Shown here piece by piece: positions 1-64,000 of a stretch of DNA of 64,000 bases (the first letter of the stretch is position 1; the number at the start of each line of letters is the position of its first letter). The notes beneath the pieces are model-generated. The model did not search any database. It was not told the origin of the DNA and worked only from the letters and a program-made list of their open reading frames with translations. The stretch spans positions 434,001 to 498,000 of the forward strand of contig NZ_CP059220.1 in the NCBI RefSeq assembly GCF_014252435.1, written 5' to 3'. Made by a program: the position numbers and the translations under genes. Source of the DNA: Blattabacterium cuenoti. GTDB lineage: Bacteria > Bacteroidota > Bacteroidia > Flavobacteriales > Blattabacteriaceae.

Positions 1-585
1 TCGATCAATGTAAGCATACATAATATTATTAATATCCGTAGCAAATTCTATCCATGAACCCTTAAATGGAATAATTCGAGCAGAATAAAGTTTAGTACCA
101 TTAGCATGATGAGATTGTCCGAAGAACACTCCAGGAGATCGATGTAATTGCGATACAATAACCCTTTCCGAACCATTGAAAATAAAAGAACCAGAAGGAG
201 TCATATATGGACATGTTCCTAAATAAACATCTTGAATTACAGTTTCAAAATCTTCATGTTCAGGATCCGTACAATACAATTTTAATTTCGCTTTTAAAGG
301 AACACTATAAGTTAATCCTCTTTCTATACATTCTTCTATTGAATATCTAGGTGAATCAATAGAATAACCTTTGAATTCCAAAACAAAAGAATTTCTTGCA
401 TCAGAAATTGGAAAATTTTCCATAAAGGCCTTAAAAAGACCTTCATTTTTTATATTATTTCGTTTTGTATCTAATTGAAAAAATTCTTTAAATGATTTAA
501 TTTGAATTTCTAAAAAATCCGGATATTTCTCCGGTTGTTTGGATGAAGAGAATGTAATCCTTTCTGTTATATTATCTGTCTTCAC
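1..585 (-). CDS. rpoB: RNA polymerase beta subunit, N-terminal part (cut by window edge)
   Basis: This is the first 195 codons of the beta subunit of RNA polymerase, which forms one jaw of the DNA channel and part of the catalytic centre. The N-terminus reads [12 protein letters not shown] and continues with YPDFLEIQ, the usual Bacteroidetes RpoB opening. The last residues visible are [12 protein letters not shown] and AYIDR, the conserved stretch of the beta lobe. The gene runs off the left end of the window. The start is a GTG at 585; no ATG lies in frame just upstream. It follows rplL by 45 bases in the usual rplL-rpoB order, so it is probably cotranscribed with the ribosomal protein genes. 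Confidence 0.95.
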
Positions 586-630
586 TAATTTTATATAATT
601 AATGGATGATATAAAAAAATATATTTATGT

Positions 631-1002
631 TTATTTTAGTTCTACTTTAGCTCCTAATTCTTCAAATCTATTTTTCATATTATTTGCTTCTTTTTTATTT
701 ACAGATTCTTTAATAATACTAGGAACATTATCAGCTAAATCTTTAGATTCTTTTAGCCCTTTCCCCGTTATTTCTTTAATTAATTTTACTATTGATAATT
801 TAGAACTTCCAACGGAAGTTAAAGTTATGTTAAAAACACTTTTTGTCACTTCTTTGGAAGATTCATTTAATTTATCAGAATGATTATCCAGTTTTTCTAC
901 ATTTTTCGGGTTTATTCCATATTTTTCTTTTAAAATAATAATTAATTCACTCACTTCTTTTACTGTTAAACTCACTAATTGTTCCGCTAATTTTTCTATC
1001 AT
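631..1002 (-). CDS. rplL: 50S ribosomal protein L7/L12
   Basis: This 123-residue protein is the stalk protein L7/L12, which recruits translation factors to the ribosome. The N-terminal dimerisation segment (about 1-35, EKLAEQLVSLTVKEVSEL) is followed by an unusually polar hinge, where family members normally have an Ala/Gly-rich one. The C-terminal factor-binding domain ends in the family signature GAKVELK; the preceding EITGKGLKESKDLADN matches the conserved helix. Length is normal. It lies 7 bases after rplJ and before rpoB, the standard L10-L12-beta order. Confidence 0.95.
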   Translation of the reverse strand: MIEKLAEQLVSLTVKEVSELIIILKEKYGINPKNVEKLDNHSDKLNESSKEVTKSVFNITLTSVGSSKLSIVKLIKEITGKGLKESKDLADNVPSIIKESVNKKEANNMKNRFEELGAKVELK

Positions 1003-1009
1003 GTTATTT

Positions 1010-1573
1010 TTATTTTTTATTTTCTACTTTTTTTTCACTTTCATTATATGAAAAAAATTTTAAAATCTGATATATTTGATCTATTGATGATCGATGTAAA
1101 TCTAAAATAAGTTCTCTTATTGAAAATTGAAGAATATATAAAACATCTATAATCAGATCTTCTTTAGATTTAATATTAATAAGAATATCTAAATTTTCAT
1201 TTCCAAAATAAAAAGATTTTTGTACATAAGCGGATTTTAAATAAGGTTTTTGAATATGTTCCTTAATATGAAATTTTTTAATAATATTTGGTATTATATT
1301 TTCTACATTTTTATTTGAATATAATATCGTTGTATTTCCATTTAAAACAGGAAAAAAAGGATTGAGCTCTTGATCTTTACTATTTTCAATAGTTTTTTTC
1401 AAAAGAGTATTCTTCACTATTTTCATTCGAATTCCAAAATCATTAAAATTTTTCCTTAAAAAAGTTATTTGATTAGAATTTAAATAAGAAATGTCGATCA
1501 AATATATTACTTTATTATTAGATATTAAATTTGATAAATTCAATAGTTCCTTTCTCTTTTTTATTTTATTCAT
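1010..1573 (-). CDS. rplJ: 50S ribosomal protein L10
   Basis: L10 anchors the L7/L12 dimers to the 23S rRNA at the base of the stalk. The 187-residue product is near the family length. It has the N-terminal RNA-binding domain with the core KIVKNTLLKKTIE (about residues 52-64), matching the conserved R/K-x-x-KNTL element, and a C-terminal helix that would bind L12. Sequence drift is strong, with many Ile/Asn/Lys substitutions. The ATG overlaps the end of rplA by four bases, which suggests translational coupling. Confidence 0.93.
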   Translation of the reverse strand: MNKIKKRKELLNLSNLISNNKVIYLIDISYLNSNQITFLRKNFNDFGIRMKIVKNTLLKKTIENSKDQELNPFFPVLNGNTTILYSNKNVENIIPNIIKKFHIKEHIQKPYLKSAYVQKSFYFGNENLDILINIKSKEDLIIDVLYILQFSIRELILDLHRSSIDQIYQILKFFSYNESEKKVENKK

Positions 1574-2265
1574 TTTTTTACAAAAATTTGATGGTCTACT
1601 GAAATAGAATTACTCATAGTAGTAGATAAAAAAATACTCTTTATATAATCTCCTTTAGAAGAAGGAGGCTTACTATGAATCAATTTTTTCATAAATTCTT
1701 TTACATTCTCCAATAAATGTTTACATGAAAAAGAAATTTTTCCTACTGATGAATGAATAATTCCATAACGATCTGACTTAAAAAAAATTCTTCCACATTT
1801 TATTTCTTTCACCAGTTTTTCTGGATTGACAGATACAGTCCCCATATTTAAACTTGGCATTAATCCTTTAGGTCCTAAAATTTTAGAAATAGATCGTATC
1901 TGATTCATTACATTAGGCATAGATATTACTACATCTATATTTGTCCATCCATTTTTTATTTTTTCAATATAATCTAGTCCTACATAATCAGCTCCATATT
2001 TTTTGACATCTTTTTCTTTTTCTTTTGTTACTAAAGCTAAAATACATTTTTTTTTCCCTGAACCATGAGGTAATATTAAAGATCCTTTTATTATTTGATT
2101 AGATAGACGAACATCTATCCCTAAACGAACAGAAATATCAACCGATTCATCAAATTTAACAAAACTCAATTCTTTCAGAAGATTTAAAGATTCTTCTAAA
2201 GGATATTTTTTTTTTGAAATTTTTTTTATAATATTTTTTCTATTTTTAGTTAATTTTTTTGTCAT
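1570..2265 (-). CDS. rplA: 50S ribosomal protein L1
   Basis: L1 forms the mobile L1 stalk that handles deacylated tRNA at the E site and in many bacteria represses its own mRNA. The product, from the ATG at 2265 (MTKKLTKNRK), has about 231 residues, the normal size. The conserved GPKGLMPSLNMGTV block (about 135-150) and the final DHQIFVKK support the call. A TTG two codons upstream is in frame, but the ATG fits the family N-terminus. It overlaps rplJ by four bases and follows rplK by 24. Confidence 0.95.
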   Translation of the reverse strand: MTKKLTKNRKNIIKKISKKKYPLEESLNLLKELSFVKFDESVDISVRLGIDVRLSNQIIKGSLILPHGSGKKKCILALVTKEKEKDVKKYGADYVGLDYIEKIKNGWTNIDVVISMPNVMNQIRSISKILGPKGLMPSLNMGTVSVNPEKLVKEIKCGRIFFKSDRYGIIHSSVGKISFSCKHLLENVKEFMKKLIHSKPPSSKGDYIKSIFLSTTMSNSISVDHQIFVKK

Positions 2266-2289
2266 ATACAAATACTTTTCTTTATGTAT

Positions 2290-2721
2290 CTATTCTATTT
2301 CTATCCCCATAGACCTCGCAGTTCCAGATATCATAGAGATAGCAGATTCCATAGAATAACAATTTAAATCTTCCATCTTATCTATTGCAATCATTTTAAT
2401 TTCATCTTTAGTTATCTTTCCAATTTTTGATCGATTAGATTCTTTCGATCCTTTTTCTTTTTTAATCTTACTTAATAATTGAATAGAAACTGGAGGTTTT
2501 TTAATTACAAACGAAAAAGATTTATCTTCATATATCGTGATAATAACAGGACAAATTAACCCAATCTTTTCCTTTGTAAAAAGATTATATTTTTTGCAAA
2601 AATCCATTATATTTACTCCAGAACTGCCTAATATAGGACCAATAGGTGGTGCAGGAGAAGCTTTTCCACCAATGATTTTCTGAATTTTAATTCTTTTTAC
2701 TATTTTTTTATTATAATTCAT
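2290..2721 (-). CDS. rplK: 50S ribosomal protein L11
   Basis: L11 sits at the GTPase-associated centre with 23S rRNA. The 143-residue product has the typical N-terminal block GGKASPAPPIGPILGSSGVN, the FVIKKPPVSIQLL linker and a C-terminal rRNA-binding domain ending with the conserved SGTARSMGIEIE. It lies 7 bases after nusG and before rplA, the normal nusG-rplKAJL order. Nothing is unusual apart from the A+T-driven composition. Confidence 0.96.
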   Translation of the reverse strand: MNYNKKIVKRIKIQKIIGGKASPAPPIGPILGSSGVNIMDFCKKYNLFTKEKIGLICPVIITIYEDKSFSFVIKKPPVSIQLLSKIKKEKGSKESNRSKIGKITKDEIKMIAIDKMEDLNCYSMESAISMISGTARSMGIEIE

Positions 2722-2728
2722 AATTATT

Positions 2729-3283
2729 CTATATCTTTTCTATTTGTGTAAAACTTAACTCCAATGGAGTTTTTCTCCCAAAAATTAGAACCGATAATTC
2801 TAACTTTCTTTTTTCTTCATGAATTTTTTCAATTGTTCCATTGAATCCACTAAAAGGACCATCTATGACCTTAATGGTTTCTCCGACAATAAAAGGAATT
2901 TGTATATTGTTATATGAATCAGATAATTGATTCATTTTTCCTAGTATTTTATTCACCTCTTTTGTTCTCATAGGAACAGGATGAGATCGACTACCTTTTC
3001 CTTCTCCTAAAAAGGTAATCAAACCAGGAGTTTTTTTAATTTTATGAAAGACTTCCCCTTCTAAATTTGCTTCTATCATAACATATCCGGGATAATAAAC
3101 TTTATCTTTATGTACTTTTTTTCCTTTTCTTATCTGTATAATTTTTTCAATAGGAACTAATACTTCTCCTATATACTTTTGAAAACCATTATCTCTGATT
3201 TCATTTTCAATATATATCTTTACTTTATTTTCTTTTCCACTAATAGTTTTTATGACATACCATTTTCTTTCAAAGTCACTCAT
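2729..3283 (-). CDS. nusG: Transcription termination/antitermination factor NusG
   Basis: NusG binds RNA polymerase and links it to Rho or to the ribosome. The 184-residue product starts with KWYVIKTISGKENKV, the conserved NGN opening, and has YYPGYVMIEANL and TPGLITFLG in the NGN domain. A C-terminal KOW motif covers about 130-165 (GETIKVIDGPFSGFNGTI). It lies between secE and rplK, as in most bacteria. Length and motifs are normal. Confidence 0.95.
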   Translation of the reverse strand: MSDFERKWYVIKTISGKENKVKIYIENEIRDNGFQKYIGEVLVPIEKIIQIRKGKKVHKDKVYYPGYVMIEANLEGEVFHKIKKTPGLITFLGEGKGSRSHPVPMRTKEVNKILGKMNQLSDSYNNIQIPFIVGETIKVIDGPFSGFNGTIEKIHEEKRKLELSVLIFGRKTPLELSFTQIEKI

Positions 3284-3300
3284 ATAAATGTTTTATAATT

Positions 3301-3486
3301 CTACAAAGAAAATAATTTTTTTATCAAAAAAATAAAAAATCGATCGACACTATATAAAAATATTGACATAAATATCGAAAATGAAAAAATAACGATTGTA
3401 GTCACTTGTAAAGTTTTCCATTTAGGCCAAGAAATACAATAAAAAAATTCATGATATACTTCTGAAAAAAATTTTTTTTTCTTCAT
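3301..3486 (-). CDS. secE: Preprotein translocase subunit SecE
   Basis: SecE clamps the SecY channel in the inner membrane. From the ATG at 3486 the product has about 61 residues: a short cytoplasmic amphipathic helix with the conserved ISWPKWKTLQ (W-P-x-W element), then one transmembrane segment (about 25-45). This is the short SecE form common outside enterobacteria. The open frame extends 14 codons further upstream, but that part runs up to the tRNA-Trp gene and starts with GTG, so the inner ATG is preferred. Its position before nusG supports the call. Confidence 0.9.
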   Translation of the reverse strand: MKKKKFFSEVYHEFFYCISWPKWKTLQVTTIVIFSFSIFMSIFLYSVDRFFIFLIKKLFSL

Positions 3487-3527
3487 GTATAATTCATCCA
3501 TTTTTTTGTATATAATTAAAAAAAACA

Positions 3528-3601
3528 CACGGATGGTAAGAATCGAACTTACGACCTTCGGTTTTGGAGACCGATGCTCTGCCTAACTGAGCTACATCCG
3601 T
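3528..3601 (-). tRNA. tRNA-Trp (CCA anticodon)
   Basis: The minus strand folds into a cloverleaf: acceptor ACGGATG with CATCCGT, D arm GCTC/GAGC, anticodon stem TCGGT/ACCGA with loop CTCCAAA (anticodon CCA), and T arm GTAAG-TTCGATT-CTTAC, with discriminator G. It lies between tuf and secE. No CCA end is encoded. Confidence 0.97.
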
Positions 3602-3618
3602 TAATCAAAAAATAAGTT

Positions 3619-4806
3619 TTAATGGATAATAGAAATAACCTGTCCAGCTCCTACTGTTTTTCCACCTTCACGAATTGCAAATCTTAATTTCTCACTTAAT
3701 GCAATAGGTTGATGTAATTCAACTTCCATGGAAATATTATCTCCTGGCATTACCATTTCTAATCCTTTTGGTAGATGTATTTCTCCTGTTACATCTGTAG
3801 TTCTCAAATAAAATTGAGGTCTATATTTATTATGAAAAGGCGTATGTCTACCACCTTCTTCTTTAGTCAGAATATACACTTCCGATTTAAATTTTCTATA
3901 AGAATTCAGAGTACCTGGTTTTCCAATAACCATCCCTCGTCGAATATCTTTTTTTTCTATACCACGTAATAAAAGTCCTACATTATCTCCAGCTTGTCCC
4001 CTATCTAAAATTTTGCGAAACATTTCTACTCCCGTTATTGTAGATGATAATTTTTGTTCTCCCATACCTATAATATCTACAATGTCTCCTGTATGGATCA
4101 CTCCACTTTCTATTCGGCCTGTTGCAACTGTTCCTCTTCCAGTTATAGTAAACACATCTTCTATAGGCATTAAAAATGGTTTATCCATATCTCTAATTGG
4201 ATTCGGTATATAATCATCTAATACATTCATTAAATCCTTTATTTTTCCAATCCATTTTTCTTCTCCATTTAAAGCTCCTAAAGCAGAACCCTGTATAATT
4301 GGTATATTTTCTCCATCATATTCATATTTAGATAATAACTCCCGTATTTCCATTTCTACTAATTCTAATAATTCAGGATCATCTACCTGATCTACTTTAT
4401 TCATAAATACCACTATTTTAGGTACTCCAACTTGACGTGCTAATAAAATATGTTCTCTAGTTTGTGGCATAGGGCCATCTGTAGCTGCAACAACTAAAAT
4501 AGCTCCATCCATTTGTGCGGCTCCCGTAATCATATTTTTTATGTAATCTGCATGTCCGGGACAATCTACATGAGCATAATGTCTTTTGACTGTTTCGTAT
4601 TCTACATGTGATGTATTTATAGTAATCCCTCTAGCTTTTTCTTCTGGAGCATTATCTATTGCATCAAAACTTTTTTCTACTGCTAATCCTTCTTTTGATA
4701 AAACTTTTGTTATAGCAGATGTTAATGTTGTTTTTCCATGATCCACATGGCCTGTAGTACCTATATTTAAATGTGGTTTATCTCTCTTAAATTTTTCTTT
4801 TGCCAT
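3619..4806 (-). CDS. tuf: Elongation factor Tu
   Basis: EF-Tu delivers aminoacyl-tRNA to the ribosome in a GTP-dependent manner. The 395-residue product carries all GTPase motifs: GHVDHGKT (about 18-25), the switch [22 protein letters not shown] and a SAL-type G5 motif. Domains 2 and 3 follow and end in [11 protein letters not shown]. It is the best conserved protein of the window, consistent with strong selection. It sits inside the Thr-Tyr-Gly-Thr tRNA cluster on one side and tRNA-Trp-secE on the other; the whole block is probably transcribed from the promoter at about 5231-5261. Confidence 0.98.
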
Positions 4807-4844
4807 GATAACAAATTATTAAATTTCTTGAATTTTAAACATAA

Positions 4845-4916
4845 AGCCAATGGCGGGATTTGAACCCGTGACCTCTTCCTTACCAAGGAAGTGCTCTTCC
4901 ACTGAGCTACATTGGC
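4845..4916 (-). tRNA. tRNA-Thr (GGT anticodon)
   Basis: Cloverleaf on the minus strand: acceptor GCCAATG/CATTGGC, D arm GCTC/GAGC, anticodon stem CTTCC/GGAAG around loop TTGGTAA (anticodon GGT), T arm ACGGG-TTCAAAT-CCCGC, discriminator T. It is the last tRNA before tuf in a four-tRNA cluster. Confidence 0.97.
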
Positions 4917-4935
4917 CTTTGATAAATATAAATAG

Positions 4936-5008
4936 AGCGGAAGACGGGATTCGAACCCGCAACATTCAACTTGGAAGGCTGATACTCTACCAATTGAGTT
5001 ACTTCCGC
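4936..5008 (-). tRNA. tRNA-Gly (TCC anticodon)
   Basis: Cloverleaf on the minus strand: acceptor GCGGAAG/CTTCCGC, D arm ACTC/GAGT, anticodon stem TCAGC/GTTGA with loop CTTCCAA (anticodon TCC), T arm GCGGG-TTCGAAT-CCCGT, discriminator T. It is the third gene of the Thr-Tyr-Gly-Thr cluster. Confidence 0.96.
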
Positions 5009-5021
5009 TATGTTTAGAAAA

Positions 5022-5105
5022 TGGGGAGAGCAGGATTCGAACCTGCGAAGGCAAAGCCAACAGATTTACAGTCTGTCCTCGTTAACCTAACTTGAGTATC
5101 TCCCC
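5022..5105 (-). tRNA. tRNA-Tyr (GTA anticodon)
   Basis: Class II tRNA of about 84 bases: acceptor GGGGAGA/TCTCCCC, anticodon stem ACAGA/TCTGT with loop CTGTAAA (anticodon GTA), a long variable arm (TGGCTTTGCC region), T arm GCAGG-TTCGAAT-CCTGC, discriminator A. It is the second gene of the cluster. Confidence 0.96.
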
Positions 5106-5120
5106 TATAAAAAAAAATTA

Positions 5121-5194
5121 AGCCGGTAGAGGGATTCGAACCCACGACCCCGAGATTACAAATCACGTGCTCTGGCCAACTGAGCTACACCGGC
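5121..5194 (-). tRNA. tRNA-Thr (TGT anticodon)
   Basis: Cloverleaf on the minus strand: acceptor GCCGGTG/TACCGGC, with a G-U next to the D arm, D arm GCTC/GAGC, anticodon stem CGTGA/TCTCG with loop TTTGTAA (anticodon TGT), T arm GTGGG-TTCGAAT-CCCTC, discriminator T. The middle pair of the anticodon stem (29-41) is a U-U mismatch. It is the first gene of the tRNA-tuf operon, about 37 bases after the predicted -7 box. Confidence 0.95.
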
Positions 5195-5230
5195 TAATAT
5201 CGATTCGTGATAATGAAAATCAGGATGATA

Positions 5231-5261
5231 CAAATCTATAGAGATTTTTATAATTATCAAA
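5231..5261 (-). promoter_or_regulatory. Bacteroidetes-type promoter of the tRNA-tuf-ribosomal protein operon
   Basis: On the minus strand TTTG (5261-5258) is followed, after exactly 19 bases, by TAGATTTG (5238-5231). This matches the Bacteroidetes primary-sigma consensus TTTG-N19/21-TAnnTTTG. Transcription would start near 5224, about 30 bases before tRNA-Thr(TGT). The -33 box overlaps the lspA stop codon (5257-5259). The match is seen directly; promoter activity is inferred. Confidence 0.6.
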
Positions 5262-5907
5262 AAAATTTAACATTCTTAATTTTCCGTCTAAATAACAACA
5301 AAAATATTATACCCAAAAATATAGATATATCAGATACATTAAACACTGGTTTAAAAAACTGAAATCGAACACCTCCAAAAACAGGGATCCATTTAGGTAA
5401 AAAACAATCTATCATCGGAAAATAAAACATATCTACTACACATCCTTCAAAAAAAGAAGCATATCCTTTTCTATACAAATCATAAAAAGAATTTATTTTA
5501 GAAATACCGGAGTAAGATAACCATTTTTGATCTTTTTTACTATAAATGGTTCCTATATTAAACAAAATACCATATAAAATACTATCTATACAATTACCTA
5601 TAGATCCTGATAAAATTAAACTAGTAGGAATGATTAAATAATTTGTTAATCTTTTTTTTATATTATTGATATGAAAAAAAAACATAAAAATAATCAAACA
5701 ACAACGAAAAATACTCAATACAATTTTTCCAACATAACCAGGAATAATATAAAATCCATAAGCCATACCTGGATTTTCTACGAAAAAAATCCAAAAAAAT
5801 GAGGATATAGGAAATCCATATCCTAATTCAAAATGAGTCTTAACATAAATTTTAAATAACTGATCCAATAATAATATAGAAAAAATAATGATACAATTCT
5901 TGATCAA
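5257..5907 (-). CDS. lspA: Lipoprotein signal peptidase (signal peptidase II)
   Basis: This inner-membrane aspartic protease removes the signal peptide of prolipoproteins after diacylglyceryl transfer. The 216-residue protein has four hydrophobic segments and the family motifs: ENPGMAYG (44-51, family NxGxAFG), GSIGNCIDS (101-109), VVDMF with Asp159 and FNVSDISI with Asp193, the last two being the catalytic Asp pair. An insertion of roughly 40 residues before VVDM makes it longer than the E. coli enzyme, as in other Bacteroidetes. The start is a TTG at 5907; in-frame TAA lies five codons upstream and no ATG fits. A substrate in this window could be the small lipoprotein at 14020. Confidence 0.93.
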   Translation of the reverse strand: MIKNCIIIFSILLLDQLFKIYVKTHFELGYGFPISSFFWIFFVENPGMAYGFYIIPGYVGKIVLSIFRCCLIIFMFFFHINNIKKRLTNYLIIPTSLILSGSIGNCIDSILYGILFNIGTIYSKKDQKWLSYSGISKINSFYDLYRKGYASFFEGCVVDMFYFPMIDCFLPKWIPVFGGVRFQFFKPVFNVSDISIFLGIIFLLLFRRKIKNVKFF

Positions 5908-6034
5908 AAAAAATAATATTTAATCTTTTTCTACTTTTTTAAAATACATTGTTATGATTTATCAATATTTGATGATAGTAAGATACTCTTTCAAACGTTT
6001 ATTAATGATTATAGTTCATTATATTTTAATTCGT

Positions 6035-6057
6035 TTTTATATATTAAATATATAAAA
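6035..6057. repeat. AT-only inverted repeat in the lspA-ileS gap
   Basis: TTTTATATATT (6035-6045) and AATATATAAAA (6047-6057) are a perfect 11-bp inverted repeat around a single A, 14 bases past the ileS stop codon in the direction of transcription. It may act as a weak terminator for ileS, but a chance palindrome is possible in DNA this AT-rich. Confidence 0.35.
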
Positions 6058-6071
6058 TATCAAAATTTTAT

Positions 6072-9000
6072 TTATATATTTTTCTTTTTATAAATATCTA
6101 TATACATGACTTGATCATTTTCCAATTTGATTTTATCACCTTTTTTATTATTTTGAAAATCAATATCTAATGAAAGAGTTTCTTCACAAATAATATTTTT
6201 ATATTTTCGTATAATTTGTTCTCTATTTTGTGGAAGAAAAAAATAAACATGTATTTTTTCAGTAATTTCATAATTATATTTTTTTCTTAATACTTGTATA
6301 TACCTTATGATATCTCTTATAAATCCTTCTTCAAAAAGTTGATTTGTAATACGTAAATCTAACGCTACAGTTAAATTATCTTTATAAGAAATATCCCATC
6401 CTTTTACATATTTTGTGGTAATTTCTACATCTTCTAATAAAAGAAAAAACACTTCTTTTTTGATTGACAAAGAAATTTTTTTATTTTTTTCTATTTCTGT
6501 AATTTGATGTTGATCTAAATTTTGAATCAAATTAGCTATTTTTTTAGTATTTTTTCCAAATCTAGGTCCTAAAGACCGATAATTAGGTTTGATGATTTTT
6601 TCTAATTCTAAATTTTTATAAGAATTGGTAAATTTCACCTCTTTTATATTTGATTCTTGTATAATAATATTCTTTAAACAGGAAAGATCAATTGTTTTTT
6701 TATGTAAAAAAATAATTCCTCTTTGTAAGGGTTGTCTAGTTTTTATATTATTTTTCTTTCTGATAGAAGAGATCATTCCAACTATTTTTTGAATCAAATA
6801 CATATTTTGTTCTAATGTTTGATGAATCATTTTATCATCATATTTTGGAAAATGAGTAAAATGAATACTTTTTAATGTTTTATCACTAAGATGATGAGTT
6901 AAATCTATATAAATTTTTTCTGAAAAAAATGGAGTAATTGGAGAAGCTAATTTAGCTATATTAAGTAAACATTGATATAATATGTCATATGCGAATATCT
7001 TACTTTTTGTATACTTTTTTTTCCAAAATCTTCTTCTACATAATCTTATATACCAATTACTTAATTTATTTAATACAAAATCAAAAATAATACGAGTTAC
7101 TTTAGTTGGATCATATTCAGAATAATATTGATCCGATTTTTGAATCATGGTATTTAATTCAGAAATAATCCATCGATCTAATTCTACATAGAAATCATTA
7201 TCATCAATATCTTTATTAATAATGTTTTTTTTATCCTTGTATACATATCCATCAATATTGGCATATATTGAAAAAAATGAATATAAATTAAACCAAGTGA
7301 CAAAAAACTTATTAATTATAATATATAATTTATCAACGTCAAATTTTAAATTTTCCCATGGATTAGAATTATATATAATATACCAACGGATAGCATCGGC
7401 ACTATAAGTTTCTATTAAATCAAAAGGATCAATAGTATTTCCTTTGCTTTTAGACATTTTATTTCCATTTTTATCTAAAATTAATCCAGTAGACAAAACA
7501 TTTTTATATGAAATAGAATGAAAAACCATACTACTAATAGCATGTAGTGTAAAAAACCATCCTCTCGTTTGATCACTTCCTTCTGAAATAAAATCAGAAG
7601 GAAATAATAAATGATGATCTATTAATTTTTTATTTTCAAATGGATAATGAAATTGAGCATATGGCATAGCACCAGAATCAAACCAAACGTCTATTAAATC
7701 TGGATCTCTTTTCATTGGAAATCCTTTAGGTGATACTAATATAATTTCATCTAAAATATGTTTATGTAAATCTATTCTATGATAATTTTCATCACTCATA
7801 TCATCCAATATAAAATTATTAAAACTATTATAAGACATTAGTCCATGTTGAATAGACTTTTGGATCTCTTTACATAATTCTTTTATAGATCCTATAATAA
7901 TAATTTCATCTCCTTTTTTGGTTTTCCAAATAGGTAATGGAGTCCCCCAATACCTAGATCTTGATAAATTCCAATCTTTTATATTTTTAATCCAATATTC
8001 AAAACGTTTATTACCTACAGGATTAGAATGCCATTTTATATGTTGATTGAGAGTAATCATATTTTCTGCAATATTTGTAGTTTTAATAAACCAAGAATTT
8101 AAGGGATAGTAAAATATAGGTTTTGATGTCCTCCAACAATAAGGATAAAAATGATGATATTTTTCTGTTCTAAAGATTTTATTTTCTTTTTTCAAAAAAC
8201 ATATCATTTCTTCATCTACTGAAAATTTTTTTTTTTTATTAGGATTAAGTTCATTTTTAATATATTTTCCTCCGAATCCATAAGGAATAATATTTAAAAA
8301 TCTTCCTTGAACATCCACTATAGGAACAGGATCTTTATGTTTTCCATCTAAAATAAGCATAGGAGGAATATTGTATTTTTTAGATATTAAAAAATCATCG
8401 TATCCAAACGTTGGAGATATATGAACAATTCCTGTACCTTCTTCTGTGTTAACAAATTCACCTTCTATCACTTGAAAAGCATTATGACAATTTTTATGAT
8501 ATGGAGAAAACCATGGTAATAATTGTTCATATCTACTATATAATAAATTTTTACCTTTTACTTTATCCATTATCATATAAGGAATTTTGTTTTTATTCGA
8601 ACATGGAAATTGATTAAATTCTTCCAAATTTGAAACAAAATAATATTTTGTTGATAAAAATACTCTATGAATTGACTTTTCAGATAGAAATAAACATTCT
8701 TGTGAACATTTATACACATCATAAGTTTGAACTAAAACATAATCTATATCACATCCTATAGATAAAGCTGTATTAGAAGGTAAAGTCCAAGGACTAGTAG
8801 TCCATGATAAAAAAAATATGGGACATAAAATGCTTTTAAATTTATTTGGAAGTGATTTTTTTACTGATTTAAATTTGATATAAGGAGATATTTGACTTAC
8901 TTTTTGATATGCACCTGGCATATTTAATTCATGATGACTTAAAGCTGTACCTGCAGATGGTGAATATGGTTGGACTGTATATCCTTGATAAATCAAACCA

Positions 9001-9515
9001 CTATTGTATAACTTTTTGATTAACCACCAAACACTTTCTATATATTTTGTATTATGGGTTATAAAAGAATTTTCTATATCAATCCAATATCCCATTTTTT
9101 GTGTAAATGAAATCCATTGTTTCATTGAATCCGTAACAAATTTTTTACAAAATGTATTGTATTCTTCTATACTTATTTTTTTCCCAATATCTCTTTTATT
9201 TATACCTATTTTTTTTTCTACGTTGATTTCAACGGGAAGTCCATGAGCATCCCAACCAGCTCTTCTAAAAACATTCTTTCCTTTTAAAAAATGATATCTA
9301 CAAAAAATATCTTTTATTGTTCTAGATAAAATATGATGAACTCCTGGATTTCCATTTAAAGATGGTGGTCCTTCATATAAAACATATGAAAATTTTTTTT
9401 TAATGGAATATTTTAAACTTTGTTTTAAAATTTGATGTTTTTTCCAATATTTTGTAATCTCTGATGAGATTTGACTGAGATTTAATTTTTTATATTCCTT
9501 GAATTTTTTCAACAT
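6072..9515 (-). CDS. ileS: Isoleucyl-tRNA synthetase
   Basis: This enzyme charges tRNA-Ile and hydrolyses mischarged valine. The 1147-residue product belongs to the long form used by Bacteroidetes. The class I signature is at 51-63 (PSLNGNPGVHHIL), and NKMSKSKGN near residue 685 is the KMSKS loop. The CP1 editing domain looks intact: the threonine-rich WTTSPWTLPSN (238-248) and GTGIVHISPTFGYDD are both present. The anticodon-binding domain follows. It is divergent from mutS and ends 164 bases before lspA. Confidence 0.96.
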   Translation of the reverse strand: MLKKFKEYKKLNLSQISSEITKYWKKHQILKQSLKYSIKKKFSYVLYEGPPSLNGNPGVHHILSRTIKDIFCRYHFLKGKNVFRRAGWDAHGLPVEINVEKKIGINKRDIGKKISIEEYNTFCKKFVTDSMKQWISFTQKMGYWIDIENSFITHNTKYIESVWWLIKKLYNSGLIYQGYTVQPYSPSAGTALSHHELNMPGAYQKVSQISPYIKFKSVKKSLPNKFKSILCPIFFLSWTTSPWTLPSNTALSIGCDIDYVLVQTYDVYKCSQECLFLSEKSIHRVFLSTKYYFVSNLEEFNQFPCSNKNKIPYMIMDKVKGKNLLYSRYEQLLPWFSPYHKNCHNAFQVIEGEFVNTEEGTGIVHISPTFGYDDFLISKKYNIPPMLILDGKHKDPVPIVDVQGRFLNIIPYGFGGKYIKNELNPNKKKKFSVDEEMICFLKKENKIFRTEKYHHFYPYCWRTSKPIFYYPLNSWFIKTTNIAENMITLNQHIKWHSNPVGNKRFEYWIKNIKDWNLSRSRYWGTPLPIWKTKKGDEIIIIGSIKELCKEIQKSIQHGLMSYNSFNNFILDDMSDENYHRIDLHKHILDEIILVSPKGFPMKRDPDLIDVWFDSGAMPYAQFHYPFENKKLIDHHLLFPSDFISEGSDQTRGWFFTLHAISSMVFHSISYKNVLSTGLILDKNGNKMSKSKGNTIDPFDLIETYSADAIRWYIIYNSNPWENLKFDVDKLYIIINKFFVTWFNLYSFFSIYANIDGYVYKDKKNIINKDIDDNDFYVELDRWIISELNTMIQKSDQYYSEYDPTKVTRIIFDFVLNKLSNWYIRLCRRRFWKKKYTKSKIFAYDILYQCLLNIAKLASPITPFFSEKIYIDLTHHLSDKTLKSIHFTHFPKYDDKMIHQTLEQNMYLIQKIVGMISSIRKKNNIKTRQPLQRGIIFLHKKTIDLSCLKNIIIQESNIKEVKFTNSYKNLELEKIIKPNYRSLGPRFGKNTKKIANLIQNLDQHQITEIEKNKKISLSIKKEVFFLLLEDVEITTKYVKGWDISYKDNLTVALDLRITNQLFEEGFIRDIIRYIQVLRKKYNYEITEKIHVYFFLPQNREQIIRKYKNIICEETLSLDIDFQNNKKGDKIKLENDQVMYIDIYKKKNI

Positions 9516-9585
9516 AAGTAATCTGTTATTATTAAAAAAATTAATTTTAATATCTTATTTCACCATAATAATTTCATTATTTATT

Positions 9586-12096
9586 ATGATAAATTCGAAA
9601 AAAAACAATCATTTTATAGAAAAAAAAGAAACTCCATTAATAAAACAATATAATAATATCAAAATTCAATATCCGGATACAATTCTATTATTTCAAGTTG
9701 GAGATTTTTATGAAACATTTGGAAAAGATGCTGTACTTTGTTCTAAAACATTAAATATTGTATTAACCAAAAGATCAAAAAATGGAGTATATTTAGCAGG
9801 ATTTCCTTGTCATTCTATTAATAATTATCTACCAAAATTAATACGATCTGGATTTCGTGTTGCTATTTGTAATCAATTAGAAGAAGCAAAAAAAGGAAAA
9901 AATATTGTTAAAAGAGGAGTGGTAGAACTTATGACTCCAGGAACTACAATGAATGAACATGTTATCAAACATAAATTTAATAATTTTTTAGCATCTATTT
10001 TCATTGAAAATAATATATTTGGATTAAGCTTTGTAGATATTTCTACTGGAGAATTTTTTACAATAGAAGATAATCAAGAAATTGCTATACAATATATTAA
10101 TAATTTTAATCCGAGTGAAATTCTCATTCAAAAAAAATATTATCAATTTTTTAATAATTTATTCCAAAAAAAATATCATATATTCTTAATGGAAGATTAT
10201 CTGTATAATTATTCATTTGCATATGAAAAATTAGTATCACATTTTCAAACGAATTCTTTAAAAGGTTTTGGAATTCATGATTTGAAGTTAGGAATAATTG
10301 CATCTGGAATTATATTATTTTATTTGTATGATACTCTTCATTTCAAAATTAAACACATATCTAATATAAAACGAATCAAAAGAAAAAACTTTATGTATAT
10401 AAATGATTATACATTTCGTAATTTAGAAATATTAAAATCATTTGATAATGAAGGAGTTTCTCTAATTCAAGTATTAGATCATACAATTACTCCTATGGGG
10501 TATAGATTATTGAAAAAATGGATTGTATTTCCCTTATTAAATATTTTTCGTATTAAAAAACGTTATCACATTATACAAGAATTATGTATTGATGACGAAA
10601 TAAGAATTTTTATAATAAATAAACTCAAAAATATTCCCGATATAGAAAGAATTATTTCTAAAATAGCATTAGAAAATATTTCTCCTAAAGAAATGTTCAC
10701 CTTACATCAATCTATAAATTATATTAAAGAAATACGAAATAAAATCATAATAACAAAAAATAAACATCTTATTGAAATTGGAAAAACTATTCAAGATTGT
10801 GATGAAATATCAAAAAAAATTATTACAACAATATATCAATATCCACCATATCAGATTGAAAAAGGAAAAGGTAATGTTATAATAGAAGGAGTTTCGAAAG
10901 AATTAGATGATATACGTCTATTTTATTTTTCTCAAAAAGAATATTTGAATCAATTATGTTCAAAAGAACAAAGAAATTCAGGAATATCTAATTTAAAAAT
11001 TAAATTTCATAAAATTTATGGATACTTCTTTGAAATCAAGAATAAAGAAAAACAAAAAATACCCAAACATTGGATACAAAAACAAAAATTATCGAATTGT
11101 GAAAGATATCTTACCGAAGATTTAAAAAATTATGAATTACAAATATTAAATGCTGAACAAACAATTTTTTTATTAGAAAAAAAAATATTTTCAACATTAA
11201 TTCGGAAATTATTAAATAGTATTAAAAAATTGCAAAATAATGCAACAATTCTTGCAGAATTAGATGTATACTGTTCTTTTTCTTCCATAGCTATAGAAAA
11301 AAATTATATAAAACCAGTCATTTGTGAATCATCGGATATTCGTATTTTAGGTGGTCGACATCCTGTTATTGAATGTCAATTTATATCAAAAAATTCTTAT
11401 ATACCTAATGATATTTATCTTAATAAAAAAAATCAACAAATATTAATGATTACGGGTCCTAATATGTCTGGAAAATCGGCTATTCTTCGTCAAACAGCTA
11501 TTATTATATTAATGGCTCATATTGGAAGTTTTGTTCCAGCTCAATATGCAAAAATAGGATTAACAGATAAAATATTTAGTAGAGTAGGAGGTTATGATAA
11601 CATTTCTTTGGGAGAATCAACCTTTATGGTGGAGATGAACGAAACAGCAAATATTCTTAATAATATAACTGAAAAAAGTTTCATTTTATTAGATGAAATA
11701 GGAAGAGGAACTAATACTTATGATGGAATATCCATAGCTCAATCCATTATCGAATTTTTACATGAAAACAAATTACGTCCTTTAACCTTATTTTCTACAC
11801 ATTATCATGAATTAAATAATATACCTATTTCTTTAAAAAGAGTAAAAAATTATCATATTTCTACAAAAAAAATAAAAAATAACATTATTTTCATGCGGAA
11901 ACTGATTCCTGGTAGTTGTGATAACAGTTTGGGTATTTATGTAGCAAAAATGGCTGGGATTCCTATAAAGGTCATTTCTAGAGCAGAACATATTTTACAA
12001 ATGTTGAAAAATAAAAGAATTTCTTTCGTGAAAAAAGAAAAAAAATCGATATCTTTTATGAAAAAAATACAAAATTTTTTTTCAAAAAAAAAATGA
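9586..12096 (+). CDS. mutS: DNA mismatch repair protein MutS
   Basis: MutS recognises mismatches and starts repair with MutL. From the ATG at 9586 the product has about 836 residues. The N-terminus has PLIKQYNNIKIQYPD and LLFQVGDFYETFG, whose Phe-x-Glu contacts the mismatch. The core lever and clamp domains follow, then the ATPase: Walker A TGPNMSGKSA (about 621-630), LGESTFMVEM, Walker B LLDEIGRGTNTYDG and STHYHEL. The open frame extends 29 codons further upstream to a TTG that overlaps ileS, but that part is hydrophobic and unlike MutS, so it is taken as the divergent ileS-mutS promoter region. Confidence 0.95.
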   Translation: MINSKKNNHFIEKKETPLIKQYNNIKIQYPDTILLFQVGDFYETFGKDAVLCSKTLNIVLTKRSKNGVYLAGFPCHSINNYLPKLIRSGFRVAICNQLEEAKKGKNIVKRGVVELMTPGTTMNEHVIKHKFNNFLASIFIENNIFGLSFVDISTGEFFTIEDNQEIAIQYINNFNPSEILIQKKYYQFFNNLFQKKYHIFLMEDYLYNYSFAYEKLVSHFQTNSLKGFGIHDLKLGIIASGIILFYLYDTLHFKIKHISNIKRIKRKNFMYINDYTFRNLEILKSFDNEGVSLIQVLDHTITPMGYRLLKKWIVFPLLNIFRIKKRYHIIQELCIDDEIRIFIINKLKNIPDIERIISKIALENISPKEMFTLHQSINYIKEIRNKIIITKNKHLIEIGKTIQDCDEISKKIITTIYQYPPYQIEKGKGNVIIEGVSKELDDIRLFYFSQKEYLNQLCSKEQRNSGISNLKIKFHKIYGYFFEIKNKEKQKIPKHWIQKQKLSNCERYLTEDLKNYELQILNAEQTIFLLEKKIFSTLIRKLLNSIKKLQNNATILAELDVYCSFSSIAIEKNYIKPVICESSDIRILGGRHPVIECQFISKNSYIPNDIYLNKKNQQILMITGPNMSGKSAILRQTAIIILMAHIGSFVPAQYAKIGLTDKIFSRVGGYDNISLGESTFMVEMNETANILNNITEKSFILLDEIGRGTNTYDGISIAQSIIEFLHENKLRPLTLFSTHYHELNNIPISLKRVKNYHISTKKIKNNIIFMRKLIPGSCDNSLGIYVAKMAGIPIKVISRAEHILQMLKNKRISFVKKEKKSISFMKKIQNFFSKKK

Positions 12097-12101
12097 AATA
12101 T

Positions 12102-12109
12102 TAAATTTG
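12102..12109 (+). promoter_or_regulatory. Possible -7 box for tRNA-Gly/tRNA-Leu
   Basis: TAAATTTG matches the Bacteroidetes -7 consensus TAnnTTTG and lies 52 bases before tRNA-Gly(GCC). No good TTTG -33 box is found at the expected distance (TTTC is closest), so this is weak. Confidence 0.3.
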
Positions 12110-12151
12110 TTAGCATGTTTGTTTCTATATATTTTTTTATATTCGAATAAT

Positions 12152-12167
12152 TTCTCGCATGCGAGAA
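12152..12167. repeat. Perfect palindrome joining tRNA-Gly to a copy of its own acceptor 3' strand
   Basis: TTCTCGC (12152-12158), AT, GCGAGAA (12161-12167) form a perfect palindrome. The right half is the 5' acceptor strand of tRNA-Gly(GCC); the left half is identical to its 3' acceptor strand (12226-12232). In the precursor RNA the leader could therefore pair with the 5' acceptor strand. Confidence 0.7.
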
Positions 12168-12233
12168 TAACTCAGTTGGTAGAGTACAACCTTGCCAAGG
12201 TTGAAGTCACGGGTTCGATCCCCGTTTCTCGCT
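12161..12233 (+). tRNA. tRNA-Gly (GCC anticodon)
   Basis: Cloverleaf: acceptor GCGAGAA/TTCTCGC, D arm ACTC/GAGT, anticodon stem CAACC/GGTTG with loop TTGCCAA (anticodon GCC), T arm ACGGG-TTCGATC-CCCGT, discriminator T. tRNA-Leu follows after 10 bases, probably in one transcript. Confidence 0.97.
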
Positions 12234-12243
12234 CTTTTTTTAT

Positions 12244-12330
12244 ATCCGGGTGGTGGAACTGGTAGACACACAGGACTTAAAATCCTGTGATCATTAATCG
12301 ATCGTACGGGTTCGAATCCCGTCCCGGGTA
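12244..12330 (+). tRNA. tRNA-Leu (TAA anticodon)
   Basis: Class II tRNA of 87 bases: acceptor ATCCGGG/CCCGGGT with one U-G pair, anticodon stem CAGGA/TCCTG with loop CTTAAAA (anticodon TAA), a long variable arm with GATC/GATC pairing, T arm ACGGG-TTCGAAT-CCCGT, discriminator A. It reads the UUA codon, which should be the dominant Leu codon in this AT-rich genome. Confidence 0.96.
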
Positions 12331-12339
12331 TTATTTTTT

Positions 12340-13800
12340 TTATTTACTGAAATAATTAGGTGTTTCTTTGATGATATTGACACTATGTGGATGATTTTCT
12401 TTTAATCCTGAATTTGTAATTTTTACAAATTTTCCTTTATTTATTAATTCCATAATATTGGAAACACCACAATACCCCATTCCAGAGCGTAATCCACCAC
12501 AAATTTGATAAATGACATCTTTTAATTTTCCTTTATAAGGAACTATAGCTTCTACTCCTTCTGGAACGGATTTTTCGGTCAATTGAAAATACCGATCTTT
12601 ACTTCCTCTTTTCATCGCAATTAAAGAACCCATTCCTACATAATTTTTGAATTTTCTTCCCTGATAAATAAACTCTTCTCCAGGAGCTTCATCTGTACCT
12701 GCAAATAAACTTCCAATCATAACGGATTTAGCTCCAGATGCTATTGCTTTTACTATATCTCCTGAATACCTAATACCTCCATCAGAAACTATATTTACAT
12801 TTTTAGTTCTTGCATATTCATATACATCATTAATAGCCGTAATTTGTGGCATTCCAACTCCAGATATTACTCTAGTTGTACAAATAGATCCTGAACCAAT
12901 TCCCACTTTTAAAATTGTAGATCCAGCTTCTATTAAATCTTTAGCTCCTTCTTTTGTGACAACATTACCTGCTAACAATGTGATATTTGGAAAAGAATTT
13001 CGAATTGATTTTATAACATTTAATATTTTCATAGAATGTCCATGCGCAGAATCTATTGCAATAATATCCACACCTTCTTTCACTAAAGATTCGACTCTTA
13101 ATAAAGTATCTTTATCGATTCCAACAGCAGCTCCCACACGAAGACGTCCTCTTGAATCTTTACAAGCATTTGGATATTCAATGATATTATCAATATCTTT
13201 AATCGTAATTAATCCTACTAATTGATTATATTCATTGACAATTGGAAGTTTTTCTATTTTACCTTTCAATAAAATATTTTTTGCTTCTTCCATAGTTACA
13301 TTTTTTTTAGAAGTAATTAAATTGTCTTTTGTCATGACTTCTTCCACTAAAGAATCTAAATCAATTCGATATTTTATATCTCTTATCGTAATAATTCCTA
13401 CTAATGATTTATCATTTTCTACTACAGGTAATCCAGAAATTTTATATTTTTTCATAAGATGATGAGCATATCGAAGTGTTGATTTTTGACAAAGAGTAAT
13501 AGGATCATCTATCATTCCACTTTCATTTCTCTTTACTCTATAAACTTCTTCTGCCTGATTTTGAATATCCATATTTTTGTGGATAATACCTAACCCTCCT
13601 TCTCTAGCGAGAGAAATTGCTAAAGAAGATTCAGTGACGGTATCCATAGCTGCACTTAATAAAGGAATATTAAGAGTTATATCAATAGTTAAAGCAACTT
13701 GTAGTGATACTTCTGATGGTAAAATAGATGAATAATTAGGTACTAATAATACATCATCAAAAGTTAAAGCTTCCTTTATAATTTTATTATTTAAAGACAT
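12340..13800 (-). CDS. guaB: Inosine-5'-monophosphate dehydrogenase
   Basis: IMPDH oxidises IMP to XMP with NAD, the committed step of GMP synthesis. The 486-residue product is full length. The barrel opens with LTFDDVLLVPNYS; two CBS domains occupy about 95-205; the catalytic loop is GSGSICTTR with Cys307; IRYSGDIVKAIASGAKSVMIG is the phosphate-binding region and the flap follows. It converges on the tRNA-Gly/tRNA-Leu pair, only 9 bases from tRNA-Leu. Confidence 0.97.
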   Translation of the reverse strand: MSLNNKIIKEALTFDDVLLVPNYSSILPSEVSLQVALTIDITLNIPLLSAAMDTVTESSLAISLAREGGLGIIHKNMDIQNQAEEVYRVKRNESGMIDDPITLCQKSTLRYAHHLMKKYKISGLPVVENDKSLVGIITIRDIKYRIDLDSLVEEVMTKDNLITSKKNVTMEEAKNILLKGKIEKLPIVNEYNQLVGLITIKDIDNIIEYPNACKDSRGRLRVGAAVGIDKDTLLRVESLVKEGVDIIAIDSAHGHSMKILNVIKSIRNSFPNITLLAGNVVTKEGAKDLIEAGSTILKVGIGSGSICTTRVISGVGMPQITAINDVYEYARTKNVNIVSDGGIRYSGDIVKAIASGAKSVMIGSLFAGTDEAPGEEFIYQGRKFKNYVGMGSLIAMKRGSKDRYFQLTEKSVPEGVEAIVPYKGKLKDVIYQICGGLRSGMGYCGVSNIMELINKGKFVKITNSGLKENHPHSVNIIKETPNYFSK

Positions 13801-13968
13801 AATTTTTTTGTTACAATATAAAAATTTGTTTCATTAAATATTTTTTTAAAAAAATAATATATTTTGTAATATTCTTATTTTCAAATTAAAAAGAAAAATA
13901 AAAATTCATTTTATTTTTGATGAAAAAAATACAAATTATGATATATTTTTTCATTCCAAATTTTTATA

Positions 13969-13976
13969 TAAATTTG
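13969..13976 (+). promoter_or_regulatory. Possible -7 box for the small lipoprotein gene
   Basis: TAAATTTG matches TAnnTTTG and would give a leader of about 37 bases before the ATG at 14020. At the expected -33 position there is only a T-run, so support is limited to the -7 box. Confidence 0.3.
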
Positions 13977-14019
13977 TCCAAAATATATAGTAATTTAATA
14001 ATTTAAATAATATCCAATC

Positions 14020-14322
14020 ATGATCAAAAAATTACAAATTGTTTTTACTACGATTTTATTATCAGTATTTTTATTAACAACTAGCTGTAATAATAAAAAT
14101 AAAAATGAAAACAATGGTTCTTCTACAACAGAAGAAGAAAAGTCAATAAATAATGATAGTCAAAGTGACCAAAATGATTCAACATCTACGGCTAATTCTC
14201 CTACAACATCTAATGATGAGACATCAAGAAGTAATGATGAAGGAAATACCACATCTTCTACTGAAAAAGAAAAAGATAAAGATAAAGTAGCTTCTGAAGA
14301 AAACGATAAAGAAAATAAGTGA
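14020..14322 (+). CDS. Small putative lipoprotein with a low-complexity acidic tail
   Basis: The 100-residue product starts with MIKKLQIV, then a hydrophobic segment (about 8-18) and the lipobox LTTSC, with Cys23 as the predicted lipidated residue. The rest is almost entirely Ser, Thr, Asn, Asp, Glu and Lys (for example SSTTEEEKSINNDSQ and KEKDKDKVASEENDKENK) and is predicted disordered. I recognise no domain. Function is unknown; an envelope-anchored spacer-like lipoprotein is only an inference. It has its own upstream gap, a possible -7 box and a terminator hairpin just downstream, so it looks like a real single-gene unit. Disordered tails drift quickly, so homologues may only be found by synteny with guaB and rplS. 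Confidence 0.75.
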   Translation: MIKKLQIVFTTILLSVFLLTTSCNNKNKNENNGSSTTEEEKSINNDSQSDQNDSTSTANSPTTSNDETSRSNDEGNTTSSTEKEKDKDKVASEENDKENK

Positions 14323-14335
14323 TTTTTAATCAAAA

Positions 14336-14379
14336 AAAAAGCAAAGATGGAATTGATATCTATCTCATTTTTGCTTTTT
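14336..14379. terminator. Bidirectional terminator between the lipoprotein gene and rplS
   Basis: AAAAAGCAAAGATG (14336-14349) pairs with CATTTTTGCTTTTT (14366-14379), 14 pairs with one G-U, loop 16 bases. An A-run precedes it and a T-run follows, so it can stop transcription in both directions. The right arm lies within the last codons of rplS. Confidence 0.7.
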
Positions 14380-14698
14380 TTCCTTTTAAAAATCGAAAAT
14401 AGTATATTTTCGATCTCCTGCATTTTCCTATTTTATTAACTGCTATTTTTGTAATATTTGGTTGATTTATATAAAAAATTCGTTCTACGCCAATACCAAG
14501 ACTTATTTTACGTATTGTAAAAGTTTTGTTTATACCTTTCCCCTTTTTTTTTATAACTATTCCTTTGAAGGATTGAATCCTAGTTTTTTCTCCTTCTTTA
14601 ATTTCGAATAAAACAGTAATTGTATCTCCAGAATTAAATACAGGAAAATTTTTATTTTCAATAAATTTATTTTCTACATATTTTATAATACTTTGCAT
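14360..14698 (-). CDS. rplS: 50S ribosomal protein L19
   Basis: L19 lies at the interface of the 30S and 50S subunits. The 112-residue product has the family features: FNSGDTITVLFEIKEGEKTRIQ near the N-terminus, QSFKGIVIKKKGKGINKTFTIRKIS in the middle, and RSKIYYFRFLKGKKAKMR at the end. The ATG at 14698 shares its first base with the end of glmM, so the two are probably coupled. Its 3' end forms one arm of the terminator hairpin. Confidence 0.95.
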   Translation of the reverse strand: MQSIIKYVENKFIENKNFPVFNSGDTITVLFEIKEGEKTRIQSFKGIVIKKKGKGINKTFTIRKISLGIGVERIFYINQPNITKIAVNKIGKCRRSKIYYFRFLKGKKAKMR

Positions 14699-16098
14699 TA
14701 TTTTATAGTGTTTGTATTTTGTTTTTTAATATCATATAAAACGTTTCTCGATAAAAAATTAGCTCTTTTTCTTGAATAACTTTCTGTATAGATTCGAATC
14801 ATATTCTCAGTATTTGATTTTCTTATATGTATCCATTCTTTATTTGATAAATATATTTTAATTCCATCATTGAAATCCATATTATATCCATTATATTTTT
14901 TTTTAATTTTTTGAATCAACTTACTATAATGATCCAATAATCGGACTTTTCTTTTTGACATAAAGTATTTAGAATATTTTTTCTTTAACACAGATAATGA
15001 TAGAAAAGGTTCTTTCGATATATAAGTTAAAAATAAAGCGATACCTACTAATGCATCTCTTCCATAACGGAATGTTGGATAAATTATACCTCCATTTCCT
15101 TCTCCTCCAATAATTGCATGAACTTCTTTCATTCGTTTTACAACATGGACTTCTCCTACAGGAGAAAAATAAAATGGAACACCATTTGTTATAGAAAGAT
15201 CTTTTAATGCATGAGAAGAAGAATATGTTGTAACAATAGGACCTTTTTCATGTTTTAATACATAATCAGTTATAGCTACTAAAGTATTTTCTTCTCCAAA
15301 AAAATCTCCATTTTCACAAATAAAAACAACACGATCTACGTCTGGATCAATAGATATACCCATATTTGATTTTGTTTTTGGAACTTTTTTACAAATATTC
15401 TTTAAATTATTTTGAACAGGTTCGGGATTATGAGAAAAATTACCATGAGGATTACAATACATTTTGATAGTATGAACTCCTAAATTTTCCAAAAGAAGAG
15501 GGACAGCTATTCCACCTGTAGAATTAATTCCATCTACTACAATTTTTAAATTCGATTTTCTAATTTTTTCTGTATCTACAATAGGTAATGAAATGACCTT
15601 TTCTATATGTTTTTGAATACAATTTGTTTTATATAATATTTTACCGAATTTTTTATAAGAAGAAAAATAAAAGTATTGTTTTTTAACAAAAAAACACAAT
15701 TTTTGAAATTCTTTTTCCGATAAAAATTCTCCAAAAGAATTAAACATTTTTAATCCATTCCAATTTTTTGGATTATGACTAGCAGTTATCATAATTCCTC
15801 CATCAGCTTTTTCATTGATAATCGAAAAAGCCAATGTAGGAGTTGTAGATAAACCAATATCGATGACATCAATACCAAGACTTTGTAATGTAGATAATAA
15901 TAATGTATGAAATAATTTAGAAGTGATTCTCCCGTCTCTTCCTGAAAGAATTAAAAATTTTTTTTTATGTTTATATTTTTTTCTCATCCAAGAAACATAT
16001 GCTGAGGAAAATTTCATCGCATCTATAGGTGTAAAACTATCGCCTATTTTTCCGCCTAAAGTTCCTCTGATTCCAGATGAAGATTTTACGAGTACCAA
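14698..16098 (-). CDS. glmM: Phosphoglucosamine mutase
   Basis: GlmM converts glucosamine-6-phosphate to glucosamine-1-phosphate for peptidoglycan and LPS precursors. The 466-residue product starts SSSGIRGTLGG; the phosphoserine loop is MITASHNP with Ser107; the metal site is DPDVDR; GGEGNGGIIYP is the sugar-binding loop. The family alpha-D-phosphohexomutase is certain; glucosamine specificity is inferred from the Bacteroidetes-type sequence. The start is a TTG at 16098: an in-frame TGA lies two codons upstream, and the N-terminus fits the family exactly from there. Confidence 0.9.
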   Translation of the reverse strand: MVLVKSSSGIRGTLGGKIGDSFTPIDAMKFSSAYVSWMRKKYKHKKKFLILSGRDGRITSKLFHTLLLSTLQSLGIDVIDIGLSTTPTLAFSIINEKADGGIMITASHNPKNWNGLKMFNSFGEFLSEKEFQKLCFFVKKQYFYFSSYKKFGKILYKTNCIQKHIEKVISLPIVDTEKIRKSNLKIVVDGINSTGGIAVPLLLENLGVHTIKMYCNPHGNFSHNPEPVQNNLKNICKKVPKTKSNMGISIDPDVDRVVFICENGDFFGEENTLVAITDYVLKHEKGPIVTTYSSSHALKDLSITNGVPFYFSPVGEVHVVKRMKEVHAIIGGEGNGGIIYPTFRYGRDALVGIALFLTYISKEPFLSLSVLKKKYSKYFMSKRKVRLLDHYSKLIQKIKKKYNGYNMDFNDGIKIYLSNKEWIHIRKSNTENMIRIYTESYSRKRANFLSRNVLYDIKKQNTNTIK

Positions 16099-16428
16099 AA
16101 ATCATGAAATTTTTATCGAATACAAAAATACAAAATAAAATATTGAATTTGTATCCAGATCAATAATTTTTATTCAAAATATTATATGATGTAATCATTA
16201 TAAATGATATCAAAAAATAAAAAATTCATACAAATGACACAAAAAATAAATTTGCTTCAATCAAAAAAATATTTTATATAAAAATATTATTGTATTTGAA
16301 CTATTCATAATGAATTTCATATTGAAAAAATATGATATTTTTTAATATAATTTCTATATTTTATCATTTTTATTTTTTCATATATCAGTCGATATCATCA
16401 TATTTATTTAGAAAATTTTTATTCAAAT
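16099..16428. other. Gene-free stretch between dnaB and glmM
   Basis: These 330 bases are extremely AT-rich and hold no open frame resembling a protein and no strong hairpin. The part near 16123-16130 (TATTTTTG on the minus strand) could be a -7 box for glmM, but such matches arise easily here. Confidence 0.5.
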
Positions 16429-17982
16429 TTATTCGTTTTTTTTTTCATCATCATAATTAGGATCTAATTCATGTAATTTTTCTTGAGGATTATCATTTTC
16501 ATGAGGAGGTATATAAAAACTTGGTTCTTTGTTGATAACATTTTCTTCATAATCTTTTTCCCAAACTGAAAGAACATGTTTTTTTTCTTTTATATTATCA
16601 AATCTTGATTGATGACTAATAAATTTTAATCGAAATTTATCTAATTTACCATTTCTATGTTTGGCTATAATGATTTCCGATTCTCCCATACAAGAACTAT
16701 TTTCATCGTATGAATCCCATGTTTTAAATCCATAATATTCCGGTCTATAAATAAATAAAACTATATCTGCATCTTGTTCTATCGATCCAGATTCTCTTAA
16801 ATCAGAAAGTAAAGGTCTTTTATTTCCTCCTCTGACTTCTACAGCTCTTGATAATTGTGATAAAGCTATAATTGGAATATCCAGTTCTTTAGCTATCGAT
16901 TTTAAACTTCTAGATATGATAGATATTTCTTGTTCTCTATTTTGTAATTTAGAAAAATGAGGATTAGCATTCATCAATTGCATATAATCTATAAATATTA
17001 ATTTTACTCCATATCTAGATACTAAACGACGACATTTTGCACGAAAATGAAATATAGATAAAGAAGGAGTATCATCAACAAATAAAGGTGATTTTTTTAA
17101 TTGATTTGTTTTATGCATTAAGATATCCCAATCTTCTTTAGATAAAATAGCTTTTTGCAGATTTTCCAAAGGAATACGTGTATCTGATGAAATTAATTTT
17201 GTAATCAATTGAGTAGAAGACATTTCAATTGAAAATATCATAACAGGAATTTGTTGTTCAATTACAATATCGTTAACCATAGATAACATGAATGTAGTCT
17301 TACCCATTCCAGGTCTAGATGCTAATACAATTAAGTCAGAATTTTGCCACCCGGATGTTAGATCATCTAATTTATGAAAACCAGTAGAAATACCACTTAT
17401 TCCATTTTTCTTTACACTTTTGATTTTATCGATGACATTTGTTATAATGTTTGGAATGGTTTCAATTTTTTTCTTCATCAAAAATTGTTGATTCAAGTCA
17501 AAAATTTTTGATTCCGCTAAATCTAACAGATCCAAAATATCTATATTTTCTTCATAACATTTATTGGATATTTCGGAAGAAATAGAAATCAATTTTCTTA
17601 AAAGAAATTTTTGAATAATAATATGACTATGATACTCTATATGTGCAGAAGAAATAACTTTTTGAGTTAATTCTATTAAATAAATCTCTCCACCTATCCA
17701 TTTTAATTTATCTATTTTTTTCAGTTCGTTTGTTACAGTAAACAAATCTATTGGATTAGATTCTTGATATAATCTATATATAACGTTATAGATAATTTGA
17801 TGTTTTTGATTATAAAATACTTCAGGAGAAAGCATTTCGATCACTTCATCTAATCCATTTTTATCGATCATGATAGCTCCTAATATAGCTTGTTCTATTT
17901 CTAATGATTGAGGCGGTAGTTTGATTTTGATATTATCATCTTCAATATTGTTTTTAAAATATGTGTTATAATTTTTTTTCAT
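16429..17982 (-). CDS. dnaB: Replicative DNA helicase DnaB
   Basis: DnaB is the hexameric helicase that unwinds DNA at the replication fork. The 517-residue product has the N-terminal helical domain (PPQSLEIEQAILGAIMID, about 22-40), a linker helix, and the RecA-like domain with Walker A ASRPGMGKTT (about 222-231), Walker B LIFIDYMQLM, ALSQLSRAVEVR and the arginine-finger region DLRESGSIEQDAD. The polar tail after about 490 is poorly conserved. It lies 9 bases from accA on the same strand. Confidence 0.97.
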   Translation of the reverse strand: MKKNYNTYFKNNIEDDNIKIKLPPQSLEIEQAILGAIMIDKNGLDEVIEMLSPEVFYNQKHQIIYNVIYRLYQESNPIDLFTVTNELKKIDKLKWIGGEIYLIELTQKVISSAHIEYHSHIIIQKFLLRKLISISSEISNKCYEENIDILDLLDLAESKIFDLNQQFLMKKKIETIPNIITNVIDKIKSVKKNGISGISTGFHKLDDLTSGWQNSDLIVLASRPGMGKTTFMLSMVNDIVIEQQIPVMIFSIEMSSTQLITKLISSDTRIPLENLQKAILSKEDWDILMHKTNQLKKSPLFVDDTPSLSIFHFRAKCRRLVSRYGVKLIFIDYMQLMNANPHFSKLQNREQEISIISRSLKSIAKELDIPIIALSQLSRAVEVRGGNKRPLLSDLRESGSIEQDADIVLFIYRPEYYGFKTWDSYDENSSCMGESEIIIAKHRNGKLDKFRLKFISHQSRFDNIKEKKHVLSVWEKDYEENVINKEPSFYIPPHENDNPQEKLHELDPNYDDEKKNE

Positions 17983-17991
17983 AAAAAAATG

Positions 17992-18951
17992 TTAATTTTC
18001 ATCAAAAGAACCTATAGAAATATATTTATTTTTTCGATTTCGAATTAATAATTCAATATCAATCTTAGATAATTCTTTATAATTATGAATTATATATTCT
18101 TGAACAGACATAAAAGCTTCTTTTGGATGAAAATGTGCTCCACCTAAAGGTTCTTGAATAATATCATCTATCAGACCTAATTTATGTAGATCTTTTGCTG
18201 TTAGTTTTAATGATTCGGCTAATTTTTCTTTTTTTTTCCAATTATTCCACAATATTGTAGAACAACTTTCTGGTGAAATAACTGAATACCAAGAATTTTC
18301 CATCATTGAAATTTTATCTCCTATTCCAATACCTAATGCTCCACCACTAGCTCCTTCTCCAATAACTAATACGATAATAGGAACATTTAAATACATCATC
18401 CTATAAATATTCTGACCAATAGCTTCACCCTGACCTCTTTCCTCTGCTTCAATACCAGGATACGCTCCTGGAGTATCAACAAAAGTAACAATCGGCTTCC
18501 TAAATTTTTCAGCTAAATTCATCAGACGTAAAGCTTTTCTATAGCCTTCTGGATTTGGCATTCCAAATCTTCTGTATTTCCTATCTTGAATATTTCTTCC
18601 TTTTTGAGTTCCGATTAACATAAACGTCATCCCTCTTATCTTACCAAAACCACCTACTATTGCTTTATCGTCTCCAATCAAACGATCTCCATGTAATTCA
18701 ATAAATGATTTTTTTTCCGTTATAGATTGGATATAATCTAAGGTATATGGACGATTTGGATGCCTAGATAATTGAACTCTCTGCCATGGAGTTAAATTAC
18801 TATGCAATTTTTTAATAGTTTCTTTCAATTTCAATTGTAATTGAATGCATATATCTTTCATATTAACTCCACTATTTTTTTCTATAAGTAAACAATTAAT
18901 ATATTGATTATGAATATCTTGTATAGGTTTTTCGAATTCTAAATACTCCAT
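17992..18951 (-). CDS. accA: Acetyl-CoA carboxylase carboxyltransferase alpha subunit
   Basis: AccA, with AccD, transfers the carboxyl group from biotin to acetyl-CoA, the first step of fatty acid synthesis. From the ATG at 18951 (MEYLEFEKPI) the product has about 319 residues. Conserved blocks include WQRVQLSRHPNRPYTLDY, GTQKGRN, FVDTPGAYPGIEAEERGQ, IGEGASGGALGIG and SPESCSTILW. A TTG six codons upstream is in frame but overlaps sdhB and is not needed. The other acc subunits are not in the window. Confidence 0.96.
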   Translation of the reverse strand: MEYLEFEKPIQDIHNQYINCLLIEKNSGVNMKDICIQLQLKLKETIKKLHSNLTPWQRVQLSRHPNRPYTLDYIQSITEKKSFIELHGDRLIGDDKAIVGGFGKIRGMTFMLIGTQKGRNIQDRKYRRFGMPNPEGYRKALRLMNLAEKFRKPIVTFVDTPGAYPGIEAEERGQGEAIGQNIYRMMYLNVPIIVLVIGEGASGGALGIGIGDKISMMENSWYSVISPESCSTILWNNWKKKEKLAESLKLTAKDLHKLGLIDDIIQEPLGGAHFHPKEAFMSVQEYIIHNYKELSKIDIELLIRNRKNKYISIGSFDEN

Positions 18952-18965
18952 AATATGAATAATAA

Positions 18966-19721
18966 TCAAATAAATGAATTAATATATTCTTTATTAAGAA
19001 TAGAAATATATTCAGTAGATATTCCTTTTGGACATTCCACTTCACAAGATTTTGTATTTGTACATGAACCAAATCCTTCTTTTTCCATTCTATTAACCAT
19101 ATTCAATACTCTTTTTTTTCTTTCAACTATACCTTGTGGTAAAAAAGAAAATTGGGATACTTTTGCAGATACAAATAGCATAGCAGATCTATTTTTACAT
19201 ACAGCGACACATGCTCCACATCCAATACATGAAGAAGCATCAAAAGCTTTTTCTGATTGATTTTTAGGTATCGGAATAATATTTCCATCTATTGTTTTTC
19301 CAAATGTATTTACAGATATAAAACCTCCAGAAATCATTATTCTATCAAAAGAAGATCGATCTACTATAAGATCTTTTATGATTGGAAAAGAAAATGCTCT
19401 CCATGGTTCTATATATATAGTAATTCCATTTCGAAAACTACGCATATGTAATTGACAAGTAGTAGTTAAATATTCAGGTCCATGTGCTCTTCCATTTATA
19501 TATAATGAACACATTCCACAAATACCTTCTCTGCAATCATGATCAAACGATATAGGTGTATCTTTTTTATTGCATATAATTTGATTATTTAAAATATCTA
19601 ACATCTCTAAAAAAGAACTATCAGGAGAAACATTTTGTATTTTGTAAGTTTTAAAAAAACCTTTTTCCTTATTGTTTTTTTGTCGCCAAATTTTTAATTT
19701 GAAATTAAGGAAATGATTCAT
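18966..19721 (-). CDS. sdhB: Succinate dehydrogenase / fumarate reductase iron-sulfur subunit
   Basis: SdhB passes electrons from the flavoprotein to the membrane quinone site through three Fe-S clusters. The 251-residue product has the [2Fe-2S] ligands in CREGICGMCSLYINGR (about 64-79), and C-terminal cluster motifs CIGCGACVAVC and CTNTKSCEVECPKGI. It is the third gene of sdhC-sdhA-sdhB on the minus strand, 25 bases after sdhA. Confidence 0.96.
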   Translation of the reverse strand: MNHFLNFKLKIWRQKNNKEKGFFKTYKIQNVSPDSSFLEMLDILNNQIICNKKDTPISFDHDCREGICGMCSLYINGRAHGPEYLTTTCQLHMRSFRNGITIYIEPWRAFSFPIIKDLIVDRSSFDRIMISGGFISVNTFGKTIDGNIIPIPKNQSEKAFDASSCIGCGACVAVCKNRSAMLFVSAKVSQFSFLPQGIVERKKRVLNMVNRMEKEGFGSCTNTKSCEVECPKGISTEYISILNKEYINSFI

Positions 19722-19746
19722 AATTTGAAAATTTTATTCTACTTTT

Positions 19747-21780
19747 TTATTTATAAGATCGAATTTCTACGTCTACAAAATTAAAAATTAACTTTTCTTT
19801 ATACATAATTTCCTGATATATTGGTTTCCCTTTTTGATAGTTCCACATAGAAACATACTGATATTTTTGATCGTTACGAAGTGCTTCTCCTTCTTTGGTT
19901 TGATATTCTTCTCGGAAGTGACTTCCACAAGATTCTTCTCTATTTAAAGCGTCCATAGCAATCAATTCACCTAATTCTAAAAAATCGGAAATACGCATAG
20001 ATTTTTCTAATTCTGTATTCATTCCTTCTTCTATTCTACCAGGTACAAAAATACTTTTCCAAAATTCTTCACGTAGATTTTGTATTTCTTTTATAGATTT
20101 TAGTAATCCTACATAATTTCTACTCATACCAATATATTTCCACATAATTTCTCCAAGTTTTTTATGATAAAAATCCGATGGATAAACCTTTCCTGAATTT
20201 TTATTTTGAAGAATTTTATTAATTTTATATCTTACTTCTTGTTCTGATTTATCAAATTCTTTATGTTTGATAGATATTTTATTTTCCAATACGGATCCAA
20301 CATATTTAGATAAGTAATCAGATATAGTATATGGTAATATAAAATAACCATCAGCTAATCCTTGCATTAAAGCAGAAGCTCCAAGTCTATTAGATCCATG
20401 GTCTGAAAAATTGGCTTCTCCTATAACAAAACATCCAGGAATAGATGACATTAAATTATAGTCTACCCATAAACCTCCCATAGTATAATGTACTGCAGGA
20501 TAAATTTTCATAGGGGTTTCATATGGATTCATATTGGTTATTTTTTGATACATATGAAATAAATTTCCATATTTAGATTTTATAGTTTTTTTTCCCAAAT
20601 CTTGTATAAAAGATGAATCTGGTTTGTTGATTCCAAGTTCATTTGACTTCTCTATTCCATAATTATTTATAGAATACTTAAAATCTAAAAATACTCCTTC
20701 ATTTTTTTCATTATTTTCAATTCCAAAACCTTGATCACACCTTTCTTTTGATGCTCTAGAAGCAACATCTCTTGGAACCAGATTTCCAAATGAAGGATAT
20801 CTTCTTTCTAAGAAAAAATCTCGATCTTTTTCACTTATATGTTCAGGATCTATTTTTCCACTTCGTATGTTCATTGCATCTTCTAATTTTTTAGGGACCC
20901 AAATTCGACCATCATTCCTTAATGACTCAGACATTAAGGTTAATTTAGACTGATAGGAACCTTTAATTGGAATACAAGTAGGATGTATTTGTGTAAAACA
21001 AGGATTAGAAAATAAACCGCCTTTCTTATGAACATTCCATATTGCACTAGCATTAGATCCCATTGCATTAGTAGATAAAAAAAATACATTTCCATAACCT
21101 CCTGATGCAATAACGACTGCATGAGCTACATGTCTTTCTATATCACCATTAATTAAGTTCCTTGTTATCACACCTCGAGCAACTCCATTTATAATAACTA
21201 AATCAAGCATTTCGTGACGAGTGTACATTTTTATTCTCCCTTTACCTATTTGTCTTGACATTGCAGAATAACAAGCTAATAATAATTGTTGACCTGTTTG
21301 TCCTTTTGCATAAAAAGTTCTAGAGACTTTGGTTCCACCAAATGATCTAGTTTCTAAATAACCAGCATAATCGCGAGCAAATGGAACACCTTGAGCTACA
21401 CATTGATCAATAATACTAGAAGATATTTCTGATAAACGATAAACATTAGATTCTCTAGATCTATAATCTCCACCTTTTATTGTATCATAAAATAATTGAT
21501 AAATAGAATCATTATCTCCCCTATAATTTTTAGATGCATTAATTCCTCCCTGAGCTGCTACAGAATGAGCTCTTCTAGGTGAATCTTGGTAACAAAAAGT
21601 TGTAACTTGATACCCTAACTCAGATAAAGAAGCTGAAGCAGAACCTCCAGCTAATCCAGAACCAATAACGATAATTTTAATATTGGATCTATTGTTAGGT
21701 GATATTAAATTCAAAGTAGATTTATGATTTTTCCATTTATCCACTAATGTTCCTTTTGGTATTTTTGAATTGATTTTCAT
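19747..21780 (-). CDS. sdhA: Succinate dehydrogenase / fumarate reductase flavoprotein subunit
   Basis: SdhA oxidises succinate to fumarate with covalently bound FAD. The 677-residue product has the dinucleotide motif [15 protein letters not shown] (about 36-50), the FAD-attachment element [14 protein letters not shown] whose His carries the flavin, KGGDYRSRE, and the active-site HPTCIPIKG and [12 protein letters not shown] regions. It is slightly longer than the E. coli enzyme and resembles the B. subtilis/Bacteroidetes type with a single cytochrome b subunit. Between sdhC and sdhB. Confidence 0.97.
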
Positions 21781-21809
21781 TATTTTTTTTATTTTAAAAT
21801 TTAAAAAAA

Positions 21810-22466
21810 CTATTGATTATTAAAAAAAAACCAAATAGCAATAATGGAAAAACCAGAACAAATAGTCCAAAAATAGAAAAAGCTTAATTTTTGTATCCAG
21901 ATTAATCTTTTTTTATTAGATAAACCTAAAGATTGAAAAGCAGATTGAAATCCATGATTTAAATGAAATCCTAAAATCACAAAAGAAAATACATATATAA
22001 ATGTATAAAAAGGATTTTTAAATAAATTTATAACTAATTTATAATCCGATATATTATTTCGATTGGAAGAGTATTTCATAGGTATCATAAAATTTATTAA
22101 ATGTAATATTAAAAAGCACAAAATTAAAATACCCGTGTATATCATTGTTCTACTACTCAATGTAGATGTTTTACAAGATGCATCAACGGCATAATCAACT
22201 TTTCCTTTTTTATGATTGTTTTGAATATGTAAATAAATACCTATTAACATATGGATAATAAATCCTAAAGCAAGAACATATTCCATGAATCGGATGAAAA
22301 TATTTTTTCTCATGAAAACAACTGCATGATTAAAAGATTGTTCTCCAAAAAACAAAAATAAGTTAACAGTTAGATGCAATGATAAAAAAATCATGAGAAA
22401 TATACCACTCATAGCCATAACTACTTTTTTCCCAATAGAATGTCGAAAAAAATTAAAATACCCCAC
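21810..22466 (-). CDS. sdhC: Succinate dehydrogenase cytochrome b subunit
   Basis: This is the single membrane anchor of the Bacteroidetes-type complex II; it would bind heme and menaquinone. The 218-residue protein has five hydrophobic segments (about 13-37, 58-82, 107-130, 148-170, 188-212) with His residues in them (for example [26 protein letters not shown]) that could ligate heme. The start is a GTG at 22466; no ATG lies in frame upstream before the iscS stop. First gene of sdhCAB. Confidence 0.93.
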
Positions 22467-22510
22467 CTGATAATATTCTTTAAGGATAAAGATAAAACAT
22501 TTAACATATA

Positions 22511-23674
22511 TTATAAAACGTTTTTTTGTTTTATTATCTTTTTTAAAGAATGTATAAGCAAGTCTATATCTTTTTTTTCATTAAAAAAACCCAAAGAAAT
22601 TCTTATAGGCATCATTTTTTTTAACAATTCATGATTTGTAATTGATTGAATAACATGAGACGATTTTGTTCCTTGTATACAAGTACTTCCTTTCGAAATA
22701 GAAATTCCCATGATATCCAAACGAAAATATAAAAGATGATCCATTACTGGAAATAGTAAATTTATTATGGAAAATACACTTTTTTTAGTATCGAATGATA
22801 ATCCATTAAATAGAATATTTGGAATATGTTCCTTTAATTTTGATATACAATATAGTTTCAATTTTTGCATTTTTTTTTTATAATTCAAGTAATGATCAAT
22901 AGATAATTCTATTGCTTTTGCCATTCCTACTATTCCATATATATTTTCCGTTCCTGAACGAATTCCATGTTCTTGTGATCCACCAATTATAAAAGATTTG
23001 ATATTTTTCAATAAATTTTTTCTTATAAAAATAAAACCAATACCTTTTGGTCCATAAATTTTATGTGCACTGACAGTTGCAAAATCAAATAATAACGATT
23101 TGACATTAATTGGTATATTACCTATAGCCTGAATAGCATCTGAATGAAAATATGCATTATATTTTTTGCATATTTCAATTACTTTTTTTATTTCGAGAAT
23201 ATTCCCAATTTCATTATTAACATACATTAAACTAACAAGAACTTTTTTTGAAGAAAATTTGTTTAGAATATTCTCCATGTGATTTAAATCATGAATTCCT
23301 TTTTTATCAAAAGAAATAAAACTAACAGATATTTTATCTTTATGATATAAATCTAATATTGTTTTTAAAACTGAAAAATGTTCTAATTTAGAAGTAATAA
23401 TATGTTCAACTTTTAAATCTGAAATAGCAACTTGAATTGCAAGATTATTTCCCTCTGTTCCTCCAGAAGTGAAAATAATTTCGGAAGGATCTGCATGGAT
23501 GATATTTGCTATACAAATTCTAGATTCTTCTATAATAGAACGAGATTTTCTTCCATAATGATGTTGTATGGAAGATGGATTTCCAAATGAATATCTTAAA
23601 ACATTCACCATAGATTTTATAACTTCATCTTTGATGGGTGTAGTAGAAGCATTATCCAAATAAACTCGTTTCAT
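22511..23674 (-). CDS. Cysteine desulfurase (NifS/IscS family)
   Basis: The enzyme takes sulfur from cysteine via a persulfide, using PLP, for Fe-S clusters and tRNA thiolation. The 387-residue product opens with VYLDNASTTPIKDEV; FTSGGTEGNN is the PLP phosphate region, SAHKIYGPKG holds the Schiff-base Lys205, and GISISKGSTCIQG the catalytic Cys332. It fits the NifS/IscS group rather than SufS, although the Fe-S partner visible in this window is SufE (60039). Function in thiolation versus cluster assembly cannot be told. It lies 44 bases before sdhC. Confidence 0.92.
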   Translation of the reverse strand: MKRVYLDNASTTPIKDEVIKSMVNVLRYSFGNPSSIQHHYGRKSRSIIEESRICIANIIHADPSEIIFTSGGTEGNNLAIQVAISDLKVEHIITSKLEHFSVLKTILDLYHKDKISVSFISFDKKGIHDLNHMENILNKFSSKKVLVSLMYVNNEIGNILEIKKVIEICKKYNAYFHSDAIQAIGNIPINVKSLLFDFATVSAHKIYGPKGIGFIFIRKNLLKNIKSFIIGGSQEHGIRSGTENIYGIVGMAKAIELSIDHYLNYKKKMQKLKLYCISKLKEHIPNILFNGLSFDTKKSVFSIINLLFPVMDHLLYFRLDIMGISISKGSTCIQGTKSSHVIQSITNHELLKKMMPIRISLGFFNEKKDIDLLIHSLKKIIKQKNVL

Positions 23675-23853
23675 TCATATTAATTATTAGTATACAAATA
23701 TATAAATCATAAAATAAAATTGTATTTTTCTTATATAAACAGATTTCTTTTTCTATTTTAGATATTGATTTTTTATTATATTTTTTTCAAAAAAATATCA
23801 TTTTAAAAATGTGATGAAAATGTTTATTTTATTTTTATTTAAATTGAGTAAAC

Positions 23854-25425
23854 ATGAAAATAAATGATGGATTTCCACTATTAATGGGGTTTTTTATCGG
23901 AATTATTATTTTTTATTTATTTGGAAAAAAATTCATATTAAGGAAATATATTCAATTATTAAAGAAAGCACATATTCAAGCAAAACATATTATAAATAAA
24001 ACAGGAAAAGAATGTGATCTGTTTAAGAAAAAAAAAATAATTCAAATAAAAAAAAAACTTTCGGAATTAAAATCAAAACATGACAAGGAAATTGAAATAA
24101 AAGAACGAAGAATTATTAATATAGAAAAAAATATAAAAAAGAAAGAAGATAGACTATCTAAAGAAATAGAAATTTATTTTAAAAAAAATCATCGGTTGGA
24201 ATCACAAATATATGTCTATGAAAAAAATAAAAAAAATATTCAAAAAAGACAAAAAGAATTAAAAAAAATGTACTTTAAACAAGTAGAATTACTTGAAAAA
24301 ATATCGAGATATTCTTCAGAAGAAGCAAAAAAACAATTGATTGAAATTTTTCAAGAAGAAGCAAAAAAAAAAGCACAATCTTCTATACAAAATATTATAG
24401 AAGAAATACAACTTACTGCAAAAGAGAAAGCTCAAAAAATCATTATACAATCTATACAAAGAATAGGAACAGAAAAAGCAGTGGAAAATGCTGTATCTAC
24501 TTTTAGTATAGAATCAGATGATATTAAAGGTAGGATTATAGGAAGAGAAGGTAGAAATATAAGAGCTTTAGAAAAAGCAACTGGAGTAGAAATTATTGTG
24601 GACGATACACCTGACACAGTTCTTTTATCTTGTTTTAATCCCATACGTAGAGAAATTGCAAGATTATCACTTCAAAAATTGGTGATAGATGGACGAATTC
24701 ATCCAGCAAGAATTGAAGAAGTAGTAAAAAAAACGGAAGAACAAATTGAAGCAGAAATTATGAATATAGGAAAAAAAAATATCCTAGATTTAGGAATTCA
24801 TGGAATGCATCCAGAATTAATAAAAAATATAGGAAAAATGAAATATCGTTTTTCTTATGGTCAAAATTTATTGGAACATTCTCGAGAGGTATCCCATTTA
24901 TCTTCTATATTAGCATCAGAATTAGGATTAAATATAAAATATGCAAAACGTGCCGGTTTACTACATGATATAGGGAAAGTATCCGAAAATGAATCAGAAA
25001 ATCCACATGCCATTTTAGGTATGCAAATAGCAGAAAAATATGGAGAAAATGTATATGTGTGTAACGCAATAGGGTCCCATCATGATGAAATAGAAATGAA
25101 GTCACTTATATCACCTATTATACAAATATCCGATTCGATAAGTGGAGCTCGTCCGGGTGTTCGGAAAAATTCTTTTGAATCTTATTTAAAAAGATTAAAA
25201 AATTTGGAAGATATTGCTCATAGTTTTGAAGGAGTCAATAAAGCATTTGCAATGCAAGCAGGTAGAGAACTTAGAGTAATTGTAGAAAGTGAAAAAATTA
25301 ATGATCAAAAAACTTTAGAACTATCTTATGATATAACAGAAAGAATCAAAAATGAAATGACTTATCCAGGACAAATAAAAGTAACAGTAATTAGAGAAAT
25401 TAGAGCTGTTCAAATTGCTAAATAA
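23854..25425 (+). CDS. rny: Ribonuclease Y
   Basis: RNase Y is a membrane-anchored endoribonuclease that initiates mRNA decay. The 523-residue protein has an N-terminal transmembrane helix (about 8-25), a long Lys/Glu-rich coiled coil (to about 200), a KH domain ([20 protein letters not shown], about 226-245), and an HD domain with [10 protein letters not shown] and GSHHDE. It ends with the typical [18 protein letters not shown]. It is followed after 6 bases by the deoxyhypusine-synthase-like gene. Confidence 0.96.
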
Positions 25426-25431
25426 AGAATT

Positions 25432-26406
25432 ATGAAAAATTATTCTATCACTTCTTTTATTGAAAAATATTTTTTACATTTTAATGCTTTAACATTATCA
25501 AACGCTGCTAAAGCGTATGATCTTCATATTAAAAAAAATGGAAAAATGATGATTACTATAGCAGGAGCTATGAGTACAGCTGAATTAGGAAAAATTTTTG
25601 CTGAAATGATTCGAAAAAATAAAGTACATATTATATCTTGTACTGGAGCAAATTTAGAAGAAGATATTTTAAATTTAATATCCCATTCCCATTATATCAA
25701 TGTTCCAAATTATAGAGAACTTACTCCTAACGATGAGAAAACATTTTTGAAAACAGGATATAATAGAATTACAGATACTTGTATTCCAGAAAATTATGCT
25801 TTTAACAAGTTACAAAAACTAATATTTCCAATATGGAAAAGAGCTAAAACAAAAATTGCACGTTATTTTCCACATGAATATATTTATCAACTTTTATTAG
25901 AAGAAGGGTTAAAACCATATTACGATATTAATTCAAAAGATAGTTGGGTGTTAGCTGCTGCAAAAAAGAATATTCCATTAATAGTACCAGGATGGGAAGA
26001 TAGTACTCTAGGAAATATATACGCATCATATTGTATAAAAAATATATTACCTACATCTATTGTAAAAAATGGAATAGAATATATGATCTATTTAGCAAAA
26101 TGGTACCAACAAGAGTGTGTAAAACACAAAATAGGATTTTTTCAAATTGGGGGAGGTATATCCGGTGATTTTCCTATTTGTGTTGTACCTATGTTATCTC
26201 AAGATATGGGAATAGATTGGACACCATTTTGGTCTTATTTTTGTCAAATATCCGATTCCACCACTAGTTATGGATCTTATTCTGGAGCATCTCCTAATGA
26301 AAAAATCACTTGGGGTAAATTAGACGAACATACTCCTAAATTTATAATAGAATCGGATGCTACTATAGTTGCTCCATTAATCTTTGCATATGTATTAAAT
26401 ATGTAA
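25432..26406 (+). CDS. Deoxyhypusine synthase family protein
   Basis: The 324-residue product matches the deoxyhypusine/homospermidine synthase fold. Family members use NAD to cleave spermidine and attach its aminobutyl group to an enzyme lysine and then to an acceptor. Visible blocks are GAMSTAELG, CTGANLEEDI, VPGWEDSTLG and ITWGKLDEH. The Lys in that last block (Lys296) aligns with the catalytic Lys of eukaryotic deoxyhypusine synthase (SWGK). Bacteria have no eIF5A, so the substrate is unknown; a polyamine reaction such as homospermidine synthesis is possible. Related proteins occur in other Bacteroidetes. It sits between rny and lpdA. Confidence 0.88.
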   Translation: MKNYSITSFIEKYFLHFNALTLSNAAKAYDLHIKKNGKMMITIAGAMSTAELGKIFAEMIRKNKVHIISCTGANLEEDILNLISHSHYINVPNYRELTPNDEKTFLKTGYNRITDTCIPENYAFNKLQKLIFPIWKRAKTKIARYFPHEYIYQLLLEEGLKPYYDINSKDSWVLAAAKKNIPLIVPGWEDSTLGNIYASYCIKNILPTSIVKNGIEYMIYLAKWYQQECVKHKIGFFQIGGGISGDFPICVVPMLSQDMGIDWTPFWSYFCQISDSTTSYGSYSGASPNEKITWGKLDEHTPKFIIESDATIVAPLIFAYVLNM

Positions 26407-26434
26407 TTTTATCTATACAAAAAATTGAATTACT

Positions 26435-27862
26435 ATGAATCATTTAAAATCATATGATTTAGTTGTTATAGGATCTGGTCCTGGTGGATATGTTTCAGCT
26501 ATTCGTGCAAGTCAAAATGGACTTCGTACTGCATTGATAGAAAAATACAAAACATTAGGAGGCGCATGTTTAAATGTAGGATGTATTCCTTCTAAATCTT
26601 TATTAGATTCATCTAAATATTTTTTTTTAGCTCAAAAAGAATATCATCATCATGGTATATTTTTTGAAAAAATATTTTTTGATTTTCAAAAAATGATGAA
26701 TCGAAAAAATCAAATCATTAAACAAATTAATAACGGGATAAAATATTTAATGAAAAAAAATCGTATTGATTTGTTTCAAGGAATAGCAACTTTTAAAACA
26801 AAAAATATTCTATCTATAAGTGATACAACATCTTTTCAAGAAAAAGAACAAATAACGTTCCATAATTGTATTATTTCTACTGGATCTAAACCATCAAAAT
26901 TCCAAAATTTGAATTTTAATATTCATAATAAAATCATTTCATCTACAGATGCTCTTTATTTACATGAAATTCCTAAAAAATTAATAATAATTGGTGGAGG
27001 TGTTGTTGGTTTAGAAATAGGATCTATTTTTAGTAGATTAGGAAGTAAAATCATAATTATAGATTCTATGAATCAAATTATTTCAAATATGGATCAATCA
27101 TTAAGTAATGTATTAAAAACTATTCTTGAAAAATCTTTTATAAAAATTTATAATTCTTTATCCATATTGGATATAATTTCAGAAAATCCAAAAGAAATAT
27201 CGGTCATTTCTATAGATAAAAATGACAAAAAAAGGAAATTTACAGGAGACTATTGTCTAGTAGCAATAGGAAGGTCGCCATACACAAAAAACCTTGGATT
27301 AAAAAATATAGGAATTAAAACAAATTCTAAAGGATTTATAGTGGTTAATGATTTTCTACAATGTTCAATTAATAATATTTACGCAGTAGGAGATGTTATA
27401 GGAAAAAAAATGTTAGCACATAAAGCAGAAGAAGAAGGCATACACGCTGTAGAACATATATTAGGACAAAAACCTTGTAAAATAAATTATAATTTAATTC
27501 CTTCAGTTATTTATACTTATCCTGAAGTATCTAGTGTAGGTTTAACGGAAAATGAAGTAAAAAAACATAAAATAGAGCATAATATAGGAATATTTCCAAT
27601 GAAATTATTAGGTAGATCTCATTCTAGTGGATGTACAGATGGTTTTTTAAAAATGATATCTCATAAAAAAACGGATCAAATACTAGGAGTGCATATAATA
27701 GGTGAACATGCAAGTGATATGATCATGGAAGCAACTGTAGCAATGGAATTTTTTTCTTCATCTGAAGATATATTTAGAATAAGTCATCCACATCCTACTT
27801 TTAGTGAAGCATTTAAAGAATCTGCTTTATTGAATTTTGAACAACAATCTATTCATATGTAA
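26435..27862 (+). CDS. lpdA: Dihydrolipoamide dehydrogenase (E3)
   Basis: E3 reoxidises the lipoyl groups of pyruvate and 2-oxoglutarate dehydrogenase complexes. The 475-residue product has the FAD motif VIGSGPGGYVSAIRA (about 11-25), the redox disulfide GGACLNVGCIPSKS, the NAD motif IIGGGVVGLEIG (about 185-196), the AVGDV element, and the C-terminal interface HPHPTFSEA whose second His is the active-site base. It converges on ung with one base between stop codons. Confidence 0.96.
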   Translation: MNHLKSYDLVVIGSGPGGYVSAIRASQNGLRTALIEKYKTLGGACLNVGCIPSKSLLDSSKYFFLAQKEYHHHGIFFEKIFFDFQKMMNRKNQIIKQINNGIKYLMKKNRIDLFQGIATFKTKNILSISDTTSFQEKEQITFHNCIISTGSKPSKFQNLNFNIHNKIISSTDALYLHEIPKKLIIIGGGVVGLEIGSIFSRLGSKIIIIDSMNQIISNMDQSLSNVLKTILEKSFIKIYNSLSILDIISENPKEISVISIDKNDKKRKFTGDYCLVAIGRSPYTKNLGLKNIGIKTNSKGFIVVNDFLQCSINNIYAVGDVIGKKMLAHKAEEEGIHAVEHILGQKPCKINYNLIPSVIYTYPEVSSVGLTENEVKKHKIEHNIGIFPMKLLGRSHSSGCTDGFLKMISHKKTDQILGVHIIGEHASDMIMEATVAMEFFSSSEDIFRISHPHPTFSEAFKESALLNFEQQSIHM

Positions 27863-27863
27863 A

Positions 27864-28538
27864 TCACCAATATATAATTGATTTTCCCATTTTTTTTAAG
27901 AAAATATTAGTTTTTAAAAAATGTTGAGATCCGAAAAAACCAAGATGAGCGGATAATGGAGATGGATGTGATGTTGTTAAAATATAATGATGATTGAATG
28001 AATTAATTAAAAAATATTTTTTCATAGCATATTTTCCCCATAATAGAAATACAATATGACTTTTTTTATTAGAAATCAATCTAATGATTTGATCTGTAAA
28101 AAATTCCCATCCTATATTTTTATGAGAGTGAGGATGACCTTTTCTTACTGTTAAAATAGAATTTAACAATAAAATTCCTTGTTTAGCCCAATGAACTAAA
28201 GAACCACTATAAGGAACATAATTTGGATTCAAACAATTTTTGATTTCTGTAAAAATGTTTTTTAAAGATGGAGGAAATACAACTCCATTTGGAACTGAAA
28301 AACATAAACCATCAGCTTGATTCTCATTATAGTATGGATCTTGTCCTAATAAAACTACTTTGAGTTTTTGAAAAGAACAATATTTTAATGACAATAAAAT
28401 ATTTTTTTTTTTTGGATAACATGTAAAATTTTGATATTCTATACTTAAAAAATTCATTAATTTTTGAAAATAATGTTTTTTATATTCTCTTTGTAAAAAA
28501 ATATTCCAACTATATTCTCTTTTAAAAAAATTAGTCAT
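27864..28538 (-). CDS. ung: Uracil-DNA glycosylase
   Basis: Ung removes uracil from DNA. From the ATG at 28538 the product has 224 residues. Motifs are [22 protein letters not shown], with the catalytic Asp in [21 protein letters not shown], and [15 protein letters not shown] with the catalytic His. The usual GQDPYHG reads GQDPYYN here, a change at a non-catalytic His that packs near the active site. An ATG 20 codons upstream (28598) would overlap the ferredoxin gene by 68 bases; the inner one overlaps by 8 and fits the family better. Confidence 0.93.
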
Positions 28539-28872
28539 AAATTTTTTTTTTATGCAAAAAAAAATATTTTTTTTTAAGATATTTCTTTGTTTCTTCATTT
28601 TTTTTATCTAGAATGCAGCAATTTACTGGACAAACCTCAATACATTGAGGTTTGTCAAAAAAACCAACACATTCCGTACATTTTTCTGAAACAATAAAAT
28701 AAATATTTTGTTTAATAGGTTTTTGAAAAATAGTAAAATCTTTTCCATTTTTTTTTAAAGAAGTTCCATCAGACATTTTCCATGCTTTTCCACCTTCATA
28801 AATAGCTTGATTTGGACATTCTATCTCACAAGCGCCACAATTAATACATTCTTTTGTTATTTTGATAGACAT
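28531..28872 (-). CDS. 4Fe-4S dicluster ferredoxin
   Basis: This 113-residue soluble electron carrier has two [4Fe-4S] cluster motifs: [12 protein letters not shown] with Cys9, 12, 15 and 19, and a second set [18 protein letters not shown] in which the spacing between the second and third Cys is enlarged, as in the Alvin/YfhL-type ferredoxins. The partner enzymes cannot be told from context. It overlaps ung by 8 bases and has the long gene-free stretch upstream. Confidence 0.92.
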
Positions 28873-29747
28873 ATAATGAAAATTAATAAAATTATAATTT
28901 AATGAATTAGGGATTTTCGTGAAAACGTTTTTTCGTTTCTATAAATAGAATAAATTTTTCAATAAAAATTTTATAAAAATCGTCCTATTTTGACAAGTGG
29001 TTTTTGAAAAAAATTCATTAAGGAATATTTTCTGTTGATAGAATATATGAAAAAAAAAGTTAAATAGATAAAATTTTTTCTTAAAGAAAAAAAAATAAAA
29101 AACGTTTTGTTTATTATACTTGTCCGGATTTCACTAATAAAATTTTACGATTGGTTATTTGTGATTTGATCAAGATACAATCTAATAATTAATATGCTAT
29201 ATAAAACAATTTATTATGAACTTTTTTTCATAACATATTAATTTATATAAATTCTAATATAAAAAATTGAATAAAATTTACGAATATAATTTGTAATAAC
29301 GAATTTGATTCGATAATAAAAACGAAAAATAATAATAGATATTGATATTTTGAATATTATTTCCAAATATATCCATTTCTATTAAAAAAGAATAATATTT
29401 CTATATCCGTTTTACAACAACACAAAAAAAATATTTTTCAATCTAAATAAAAATATATTTTATGAATAATGATTCATATTCTTATTCAATTTATCAATTG
29501 AATAATCATTCCATATTGAAAACACAATTTTGTAATCTTTAAATAACGGAAAAAAATATAATAATCCAATGTTCGTTTTTGATTACAATTGTTATAATAA
29601 TTTAAAAAAAGGAAAAAATGTTCTTTCAAAAAATCATAAATGTATACACATTTTTTGAAAGAAAAAAAACCTTTTGATAAAAAAAAATATCCAAATTCAA
29701 AACATGATTTTGATAATATTGACACACTGAATTTTTTAAATGAATAA
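28873..29747. other. Longest gene-free stretch of the window, with several hairpins
   Basis: These 875 bases between the end of ribD and the ferredoxin gene hold no recognisable protein or RNA gene. They carry small perfect inverted repeats at 29214-29233, 29461-29478 and 29482-29505, and two copies of the palindrome AAAACGTTTT (28922-28931 and 29099-29108). An open frame of 91 codons on the minus strand (29486-29761) is Phe/Tyr/Lys-rich, contains one hairpin and overlaps ribD; I do not consider it a gene. The stretch may be an eroded gene, a terminator plus promoter region, or part of an origin. Confidence 0.6.
29461..29505. repeat. Tandem perfect hairpins downstream of ribD
   Basis: TATGAAT-AATG-ATTCATA (29461-29478) is a 7-bp hairpin with a four-base loop; TTATTCAATT-TATC-AATTGAATAA (29482-29505) is a 10-bp hairpin with a four-base loop. 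They are three bases apart. They could end or stabilise the transcript of the tRNA-Val-rpsU-aroE-ribD unit that comes from the right. Confidence 0.6.
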
Positions 29748-30785
29748 TTATTTATATACAAAATTTATTTTATTATCATGTGATAGTATACAAATAGATA
29801 TTGTTCTATTAATATTTATTTTTTTATACATTAATCCTTTTACTTTAGGAGATAGGATTCCATTACTTAAATAAATATTAAAAGTAGTAATACGACATTC
29901 GTCCCAAATATTTTTTTTAAGAAAACTTTTTATGATTTTATTTTCTTCATTTATGATAAAAGATTGTATTTTTTTTTGATATAAAAATTTTAATACTTTT
30001 TCTATCATGTTTTTTTTAAAAGATATTTGGATGTATTCTACATTTTCTTTGTCATTTTTTTTTTTTTCACTGAAAATAATAGTCCTCAATTTTTCATTGA
30101 AAAGGAAAAATCGATTCGTTATTGATAATTTTTGATCAAAAAAAATTTGAATAGAATGAACATTATTCCAGTTTATCAATTTCCGATTTAAATTTTTTTT
30201 TCCTATTAAGAAACTATTCTCTTCAATTTTCCATTTAGAAAATAATTCTATACAGTACTTATCACTAGTAAGTGTATTTTTTCCATATGGAAAAAATATA
30301 AAACCATCTATACTTTGAGACCATGTTAAAATAATATAAGGTCTTTTTTTTTCATAGAAAGTAAAAAAACGTTTATTTAAATGATAACATTCATATTTCA
30401 AAAAATTTTCAATAACTATTACTCCATATTTTTTCAATTCTTTTCCTAAATTATTAAATTTATAAAATGGATTTTTTATACCTATTATTACTTTTGAAAG
30501 TTTATTTTTTATGATTAAGTTTATACCATTATAAAAATTTTGATAAGAAAAATAGAATTCCAATGTGATATATAACGTAGATTTTTTTAACAAATCTTTA
30601 TCTTTCATTCTATTAATAGCTTGTTCAATTGGAAGTTCATTTTTTTGGTTATCAAACCAAGATTCCGAAATAATTTTTCCATTTTTTTCTATGACACATC
30701 CTAACATTGGATGAGGATAAGTAGATCCTAATCCGTTTTTAGCTAATTGAATGGCCCTCATCATAAAAATTTTTTTTTTTTCCAC
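29748..30785 (-). CDS. ribD: RibD-like protein with a degenerate active site (likely inactive)
   Basis: RibD normally deaminates and then reduces the pyrimidine intermediate of riboflavin synthesis. The 345-residue product aligns along its length with Bacteroidetes RibD: AIQLAKNGLGSTYPHPMLGCVI (10-32), STLYITLE (69-76), NKRFFTFYEKKRPYIILTWSQSIDG. The deaminase zinc site is gone: the His of the HAE motif is absent (ELPIEQAI, 50-57), and in the PCSHxGxTPPC block both Cys are replaced (Tyr78, Gly87). The reductase part has also lost the TVxxDxP segment after LIGKK. The frame is still open, so this is probably a gene in early decay or with another role. The start is GTG at 30785; ATG at 30764 is an alternative. 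It lies 3 bases after aroE. Confidence 0.75.
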   Translation of the reverse strand: MEKKKIFMMRAIQLAKNGLGSTYPHPMLGCVIEKNGKIISESWFDNQKNELPIEQAINRMKDKDLLKKSTLYITLEFYFSYQNFYNGINLIIKNKLSKVIIGIKNPFYKFNNLGKELKKYGVIVIENFLKYECYHLNKRFFTFYEKKRPYIILTWSQSIDGFIFFPYGKNTLTSDKYCIELFSKWKIEENSFLIGKKNLNRKLINWNNVHSIQIFFDQKLSITNRFFLFNEKLRTIIFSEKKKNDKENVEYIQISFKKNMIEKVLKFLYQKKIQSFIINEENKIIKSFLKKNIWDECRITTFNIYLSNGILSPKVKGLMYKKININRTISICILSHDNKINFVYK

Positions 30786-30788
30786 TTA

Positions 30789-31562
30789 TTATAAATTGTT
30801 ATTATTCCATATTTTCCAAGATTCTTCTGCTTGAATGTATAACATCTCTAATCCATTTTTAATGGTAGCTCCATTTTTCTCTCCTTTCCTTAGAAATAAA
30901 GTTTTATTGGGATTATAAACTAAATCATAAAAATAATGTTGATCAGATATATATTGATATGGTAAAGGTGGAAAACTATTTATATTTGGATATGTACCCA
31001 ATGGAGTGCAATTGATAATAATTCTATATTCCTTTAATAAATTTTTATTGATATCCTCATAAATTAACATTCCTTTTTGTTTTTTTCTCGATATATATTG
31101 ATACTTGATTTTCCATTTTTTTAGGACATATGAAATGGATTTAGATACACCGCCAGTGCCTAAAATTAAAGCTTTCAATGTATTTTTAGAATACAAAATT
31201 TGATTTATATTTTTTATGAAAGATCCTTCAAATCCAATATAATCCGTATTATATCCTATTTTTTCATATTTATTTATTTTTATTACGTTGACAGATCCTA
31301 TTTTTTTTGCTATAGAATTAATTTTTGTTAAATATGGAATAATACTTTTTTTATAAGGAATAGTTACATTACATCCTTTTATGTAAGGATTTTTAAAAAT
31401 GGAATCAACTTGTTTGATATCTGGAATATCATAAATAACATAATAACAATTATTTATTGATTCTTTTTTAAATTTATTTAAAAAGAAATTCTTTGAAAAA
31501 GAATAATGTATTTTTTTTCCAATTAATCCAAAAATGGATTGATATTTATCTTGACCAAACAT
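30789..31562 (-). CDS. aroE: Shikimate dehydrogenase
   Basis: AroE reduces 3-dehydroshikimate to shikimate with NADPH in the aromatic amino acid pathway. The 257-residue product has the substrate-binding serines in HYSFSK, the catalytic Lys in NVTIPYKK, the Asp in GYNTDYIGFEGS, a slightly altered NADP loop LGTGGVSKSISYVLK, NCTPLGTYPN and the closing GLEMLYIQAEESWKIW. All catalytic residues are present, in contrast to ribD just downstream. It is probably cotranscribed with rpsU and ribD. Confidence 0.94.
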   Translation of the reverse strand: MFGQDKYQSIFGLIGKKIHYSFSKNFFLNKFKKESINNCYYVIYDIPDIKQVDSIFKNPYIKGCNVTIPYKKSIIPYLTKINSIAKKIGSVNVIKINKYEKIGYNTDYIGFEGSFIKNINQILYSKNTLKALILGTGGVSKSISYVLKKWKIKYQYISRKKQKGMLIYEDINKNLLKEYRIIINCTPLGTYPNINSFPPLPYQYISDQHYFYDLVYNPNKTLFLRKGEKNGATIKNGLEMLYIQAEESWKIWNNNNL

Positions 31563-31585
31563 GTAAATTTAAATATCTATTTTAT

Positions 31586-31783
31586 TTATTCTTCATTTTT
31601 GATCCTCATTTTTTCTCGATATATAGCTCTTAAAATTTCATTTCTTCTTTCTTCTGAAGGTTTAACAAACTGTTGTCTTTCTCTAAATTCTTTCAAAACT
31701 CGAGTTTTATCAAACTTTTTTTTACTTTTTTTTAAAGCTTTATCTATGGATTCCCCTTCTCTAACGTTTATAATTAAAATCAT
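31586..31783 (-). CDS. rpsU: 30S ribosomal protein S21
   Basis: S21 is a small basic protein near the 3' end of 16S rRNA. The 65-residue product has the family pattern: VREGESIDKALKKSKKKFDKT, then the Arg-rich KEFRERQQFVKPSEERR. Its length is typical. It follows tRNA-Val by 49 bases and precedes aroE. Confidence 0.95.
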   Translation of the reverse strand: MILIINVREGESIDKALKKSKKKFDKTRVLKEFRERQQFVKPSEERRNEILRAIYREKMRIKNEE

Positions 31784-31832
31784 AAAAAAATATAAATAGT
31801 TTTTTATTAAAATAATAAATTATTTTTAATAG

Positions 31833-31907
31833 TGGACATTATCGGATTTGAACCGATGACCTTTACTCTGTCAAAGTAATGCTCTAAACCAACTAAGCTA
31901 AATGTCC
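31833..31907 (-). tRNA. tRNA-Val (GAC anticodon)
   Basis: Cloverleaf on the minus strand: acceptor GGACATT/AATGTCC, D arm GCTT/GAGC with one G-U, anticodon stem TTACT/AGTAA with loop TTGACAG (anticodon GAC), T arm ATCGG-TTCAAAT-CCGAT, discriminator A. It is first in the tRNA-Val-rpsU-aroE-ribD unit. Confidence 0.95.
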
Positions 31908-31922
31908 TATAATTTTTTTTAA

Positions 31923-31930
31923 CAAAATTA
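31923..31930 (-). promoter_or_regulatory. Possible -7 box for tRNA-Val and rpsU
   Basis: On the minus strand TAATTTTG matches TAnnTTTG and lies 15 bases before the tRNA-Val 5' end, a sensible distance. No TTTG is found 19-21 bases further upstream, so support is partial. Confidence 0.35.
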
Positions 31931-31947
31931 AATATTTTTTTATAATA

Positions 31948-34038
31948 GTGAATGTAATTAATCATTTAAAAAAAGATTCTATTTTTGATAAACCAATAAA
32001 ATACTTAAAAGGATTAAGTACAAAAAAAGCTGATTTATTTAATTCAATACTTCATATATATACATATGAAGATTTTCTTTGCTTTTATCCTAAAAAATAT
32101 ATTTTTTTTATAAAAAAAAATATATCCGAAATTTCTATTAAAAACGATTTTTATATACAAGTAACAGGTATCATAACAGATATAAAGGAAATCAATGGTA
32201 AAACTAAAAAAATATTAATAGCACGTTTAGAAGATCGAACTGGATTTATTGAATTATTATGGTTTCGTAAAATTCACCTTTTTAAAAATTTTAAGAAAAA
32301 TAGACCTTTAATTGTATTAGGAAAAATATTCTTTTTTCAAAAGAAAATTCAAATTATTCACCCAAAAGTATACGATATAAATTCTTTTAAAAGAAGATTG
32401 TTTTTATATCCTATTTATCATATACCTCAGTCCTTAAAAAAAAAAGGAATTAATAATTCTTTTATTATTAAATTATTAGATAATTTAATAAAAGAATTAG
32501 AATTATATAAAAATTATTTTTTCTTTCAAAAAATTTTGAAAAAAAAAATAATGTCTAAAAAAGAATCTTTAATTCAAATTCACTTTCCAAAATCTTCAAA
32601 TTGTTTATTAAAAGCAAAATATTTATTAAAATTTGAAAAACTTCTATTATTGAAATTAAAATCCTTATCAAAAAGAACTTTTTTCAGGAGTAAACCATTT
32701 TATAAAATAGGAAAAAAATTTTTTATGTTTTATAAAAAATTTTTACCATTTAATTTAACTAATGATCAAAAAAAAGCTTTTAAAGAAATTTGGATCGATT
32801 TAAAAAAACCAATTCAAATGCATCGTCTATTACAAGGAGATGTAGGATCTGGAAAAACAATAGTAGCTATACTAACTATTTTAGTTGCATTAGAAAATGG
32901 ATATCAATCATGTATTATGACTCCTACAGAAGTATTAGCTATTCAACATTATCAATATATAAAAAAAATATTTCAAAAAATCGGAATTAATCAAATAGAA
33001 TTATTAACTGGAAATATATCTAATTCAATACGAAATAAGATTTATCATCAATTATTAACAGGAAAAATTTCTATTATAATAGGAACACATTCTCTTATAC
33101 AAAAAAACATCAAATTTCAAAAACTAGGATTGGTAATAATAGATGAACAACAACGTTTTGGTGTCAAACAAATTAATACAATTTGTAATAGTTATAATAA
33201 TCAAAACCAATATTATCCTCATGTTTTAATTATGACGGCAACTCCAATACCTAGAACTTTAGCCAGAACTATTTACTGTACTTTAAATATTTCTATTATC
33301 AAAGAAAAACCCATAAAAAAAAAACCTATTAAAACTATCCATTTACACAATGAAGAAAAAAATAAAGCTTTTGAAATCATAGAAAATGAAATTGTAAAAG
33401 GAAGACAAGTATATATTGTTTATCCAACGATCAGTCAATCTTTTCATAAAAAATATGAAAATTTAATGATAGGATATAATAAAATAAAAACAAAATTTCA
33501 AAATCTAAAAAATCAAATTGGAATATTACATGGAAGAATGAATACTGAAGAAAAAAAAATACAAATTCATCAATTTATTTGTGGAATAACAAAGATAATG
33601 ACAACAACTACAATAATAGAAGTAGGATTAGATATACCCAATGCTACTGTTATAATGATAGAAAATGCAAATTTTTTTGGATTATCACAATTACATCAAT
33701 TACGAGGAAGAGTTGGTAGAGGCCTTCATCAAAGTTATTGTTTATTAATTACTAATAACAAAATTAGTATAGATGGTATTGGTAGAATGAATAGATTATG
33801 TAAAATTAATAATGGATTCGAAATATCAAAAGAAGATTTAAAAATCAGGGGTATAGGTGATTTAACTGGTATAAAACAAAGTGGAAAAAAATATTTTCCT
33901 ATGGTAAATTTTACAAATGATATAAAATTAATAAAAAAGGTGAATTCAATTGCTAAAATTTTTTTAATAAAAAATCCTCATTTTATGAAAAAAAATAGAT
34001 CTTTTATTCAAAATGTTATGAAATATATAATAAATTAA
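31948..34038 (+). CDS. recG: ATP-dependent DNA helicase RecG
   Basis: RecG regresses stalled forks and processes branched DNA. The 696-residue product has the N-terminal wedge domain, then the helicase with Walker A GDVGSGKT (about 298-305), TPTEVLA, the DEAD-like box DEQQRFG (usually DEQHRFG), TATPIPRT, and the C-terminal TTTIIEVGLDIPNAT and QLRGRVGRG. The start is GTG at 31948. uvrD follows after three bases, so the two repair helicases form an operon. Confidence 0.95.
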   Translation: MNVINHLKKDSIFDKPIKYLKGLSTKKADLFNSILHIYTYEDFLCFYPKKYIFFIKKNISEISIKNDFYIQVTGIITDIKEINGKTKKILIARLEDRTGFIELLWFRKIHLFKNFKKNRPLIVLGKIFFFQKKIQIIHPKVYDINSFKRRLFLYPIYHIPQSLKKKGINNSFIIKLLDNLIKELELYKNYFFFQKILKKKIMSKKESLIQIHFPKSSNCLLKAKYLLKFEKLLLLKLKSLSKRTFFRSKPFYKIGKKFFMFYKKFLPFNLTNDQKKAFKEIWIDLKKPIQMHRLLQGDVGSGKTIVAILTILVALENGYQSCIMTPTEVLAIQHYQYIKKIFQKIGINQIELLTGNISNSIRNKIYHQLLTGKISIIIGTHSLIQKNIKFQKLGLVIIDEQQRFGVKQINTICNSYNNQNQYYPHVLIMTATPIPRTLARTIYCTLNISIIKEKPIKKKPIKTIHLHNEEKNKAFEIIENEIVKGRQVYIVYPTISQSFHKKYENLMIGYNKIKTKFQNLKNQIGILHGRMNTEEKKIQIHQFICGITKIMTTTTIIEVGLDIPNATVIMIENANFFGLSQLHQLRGRVGRGLHQSYCLLITNNKISIDGIGRMNRLCKINNGFEISKEDLKIRGIGDLTGIKQSGKKYFPMVNFTNDIKLIKKVNSIAKIFLIKNPHFMKKNRSFIQNVMKYIIN

Positions 34039-34041
34039 GTT

Positions 34042-36225
34042 ATGGATAACATTGATAAAAAACTAAGCGATATTCAAAAAAAAATAATAAAAACTATAAA
34101 TGGTCCAATACTTGTTCTCGCAGGAGCTGGTGCTGGAAAAACTAGGGTCATTACACATAGAATAACATATATGATTCGTAAAATCAAAATTCATCCTTCA
34201 AACATATTAGCATTAACTTTTACAAATAAAGCAGCTAAAGAAATGAAATATCGTATTTCTCAAATGATAAACGAATCTGATTTAAACCAAATAACAATTG
34301 GAACTTTTCATTCTATTTTTTCTAGTATCCTAAGAAAAGAAATTCACTGGATGGGATATCAATCAAATTATGTTATTTATGATCAACGAGATTCAGAAAA
34401 TCTTATAAAAAAAATATTAAAAGAAACAAATTTTGATAGAAAATTAAGACCAAAAGAAATAATGAATAGAATGTCTGAATATAAAAACAATTTATATTCT
34501 AGATCTTTAAATAAAAATTCAAATTGTTATGATAAAATATATTACTTATATATGAAACGATGTTTTCAAGCAAGAGCCTTAGATTTTGATGATATCCTAT
34601 TATATACCAATTGTCTATTTTTTTATTATCCAAATGTTCTTCATAAATATCAAATACAATTTAAATATATCCTTATTGATGAATATCAAGATACAAATTC
34701 TTCGCAAAACAATATTATAAAAAAATTATCTTATATACATCGAAATATATTTGCAGTAGGAGATGATGCTCAAAGTATATATTCTTTTCGTGGTGCAAAT
34801 ATTTCAAATATATTAAATTTTCATATAGATTATAAAAATGCCCAAGTATTTCGTTTAGAACAAAATTATCGATCGACTAATCATATTGTACAAGCTTCTA
34901 ATAATGTAATTTCTTTGAATAAACATCAAATTTTAAAAAAAATTTGGACAAATAATGAAAAAGGTGAAAAATTAGAAATACATAAATTTTCTTCAGAAGT
35001 AGAAGAATCAAAATTCATAGCATCTTCTATTATTTCTATAATAGAAAAAGATAAAAAAATACAATTTAAAAATTTTGCTATTCTTTATAGAACAAATTTT
35101 CAATCACAAATTATAGAATTTGCATTAAAAGAAAATAAAATTCCATATAAAATATATGGTAGTATTTCATTTGAAAATAGAAAAGAAATTCGAGATTTAT
35201 TTTCCTATTTTCGGATTATAGTGAATGAAAAAGATGAAGAATCATTAGTTCGTATTCTAAAAAAAAAAATAGGATATCAAAAAACTATTAATTCTATATT
35301 AGAAGCTTCTATTAAAACAAATCAAACTGTATATTTTATATTAAAAAATATAAAACATTACGGATTATTAAGAAAAAAAAAAACAATAGAAAATGTTGTA
35401 CAATTTATCTTGAAAATAGAAGAAATACGATCCAAATCATATGTTGAAAATGCTTATAAAATTGCAATAGAAATTGTTCATTTTTTTATTCAAGATAATG
35501 ATTCTTATGAATACAAAGATTTTCAATACATTATTGAATACATCTATTCTTATGTTCAAGAACAAAAAAATTTATTTCAAAAAAATAATATTCAATTATC
35601 AGATTTTTTACATCATTTTTACTTGGAAAAATACAATGAAAATATTATTGATCAAAAAAAAAATAATAAGCAGGATTATGTTTCATTAATGACTATACAT
35701 TTATCTAAGGGATTAGAGTTTTCTACTATTTTTGTAGCAGGATTAGAAGAGAAATTATTTCCTTCAAGATCAACTATGAATGATCCTATAAAAATAGAAG
35801 AAGAACGTCGTTTATTCTATGTTGCTTTAACAAGAGCAAAAAAAAAAGCAATATTATCTTATGCAGAAAATAGAACTTTATGGGGTAAAAAAAAAAAAAT
35901 GAATAAAAGCCGTTTTATTCATGAACTGATTCATAAAAGTGCCATCAATATTATAGAGGAAAAACCTCAATTAAAAAAATATATGAAATTAAATTCTTCA
36001 ATAAATAAATCGAATAACGACCAATTAATAAATCATGTATTCAATAATTTACAAATAAAAAAAGGAGTCAAAGTCTTTCATAAAAAATTTGGAATTGGTA
36101 CTATTATCAATATTCATTGTAATGAACAAATTGTTTCAATTAATTTTTTAAAAGTAGGAATAAAAAAAATATTATTAAGTTTAAATAAACTTTATATTTA
36201 CGAAGAAAAAATTAAAATTTCTTGA
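34042..36225 (+). CDS. uvrD: ATP-dependent DNA helicase UvrD/PcrA
   Basis: This superfamily 1 helicase removes UvrC-nicked strands and strips RecA or RNA polymerase. The 727-residue product has LVLAGAGAGKTRVITHRI (Walker A about 27-34), LTFTNKAAKEMKYR, GTFHSIF, LIDEYQDTN (about 212-220), FAVGDDAQSIYSFRGA, FRLEQNYRST, LMTIHLSKGLEF and VALTRAK. The C-terminal 60 residues form a small conserved FHKKFGIGTI domain. Whether to name it uvrD or pcrA cannot be decided from sequence alone. Confidence 0.95.
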   Translation: MDNIDKKLSDIQKKIIKTINGPILVLAGAGAGKTRVITHRITYMIRKIKIHPSNILALTFTNKAAKEMKYRISQMINESDLNQITIGTFHSIFSSILRKEIHWMGYQSNYVIYDQRDSENLIKKILKETNFDRKLRPKEIMNRMSEYKNNLYSRSLNKNSNCYDKIYYLYMKRCFQARALDFDDILLYTNCLFFYYPNVLHKYQIQFKYILIDEYQDTNSSQNNIIKKLSYIHRNIFAVGDDAQSIYSFRGANISNILNFHIDYKNAQVFRLEQNYRSTNHIVQASNNVISLNKHQILKKIWTNNEKGEKLEIHKFSSEVEESKFIASSIISIIEKDKKIQFKNFAILYRTNFQSQIIEFALKENKIPYKIYGSISFENRKEIRDLFSYFRIIVNEKDEESLVRILKKKIGYQKTINSILEASIKTNQTVYFILKNIKHYGLLRKKKTIENVVQFILKIEEIRSKSYVENAYKIAIEIVHFFIQDNDSYEYKDFQYIIEYIYSYVQEQKNLFQKNNIQLSDFLHHFYLEKYNENIIDQKKNNKQDYVSLMTIHLSKGLEFSTIFVAGLEEKLFPSRSTMNDPIKIEEERRLFYVALTRAKKKAILSYAENRTLWGKKKKMNKSRFIHELIHKSAINIIEEKPQLKKYMKLNSSINKSNNDQLINHVFNNLQIKKGVKVFHKKFGIGTIINIHCNEQIVSINFLKVGIKKILLSLNKLYIYEEKIKIS

Positions 36226-36295
36226 AATCAAATTGAATATTCAATAGAAAATTATCGGATTTCAAAGAAATTAAAAATTTAATTAATCTGTAATT

Positions 36296-36334
36296 AATAA
36301 TTTTTCAATTTTACAATTGATAATTATTTTTTTT
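36296..36334 (+). terminator. Intrinsic terminator after recG-uvrD
   Basis: AATAATT (36296-36302) pairs with AATTATT (36322-36328), and CAATT (36306-36310) pairs with AATTG (36315-36319) around loop TTAC, with a small internal loop. A T8 run ends the structure (36327-36334). It lies about 70 bases after the uvrD stop. Confidence 0.55.
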
Positions 36335-36468
36335 ATTAATATTAATGAGAATAATATAAAAGTTATATAGTTTTATAATTTTAATTCAATTTCATTTTGA
36401 ATAAAAAAGTAAAAAATATATGGTATGAACAAATATTATTTTTAGTATTCAAAAACAATAAAATTAAT

Positions 36469-37062
36469 ATGGAATATAATACTAATCGTTTGAAATTAAT
36501 AATACCAGAGTATGGTAGAAATATTCATAAAATGATAGATTATGCAGTACGAATAAAAAATAGAGATAAAAGAAATCGTTATGCATTAGGAATTATCAAA
36601 TTAATGACAGATTCTATTCATTTTAGATTAAAAAAAAATGTCCCTTACTTTCAACATAAATTATGGAATCAATTAATGATTATGTCCCAATATCAATTGG
36701 ATATAGATACTCCCTTTCCAAAACCAACTCCAAAAAAAAAAAAATTTTTTTATAAAAAAGTGGTATATCCCACGTATTTAATCAACTTTCGTTATTATGG
36801 AAAAATAATAAGGAACATGATCCATGTAGCTATTCATTGTAAAAATGAAAAAAAAAAAGAAGGATTATTTTATGCGATAGCAAATACCATGAAAAAAAAT
36901 TATATGAGATGGAATAAAAGTATAGTAGAAGATGAAGTGATATTTAAAGATTTAGAAAAATTGTCTGAAGGTAAAATATGTTTAAAAAATAACTTAATAA
37001 ATCCATTATTATATAAATTTTCTATTTTTAGGAAAAAAAATATTAAAAAAAAAAAAAGGTGA
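36469..37062 (+). CDS. DUF4290 family protein
   Basis: This protein of about 197 residues belongs to a family found in Bacteroidetes and known only by sequence. From the ATG at 36469 it starts MEYNTNRLKLIIPEYGRNIH, the usual family N-terminus, followed by helical Lys-rich stretches with PFPKPTPKKKKFFYKK and YPTYLINFRYYGK. The open frame extends 24 codons upstream to a TTG, but this part is not family-like. murA follows after 6 bases; the DUF4290-murA order recurs in Bacteroidetes, as I recall. Function is unknown. Two A13 runs lie in it (36732-36744 and 37045-37057). Confidence 0.85.
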   Translation: MEYNTNRLKLIIPEYGRNIHKMIDYAVRIKNRDKRNRYALGIIKLMTDSIHFRLKKNVPYFQHKLWNQLMIMSQYQLDIDTPFPKPTPKKKKFFYKKVVYPTYLINFRYYGKIIRNMIHVAIHCKNEKKKEGLFYAIANTMKKNYMRWNKSIVEDEVIFKDLEKLSEGKICLKNNLINPLLYKFSIFRKKNIKKKKR

Positions 37063-37068
37063 TAATAA

Positions 37069-38382
37069 ATGGGATTTTTTAAAATAAAAGGAGGATATCC
37101 TTTAAAAGGTGAAATTATTCCTCAAGGTGCTAAAAATGAATCATTACAAGTATTATGTTCCGTATTATTAACTTCAGAAAAATTAAGAATTAAAAATATT
37201 CCAAAAATAGGAGATGTAAGATGTATAATTAAAATACTTCAAAATTTAGGAGTAACAGTAAAAAAAAATGGAAATAAAGATTTTACTTTTCAGGCAAAAA
37301 ATATAAACATCGAATATATATATACAAAAAAATTCCAAAAACATGGAAAACTAATCAGAGGATCCATCATGATAGCCGGACCGATTCTTTCTAGATTTGG
37401 TAAGGTATGTATCCCTATACCAGGAGGAGATAGAATTGGAAGAAGACGTTTAGATACCCATTTAAATGGGTTTAAATTATTAGGAAGTAATGTTTCTTAT
37501 CATCACATACATAAATGTTTTTACTTAAATACAAATAATAAACAATTAAATGGAAGTTACATCTTAATGGAAGAAGCTTCTATTACAGCTACAGCTAATA
37601 TAATAATGGCTTCCACTTTAGCTAAAGGAAAAACAATTATTTATAATGCAGCATGTGAACCATACATTCAACAATTATGTAAACTACTAAATCAAATGGG
37701 AGCTAAAATAAAAGGAATAGGTTCTAATTTATTAACCATAATTGGAGTACCAGAATTAGGAGGTGGGACTCATCATATATTACCTGATATGATTGAAATA
37801 GGAAGTTGGATTGGTTTAGCCGCCGTTACTTCATCTGAAATACGAATTAAAAATGTAAGTTGGAAAAATTTAGGCATAATTCCTAATGTTTTTAGAAAAA
37901 TGGGAATCAAACTAGAGAAAGAAAAAGATGATATTTATATTCCTACACAAAAGTCTTATCAAATAAAAAAGTTATTAAATAATTCAATATTAACAATATA
38001 TGATTCTCCTTGGCCAGGACTAACTCCTGATTTATTAAGTATTTTAATTGTAGTAGCTACTCAGGCTAAAGGCAGTGTTTTAATTCATCAAAAAATGTTT
38101 GAAAGTCGACTATTTTTTGTTGATAAACTAATAGAAATGGGCGCACAAATCATATTGTGTGATCCACATAGAGCTACTATTATAGGTCTCAATCACCAAT
38201 CTTATTTACGTGGATCAATATTAAATTCACCAGATATAAGAGCTGGAATATCTATTCTCATAGCAGCTCTTTCTGCTAAAGGATTCAGTATTATAAAAAA
38301 TGTAGAACAAATAGATAGAGGTTATGAAAATATAGATCAAAGATTACGTGTATTAGGAGCTGATATTTTGAGGATAGAATAG
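37069..38382 (+). CDS. murA: UDP-N-acetylglucosamine 1-carboxyvinyltransferase
   Basis: MurA adds enolpyruvate to UDP-GlcNAc, the first committed step of peptidoglycan synthesis. The 437-residue product has the two-domain EPSP-synthase-like fold: GAKNESLQVLCSVLLT near the N-terminus, the active loop IPGGDRIGRRRLDTH, WPGLTPDLLS, and a C-terminal DIRAGISILIAALSAKG and RGYENIDQRLRVLGAD. The catalytic loop carries Asp121 (codon 37429-37431) where E. coli MurA has Cys115. It likely forms an operon with the DUF4290 gene. Confidence 0.96.
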   Translation: MGFFKIKGGYPLKGEIIPQGAKNESLQVLCSVLLTSEKLRIKNIPKIGDVRCIIKILQNLGVTVKKNGNKDFTFQAKNINIEYIYTKKFQKHGKLIRGSIMIAGPILSRFGKVCIPIPGGDRIGRRRLDTHLNGFKLLGSNVSYHHIHKCFYLNTNNKQLNGSYILMEEASITATANIIMASTLAKGKTIIYNAACEPYIQQLCKLLNQMGAKIKGIGSNLLTIIGVPELGGGTHHILPDMIEIGSWIGLAAVTSSEIRIKNVSWKNLGIIPNVFRKMGIKLEKEKDDIYIPTQKSYQIKKLLNNSILTIYDSPWPGLTPDLLSILIVVATQAKGSVLIHQKMFESRLFFVDKLIEMGAQIILCDPHRATIIGLNHQSYLRGSILNSPDIRAGISILIAALSAKGFSIIKNVEQIDRGYENIDQRLRVLGADILRIE

Positions 38383-38544
38383 AAAATATTTTATTATCAT
38401 ATTTATTGTTTTTTTTATATTTTATCGATGATAAATTGATTTTTTCGATTTTTAAAAAGAAATTATAACATATAAACATTTGTATATTCGATTTTTTTCT
38501 GAATCATATACTATGAAAAGATAAAAAATAATAATGAAAACATT

Positions 38545-39030
38545 ATGGAAAAATTTGAATATATCACAAAAAAAGGACTGAAAAAACTTCAGAAAGAAAT
38601 AGAAAGATTAGAAAGAGTAGAGAGACCAAAAATATCAATGCAAATATCAGAAGCAAGAGATCAAGGTGATTTATCAGAGAATGCAGAATATAATGCTATT
38701 AAAGAAGCTCAAGGTTTATTAGAAATGAATATAACTAAACTAAAAAAAAAATTAATTAATTCTCGGATAATAGATGGTGTAATCATAGATAAAACAAGAG
38801 TATCCATTTTATCTACAGTCAAGGTTAAAAATTTAACTTATGGAGGAGAACAAGTTTATACTTTAGTACCAGAAGGTGAAACCGATTTAAATATCGGAAA
38901 AATATCTATACATGCTCCCATATCAATTGGGTTAATTGGGAAACAAGTTGGCCAAATTGCTATTATTAGATTACCAAATAATGTAATACTTCATTATAAA
39001 ATATTAGAAATTTTATTCAATGAAAAATAA
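38545..39030 (+). CDS. greA: Transcription elongation factor GreA
   Basis: GreA stimulates transcript cleavage in backtracked RNA polymerase. The 161-residue product has an N-terminal coiled coil with the acidic tip ARDQGDLSENAEYNAIKEAQG (tip residues Asp/Glu present) and a C-terminal FKBP-like domain ending in VILHYKILEI. Length is normal. The HIT gene starts inside its last codons (11-base overlap), so the two are translationally linked. Confidence 0.95.
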   Translation: MEKFEYITKKGLKKLQKEIERLERVERPKISMQISEARDQGDLSENAEYNAIKEAQGLLEMNITKLKKKLINSRIIDGVIIDKTRVSILSTVKVKNLTYGGEQVYTLVPEGETDLNIGKISIHAPISIGLIGKQVGQIAIIRLPNNVILHYKILEILFNEK

Positions 39031-39433
39031 TATATTTCAACAAATCATTACAAATGAAATTCATTCTTATAAAATAGCAGAAAATGCTGATTTCATTGCT
39101 TTTTTAGACATTTATCCTATGAAAATAGGTCATACATTAGTTATTCCTAAAAAAAAAAATATTGGAAATATTTTTTATATTTCGGAAAAAGATTATCTTT
39201 CTATTATGATTTTTTCTAGAAAAATAGCTCTAGGTATAGAACACGAAATTCCATGTAATAGAGTAGGTTTATTTATTATGGGATTTGAAATTCCGAATCA
39301 TGTTCATATACATTTGATTCCCATGGATCAAGAAAGTGATGGTGATTTTTCTAAAAAAAGAATTTCATTATCCAATCATCAGTTTCATTTAATATCAAAA
39401 CGATTGAAAAAATATATTAATAAAATTTTGTAA
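39020..39433 (+). CDS. HIT family protein
   Basis: HIT proteins hydrolyse dinucleotide polyphosphates or nucleoside phosphoramidates. The 137-residue product has the opening IFQQIITNEIHSYKIAEN, HTLVIPKKK, and the catalytic histidine triad HVHIHLIP (about 94-101). The substrate cannot be told. It overlaps greA by 11 bases and stops three bases before the convergent coaX gene. Confidence 0.93.
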   Translation: MKNNIFQQIITNEIHSYKIAENADFIAFLDIYPMKIGHTLVIPKKKNIGNIFYISEKDYLSIMIFSRKIALGIEHEIPCNRVGLFIMGFEIPNHVHIHLIPMDQESDGDFSKKRISLSNHQFHLISKRLKKYINKIL

Positions 39434-39436
39434 TTA

Positions 39437-40213
39437 TTATTTATGATTTAAATGAAATAATACTTTCAAACCTTTCATCGTATGGTTTTTATCATTGATA
39501 TGTATTTGTTCTGTCAAAGGGAAATATATATGAGAAAAACCACCAGTTGAAATAACAAAACAATTTGTTTTTAATTCATTATTAATTTTATTAATTAAAC
39601 CTTCTACCATACTTAAAAACCCATAAACCATTCCACTTTGAATACATGTTTTTGTACATTTTCCCAATACCATAGGAGGTTTTTCTATGGTTATTTTTGA
39701 TGAAAGCAACGAAGTATTTCTAATTAAAGAAGAAAGAGAACTGGATATTCCTGGTGCAATAATCACACCTTTAATCATTCCATATTTATTTACACATATT
39801 AAGCTTAATACAGTTCCAAAATCAACTATCAAAATATCTTTTTTACCATATAAAGTATATGCAGCTATAGCATTAGCATATAAATCTGTTCCTAATTGAT
39901 GAGAGCAATGTTTTACAGGAGAAAAAGAATATTGATTTACTATAATTGGTTTAATTTGATATATTTTATATAGTGATTTATCTATGATTTTTGTTAAATT
40001 GGGAACTACGGAACCAATTACAATATTCCTTATTTTTTTCGAAAAAAATAGATTTTTTTCATATAATTTTTTTAAAATAATAATATATTTATCTAATGAT
40101 AAATTTAAGTTACTTTGAATATACCAGGATTGATAACACTTAATGTCAAAATTTTTATTGTGAAAAACACCAAATCGAATACTAGAATTTCCGATATTTA
40201 TAGTCAATAACAT
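39437..40213 (-). CDS. coaX: Type III pantothenate kinase
   Basis: CoaX phosphorylates pantothenate in the first step of CoA synthesis. The 258-residue product belongs to the ASKHA superfamily: INIGNSSIRFGVF (residues 5-17) is the N-terminal phosphate loop, GTDLYANAIAA carries the substrate Asp, DFGTVLSL is the second phosphate motif, and GVIIAPGISSSLSSL and VISTGGFS follow. It is insensitive to CoA feedback in other bacteria. It converges on the HIT gene. Confidence 0.93.
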   Translation of the reverse strand: MLLTINIGNSSIRFGVFHNKNFDIKCYQSWYIQSNLNLSLDKYIIILKKLYEKNLFFSKKIRNIVIGSVVPNLTKIIDKSLYKIYQIKPIIVNQYSFSPVKHCSHQLGTDLYANAIAAYTLYGKKDILIVDFGTVLSLICVNKYGMIKGVIIAPGISSSLSSLIRNTSLLSSKITIEKPPMVLGKCTKTCIQSGMVYGFLSMVEGLINKINNELKTNCFVISTGGFSHIYFPLTEQIHINDKNHTMKGLKVLFHLNHK

Positions 40214-40268
40214 TGTATATTATAAATTGATAAAAATAAAAAATTATAATTTTTTATTCAATAATTTT

Positions 40269-41054
40269 ATGTTAAATAGAGAAAAAAATTTTATAATAAA
40301 AAAAGAAGAAGATCCCGTCATCATATTTTTACATGGATTTATGGGTAGTTCCAAAATATGGAATGATGTTTTCCGTATTTTTTCTGATCAATATAAAATT
40401 TTGTCTATTGACCTACCCGGTCATGGAAAAAGTAAGCCTATTTCATCAAAAGAACAAGTGTATTCTATGGAATATATAGCAAATATGGTCAAACAAGTAA
40501 TAGAAAAAGAAAATATAAAAAAAATAATTCTTATAGGTCATTCAATGGGTGGTTATATATCATTAGCTCTTGCAGAAAAAAATCCAAACATATTTTTAGG
40601 TTTATGCTTACTTCATTCTACTTCAAAACCAGATACATACGAAAAAAAAAAAAAAAGAAAACAATCCATTCAATTAGCAAAAAAAAATTATCCTTTTTTT
40701 ATATCTAAAAGTGTCAATACATGGTTTAATCCTGATAAAATATTTTCTTTACAAAAAGAAATTTCTTTTACAAAAAAAATAGCTTTATCTACAGATCAAA
40801 ATAGCGTAATTTCTTTTATAGAAGGAATGATAATACGAAAAAATAGAGATTTTTTATTGAAAACAACAAAATTTCCAAAATTATTGATATATGGAAAATA
40901 TGATTTAATTATTGAAAAAGATTCAATAAATGAAGAAATAAAAATGGGTTATAAAACATATTTAAATGAGATTCCTTCAGGACATATGGGACATATAGAA
41001 AAACCTCAAATATTAGTAGAGAAATTGAAAATTTTTATTGATGCAATTTTATAA
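40269..41054 (+). CDS. Alpha/beta hydrolase
   Basis: The product, about 261 residues from the ATG at 40269, has the alpha/beta hydrolase core: oxyanion region FLHGFMGSSKIW, LPGHGKSKP, the nucleophile elbow IGHSMGGYIS, an acid in YGKYDLIIEKD, and the catalytic His in SGHMGHIEKP. Specificity is unknown; it resembles small esterases of the BioH/MenH/YbfF groups. A TTG 14 codons upstream is in frame. An A15 run (40642-40656) lies in the gene. 5-FCL follows after 15 bases. Confidence 0.85.
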   Translation: MLNREKNFIIKKEEDPVIIFLHGFMGSSKIWNDVFRIFSDQYKILSIDLPGHGKSKPISSKEQVYSMEYIANMVKQVIEKENIKKIILIGHSMGGYISLALAEKNPNIFLGLCLLHSTSKPDTYEKKKKRKQSIQLAKKNYPFFISKSVNTWFNPDKIFSLQKEISFTKKIALSTDQNSVISFIEGMIIRKNRDFLLKTTKFPKLLIYGKYDLIIEKDSINEEIKMGYKTYLNEIPSGHMGHIEKPQILVEKLKIFIDAIL

Positions 41055-41069
41055 AAAAGATTTGAATTT

Positions 41070-41672
41070 ATGAATTCTTTTAAAGAAAAATATAGAAAAT
41101 ATTTTTTAAAATATAGGAAGGGTTTCTCATCAAAAGAGATTATTCAAATGAGTTATAATATTTTTCTTATGACAAAGAATATTTTTTTTATTTGGAATTA
41201 TATGTATTATCATATATTTTTACCTATGGATAAATACAATGAAGTTCATACATTTTTTATTATTAATTTTCTTCTTAAGAAAAAAAAATTTGTAACCGTT
41301 CCGATTTTAGATTTTCCCAATCATTCTATAAACAATTGCATGTTTCATAAAAAATGTATTTTAAAAAAAAATAAATATGGAATATTAGAGCCTATTTATA
41401 AAATTTTTTTACCTATTACATCTATAGATGTAATATTCATTCCGTTACTTATTTTTGACATGAGAGGTTATCGTATAGGGTATGGAAAAGGATATTATGA
41501 TAAATTTATGTTTTTATGTAAAAAAAATGTTCTAAAAATCGGGTTAAATTTTTTTCATCCAATAAATAAAATTGAAGACATACATCAAAATGATTTATTG
41601 TTAAATATAGGAGTTACTCCTAATTCTATATTTTATTTCATCAAAAATAAAGTCATAATACAAAAATTTTAA
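41070..41672 (+). CDS. 5-formyltetrahydrofolate cyclo-ligase
   Basis: The enzyme converts 5-formyl-THF to 5,10-methenyl-THF with ATP and recovers a dead-end folate. The 200-residue product has the family core DMRGYRIGYGKGYYDKF (about 130-146), preceded by the substrate-binding IFIPLLIFD. It is divergent in the N-terminal half. Its 3' end overlaps the convergent rseP gene by 20 bases. Confidence 0.9.
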   Translation: MNSFKEKYRKYFLKYRKGFSSKEIIQMSYNIFLMTKNIFFIWNYMYYHIFLPMDKYNEVHTFFIINFLLKKKKFVTVPILDFPNHSINNCMFHKKCILKKNKYGILEPIYKIFLPITSIDVIFIPLLIFDMRGYRIGYGKGYYDKFMFLCKKNVLKIGLNFFHPINKIEDIHQNDLLLNIGVTPNSIFYFIKNKVIIQKF

Positions 41673-42987
41673 AAATATCCCAAATAATGATGATGATCAT
41701 CATCAAACTAAGAATCATAAATCCGATAATAGTACAACGTTCTATAAATTTTGTATTCAATCTTCTACCTGAAAATAATTCAATCAAAATAAATAATATA
41801 TATCCACCATCTAATGATGGAATAGGAAATAAATTCAAAAAAGCAATCCAAATAGATAAATTAGCAGTGATATTCCAAAATATACTCCATTTCCATTCAG
41901 GAGGAAATACTCTTATCATGGAAAAAAAACTACCAATTTGGTTATATGCTTTATTTTCTATATGAAATACATGTTGAAAAAAATATATTTGATTTTTTAT
42001 TACATTCCAAGATTTGATACATCCATAATAGATACTATCAATAATGGTAAAATTTTTTTTTTCAAAAGAAAAAATATCATTCATGTTTATAAAATTTTTT
42101 AGATAGATTCCTAAAAATTTTTTTGGACTAAAAAAAATTTTTTTTTGAATATAAGAACCTTTTCTATTAACCGAAATATATAATTCTTTATTTTGATTTT
42201 TTATCAAAATATCTTGTAATTGATCATAGAATAAAATAGGTTGTGAATTAACCGATATAATTTCGTCATTAACCATAAATCCACATTTTTCTGCTTCTGA
42301 ATTTTTCATTACATGTTTTATAATAGGAGGAATTCTAGGTTTGATCATAAAAAAAGGTTTTTTGCTATCAAAAAGGATCCTTTTTTTATTACTATCTAAA
42401 AATAACTTTATCATATTTCCCATACGATCTATCGTAATAGTTTTTCCAATAATAATACATTTAGGTATTTCATGAAAATATTTGACGTGTTTCCCATCTA
42501 CAGACAATATTTTATCACCATTTTTTAATCCTATTTTTTTTCCTACAGAATCCACTTCTATTCCATATTTAACATTTTTTGTTAATAAATTCATTTCTCC
42601 ATACTGAAATAACATTATAGAAAATATTATAATAGATAAGATGGTATTAAATAAAATACCTCCAAAAATGATCAAAAATCTTTTAATAGCTGATTTAGAA
42701 TAAAACTTATCGCTATTTTGATTATATTGTTTTTTATTTCTTGAAGAAGATTCCTCTAACATTCCAGATATTTTAACATAACCCCCTAAAGGAATCCATC
42801 CTATACCATATATAGTTTTTCCTATTTTTTTTTTAAAAATAGAAAACCATGGATCAAAAAATAAAAAAAATCTTTCGACTCTCACTTTAAATAATCGGGA
42901 AAAAAAGAAATGTCCAAATTCATGAGTTATAATAAGGATAGATATACTGATAATTAATTGTATAGTTTTTATAAAAATAGATATCAT
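41653..42987 (-). CDS. rseP: Site-2 protease RseP (zinc metalloprotease)
   Basis: RseP cleaves membrane-embedded anti-sigma factors and leftover signal peptides. The 444-residue protein has the N-terminal transmembrane zinc site ITHEFGHFFFSR (about 20-31), the GGYVKISGM element, central PDZ domains (with EVDSVGKKIGLKNGDKILSVDG and AEKCGFMVNDEIISVN), and the C-terminal PIPSLDGGYILFILIE with the third zinc ligand Asp. All catalytic residues are present. A target anti-sigma factor is not in the window. Confidence 0.94.
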   Translation of the reverse strand: MISIFIKTIQLIISISILIITHEFGHFFFSRLFKVRVERFFLFFDPWFSIFKKKIGKTIYGIGWIPLGGYVKISGMLEESSSRNKKQYNQNSDKFYSKSAIKRFLIIFGGILFNTILSIIIFSIMLFQYGEMNLLTKNVKYGIEVDSVGKKIGLKNGDKILSVDGKHVKYFHEIPKCIIIGKTITIDRMGNMIKLFLDSNKKRILFDSKKPFFMIKPRIPPIIKHVMKNSEAEKCGFMVNDEIISVNSQPILFYDQLQDILIKNQNKELYISVNRKGSYIQKKIFFSPKKFLGIYLKNFINMNDIFSFEKKNFTIIDSIYYGCIKSWNVIKNQIYFFQHVFHIENKAYNQIGSFFSMIRVFPPEWKWSIFWNITANLSIWIAFLNLFPIPSLDGGYILFILIELFSGRRLNTKFIERCTIIGFMILSLMMIIIIIWDIFKIFVL

Positions 42988-43054
42988 GCTATAAATTTAT
43001 ATAAAAAAAATAAATTTATTTTTCATTTTTTTTAATTATTAAATTTGTAAAATT

Positions 43055-43288
43055 TTGAATTTATCCGATCTTAAAAAAGGAGATAAAGGAATTATTAAAG
43101 GTTTTTATAATGATAATATAACTTTAAAATTATTAGAATTAGGAGTTTTACCTGGAATACAATTTGAAATTATTTTTGTTTCTATTTTTCATGATCCTTT
43201 ATGTATAAGTTATGGACAGTCTTGTTTAGTTTTACGAAAAGATGAAGCAGAAAAAATTCTAGTAGAACCTATTGAAATACATAAGTAA
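43055..43288 (+). CDS. feoA: Ferrous iron transport protein A
   Basis: FeoA is a small SH3-like cytosolic partner of FeoB. The 77-residue product starts NLSDLKKGDKGIIKGF and has LLELGVLPG and the C-terminal LRKDEAEKILVEPI. The only fitting start is a TTG at 43055. A TAAATTTG at 43040-43047 could be a -7 box, which would give an almost leaderless message. The stop overlaps the feoB ATG (TAATG), indicating coupling. Confidence 0.92.
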   Translation: MNLSDLKKGDKGIIKGFYNDNITLKLLELGVLPGIQFEIIFVSIFHDPLCISYGQSCLVLRKDEAEKILVEPIEIHK

Positions 43289-45378
43289 TGAAAACAAAAA
43301 ATATCGTTAAATTAGCATTATTAGGAAATCCTAATGTAGGAAAAACTTCTATTTTTAATCAACTTACAGGTTTAAATCAAAAAATAGGAAATTATTTAGG
43401 AGTAACAGTTGAAAAAAAAATCGGGTTTTTTTTTCATAAAAATATTGAATATCAAATTATAGATTTACCTGGAATTTATAGTATATATCCTTCATCTGAA
43501 GATGAAGAAATTGTAAGTAGATTATTAGAAAATCTGAATGATTCAGATCACCCGGATAAAATTATATTGGTAGCTGATTCATCTAATTTAAAAAAAAGTA
43601 TTCTTTTATTTAGACAGATACAAGATTTAGGATTTCCTATCTTATTAACTTTAAATATGATAGATGAAGCAGAAAAAAAAGGAATATCAATTAATGTAAA
43701 GAAACTAAAACAATGTCTTAAAACAGAAATTATTTTTCTGAATGGAAGAAAAGGATTGGGATTGAATAATCTGAAAAATAAATTAATAACAATTCAACCA
43801 AAACAAGAAAAGTTTTTTTCTAAATCGGGTTTATATTATTCTTTCGCTATAAATGATATAAAAACATTTTATAATGTAAGTACTTATAAAGCTTGGTTTT
43901 ATTTAGCTTCTAATAATAATATATTTAAAAAAAAAATTTTTTTAGAAAAAATAAAAAAAAAATACAATATAACTTCTAAACGACTTCAAGTAAAGGAAAT
44001 ACTAGATAGATACGAAGAAATTAATAAAATATTTTCAAATACTATATCCGAATCTGTATCATATCGGAAAAAAAAATATTTAGAATTTTCAAAAAAAATA
44101 GATAATAATTTTATTGTTCATTATTTTTGGGGTTACTTATTTTTTTTCACTCTTTTATTTTTTATTTTTCAATGTGTATTTTTTTGTTCAGATTTTCCTG
44201 AAAAATTAATCAGTTCTATTTTTTTTTCAATAGAACAAAAATTAAAATTACTGATTAACCCAGGACCTTTAAAAAATTTTCTTTTTCAAGGTATATTTCC
44301 TGGAATCATAACCATTATAAATTTTATTCCTCAAATCTTTATTCTTTTGTTTTTTATTCTTCTTATGGAAGAAAGTGGATATATAAATCGAGTTATATTT
44401 TTAATGGATAAAATCATGAGACCTTTTGGTTTAAATGGAAAAAGTATCGTACCTCTCATTTCTGGTATGGCTTGTTCTATTCCGGCTATTATGTCTTCTA
44501 GACATATAGAAAGCTCTAGAGATCGGTTAATTACAATTTTATCTATACCATTTATGGCATGTTCAGCAAAATTACCTATTTATACTCTTATCATATCCTT
44601 GACCATTCCAAATAAAAAATGGGGAATTATTCATTTAAGAGGTGTCATATTAATGTCAATGTATTTTATAGCAATTTTTTCTGCTTTTAGTGTTGCTTTC
44701 ATATTTCATCGACTTTTATTAAAAAAAAATTATAAAAGTTATCTCATTATGGAAATTCCATCTTACAAAATTCCTATATTTAAAAATATATTTATTAGTT
44801 TATGGATCCATATAAAATCTTTTTTATTCAGTACAGGAAAAATAATTTTACTGATTAATGTTATCATTTGGGTATTAGGATCTTTTGGTCCTGAAAAAAC
44901 ATCATATATACATAAAATCAAAAACAATTCAATTTTTAATATTGAAAAAAAAGAATTAGATCGTTCTTATTTAGGCATATTAGGAAAAAGAATAGAACCA
45001 GCTATTCATCCATTAGGATTTGATTGGAGAGTGGGTATCGGCTTACTTTCTTCTTTTATAACAAGAGAAGTTTTTGTTAGTACAATGAATTCTATACATG
45101 AAATAGAAAAAAAATCAAATAATTCGGATTATCAAATAGCAAAAAAAACAAATAACAATTTCAAAAAAATACATAAATTTAACTTGTGTACTGGAATTTC
45201 TCTATTATTTTTTTATACATTTTCTATGCAATGTATGACTACACTTTCAATAATTAAAAAAGAAACGAAATCATGGAAATGGCCCATTATTCAATTTACT
45301 TCTATGACCTTACTCGCTTATATTTTTTCCTTCTCCATTTACCAAATACTGAAAATCATATTTGGTGGGAATATATAA
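43288..45378 (+). CDS. feoB: Ferrous iron transporter FeoB
   Basis: FeoB imports Fe2+ through the inner membrane. The 696-residue product has the N-terminal G domain (GNPNVGKTS about 12-20, DLPGIYS, LNMIDEAEKKG), a helical insertion, then two Gate domains with GMACSIPAIMSSRHIES and PFMACSAKLPIY, whose Cys residues line the proposed path, and about 8 membrane segments. It is coupled to feoA and followed by a small Cys-rich membrane protein. Confidence 0.96.
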   Translation: MKTKNIVKLALLGNPNVGKTSIFNQLTGLNQKIGNYLGVTVEKKIGFFFHKNIEYQIIDLPGIYSIYPSSEDEEIVSRLLENLNDSDHPDKIILVADSSNLKKSILLFRQIQDLGFPILLTLNMIDEAEKKGISINVKKLKQCLKTEIIFLNGRKGLGLNNLKNKLITIQPKQEKFFSKSGLYYSFAINDIKTFYNVSTYKAWFYLASNNNIFKKKIFLEKIKKKYNITSKRLQVKEILDRYEEINKIFSNTISESVSYRKKKYLEFSKKIDNNFIVHYFWGYLFFFTLLFFIFQCVFFCSDFPEKLISSIFFSIEQKLKLLINPGPLKNFLFQGIFPGIITIINFIPQIFILLFFILLMEESGYINRVIFLMDKIMRPFGLNGKSIVPLISGMACSIPAIMSSRHIESSRDRLITILSIPFMACSAKLPIYTLIISLTIPNKKWGIIHLRGVILMSMYFIAIFSAFSVAFIFHRLLLKKNYKSYLIMEIPSYKIPIFKNIFISLWIHIKSFLFSTGKIILLINVIIWVLGSFGPEKTSYIHKIKNNSIFNIEKKELDRSYLGILGKRIEPAIHPLGFDWRVGIGLLSSFITREVFVSTMNSIHEIEKKSNNSDYQIAKKTNNNFKKIHKFNLCTGISLLFFYTFSMQCMTTLSIIKKETKSWKWPIIQFTSMTLLAYIFSFSIYQILKIIFGGNI

Positions 45379-45491
45379 TAATAGGTCTATTTTTTCTTTT
45401 TTCAATTTTTATTTTAATTAAAAACATTATACTAATTTTTTCTAATAGAAAAAATACTTGTACAAATAAGTGTCATTGTAAAAAACGATGA
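45273..45491 (+). CDS. FeoB-associated Cys-rich membrane protein (start uncertain)
   Basis: The C-terminal 42 residues of this frame (from WWEYIIIGLFF) form one transmembrane helix followed by KNTCTNKCHCKKR, the layout of the small Cys-rich proteins encoded after feoB in many bacteria. The only ATG in frame (45273) lies inside feoB and would add about 30 residues from another reading frame; no ATG is found nearer to the helix, so initiation may be at a non-AUG codon near 45360. It stops one base before the convergent ddl gene. A role in Fe2+ uptake is inferred from position. Confidence 0.7.
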   Translation: MEMAHYSIYFYDLTRLYFFLLHLPNTENHIWWEYIIIGLFFLFSIFILIKNIILIFSNRKNTCTNKCHCKKR

Positions 45492-45492
45492 A

Positions 45493-46473
45493 TCATGTTT
45501 TCTGTTCGATAGACCGATTTATTTCATCACAAAATACATCTGATAAAGATATACCTGCAATTTTGAATTGTTTTGGAACGATACTATCTTCCGAAAGCCC
45601 TGGTATAGTATTGATTTCTAAAAAATAAGGTTTTCCATTTACAATGATGTATTCAGATCTGGTAATTCCAGATAAATTGAAAATTCTATACACTTTTTTA
45701 GCTATATATTTAATTTTATTTTCAAGATGATATGCCAATTTTGAAGGTGTAATTTCTTTGGATTTTCCAGAATATTTGGATTCAAAATCAAAAAATTCAT
45801 TTTGACTGATGATCTCTGTTATTGGTAAAACAAGAATTTCGTTTTTAAATTTAAGAACTCCTACTGAAACTTCTTTTCCTTTAAGAAAAGATTGAATAAT
45901 AATTTCTTCATCTTCTTTAAATGCTTCATCCATTGCATTATTTAAATTTTTTTCTACAAATACTTTACTCACTCCTAAACTAGATCCTGATTTATTAGGT
46001 TTGACAAAACATGGAAATCCAATTTTATCTAAAATAATTTTTTTATTAATTTTTTGATTTTTGTTTAAAAAAACGGATTTAGCTGTATTAATTCCAAAGT
46101 GTCTTAAAATATTTAAACAATACTTTTTATTAAAAGTGATATTTGATTGATAAAAATTACATCCCGTATATGGAATGTTTAATAAATCAAAATATGCTTG
46201 TAACATTCCATCCTCTCCAGGAGTTCCATGAATGGCATTAAAAATGCAATCAAATTTTAAGGATTTATTTTCCATATTTACAGAAAAATCCTTTTTATTT
46301 ATAGGATATTTTGTATTATTTTCATCTTTCATAAACCATTCATCCTTAAAAATATATACACAATATGAATGAAATTGTTTATTACATAAATTTTTATAAA
46401 CTGTATTTCCACTTTTTAATGAAATAGAAGATTCTTTAGAATATCCTCCCATAATAACGGCTATATTTTTCAT
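45493..46473 (-). CDS. ddl: D-alanine--D-alanine ligase
   Basis: Ddl makes the D-Ala-D-Ala dipeptide of peptidoglycan. The 326-residue product has the ATP-grasp features: GGYSKESSISLKSG at the N-terminus, NAIHGTPGEDGMLQAYFD, PCFVKPNKSGSSLGVSKV, FLKGKEVSVGVL, and the metal site FLEINTIPGLSEDSIVPKQ. Divergent from the PASTA gene, from which it is separated by 44 bases. Confidence 0.96.
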   Translation of the reverse strand: MKNIAVIMGGYSKESSISLKSGNTVYKNLCNKQFHSYCVYIFKDEWFMKDENNTKYPINKKDFSVNMENKSLKFDCIFNAIHGTPGEDGMLQAYFDLLNIPYTGCNFYQSNITFNKKYCLNILRHFGINTAKSVFLNKNQKINKKIILDKIGFPCFVKPNKSGSSLGVSKVFVEKNLNNAMDEAFKEDEEIIIQSFLKGKEVSVGVLKFKNEILVLPITEIISQNEFFDFESKYSGKSKEITPSKLAYHLENKIKYIAKKVYRIFNLSGITRSEYIIVNGKPYFLEINTIPGLSEDSIVPKQFKIAGISLSDVFCDEINRSIEQKT

Positions 46474-46517
46474 TAATAATTTTTAATTTTTATTGTATTA
46501 AATAACATGTTTTTTCT

Positions 46518-47444
46518 ATGAATTATTCGAAATATATTTTTGTTTTTACCATCAATTTATTACTATCTATATTTTTTATTTATAAAATATCTCAATTTTC
46601 ATTGAAATGGATTGATATTTATACTAAACATGGTACTTATGTAGTAGTTCCTAATTTACATCATTTTAATATATATCAAGCAATTTCATCATTAAAAAAA
46701 TTAAAATTAAAATATGATATCGAGATATCAAAAAATTATAATCCAAATTATAAAAATAATCAAGTAGTATTCTCTTCTCCAAAAGAAGGTGATCATGTAA
46801 AAGAAGGACGAAAAATTTACTTAAAAATAAATTCAATTATATCAAAATATATTATTCTTCCTGATATTATAAATAAAAACAAAAATATAGCTATCAAATT
46901 ACTTCATGCAAACAATATTTTGATTCAAAAAGTATATTACATTGCAAATTTTTCCAAAGATTTTGTAATCAAAGTATTTTATAAAGGAAAAAAAATAAAT
47001 CCAGGATATATTCTGCATCCTGATCAAAACGAAATCATTTTATTTATCGGAAAGGGTTATGATCAAAATTATTTTAAAATTGTACCTAACGTGATTGGAC
47101 TATCTTTAGATAAAGCTATGTTTATTTTAAAAAAAAAATCATTCAATATTATTCATTTTCATTATGACAATTTAAATATGAATGAAGAGGCGGATCAAAA
47201 AAAAAAATCAAAAGTATATAACCAAAAACCAATTTTTGGACAAATATACGACCAAAGAAATCCTATAGAAATTCGTTTAAAAGTAAATAATAATTTTATG
47301 AAAAAAGGTGAAAAAACATTAGATTCAACTACTTTAAATGTTTTAAAAGATAAACCCAATTGTTCATTAGATTATCAATTAGACGATACCAAAAATATGA
47401 ATGAAGAATCAATATCTATAAATGAATCAAAGTCTACTTCATAA
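46518..47444 (+). CDS. PASTA domain membrane protein
   Basis: The 308-residue product has one N-terminal membrane segment (about 7-25) and then three PASTA repeats (starting near VVVPNLHHFNIYQAI, YIILPDIINKNKNIAI and FKIVPNVIGLSLDKAM). PASTA domains bind muropeptides or cell-wall precursors. No kinase or transpeptidase domain is attached. The tail after about 270 is a low-complexity polar region. Ddl next to it and a pseudouridine synthase after it form an arrangement typical of Bacteroidetes. A wall-related role is likely but not shown. Confidence 0.85.
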   Translation: MNYSKYIFVFTINLLLSIFFIYKISQFSLKWIDIYTKHGTYVVVPNLHHFNIYQAISSLKKLKLKYDIEISKNYNPNYKNNQVVFSSPKEGDHVKEGRKIYLKINSIISKYIILPDIINKNKNIAIKLLHANNILIQKVYYIANFSKDFVIKVFYKGKKINPGYILHPDQNEIILFIGKGYDQNYFKIVPNVIGLSLDKAMFILKKKSFNIIHFHYDNLNMNEEADQKKKSKVYNQKPIFGQIYDQRNPIEIRLKVNNNFMKKGEKTLDSTTLNVLKDKPNCSLDYQLDDTKNMNEESISINESKSTS

Positions 47445-47543
47445 TAAGTAGAAAAATCCATCATAAAATGTAATTTTTACAACTTCAATTACTAAAAAAT
47501 ACTTGATAATATATTTTTTGGAAACAACATATTAAAAAATCAT

Positions 47544-48560
47544 ATGGAAAAAGATATAAAAAAAATACAAATTATTGTAAATGAACACTTAGATAAACCA
47601 ATGCGAATTGACAAATTTTTAAGTCTAAAAATTCAAAACATGACTAGAAATCAAATTCAAAAATATTCGAAAATACAAAATATTTTAGTGAACGATAATC
47701 CTGTAAAAAATAATTATAAAGTTAAATTTTTAGATTGTATAAAATTTCAATTTTATATTCATTCTTTAAAAAATACATATTTAGATTACAATAATATTTC
47801 AGAAGAAAAAATAAAGATAAAGATTGTTTATGAAGATAAATATGTTCTTGTAATTGATAAACCAGCTGGAATCGTAGTACATCCTGGAGTTGGAAATGAA
47901 AAAGGAACTTTAATTCAAGGTATTAAATATCATTGTCATTATGATTTAGGAAATATGTATAGAGGTGGAATAGTGCATCGATTAGATAAGAATACTTCTG
48001 GTCTTTTAGTTTTTGCTAAAAATAAATTTTCGCAAGAATATTTATTGCATCAATTTCAAAATAAAACAATTCAAAGAGAATATGTAGCATTAGTTTGGGG
48101 TATTTTGAAAAAAAAAAAAGGAGAGATTACTGGATTTATTGGAAGAAATTCTAAAAACAGAAAAAAAATGAGTCTATTTCGTGAAAAAAGTAACAATCAT
48201 AAAAAATATTCAATAACAAAATATCAAATATTAGAAAGATTTAAATATTTAACATTCGTTTCTTGTCAACTAAAAACAGGGAGAACTCATCAAATAAGGG
48301 TACATTTTAAATATATAGGTCATCCAGTTTTTCAAGACCCTGTTTATGGAGGTGTAAAAACATATATGATTAAAAAATTGTCCAATAAATATGTATTATT
48401 ATTCAATGATTGTATGAAAATACTAAAAAGACAAGCTTTACACGCTATATCACTTTCTTTTATTCATCCATTCAATGGAAAATGTCATTTTTTCAGTCCC
48501 ATACCTAAAGATTTTCAAAAAATATTAGAAAAATGTAGAGGGACTGAACATGTTTTATAA
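47544..48560 (+). CDS. rluD: RluA/RluD family 23S rRNA pseudouridine synthase
   Basis: This enzyme isomerises uridines in 23S rRNA. The 338-residue product has an N-terminal S4 RNA-binding domain (RIDKFLSLKIQNMTRNQIQKY, about 22-42), the catalytic GGIVHRLDKNTSGLLVFAK with the Asp near residue 146, and the GRTHQIRVHFKYIGHPVFQDPVYG block. It resembles RluD, though the exact targets of family members vary. An A12 run lies at 48108-48119. Its stop shares the palindrome TTATAA with the mgtE stop. Confidence 0.92.
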   Translation: MEKDIKKIQIIVNEHLDKPMRIDKFLSLKIQNMTRNQIQKYSKIQNILVNDNPVKNNYKVKFLDCIKFQFYIHSLKNTYLDYNNISEEKIKIKIVYEDKYVLVIDKPAGIVVHPGVGNEKGTLIQGIKYHCHYDLGNMYRGGIVHRLDKNTSGLLVFAKNKFSQEYLLHQFQNKTIQREYVALVWGILKKKKGEITGFIGRNSKNRKKMSLFREKSNNHKKYSITKYQILERFKYLTFVSCQLKTGRTHQIRVHFKYIGHPVFQDPVYGGVKTYMIKKLSNKYVLLFNDCMKILKRQALHAISLSFIHPFNGKCHFFSPIPKDFQKILEKCRGTEHVL

Positions 48561-49913
48561 TAAAGTACCACTAAGAATCATGTATGATATAGAAAAATAA
48601 ATAATTAAACCAACTACATCTACTAGTGTAGCTACAAAAGGAGCAGAAGAACTAGCAGGATCTCCTTTAAATTTTTTAATTATAAAAGGTAACATAGATC
48701 CGCTCAATGTACCCCATAAAACAATTCCAACTAAAGAAAAAAATATTGTCAATCCTATTAATAACCAATGAGATCCATAATTTACTAAATTAGTATGATG
48801 CCAAGTAATAATACGTATAAAACCAGTCATTCCTAAAATACTACCCAAACAAAATCCACAAATGATTTCTCTTTGCATAACTAACCACCAATCTTTAATT
48901 TTCACTTCTCCTAAAGCCATAGCTTGAATAATTAAACTAGAAGCTTGAGATCCACTATTTCCACCACTTGACACAACTAAAGGGATAAATATAGAAAGAA
49001 CAATAGCTTTTTCTAGAACACTTGAGAATTGTTGCATTACTGTTGTCGTAAACATTTCTCCTACAAATAACAAAATCAACCATCCTGCTCTTTTTTTTAT
49101 CAATTTAAATAAAGGAACATGAAGATAAGATTGATTGATTACTTCCATTCCTCCTATTTTTTGAAAATTTTCTCGATAATTCTCATTTAATACCCATAAA
49201 ATGTCATCTATTGTCACTATTCCTAATAAATGATTTTGATCATCTACTACGGGTAAAGAAACTCTATTATTAATAGAAAATATTTTCGTTGCTTCTTCTT
49301 CTGTATCTGTTACTTTTAATGAAACTGGATTTTGGTTATCCATTATAACGGAAACTTTGATAGTTGGATCAACCAATAAAAATTCTTTTATTTTGATGTT
49401 ATCAATTAATTTACCATCTTGATCAACGATGTAAATAATTTCTATAAAATTACTATCTTTAACTTCTTTTCGAATATGATCTAATACTTCTTGTACTTTC
49501 CAATCTTTTTCTACTGCAAGATAATAAGGTATCATTAAACGGCCTACGCTATTTTCAGGATATCCTAATGACATTAAAGTTTTTTTTTTTTCTTCTGTAT
49601 TTAAATATTGAATTAGATATTTTAAAAAGTGATTGGGAAGATTTTCTAAAAAAGAAACACGATCATCTACTGATAAATTATTTAGAAAATCCATTTTTTC
49701 ATTGGAAGACATGTTTTCTATAATTTTTGTTTTAATAGGATCATCTAAAACTTTAAATACAGAAATCGATTTACATAATGTCAATAAACTAAATATATTA
49801 TAGGATTCATTTGGATGAAGATGGATTAATTTAACTAAATTTTCAATAGTTTGCTTGTTTAATAATTTTTTAGATAAAAAATTATTTTTATGATCATTAA
49901 AAAACATTTTCAT
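48555..49913 (-). CDS. mgtE: Magnesium transporter MgtE
   Basis: MgtE is a Mg2+-gated Mg2+ channel. The 452-residue product has the N-terminal superhelical domain (about 1-130), two CBS domains (about 130-255, with LLGIVTIDDILWVLNENYREN at the end), the plug helix and five transmembrane segments. The pore motif GGNSGSQASSLIIQAMALGEV is intact. Both ends are close to neighbours: it overlaps rluD by six bases at the 3' end. Confidence 0.94.
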   Translation of the reverse strand: MKMFFNDHKNNFLSKKLLNKQTIENLVKLIHLHPNESYNIFSLLTLCKSISVFKVLDDPIKTKIIENMSSNEKMDFLNNLSVDDRVSFLENLPNHFLKYLIQYLNTEEKKKTLMSLGYPENSVGRLMIPYYLAVEKDWKVQEVLDHIRKEVKDSNFIEIIYIVDQDGKLIDNIKIKEFLLVDPTIKVSVIMDNQNPVSLKVTDTEEEATKIFSINNRVSLPVVDDQNHLLGIVTIDDILWVLNENYRENFQKIGGMEVINQSYLHVPLFKLIKKRAGWLILLFVGEMFTTTVMQQFSSVLEKAIVLSIFIPLVVSSGGNSGSQASSLIIQAMALGEVKIKDWWLVMQREIICGFCLGSILGMTGFIRIITWHHTNLVNYGSHWLLIGLTIFFSLVGIVLWGTLSGSMLPFIIKKFKGDPASSSAPFVATLVDVVGLIIYFSISYMILSGTLL

Positions 49914-50047
49914 TATTTTTTTTGATAATTAGTTTGACTAAAAATGATTTTCATTATATATTTTTCTAAAATTCTTTTCAAAGAAAATCAAAATTACATA
50001 ATAAAATCATTGTAATTTTTATCATCAAATGTTAAAAACATATAAAA

Positions 50048-52858
50048 ATGGTATACAATTTTTGTGAAATTGAAAAATACTGGAATATTTTTTGGAAAAA
50101 AAATGAAATTTTTCACGTTAAAGAATATAAAAAGAGAAAAAAAAAATACTATATATTAAATATGTTTCCCTATCCATCTGGAAGTGGATTACATGTAGGA
50201 CATTGTATTAGTTATATTGCTACAGATATTTATGCAAGATACCTTCGTATGAAAGGATTTAATGTACTCAATCCTATTGGATTTGATTCTTTTGGATTAC
50301 CCGCAGAACAATATGCAATTCAAACTGGACAACACCCAATAAAAACAACTTATCAAAATGAAAATATGTATACCTATCAAATAAATAAAATTGGAATATC
50401 TTTTGATTGGAGTCGAAAATTAAGTACAAGCGATCCATATTATTATCGATGGACTCAATGGATGTTTATCCAACTTTTTAATTCTTGGTATGATCAAAAA
50501 GATGACAAAGCTAAATCAATTCATTTATTAATAGATGAATTTAATAAGAATGGAAATAATAACATTCAAGCATATACTTCGTATCAATATAAATTTAACT
50601 ATAAAAAATGGAAACAATTTAATTTCTCTGAAAAAGAGTTCATATTACAAAAATATAGGTTAGCTTATTTATGTAAAAATATCGTTAATTGGTGTCCTGG
50701 ACTAGGTACTGTTTTAGCTAACGATGAAATAAAAAATGGAAAGAGTATCAGAGGAGGTTTTCTAGTTTATAAGAAAAAAATGGTTCAATGGCATATAAGA
50801 ATTAGTGCATACGCAGATAGATTAATAAAAGGAATGGATTTAATTAATTGTTCCAAATCTTTAAAAAAACTTCAGTTAAATTGGATAGGTAAATCGATTG
50901 GTATTTTAATATTATTAGATATCGTTTATCCTATTCATTATAATAAAGATAATAAACTTCAAGTATTTTTTTTCAGTCCAGAAAAAATATTTGGAATATA
51001 TTTTATTGTATTATCTACAGATCATCCATTAGCCAAACAAATTGGCCTTTCACATTATAAAAATGATATAGATCATTATATTAAAACAAATCGTTTTACA
51101 AATCACAATTTAAAACAAAATATTTCAGGTATTTTTACAGGTAATTATGTTTTTCATCCTATTACAAGAGAGAGAATTCCTATTTATATCAGTGATTTTT
51201 TCCCTGTTGATCATCAAACAAAATCAATGATAGGAATTCCTGGCCATGATATAAAAAGTGAAGAATTTTCAAAAAAATTTGATATAAAATTTAAAAAAGT
51301 GATTTCATGTCATGAAAAAAAAATAAATAAAAAATGTATCAATTCTAATTTTTTGAATGGATTAACTGTATATAAAGCAAAACAAAAAATAACAAAAATC
51401 TTAATAGAAGAACATAAAGGAAGCATTCAAACAAGTTATAAAATTCGTGATGCAATTTTTTCCCGACAAAGATATTGGGGAGAACCAATTCCTATTTTTT
51501 TTAAAAAAAAAATCCCTATTTCCATTCCTTTAAAAAAATTACCTATTATCCTTCCTAAAATAAATAACTTTCATCCAAAAGAAGGAAAACCTCCTTTGTC
51601 TAGATCAAAAACATGGGCATGGGATGAGAAAAATATGAAAATAGTTTCTAATAAACTGATTGATTACAAAAAGATATTTCCAATGGAAACAAATACAATG
51701 CCTTGTTGGGCTGGATCTAGCTGGTATTTTATCCGTTATATGGATACACATAACAAAAATAATTTTGTAGATAAAAAAAAAGAAGATTATTGGAAAAATG
51801 TAGATTTATATATAGGAGGATCGGAACATGGAACTGGACATTTAATATATGCAAGATTTTGGCATAAATTTTTAAAAGATAGAAAATGGATACAAACTGA
51901 AGAACCATTTAAAAAAATTATAAATCAAGGTATGATTTTAAATAAATCTGCTATGATATTAAAAGTTATTGGAAAAAACATTTTTGTTTCGTATGGATTA
52001 AAAAATAATAAAAGTATTTTTTTATATCAAGAAATATATGTAGACATTTTTTTAATAAAAAATAAAAATGAACTGAATATAAATCATTTTAAAAAAAATC
52101 ATCCCAAATTTCATAATGCAATTTTTGTATTAGAAAATGGATATTTTTTTTGTAAAAGAAAATTAGAAAAAATGTCCAAATCAAAATATAATGTCATAAC
52201 ACCTGATTATATTTCAAAACAATATGGAGCAGATGTATTACGTTTGTATATGATGTTTTTAGGTCCTATTACTCAATCAAAACCTTGGAATGATGAAAAA
52301 ATCAATGGAATAAAAAACTTTATAAATAAATTTTGGCGTTTATTTCATAAAAATGGCGTCTTTCAAATAAGTGAAGATTATCCATCTTTTCAAGAATTTC
52401 GAATTTTACATCAAACTATATATAACATAAATAAAAAAATCCAATTGTTTCATTTTAACACTTGTATTAGTTTATTTATGACTGCTGTAAATGATTTAAT
52501 AACTATAAAATGTAACAAAAGAAAAATATTAGAACCCTTAACAAAATTATTTTCCTCCTTTTCTCCTTATATATCTGAAGAACTATGGAAAAAATTAGGA
52601 AAAAAAAAATCTATTGTATATTACTCTATTCCTATTCATAACAAAAAATTTCTTATAGAGAAAAACATAACATATCCAGTTATGTTTAATGGAAAATTAA
52701 AATTTTTAGAAAAATTTCATCGTAATCTAACAATAGAAAAAATAAAAAATAAAATTTTATCTCATTCTAAAACAAAACTATTTATGAAAAAAAAATATTT
52801 TAAAAAAATAATTATAATACCTAAAAAAATAATAAATATTTTATACTCTGAAAAATAA
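50048..52858 (+). CDS. leuS: Leucyl-tRNA synthetase with a degenerate editing site
   Basis: LeuRS charges tRNA-Leu. The 936-residue product has the class I HIGH region FPYPSGSGLHVGH (about 40-52) and the KMSKSK loop near residue 709, both intact, as is ISFDWSRKLSTSDPYYYRWTQW. The CP1 editing domain (about 230-420) is present in length but its threonine-rich motif TTRxDT reads FFSPEK (308-313; bases 50969-50986), and GTGAxM in the VPxHD block reads QTKSMI (390-395), although the PGHD Asp401 is kept. Charging should work; hydrolysis of mischarged products is probably lost. Confidence 0.93.
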   Translation: MVYNFCEIEKYWNIFWKKNEIFHVKEYKKRKKKYYILNMFPYPSGSGLHVGHCISYIATDIYARYLRMKGFNVLNPIGFDSFGLPAEQYAIQTGQHPIKTTYQNENMYTYQINKIGISFDWSRKLSTSDPYYYRWTQWMFIQLFNSWYDQKDDKAKSIHLLIDEFNKNGNNNIQAYTSYQYKFNYKKWKQFNFSEKEFILQKYRLAYLCKNIVNWCPGLGTVLANDEIKNGKSIRGGFLVYKKKMVQWHIRISAYADRLIKGMDLINCSKSLKKLQLNWIGKSIGILILLDIVYPIHYNKDNKLQVFFFSPEKIFGIYFIVLSTDHPLAKQIGLSHYKNDIDHYIKTNRFTNHNLKQNISGIFTGNYVFHPITRERIPIYISDFFPVDHQTKSMIGIPGHDIKSEEFSKKFDIKFKKVISCHEKKINKKCINSNFLNGLTVYKAKQKITKILIEEHKGSIQTSYKIRDAIFSRQRYWGEPIPIFFKKKIPISIPLKKLPIILPKINNFHPKEGKPPLSRSKTWAWDEKNMKIVSNKLIDYKKIFPMETNTMPCWAGSSWYFIRYMDTHNKNNFVDKKKEDYWKNVDLYIGGSEHGTGHLIYARFWHKFLKDRKWIQTEEPFKKIINQGMILNKSAMILKVIGKNIFVSYGLKNNKSIFLYQEIYVDIFLIKNKNELNINHFKKNHPKFHNAIFVLENGYFFCKRKLEKMSKSKYNVITPDYISKQYGADVLRLYMMFLGPITQSKPWNDEKINGIKNFINKFWRLFHKNGVFQISEDYPSFQEFRILHQTIYNINKKIQLFHFNTCISLFMTAVNDLITIKCNKRKILEPLTKLFSSFSPYISEELWKKLGKKKSIVYYSIPIHNKKFLIEKNITYPVMFNGKLKFLEKFHRNLTIEKIKNKILSHSKTKLFMKKKYFKKIIIIPKKIINILYSEK

Positions 52859-53006
52859 AAAATAAAATTTTAGCACATGTTTTGTTTTAAAAAAGAATGA
52901 TTATAATTTTCATGAATTAAAAAATACAATCAAAAAATTTCATATTCTTGCATAATACAAAATAATTTTTTCACTATAAATTTATAAATATGTAAAAAAC
53001 TTTCTT

Positions 53007-54437
53007 ATGTTAAAGAAATTTCAAAATAAAACTATTATCAATGGTTTTTTTAGTTGTGTAGAAAAAAATTTCGACAAAGCTTCACAATTTATTTCTATTG
53101 AAAAAGGTCTTTTAGAACAAATTAAATCATGTAATGCGGTATACCGGATGCATTTTCCTGTAAAAATAGGGAAACAAATACAAGTAATTGAAGCTTATAG
53201 AGTACAACACTCTCATCATAAACTTCCATGTAAAGGTGGAATACGATTTAGTACTAAAGTAAACCAAGATGAAATAATGACTTTAGCTGCTTTAATGACT
53301 TATAAATGCGCTATTGTAGATGTTCCTTTTGGAGGAGCGAAAGGTGGAATTAAAATTGATCCTCAAACTATATCAGAAAAAAATATAGAAAAAATAACTC
53401 GTCGTTATACTTCGGAATTAATTAAAAAAAACTTTATCGGTCCTGGAATTGATGTTCCAGCTCCAGATTATGGAACTGGTGAAAAGGAAATGAGTTGGAT
53501 TTTTGATACTTTTTTATCTATTAGTCCTGGTGATGTAGATGCATTAGCCTGTGTAACAGGTAAACCCATTTCTCAAGGAGGTGTTCGCGGTAGAAAAGAA
53601 GCTACAGGATTGGGTGTTTTTTATGGTGTCAGAGAGTTATGTAAAATAAAAGAAGAAATGTTATCCGTTGGTTTGACTGTAGGTTTAGTTGGAAAAAAAG
53701 TTATTATTCAAGGATTAGGAAATGTAGGATATCATGCAGCTCATTTTTTTCATGAAGAAGGGGCCATCATTGTAGCTCTAGCAGAAAGAGAAGGAGCAAT
53801 TTATAATGAAAAAGGATTAAATGTTTCTGAAGTCATTCTTCACTTAAAGAATACAGGATCTATCTTAAATTTTCCAAAAGCAAAAAATATAAAAAAAACA
53901 GAACAAGCTTTAGAATTAAAATGTGATATATTAATTCCTGCAGCATTGGAAAACGTAATACATAAAAATAATGCAAATCGAATTCAAGCAAAAATAATTG
54001 GAGAAGCAGCTAATGGACCAATTACACCAGAAGCGGATGATATTTTAGAAAAAAAAGGAATCATTATTATTCCAGACATATATTTAAATGCAGGTGGAGT
54101 TACTGTCTCCTATTTTGAATGGCTTAAAAATTTAAGTCATGTTCGTTATGGTAGAATGGAAAAAAGGTTTAGTGAAAATATGAATGCAGAATTATTACAT
54201 GTAATAGAAACTATTTCCAAAAAAAAAATATCGAATGAAGAAAAAAAAATTATTTTAAGAGGGGCTAGAGAAATCGATTTAATTAGAAGTGGATTGGAAG
54301 ATACAATGATTATTGGATTTCATAAAATTCGCGAATTGCAAAAATTATCCAAAATAAAAAATATGCGTACGGCTGCATTTGTATATGCTATTCAAAAAAT
54401 AGTAGATTCATATGAAAAACTAGGAATTTTTCCATAA
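53007..54437 (+). CDS. gdhA: Glutamate dehydrogenase
   Basis: The enzyme interconverts glutamate with 2-oxoglutarate and ammonia. The 476-residue product belongs to the Glu/Leu/Phe/Val dehydrogenase family. The three active-site lysines are visible: PCKGGIR (Lys76), TYKCA (Lys100), PFGGAKGG (Lys112). The NAD(P) fold has IQGLGNVGYHAAHF, and DILIPAALENVI and GEAANGPITPEAD follow. The coenzyme preference cannot be told. In a Blattabacterium-like symbiont this would assimilate ammonia from host nitrogen waste. Confidence 0.94.
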   Translation: MLKKFQNKTIINGFFSCVEKNFDKASQFISIEKGLLEQIKSCNAVYRMHFPVKIGKQIQVIEAYRVQHSHHKLPCKGGIRFSTKVNQDEIMTLAALMTYKCAIVDVPFGGAKGGIKIDPQTISEKNIEKITRRYTSELIKKNFIGPGIDVPAPDYGTGEKEMSWIFDTFLSISPGDVDALACVTGKPISQGGVRGRKEATGLGVFYGVRELCKIKEEMLSVGLTVGLVGKKVIIQGLGNVGYHAAHFFHEEGAIIVALAEREGAIYNEKGLNVSEVILHLKNTGSILNFPKAKNIKKTEQALELKCDILIPAALENVIHKNNANRIQAKIIGEAANGPITPEADDILEKKGIIIIPDIYLNAGGVTVSYFEWLKNLSHVRYGRMEKRFSENMNAELLHVIETISKKKISNEEKKIILRGAREIDLIRSGLEDTMIIGFHKIRELQKLSKIKNMRTAAFVYAIQKIVDSYEKLGIFP

Positions 54438-54490
54438 AATTTTTATTACATATCTAATACAATATATATTTTTGAATAAATATCCTTTTC

Positions 54491-55207
54491 ATGAAGTATA
54501 AAAGATCATTATTAAAATTAAGCGGAGAAGCTCTTATGGGAAAAAATGAATTTGGACTTGATTCTCATCGTCTTCAACAATATGCTCAAGAAATTAAAAC
54601 AGTAATAGATATGGGAGGAGAAGTAGCTATTGTGATAGGAGGAGGGAATATATTCAGAGGTTTTTCTAAAATCAAAAAAAGAACAATTAATCGTGTTGAA
54701 GGTGATTACATAGGAATGTTGGCTACTGTTATGAATGGAATTGCTTTTCAAGCTTATTTAAAAAATGTAGGTGTAAGCACATCTATACAAACTGCTATTA
54801 GAATGGATCAAATAGCAGAACCTTTTGGAATACATAGTGCTATCAAAAATCTTGAAAAGGGAAAAGTAGTCATATTTGTAGCAGGATTAGGAAATCCATA
54901 TTTTACAACAGATACGGCTGCTGTATTACGCGCTCTAGAAATAAAAGCAGATGTCTTACTGAAAGGAACTAAAGTGGATGGAATCTATACTAGAGATCCA
55001 GAAAAAGACAAATATGCTAAAAAATTTAAGAACATATCATTTGATATGGTTTATCAAATGGGAATAAAAGTAATGGATCAAACTGCTTTTATTTTAGGAA
55101 ATGAAAATAATTTACCAATTATTATTTTTGATATTAATAGAAAAGAAAATTTTAAAAAATTAATATCAGGAGAAGAAATTGGAACTCTAGTAACCAAAAA
55201 TCATTGA
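54491..55207 (+). CDS. pyrH: Uridylate kinase
   Basis: PyrH phosphorylates UMP to UDP and is the hexameric bacterial type. The 238-residue product has the amino acid kinase fold: KYKRSLLKLSGEALMG (2-17), VAIVIGGGNIFRG (about 47-59), GLGNPYFTTDTAAVLRA, ALEIKADVLLKGTKVDGIY and a nucleotide-binding tail. frr follows after four bases; the pyrH-frr order is common in bacteria. Confidence 0.97.
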   Translation: MKYKRSLLKLSGEALMGKNEFGLDSHRLQQYAQEIKTVIDMGGEVAIVIGGGNIFRGFSKIKKRTINRVEGDYIGMLATVMNGIAFQAYLKNVGVSTSIQTAIRMDQIAEPFGIHSAIKNLEKGKVVIFVAGLGNPYFTTDTAAVLRALEIKADVLLKGTKVDGIYTRDPEKDKYAKKFKNISFDMVYQMGIKVMDQTAFILGNENNLPIIIFDINRKENFKKLISGEEIGTLVTKNH

Positions 55208-55211
55208 AAAT

Positions 55212-55766
55212 ATGGAAACATTAAACGAAATCCTCTTTTCTTGTAAAAAAGAAATGAACAATTCTTTTGAAAAATTTAAAGAAGAGATAAATCGCATTCG
55301 TTTAGGTGGAAAATCTATTTCAGATTATATAGGAAAAATAAAAGTAAAATGTTATGGAACATATGTTCCATTGTGGGAAATATCGAATATTACTGTTGTA
55401 GACAATATGAATATCCACATTCATCCTTGGGATCGATCTAATATACTAGATATAGAAAAATTTATGATAGAAGCAAATCTGGGATTTATGATAACTAATA
55501 AAGGTGAATATATACATATTCATATTCCTATTCTAACAGAAGAAACAAGAAAAAATATTTTGAAAAAAATAAAAATTCAAACAGAAGAGGAAAAAATATC
55601 TATAAGAATCATAAGAAAGAAGAATAACAGATTTATCAAAAAATTAAATTTTTCCGATGATGAAAAGAAAAAGGGAGAAATACAAATACAAAAAACCACA
55701 AATGAATTTATTCGAAAAATAGATGATTTTTTTCTTCATAAAAAAGAAAATATACTAAAAATATAA
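55212..55766 (+). CDS. frr: Ribosome recycling factor
   Basis: RRF splits the post-termination ribosome with EF-G. The 184-residue product has the tRNA-like two-domain layout. The conserved middle shows VPLWEISNITVVDNMNIHIHPWDRS, and domain I resumes with LTEETRKNILKKIK and ISIRIIRKKNN. It is more divergent than usual, with IHIHIPILTEE where IRxxxPxLTEE is normal, but the key TEExRK helix is kept. It is coupled to pyrH. Confidence 0.92.
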   Translation: METLNEILFSCKKEMNNSFEKFKEEINRIRLGGKSISDYIGKIKVKCYGTYVPLWEISNITVVDNMNIHIHPWDRSNILDIEKFMIEANLGFMITNKGEYIHIHIPILTEETRKNILKKIKIQTEEEKISIRIIRKKNNRFIKKLNFSDDEKKKGEIQIQKTTNEFIRKIDDFFLHKKENILKI

Positions 55767-55783
55767 TCAATATTTCATCATTG

Positions 55784-57199
55784 ATGAAAAAATATTCGGT
55801 TAAAAAGATATTAGATAAAGGATTTCTTTATTTACATCACAAAGTTTTAGTTGAAGGATGGATTCGATCCTTTCGCCATTCTATTTTTATTTCTTTAAAT
55901 GATGGTTCTACAGTTAGTAATTTACAAATTATTTTACCAAAAAAATTAGATAAAAATTTGTTGAAACAAATTACAATTGGATCTTCTATTCAAGTAATAG
56001 GATTAATACAAAAAAGTAAAGGAAAAAAACAGTATATAGAATTAAAATCATTGAATATATTTATATATAAATCGGTCAATACAAAAATTATTCAAAAATC
56101 TATTTTACAACCAAAACAACATAATCTAGAAAAATTAAGGGAACAATCACATTTACGTTTTCAGACAAATATATTTAGTTGTGTAATGAGAATCCGACAC
56201 CATATAGCTTTTTCTATACATAAATATTTTCACGAACATAATTTTTTTTATTTAAATACTCCAATTATAACGACTTCAAATTGTGAAGGAAATGGAGAAA
56301 TGTTTCAAATAACTACAATTAATTCAAAAAAAGATTTGGAATGTCATGAACATGATTTTTTTAGATGTAAAACTTATTTAAGCGTATCGGGACAGCTAGA
56401 AGCAGAAGCTGCTTCTTTAGGTTTAGGAAGAGTGTATACTTTTGGACCTGTGTTTCGAGCGGAAAATTCAAATACTTCTAGGCATTTATCCGAATTTTGG
56501 ATGGTGGAACCAGAAATAGCTTTTTATCATTTAGAAGAAAATATTCATTTAGCTGAAAATTTATTAAAATTTGTGATTCAATATGTTATTAATAATTGTG
56601 CTGAAGATTTATATTTTTTAGATGAAAATTTAAAAAAATGGAATCAAAAAAAAGATAAAAATGGTCTTCTTTTAAAAAAATTACAATCTATTTTAAAACA
56701 TCCATTCCAACGAATTAGTTATACAGATGCTATACAAATATTGAACCAAGAAAGAAAGAAAAAAAATATAAATTTTTTTCATAAAATTTTATGGGGTGAT
56801 GATTTACAATCGGAACACGAACAATATTTAGTCAATGAATATTATAATCAAATACCTGTTATTGTATTCGATTATCCTTCTTGTATTAAAGCATTTTATA
56901 TGAGACTAAACAACGATGGAAAAACAGTAAAAGCTATGGATATTTTATTTCCAGAAATAGGAGAGATAATTGGAGGATCTCAGAGAGAAGAACGTTATGA
57001 TTTTTTGTTAAAACAAATGAAGAAAAAAAATATTGATCAATCTAAACTTTGGTGGTATTTAGACACACGAAGATTTGGGAGCATTCCCCATAGTGGATTT
57101 GGTTTAGGTTTTGATCGATTAGTTCAATTTATCACAGGAATGAACAACATACGTGATGTCATTCCATTTCCAAGAACTCCAAATCATGCAGAATTTTAA
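55784..57199 (+). CDS. asnS: Asparaginyl-tRNA synthetase
   Basis: AsnRS is a class IIb synthetase. From the ATG at 55784 (a TTG precedes it) the product has 471 residues: an OB-fold anticodon-binding domain (VEGWIRSFRHS, about 22-32), motif 1 near HNFFYLNTPIIT, motif 2 FGPVFRAENSNTSRHLSEF, and motif 3 GFGLGFDRLVQFITGM. The GEMFQITTI element marks it as Asn rather than Asp specific. rpoN follows, an order common in flavobacteria. Confidence 0.96.
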   Translation: MKKYSVKKILDKGFLYLHHKVLVEGWIRSFRHSIFISLNDGSTVSNLQIILPKKLDKNLLKQITIGSSIQVIGLIQKSKGKKQYIELKSLNIFIYKSVNTKIIQKSILQPKQHNLEKLREQSHLRFQTNIFSCVMRIRHHIAFSIHKYFHEHNFFYLNTPIITTSNCEGNGEMFQITTINSKKDLECHEHDFFRCKTYLSVSGQLEAEAASLGLGRVYTFGPVFRAENSNTSRHLSEFWMVEPEIAFYHLEENIHLAENLLKFVIQYVINNCAEDLYFLDENLKKWNQKKDKNGLLLKKLQSILKHPFQRISYTDAIQILNQERKKKNINFFHKILWGDDLQSEHEQYLVNEYYNQIPVIVFDYPSCIKAFYMRLNNDGKTVKAMDILFPEIGEIIGGSQREERYDFLLKQMKKKNIDQSKLWWYLDTRRFGSIPHSGFGLGFDRLVQFITGMNNIRDVIPFPRTPNHAEF

Positions 57200-57217
57200 T
57201 GAAAAAAATTATTAAAA

Positions 57218-58675
57218 ATGTTCAAACAACAACTATTACAAAAAGGAAAACAGAAACTATCTCCAAAACAAATAAAATTAATGAAATTAGTACAATTGTC
57301 TACATTAGACTTTGAAAAAACAATTCAACAAGAGTTAGAAGAAAATCCTGCTTTAGATTTAGAAGAATCTTCTTATGAAGAATGTACAGATATATTAGAA
57401 AATGATATATTAAACATCGACAATCCATCAATAAATAGTACAAGAAAAAATGAATATATAAATAACAATCAAATAGAAAATTTTACAGGAAATAAAAATA
57501 ATAATAAAAAAAATTTATCTACTGATTATGTTTACAATGCTATTACTTATAAAACATCTTTTCAAGATTATTTAAAAAATCAATTGCATACTTTTCGTTT
57601 TTTAAATCAGGACGATTTATTAATCGCTGATTTTATATTAGGAAATATAGATGGTAATGGATATATAAGAAGAAAAATAAAATCTATTGCAGATGATATA
57701 TTTTTAATACTTGGAATATCAGTAACAAAAGAAAAATTAGAACAATTAATCGAAAAGTATATCCACAAATTAGAACCAATAGGGGTTGGTTCTAGAGACT
57801 TAAAAGAATGTTTATTAATTCAATTATCAAAAAAAAAAATAAATCAAGAAATATGTCTAGCAAAAAAAATAATTCAAAATTATTTTGAACTTTTTATCAG
57901 AAAACATTATCGAAAACTCATTCAAAAGTTAAAAATAAAAAAAAATAAACTTCGAAAAGCTATTTTTCAAATAAAGAAATTAAATCCAAAACCTGGTAAA
58001 ATTTTTTCTGATGGGTTCAAAAATTCGGATCAATTTATTCCAGATTTCACTATACATATAGTAGATGAAAAATTAGAATTATCTTTACATTATAAAAATA
58101 ATCCTGAATTAAAAATATCACCTATATATTTCAATATGTTAAAATATTATAAATCCTCGAAAAAAATTCAGGAAAAACAAAATACTATTTCTTTCATAAA
58201 AAAAAAAATCGATTCCGCAAGATGGATTGTTGATGCAATTAAACAACGAACAAATACATTAATATTAACAATGAAAGCAATTATGGAATATCAGAAAGAA
58301 TATTTTTTAACTGGAGATTTATCTCAAATTAAACCTATGATTTTAAAAAACATTTCTCACAAAATAGGAATAGGAATATCTACAGTTTCACGAGTCGCTA
58401 ATAGTAAATATGTTAGTACACCATATGGAACTTTTTTGATCAAAAGTTTTTTTTCGGAAAAAATGAAAAATAAAGAAGGAGAAGAAATTTCCTCTATTGA
58501 AATAAAAAAAATTTTATGGGAATCTATTTCTAATGAAAATAAAAAAACGCCTTTTACTGATGAAAAATTATCAGAATTATTGAAAAAAAAAGGTTATTTA
58601 ATAGCTCGGAGAACAATAGCTAAGTACAGAGATCAAATGAAAATTCCTGTCGCAAGAATGCGAAAAATTTTATAA
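57218..58675 (+). CDS. rpoN: RNA polymerase sigma-54 factor
   Basis: Sigma-54 directs RNA polymerase to -24/-12 promoters and needs AAA+ activators. The 485-residue product has region I at the N-terminus (KLSPKQIKLMKLVQLSTLDFE, about 14-34), an acidic linker, core-binding domain and a HTH region (IGIGISTVSRVANSKYVSTPYG), and ends with the RpoN box ARRTIAKYRDQMKIP. No bacterial enhancer-binding protein is encoded in this window. Its stop shares the palindrome TTATAA with the convergent aldehyde dehydrogenase gene. Confidence 0.95.
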   Translation: MFKQQLLQKGKQKLSPKQIKLMKLVQLSTLDFEKTIQQELEENPALDLEESSYEECTDILENDILNIDNPSINSTRKNEYINNNQIENFTGNKNNNKKNLSTDYVYNAITYKTSFQDYLKNQLHTFRFLNQDDLLIADFILGNIDGNGYIRRKIKSIADDIFLILGISVTKEKLEQLIEKYIHKLEPIGVGSRDLKECLLIQLSKKKINQEICLAKKIIQNYFELFIRKHYRKLIQKLKIKKNKLRKAIFQIKKLNPKPGKIFSDGFKNSDQFIPDFTIHIVDEKLELSLHYKNNPELKISPIYFNMLKYYKSSKKIQEKQNTISFIKKKIDSARWIVDAIKQRTNTLILTMKAIMEYQKEYFLTGDLSQIKPMILKNISHKIGIGISTVSRVANSKYVSTPYGTFLIKSFFSEKMKNKEGEEISSIEIKKILWESISNENKKTPFTDEKLSELLKKKGYLIARRTIAKYRDQMKIPVARMRKIL

Positions 58676-60037
58676 ACATTTTTTAATCACTACAGTTTTA
58701 CAATTGGAAAATTCTCCAACAAATGAAGTGGACAATTCTCTTCCATATCCAGACTTTTTAACGCCTCCAAAGGGAAATGATGGATCCGATTTCACCATAT
58801 CATTAATAAAAACCATACCAGAATCTATATTTTTAGATATATTTTCAGCTTTCTCTATGTCCATAGTCCAAATAGATGTACCCAATCCATAAGGAGTATT
58901 ATTCACAATATGTGGTATTTCTTTTTCTTTAGAATAACTGATGATAATTCCAATAGGCCCAAAAATCTCTTCTTTTCTCACTACATTATTCATTTTATTC
59001 ACTTTTAATAAAGATGGAGAAAAAAAGTTTTGATCTCTTTTTATTTTTAAACATATTTTTCCTCCATGAAAAATTACATTTATATATTGTCTATATAATT
59101 TATCTGATAAATCCTTTCTAGATATATATCCTATTTTTGTAGATTTGTCAAATAAATCACCCCGATGAAATGTTTTCATTTCTTGAATTACTAAGTCAAT
59201 GAAATCATCTACAATTAATTCATCAACAACAAATCTTTTTGCAGAAATGCATGTTTGACCAGTGTTATTTAATCTTGATTCAGTTGCTATTTTTGCTATT
59301 TTTTTTATATTCTTTACATCTTTCATCACTACAAAAGCATCATTTCCACCTAATTCTAAGACAGATTTTTTGATATTTTTTCCTGATAAAGATCCTATGA
59401 ATGATCCAGTATTTTGACTACCTGTGAAAGATACTCCTTGTATTATATTACTAGATATAATATATTCTATTTCATTATTTTTTACCAAAAAAATCTGAAA
59501 TACTCCTTTTGGTATACCAGATTCTATGAATATTCTTTCTAAGAAAACAGAACATCCACTGGTATTAAGAGAAGGTTTAATAATAATGACATTTCCTAAT
59601 AACAAATTGGGAATAGAAAATCTAATAATTTGCCAAATAGGATAATTCCATGGCATAATACCTATTATAGTTCCTATTGGATCATATTTAATGTAACATT
59701 TTTCATATTCATCTTTTTTATTGATTTCTTTACGAAATATTTTATATTTTACATTATAATAATATTTACATAAATCGATGCTTTTATTCATTTCAAAAAT
59801 AGATTGAATAATAGGTTTTCCCATTTCTTGAGTAATGATAGATGCAATATCATATATATTTTTCTTTAAACAAGAATAAAATCTTTTTAAAAATTCTTTT
59901 CTCCTTCGAATGGAAAAATATTTCCATTCTTGATAAGAATCTTTTGATATAGATAATTTTTTATCTATTTCTTTTTTCGATAAAAAATTATATTCTTGTA
60001 AAATTTTATTATCTACAGGATTAATAGTTCGAATCAT
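58670..60037 (-). CDS. Aldehyde dehydrogenase (succinate-semialdehyde dehydrogenase type)
   Basis: The enzyme oxidises an aldehyde to an acid with NAD(P). The 455-residue product has the NAD-binding MPWNYPIWQI, VSFTGSQNTGS, the catalytic Glu in LELGGNDAFVV, the nucleophilic Cys in TGQTCISAKR, and EEIFGPIGIIISY and PFGGVKKSGYGRE. It most resembles the GabD/YneI group, but the substrate is not fixed by sequence. One base separates it from sufE upstream. Confidence 0.9.
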   Translation of the reverse strand: MIRTINPVDNKILQEYNFLSKKEIDKKLSISKDSYQEWKYFSIRRRKEFLKRFYSCLKKNIYDIASIITQEMGKPIIQSIFEMNKSIDLCKYYYNVKYKIFRKEINKKDEYEKCYIKYDPIGTIIGIMPWNYPIWQIIRFSIPNLLLGNVIIIKPSLNTSGCSVFLERIFIESGIPKGVFQIFLVKNNEIEYIISSNIIQGVSFTGSQNTGSFIGSLSGKNIKKSVLELGGNDAFVVMKDVKNIKKIAKIATESRLNNTGQTCISAKRFVVDELIVDDFIDLVIQEMKTFHRGDLFDKSTKIGYISRKDLSDKLYRQYINVIFHGGKICLKIKRDQNFFSPSLLKVNKMNNVVRKEEIFGPIGIIISYSKEKEIPHIVNNTPYGLGTSIWTMDIEKAENISKNIDSGMVFINDMVKSDPSFPFGGVKKSGYGRELSTSFVGEFSNCKTVVIKKCL

Positions 60038-60038
60038 T

Positions 60039-60500
60039 TCATTTATTTTTAATTATATTATGTTTGATTAATCTAAGATATTTTTTATCAAAATAAAAAG
60101 CATATAATTTGATCCTTTTTATGAATAGAATGATTCCATTTGCTCTAATAGGAGATAAAAAATTTTGAAATCCTATTTTTGATATAAAGTGATAGTTAGA
60201 AGAAATAATTTCATAAGGAGGAAGGCCCGAATAAATATAAATCATAATAGACACTAATCCTTTAGGTAATAAAGCATCACTATCTGCCTTAAAAAAAATT
60301 CGTCCTTTATCAAAAGTTGAATCAATCCAAACCTTTGACTGACAACCATAAATTAATTTATTATTTGATCTAATATTTGGTTTTTTTTTTAATTTTTTTC
60401 CTAATTCGATTAAATATTCATATTTTTCTTCCCAATTTTGAAAAATTCTGAATTTTTTGACTATTATTTTTTCTCTTTCTTTTAAGGATTTTATTATCAT
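60039..60500 (-). CDS. sufE: SufE-like sulfur acceptor
   Basis: SufE accepts persulfide sulfur from a cysteine desulfurase for Fe-S cluster assembly. The 153-residue product has the active-site loop YGCQSKVWID with Cys53, preceded by KYEYLIELGKKL, and LPKGLVSIMIYIYSG in the second half. The other suf genes are not in this window; the desulfurase at 22511 could be a partner. It lies between the aldehyde dehydrogenase and metE genes. Confidence 0.92.
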   Translation of the reverse strand: MIIKSLKEREKIIVKKFRIFQNWEEKYEYLIELGKKLKKKPNIRSNNKLIYGCQSKVWIDSTFDKGRIFFKADSDALLPKGLVSIMIYIYSGLPPYEIISSNYHFISKIGFQNFLSPIRANGIILFIKRIKLYAFYFDKKYLRLIKHNIIKNK

Positions 60501-60522
60501 TTTTATAAATATATAGAAATCA

Positions 60523-62835
60523 TTAATCTTTTGAATTCTTTTTACAAAAACATTCAGATCTTGCTATTTTTGCTGCTTTTGTCATATTTTTCAGTGAAAC
60601 TTCTACTTCATTCCAATTTCTAGTTTTTAAACCACAATCCGGATTAACCCATATATTTTTTTTAGGGAATAACATACAAGCTTTTTTTATTAAATACAAT
60701 ATTTCTTCTTTAGATGGAATTCTTGGTGAATGAATATCATACATTCCTGGTCCTATTTCATTAGGATAAGAAAAATTGGAAAAGGATTTTAATAATTTCA
60801 TTTTCGATCTAGATGATTCTATTGTTATGACATCTGCATCTAAATTTACAATATGTTCAATTATATCATTAAATTCACTATAACACATATGTGTATGAAT
60901 TTGAGTCTCATCTTTTACTCCACTTGAAGAAATACGAAAAGCATTAATGGCCCAATTAAAATAAAAATTCCAATTTTTTTTTCTTAATGGTTGTCCTTCT
61001 CTTAGTGCGGGTTCATCTATTTGAATAATCTGTATACCAGATTTTTCTAAAGATAAAACTTCTTCTCTGATAGCCCAAGCTATTTGATAAGCAGTTTCAT
61101 ATATAGGTTGATCATCTCTTACAAAAGACCATTGTAGTATAGTTACAGGACCGGTCAACATACCTTTTACTAATTTATTTGTATGAGATTGAGCATAACA
61201 AATCCAATCAGTCGTCATATCGAAAACTCGAATAACATCACCATAAATAATTGGAGGTTTGACACATCTACTTCCATAACTTTGAACCCATCCATTTTTA
61301 GTAGAAATAATACCTTTTAATTGATCTGAAAAATATTCTACCATATCAGTTCTTTCAAATTCTCCATGTACTAAAACATCTAAATCTATTTCTTCTTGTT
61401 TTTTAATAACATCAACAATGTATTTTTTAATTTGTTCATCGTATTCTTTTTGATTTAATTCTTTTTTTCGAAATCGATTTCGCAATTTTCTAATTTCTTT
61501 CGTTTGAGGAAAAGATCCTATGGTTGTAGTTGGAAATAATGGAAGTCGAAACTTTTTTTTTTGTTTATTTTGTCTATATAAAAAATTATTTTTTCTATTT
61601 ATATATTCTTTTTTAAGATTATATGTTTTCTTCTGAATGTTTTTAAAAAGATGATTGGATTTTTCTTGAATTTTATTCAGATCTAATGAGTTTTTTGGGA
61701 GAATACGGCCATCTCCTTTAATAATTTTTTCTAAATCATTTAATTCATCAATTTTTTGTTTTGCAAAGGCCATTTTCTTTTTTATATTCGAATGAATTAA
61801 CGTTTCATCATCGATATCTATTGGAACATGTAAAAGAGAACAACTAGGAGCTATCATTATACGATGGAATCCTATTGATTGAATTGCTTTTTCAATATAT
61901 TTGATTGAATTAGAATAATTATTTTTCCATATATTTCTTCCATCAATCACTCCCATTGATAAGATAATTTTGGTTTTCTTTATAAAAGATAATATTGTGT
62001 TTAATTGATTTGAATTCTCTATTAAATCGATATGTAATGCTTTAATACAACGATTTTCTATAATAGAAAAAATATTATCAGAAATTCCTTCAAAATAAGT
62101 AGTTAATAAAATATTAACACTAGAACATTTCAAAGAAAATTCTTTATAAGCATATTGAAGTATATCTATTTCTTTTTTCGATAAATCTAAAGATAAAATA
62201 GGTTCATCTAATTGAATCCATTCAATTCCTATATATGATAATTTATTAAGTATATCTATATAAATGGGTATAATATTATCGATTAAATCCATTTTTTGGA
62301 ATAATTCATTTTTTTCTTTTCCTAAAAAAAGATAAGTAACTGGACCAATCAATACAGGTTTTATTTTTTTTGTAGAATGTAAAAAATTCTTTAATTCCTG
62401 TACTTCTTCAAATATTTTGTTTGAGAAAATTGAGAATTTTTGTTGTTGTTCAAATTCTGGGACTATATAATGATAATTTGTATTAAACCATTTAGTCATT
62501 TCCATTGCTTGAATATCCCATGTTTTTTTCTGAAAACCTCTTGCCATAGAAAAATATAAATCGACTTCGTTTTTCATAGGAATAGATAAAAAATATTCAG
62601 GTATTACACCTAATAAAAAAGACATGTCTAAAACATGATCATAGAAACTAAAATCGTTACATGGTATTAAATCTAAACCAGATGATTCTTGAATTTTCCA
62701 ATTATATTTTTTGATTTTTTTTCCTACTCTTAATAAAGAATCTAAATTAATTTTTTTTGACCAATAATCCTCACAAGCTTTTTTTAACTCTCTTTTATTT
62801 CCTATACGAGGAAATCCTAAATTATGTTTCAACAT
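60523..62835 (-). CDS. metE: Cobalamin-independent methionine synthase
   Basis: MetE methylates homocysteine with methyl-tetrahydrofolate polyglutamate. From the ATG at 62835 (MLKHNLGFPRIGNKRELKK) the product has 770 residues, two full barrel domains. The zinc ligands are visible in IHTHMCYSEF, TIESSRSKMK and NPDCGLKTRNW, and the folate/homocysteine site in TTTIGSFPQTKEIR. All are intact. A TTG seven codons upstream is in frame. It supplies methionine without B12. Confidence 0.96.
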   Translation of the reverse strand: MLKHNLGFPRIGNKRELKKACEDYWSKKINLDSLLRVGKKIKKYNWKIQESSGLDLIPCNDFSFYDHVLDMSFLLGVIPEYFLSIPMKNEVDLYFSMARGFQKKTWDIQAMEMTKWFNTNYHYIVPEFEQQQKFSIFSNKIFEEVQELKNFLHSTKKIKPVLIGPVTYLFLGKEKNELFQKMDLIDNIIPIYIDILNKLSYIGIEWIQLDEPILSLDLSKKEIDILQYAYKEFSLKCSSVNILLTTYFEGISDNIFSIIENRCIKALHIDLIENSNQLNTILSFIKKTKIILSMGVIDGRNIWKNNYSNSIKYIEKAIQSIGFHRIMIAPSCSLLHVPIDIDDETLIHSNIKKKMAFAKQKIDELNDLEKIIKGDGRILPKNSLDLNKIQEKSNHLFKNIQKKTYNLKKEYINRKNNFLYRQNKQKKKFRLPLFPTTTIGSFPQTKEIRKLRNRFRKKELNQKEYDEQIKKYIVDVIKKQEEIDLDVLVHGEFERTDMVEYFSDQLKGIISTKNGWVQSYGSRCVKPPIIYGDVIRVFDMTTDWICYAQSHTNKLVKGMLTGPVTILQWSFVRDDQPIYETAYQIAWAIREEVLSLEKSGIQIIQIDEPALREGQPLRKKNWNFYFNWAINAFRISSSGVKDETQIHTHMCYSEFNDIIEHIVNLDADVITIESSRSKMKLLKSFSNFSYPNEIGPGMYDIHSPRIPSKEEILYLIKKACMLFPKKNIWVNPDCGLKTRNWNEVEVSLKNMTKAAKIARSECFCKKNSKD

Positions 62836-62865
62836 AAAAGAATTTTTTAATTTCAAAATAAAATT

Positions 62866-64000
62866 TTATATATCTGATATATGATATAAATATTCCAATA
62901 CTTTTTTTTCCATACAAGAAAATATTTTATTCCTTCTTTTCATCACTATTTTAGAAGTTTCAAAAACTTTTTTCATAGATATTTTTTCCATATTTTGTCT
63001 TCCTCCCAAAGAAAAAGAAGGAATAAATCTAGGAGGAAATCCATATCCAAAAATATTTGAACTTACACCGACTATTGTAGCTGTATTAAACTGAGTATTA
63101 ATAGATGATTTAGAATGATCCCCCATGATCATTCCAAAAAATCGAACATTTATAGGATAAAATAATTTTTTTTGATAATTCCATATCGTAACATATTGAT
63201 AATCATTCCTTAAATTGGATACATTAGTACTTGCACCTAAATTACACCATTCTCCCAAAACAGAATTTCCCAAAAAACCATCATGAGCTTTATTAGAATA
63301 AGAAAATATGATCGATTTTCTAATTTCTCCTCCAATTTTACAAAAAGAACCAATAGTTGTTCCACCATATATCCTAGATCCAACATTTAATATCGTATTA
63401 TTTCCAATAAAAATTGGTCCTTTCATAACACTTCCTTCCATAATTTTTACTCCTTTTTCTATATATATTGGACCACTTTTTGCATCAAATACAACATTAT
63501 TAGTTTCGATATTTTCTTCTAAAAAAAGATTATTTTTTTGAATGATATAATTTGTTCCTATACATGAATAAGAAGTTTTATTTTTTGTTTTTAACAAAAA
63601 ATCACTTTTTAAAATAAATTCATTTTGCATAAAAAGATTCCACAAATGTTGTATTTGTATAACTTGTTTGACACTATATGTTTTCTTAAATTCTTTTTTA
63701 ATATTATCATTGAATGAATAAAAAGAAATATTTTTGTTATATTCTTCATAAGAATAATATTTTTTTTTTTCAACTACAATTTGATTTTTGAATAAAATAG
63801 CTTGATTATTTTCTAATAAAGAAATCATATAAATTAATTCTTCGTTAGGTATGAAAGAAGAATTGATTAAATATATATCTCTAAATTCATTTTTTTTTTT
63901 ATCCAAAAAAAAATCATTCTTTTTCATAAGAAAAGATCGTGTAAAAATAGATTTAATTTTTTCCTTAAGAAATATTTCCCATCTTTCTTTCATGGTAAAC
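62866..64000 (-). CDS. GlmU-like sugar nucleotidyltransferase (N-terminus outside the window)
   Basis: The visible part (375 codons plus) ends in a left-handed beta-helix: hexapeptide repeats from SGPIYIEKGVKIMEGSV to FCKIGGEIRKSIIFSYSNKAHDGFLGNS, then SSINTQFNTATIVG. It resembles the Bacteroidetes GlmU-like family, a degenerate nucleotidyltransferase domain plus a beta-helix. The sequence upstream of the first visible ATG (63993) is still open and reads Phe-Thr before MKERWE, matching the family segment GILTIKEKW, so the gene continues past 64000. The substrate is unknown. 30 bases before metE. Confidence 0.82.
   Translation of the reverse strand, partial: FTMKERWEIFLKEKIKSIFTRSFLMKKNDFFLDKKKNEFRDIYLINSSFIPNEELIYMISLLENNQAILFKNQIVVEKKKYYSYEEYNKNISFYSFNDNIKKEFKKTYSVKQVIQIQHLWNLFMQNEFILKSDFLLKTKNKTSYSCIGTNYIIQKNNLFLEENIETNNVVFDAKSGPIYIEKGVKIMEGSVMKGPIFIGNNTILNVGSRIYGGTTIGSFCKIGGEIRKSIIFSYSNKAHDGFLGNSVLGEWCNLGASTNVSNLRNDYQYVTIWNYQKKLFYPINVRFFGMIMGDHSKSSINTQFNTATIVGVSSNIFGYGFPPRFIPSFSLGGRQNMEKISMKKVFETSKIVMKRRNKIFSCMEKKVLEYLYHISDI

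Follow-up and report, generated by a model that had tools for sequence, protein, structure and literature searches.

A probable RibD pseudoenzyme retained after loss of the riboflavin pathway in Blattabacterium

Plant RibD proteins of the PyrR type retain a deaminase domain even though its zinc ligands are absent; their reductase half is active and the riboflavin pathway is complete. The RibD homologue described here, from Blattabacterium cuenoti, likewise retains a deaminase half without zinc ligands, but its reductase also appears to be dead and the pathway is gone. The homologue resembles the bifunctional RibD/RibG enzymes (TIGR00326; PDB 3zpc, 2b3z, 2g6v and 2hxv) in its full length and in the order of its two halves. 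The homology extends over residues 8-319 and the gene has the same genomic place as ribD of its relatives. Unlike those enzymes, however, it has lost the zinc ligands, the catalytic Glu, and the substrate-binding and reductase catalytic residues. A comparable pathway history is found in Blochmannia, also an insect symbiont, in which rib genes (ribABCDH) have been lost in parallel and ribF is kept (PMC4389277). In B. obliquus the ribABCD genes are annotated as pseudogenes, a class recognised in that study from nonsense mutations, frameshifts or gaps (PMC4389277), whereas the Blattabacterium ribD gene is in frame and open.

The window, that is, the whole stretch of 64,000 nucleotides that was analysed, is carried by a complete single contig of 586,140 bases (a Blattabacterium genome of about 586 kb). 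The features of the locus are collected in the table. The ribD gene starts with GTG and has no internal stops. It is the sole copy: no further ribD was found anywhere in the genome of the window strain, so that the gene is not a mere paralogue of an intact second copy, a possibility raised in the first-pass annotation of this DNA. The rpsU-aroE-ribD block recurs at other Blattabacterium loci. The LuxC-like remnant adjoining ribD is an example of a neighbouring gene that did decay.

Table. Features of the ribD locus (positions are those of the window)
Feature	Position	Strand	Remarks
ribD homologue	29748..30785	-	345 aa; uninterrupted frame; predicted to be dead at both active sites
Deaminase zinc region, residues 51-87	30525..30635	-	L51, Y78, G87 at the positions of the ligands H, C, C
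Eroded reductase loop, residues 197-206	30168..30197	-	NLNRKL..W replaces TVLNDNPKLNVRKW
Reductase-domain N279-E280-E281, replacing the conserved E-G-G	29943..29951	-	by alignment
aroE	30789..31562	-	intact; 3 bases upstream of ribD; control gene
rpsU	31586..31783	-	intact; opens the rpsU-aroE-ribD block
LuxC-like acyl-CoA reductase remnant	28873..29747	+	decayed; intact beside ribD in relatives, e.g. G004

The deaminase zinc block aligns without gaps with 37 orthologues from strains that retain ribH and ribE. All 37 share the three zinc ligands, which are H71, C98 and C107 in the numbering of the G028 protein; the window protein has L51, Y78 and G87 at these positions. The catalytic Glu73 (same numbering) has become I53, and the substrate-binding His and Thr have become S80 and F84. 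In the reductase half the segment TVLNDNPKL is reduced to NLNRKL by deletion of Thr-Val and replacement of the Asp and Pro, and the VEGG motif reads INEE. The reductase catalytic residues K156, R188, D204, R211 and E290, defined in the A. baumannii enzyme (PMC3668577), align with T, K, L, I and N. Judged from these residues, the protein is predicted to be catalytically dead in both halves. The first-pass annotation had described an open ribD frame without any zinc ligands, a gap-free deaminase block, a reductase half lacking the usual TVxxDxP, and intact aroE and rpsU alongside; each of these points was borne out, and its coordinates and residues for the zinc region were exact. Sequencing or assembly error was considered as the cause and is next to impossible, given the open frame, the distribution of the changes along the entire gene, the normal neighbouring genes and the similar wear in six other genomes.

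An alignment of 44 open ribD genes places the protein within RibD by descent, on the basis of full-length homology and the conserved position after aroE. It scores 86.2 bits against TIGR00326, well short of the equivalog cut-off of 156.35 (an intact relative scores 271), and lacks both the zinc His-Cys-Cys set with its catalytic Glu and the reductase catalytic residues expected of that family. The RibD_C domain (PF01872) is recognised with 33 bits against a gathering cut-off of 24.1, and the deaminase domain PF00383 gave no match in the window protein at its gathering cut-off. None of the marks of a plain pseudogene, namely stops or frameshifts, an omega near 1 or wear that is blind to the active sites, is present. 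The protein is best described as RibD by descent that lies below the equivalog cut-off and whose catalytic sites appear to be lost.

The genome of the window strain (G000), one of 49 Blattabacterium genomes compared, contains no ribB, ribH or ribE, and only ribF remains of ribB, ribH, ribE and ribF. The strain is thus predicted to be unable to make riboflavin de novo. Recent loss of the synthesis at the ribD step had been proposed in the first-pass annotation. The loss of synthesis stands, but it is not confined to ribD and is probably not recent, because the former ribH and ribE sites have no recognisable remnant. The former ribH site is a spacer of 21-462 bases in six of the pathway-less genomes that retain ribD. 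The former ribE site is a spacer of 66-294 bases in three genomes; in the others it falls within a more extended decayed region. At none of these sites, including those of the window strain, could a remnant of either gene be recognised, with the sole exception of ribE in G039; the remaining matches, obtained when the empty sites were compared with ribE and ribH at the nucleotide level, were scattered, AT-rich and on both strands, and were dismissed as noise. Rescue by a separate deaminase was also considered: the window genome has two other PF00383 deaminases, but strains without ribD have two as well, so that these are not specific.

Ten of the 49 genomes lack ribH, and exactly these ten lack ribE as well (G000, G006, G008, G009, G014, G015, G030, G033, G039 and G040). 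Eight of the ten have no ribB, whereas G039 has a broken fragment of it and G040 an intact copy. The ribB of G040 (L150) is well conserved in the absence of ribH and ribE, which suggests that RibB or its product is used outside riboflavin synthesis in this strain. There was no match to ribF in G030 (L132, between 10997 and 11322), and this strain may be without FMN or FAD production from riboflavin. Matches to GTP cyclohydrolase II (PF00925) were found in none of the 49 genomes, though 39 strains retain ribH and ribE. This step is a gap common to Flavobacteriales according to a published survey (PMC9603385), and for that reason its absence was not scored here as a loss; the first pathway enzyme must be of another kind, or be otherwise supplied, in this genus.

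A tree was calculated from 11 neighbouring genes of a single 20-kb neighbourhood, with ribD excluded. The ten genomes fall into five placements: (G000,(G009,G030)); (G008,(G033,(G006,G014))); G039 beside the intact G010; G040 beside the intact G019; and G015. The pathway was therefore lost about five times independently. Local support was 0.99-1.0 for the groups tested, although the size of the two larger groups could in part be an effect of long branches. In the group of the window strain a pdxA-like gene survives as weak remnants in the window's genome (L130, 4002-4073) and in G009 (L131, 3792-4364) and gave no match in G030, so that vitamin B6 synthesis may have been lost there too.

Examination of ribD in the related strains, which the first-pass annotation had recommended along with a search for the other rib genes, gave no match in three of the ten pathway-less genomes (G006, G014 and G015). 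In the remaining seven, G000 included, the gene is open over its whole length and its active sites are worn. These seven were selected by their missing ribH and ribE and not by the condition of ribD. Relative to the 110 columns that are invariant in the other 37 genomes whose ribD is open, the number of departures is 39 in G000, 50 in G030, 30 in G009, 28 in G033, 23 in G008, 18 in G040 and 9 in G039, compared with 0-6 for the reference genomes when each is left out in turn.

The active-site residues were taken from the structure paper of A. baumannii RibD (PMC3668577) and mapped by alignment to 3zpc, which divides the invariant columns into 20 active-site and 90 other columns. The window ribD has lost 16 of the 20 but only 23 of the 90 (Fisher p = 9e-6). 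The same lean towards the active sites is seen in all seven genes, with p < 0.06 in four of them. Furthermore, 39 invariant columns are unchanged in all seven genes, where 13 would be expected had the changes in each gene fallen on random columns, and 16 have changed in at least five of the seven, against an expectation of 1; these overlaps are swollen by shared ancestry within the two larger groups, and the per-gene tests carry more weight.

The worn proteins might still be enzymes, having another substrate or altered chemistry, and five of the seven do retain the three zinc ligands while having lost substrate-binding residues. The catalytic residues lost differ between lineages, however, and the window protein retains none of the zinc ligands, nor the catalytic Glu or the reductase Lys, Arg, Asp, Arg and Glu, which makes continued catalysis very improbable.

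The frame of the gene was compared with a neutral simulation, in which an intact ribD was mutated with the fourfold-site base composition of these genomes. With a living relative rather than the ancestor as the starting sequence, 8-10 stops are expected by the time the wear reaches 23 of the 90 other columns, and about 25 at 16 of the 20 active-site columns; the window gene has none. Compared with the 37 reference genes, the seven have undergone about 35 insertions or deletions, every one of them in frame. The worn branches are 0.5-1.5 neutral substitutions per site long in six of the seven lineages and 0.26 in G039.

A custom codon model was fitted to ribD together with three control genes in a joint analysis of 20 genomes. 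The window ribD branch has an omega of 0.355, compared with 0.142 in background ribD and 0.146 in the control genes of the window branch, the caveat being that some branches have diverged strongly at synonymous sites. On the branch of the window strain aroE, the comparison suggested in the first-pass annotation, has an omega of 0.156. Both omega = 1 (2dlnL 46) and omega = background (2dlnL 34) are rejected for the window branch, and both are rejected in all seven worn lineages. Splitting the value of 0.355 into a functional and a subsequent neutral period would require about 0.19 neutral substitutions per site, for which about 14 stops are expected. The frame and the non-catalytic conserved residues of the window ribD have been under purifying selection on this branch, though less strictly than in the enzyme, as the raised omega shows.

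These results bear on the explanation of an ordinary lag in decay, that ribD is merely the last gene of its pathway to go, functionless and under relaxed selection, and has escaped a stop by chance. Symbionts usually lose genes once a pathway has been inactivated, and the ribABCDH genes of Blochmannia are an example (PMC4389277). An omega above background in each of the seven worn lineages, the absence of ribD from three pathway-less strains and the gradation of wear from G039 to G030 are all in keeping with such a lag. Nevertheless it is unlikely: 8-14 stops are expected for the window strain and none is seen, the roughly 35 indels are all in frame, and the loss of active-site residues, three times that of the other invariant residues, is not predicted by neutral drift even when codon mutability is allowed for. 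Taken one at a time, only the least worn genes are compatible with a lag, that is, G039 and perhaps G040.

Among readings that invoke selection on frame and fold, the main alternative to a non-catalytic role is selection against a misfolded product. On this view ribD would still be transcribed behind aroE and would have its truncated or misfolding mutants purged while its protein does nothing, and the residues of the active site would be the first to go, since they often favour activity at the expense of stability. Catalytic-site losses in parallel lineages, with fold positions and frame retained, would follow from this, as would the tolerated absence of the whole gene in three strains. On the other hand, a gene that could be silenced or deleted quickly and without harm would not be expected to survive on long branches, as this one does, and early stops would yield merely short peptides. 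Selection against harm alone is considered distinctly improbable.

On balance, the window ribD is somewhat more probably than otherwise a maintained pseudoenzyme, whose fold is selected and whose catalysis is dead, kept for a non-catalytic role. Death of the pathway (ribB, ribH and ribE gone, ribF kept) would have released the active sites of RibD while frame and fold were kept. The protein would still be produced and still be folded as RibD, and would be kept for a role such as binding or scaffolding. AlphaFold2, applied to the window protein plus one relative (two sequences), gave a mean pLDDT of 39, too low for the model to be of use, so that retention of the fold is judged from the sequence. 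Reuse of the protein, also suggested in the first-pass annotation, would fit better than recent loss, as judged by the selection acting on its sequence.

The non-catalytic role may either have been present in the enzyme and been unmasked when the pathway died, or have been gained afterwards. The former is favoured, because the same state occurs in six other pathway-less strains that represent several independent losses. It is tentatively proposed, as a quite possible generalisation, that Blattabacterium RibD has a second, non-catalytic role exposed by repeated pathway loss, which has produced parallel pseudoenzymes with active sites released and with fold and frame kept. The three pathway-less strains without detectable ribD count against a maintained role, and any such role must be dispensable there. 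Weak selection at a time before function was lost could also account for part of the wear.

The erosion of pathways in reduced symbiont genomes is usually likened to falling dominoes, the loss of a first gene being followed by the decay of the others. Here, by contrast, the pathway was lost about five times and one gene has outlasted it in seven strains with its frame guarded. These natural replicates make a hidden second role of RibD testable. A ribD gene call in such genomes, moreover, does not equate with riboflavin synthesis.

In two further strains, G007 (L113) and G043 (L121), ribD is frameshifted despite the presence of ribB, ribH and ribE. These genes, which contain stops, were considered as decay controls and were not scored as worn, since all 20 active-site residues are intact and frameshifts lie in poly(A) runs, namely that of G043 and one of those of G007. 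Polymerase slippage could restore some ribD product in both strains.
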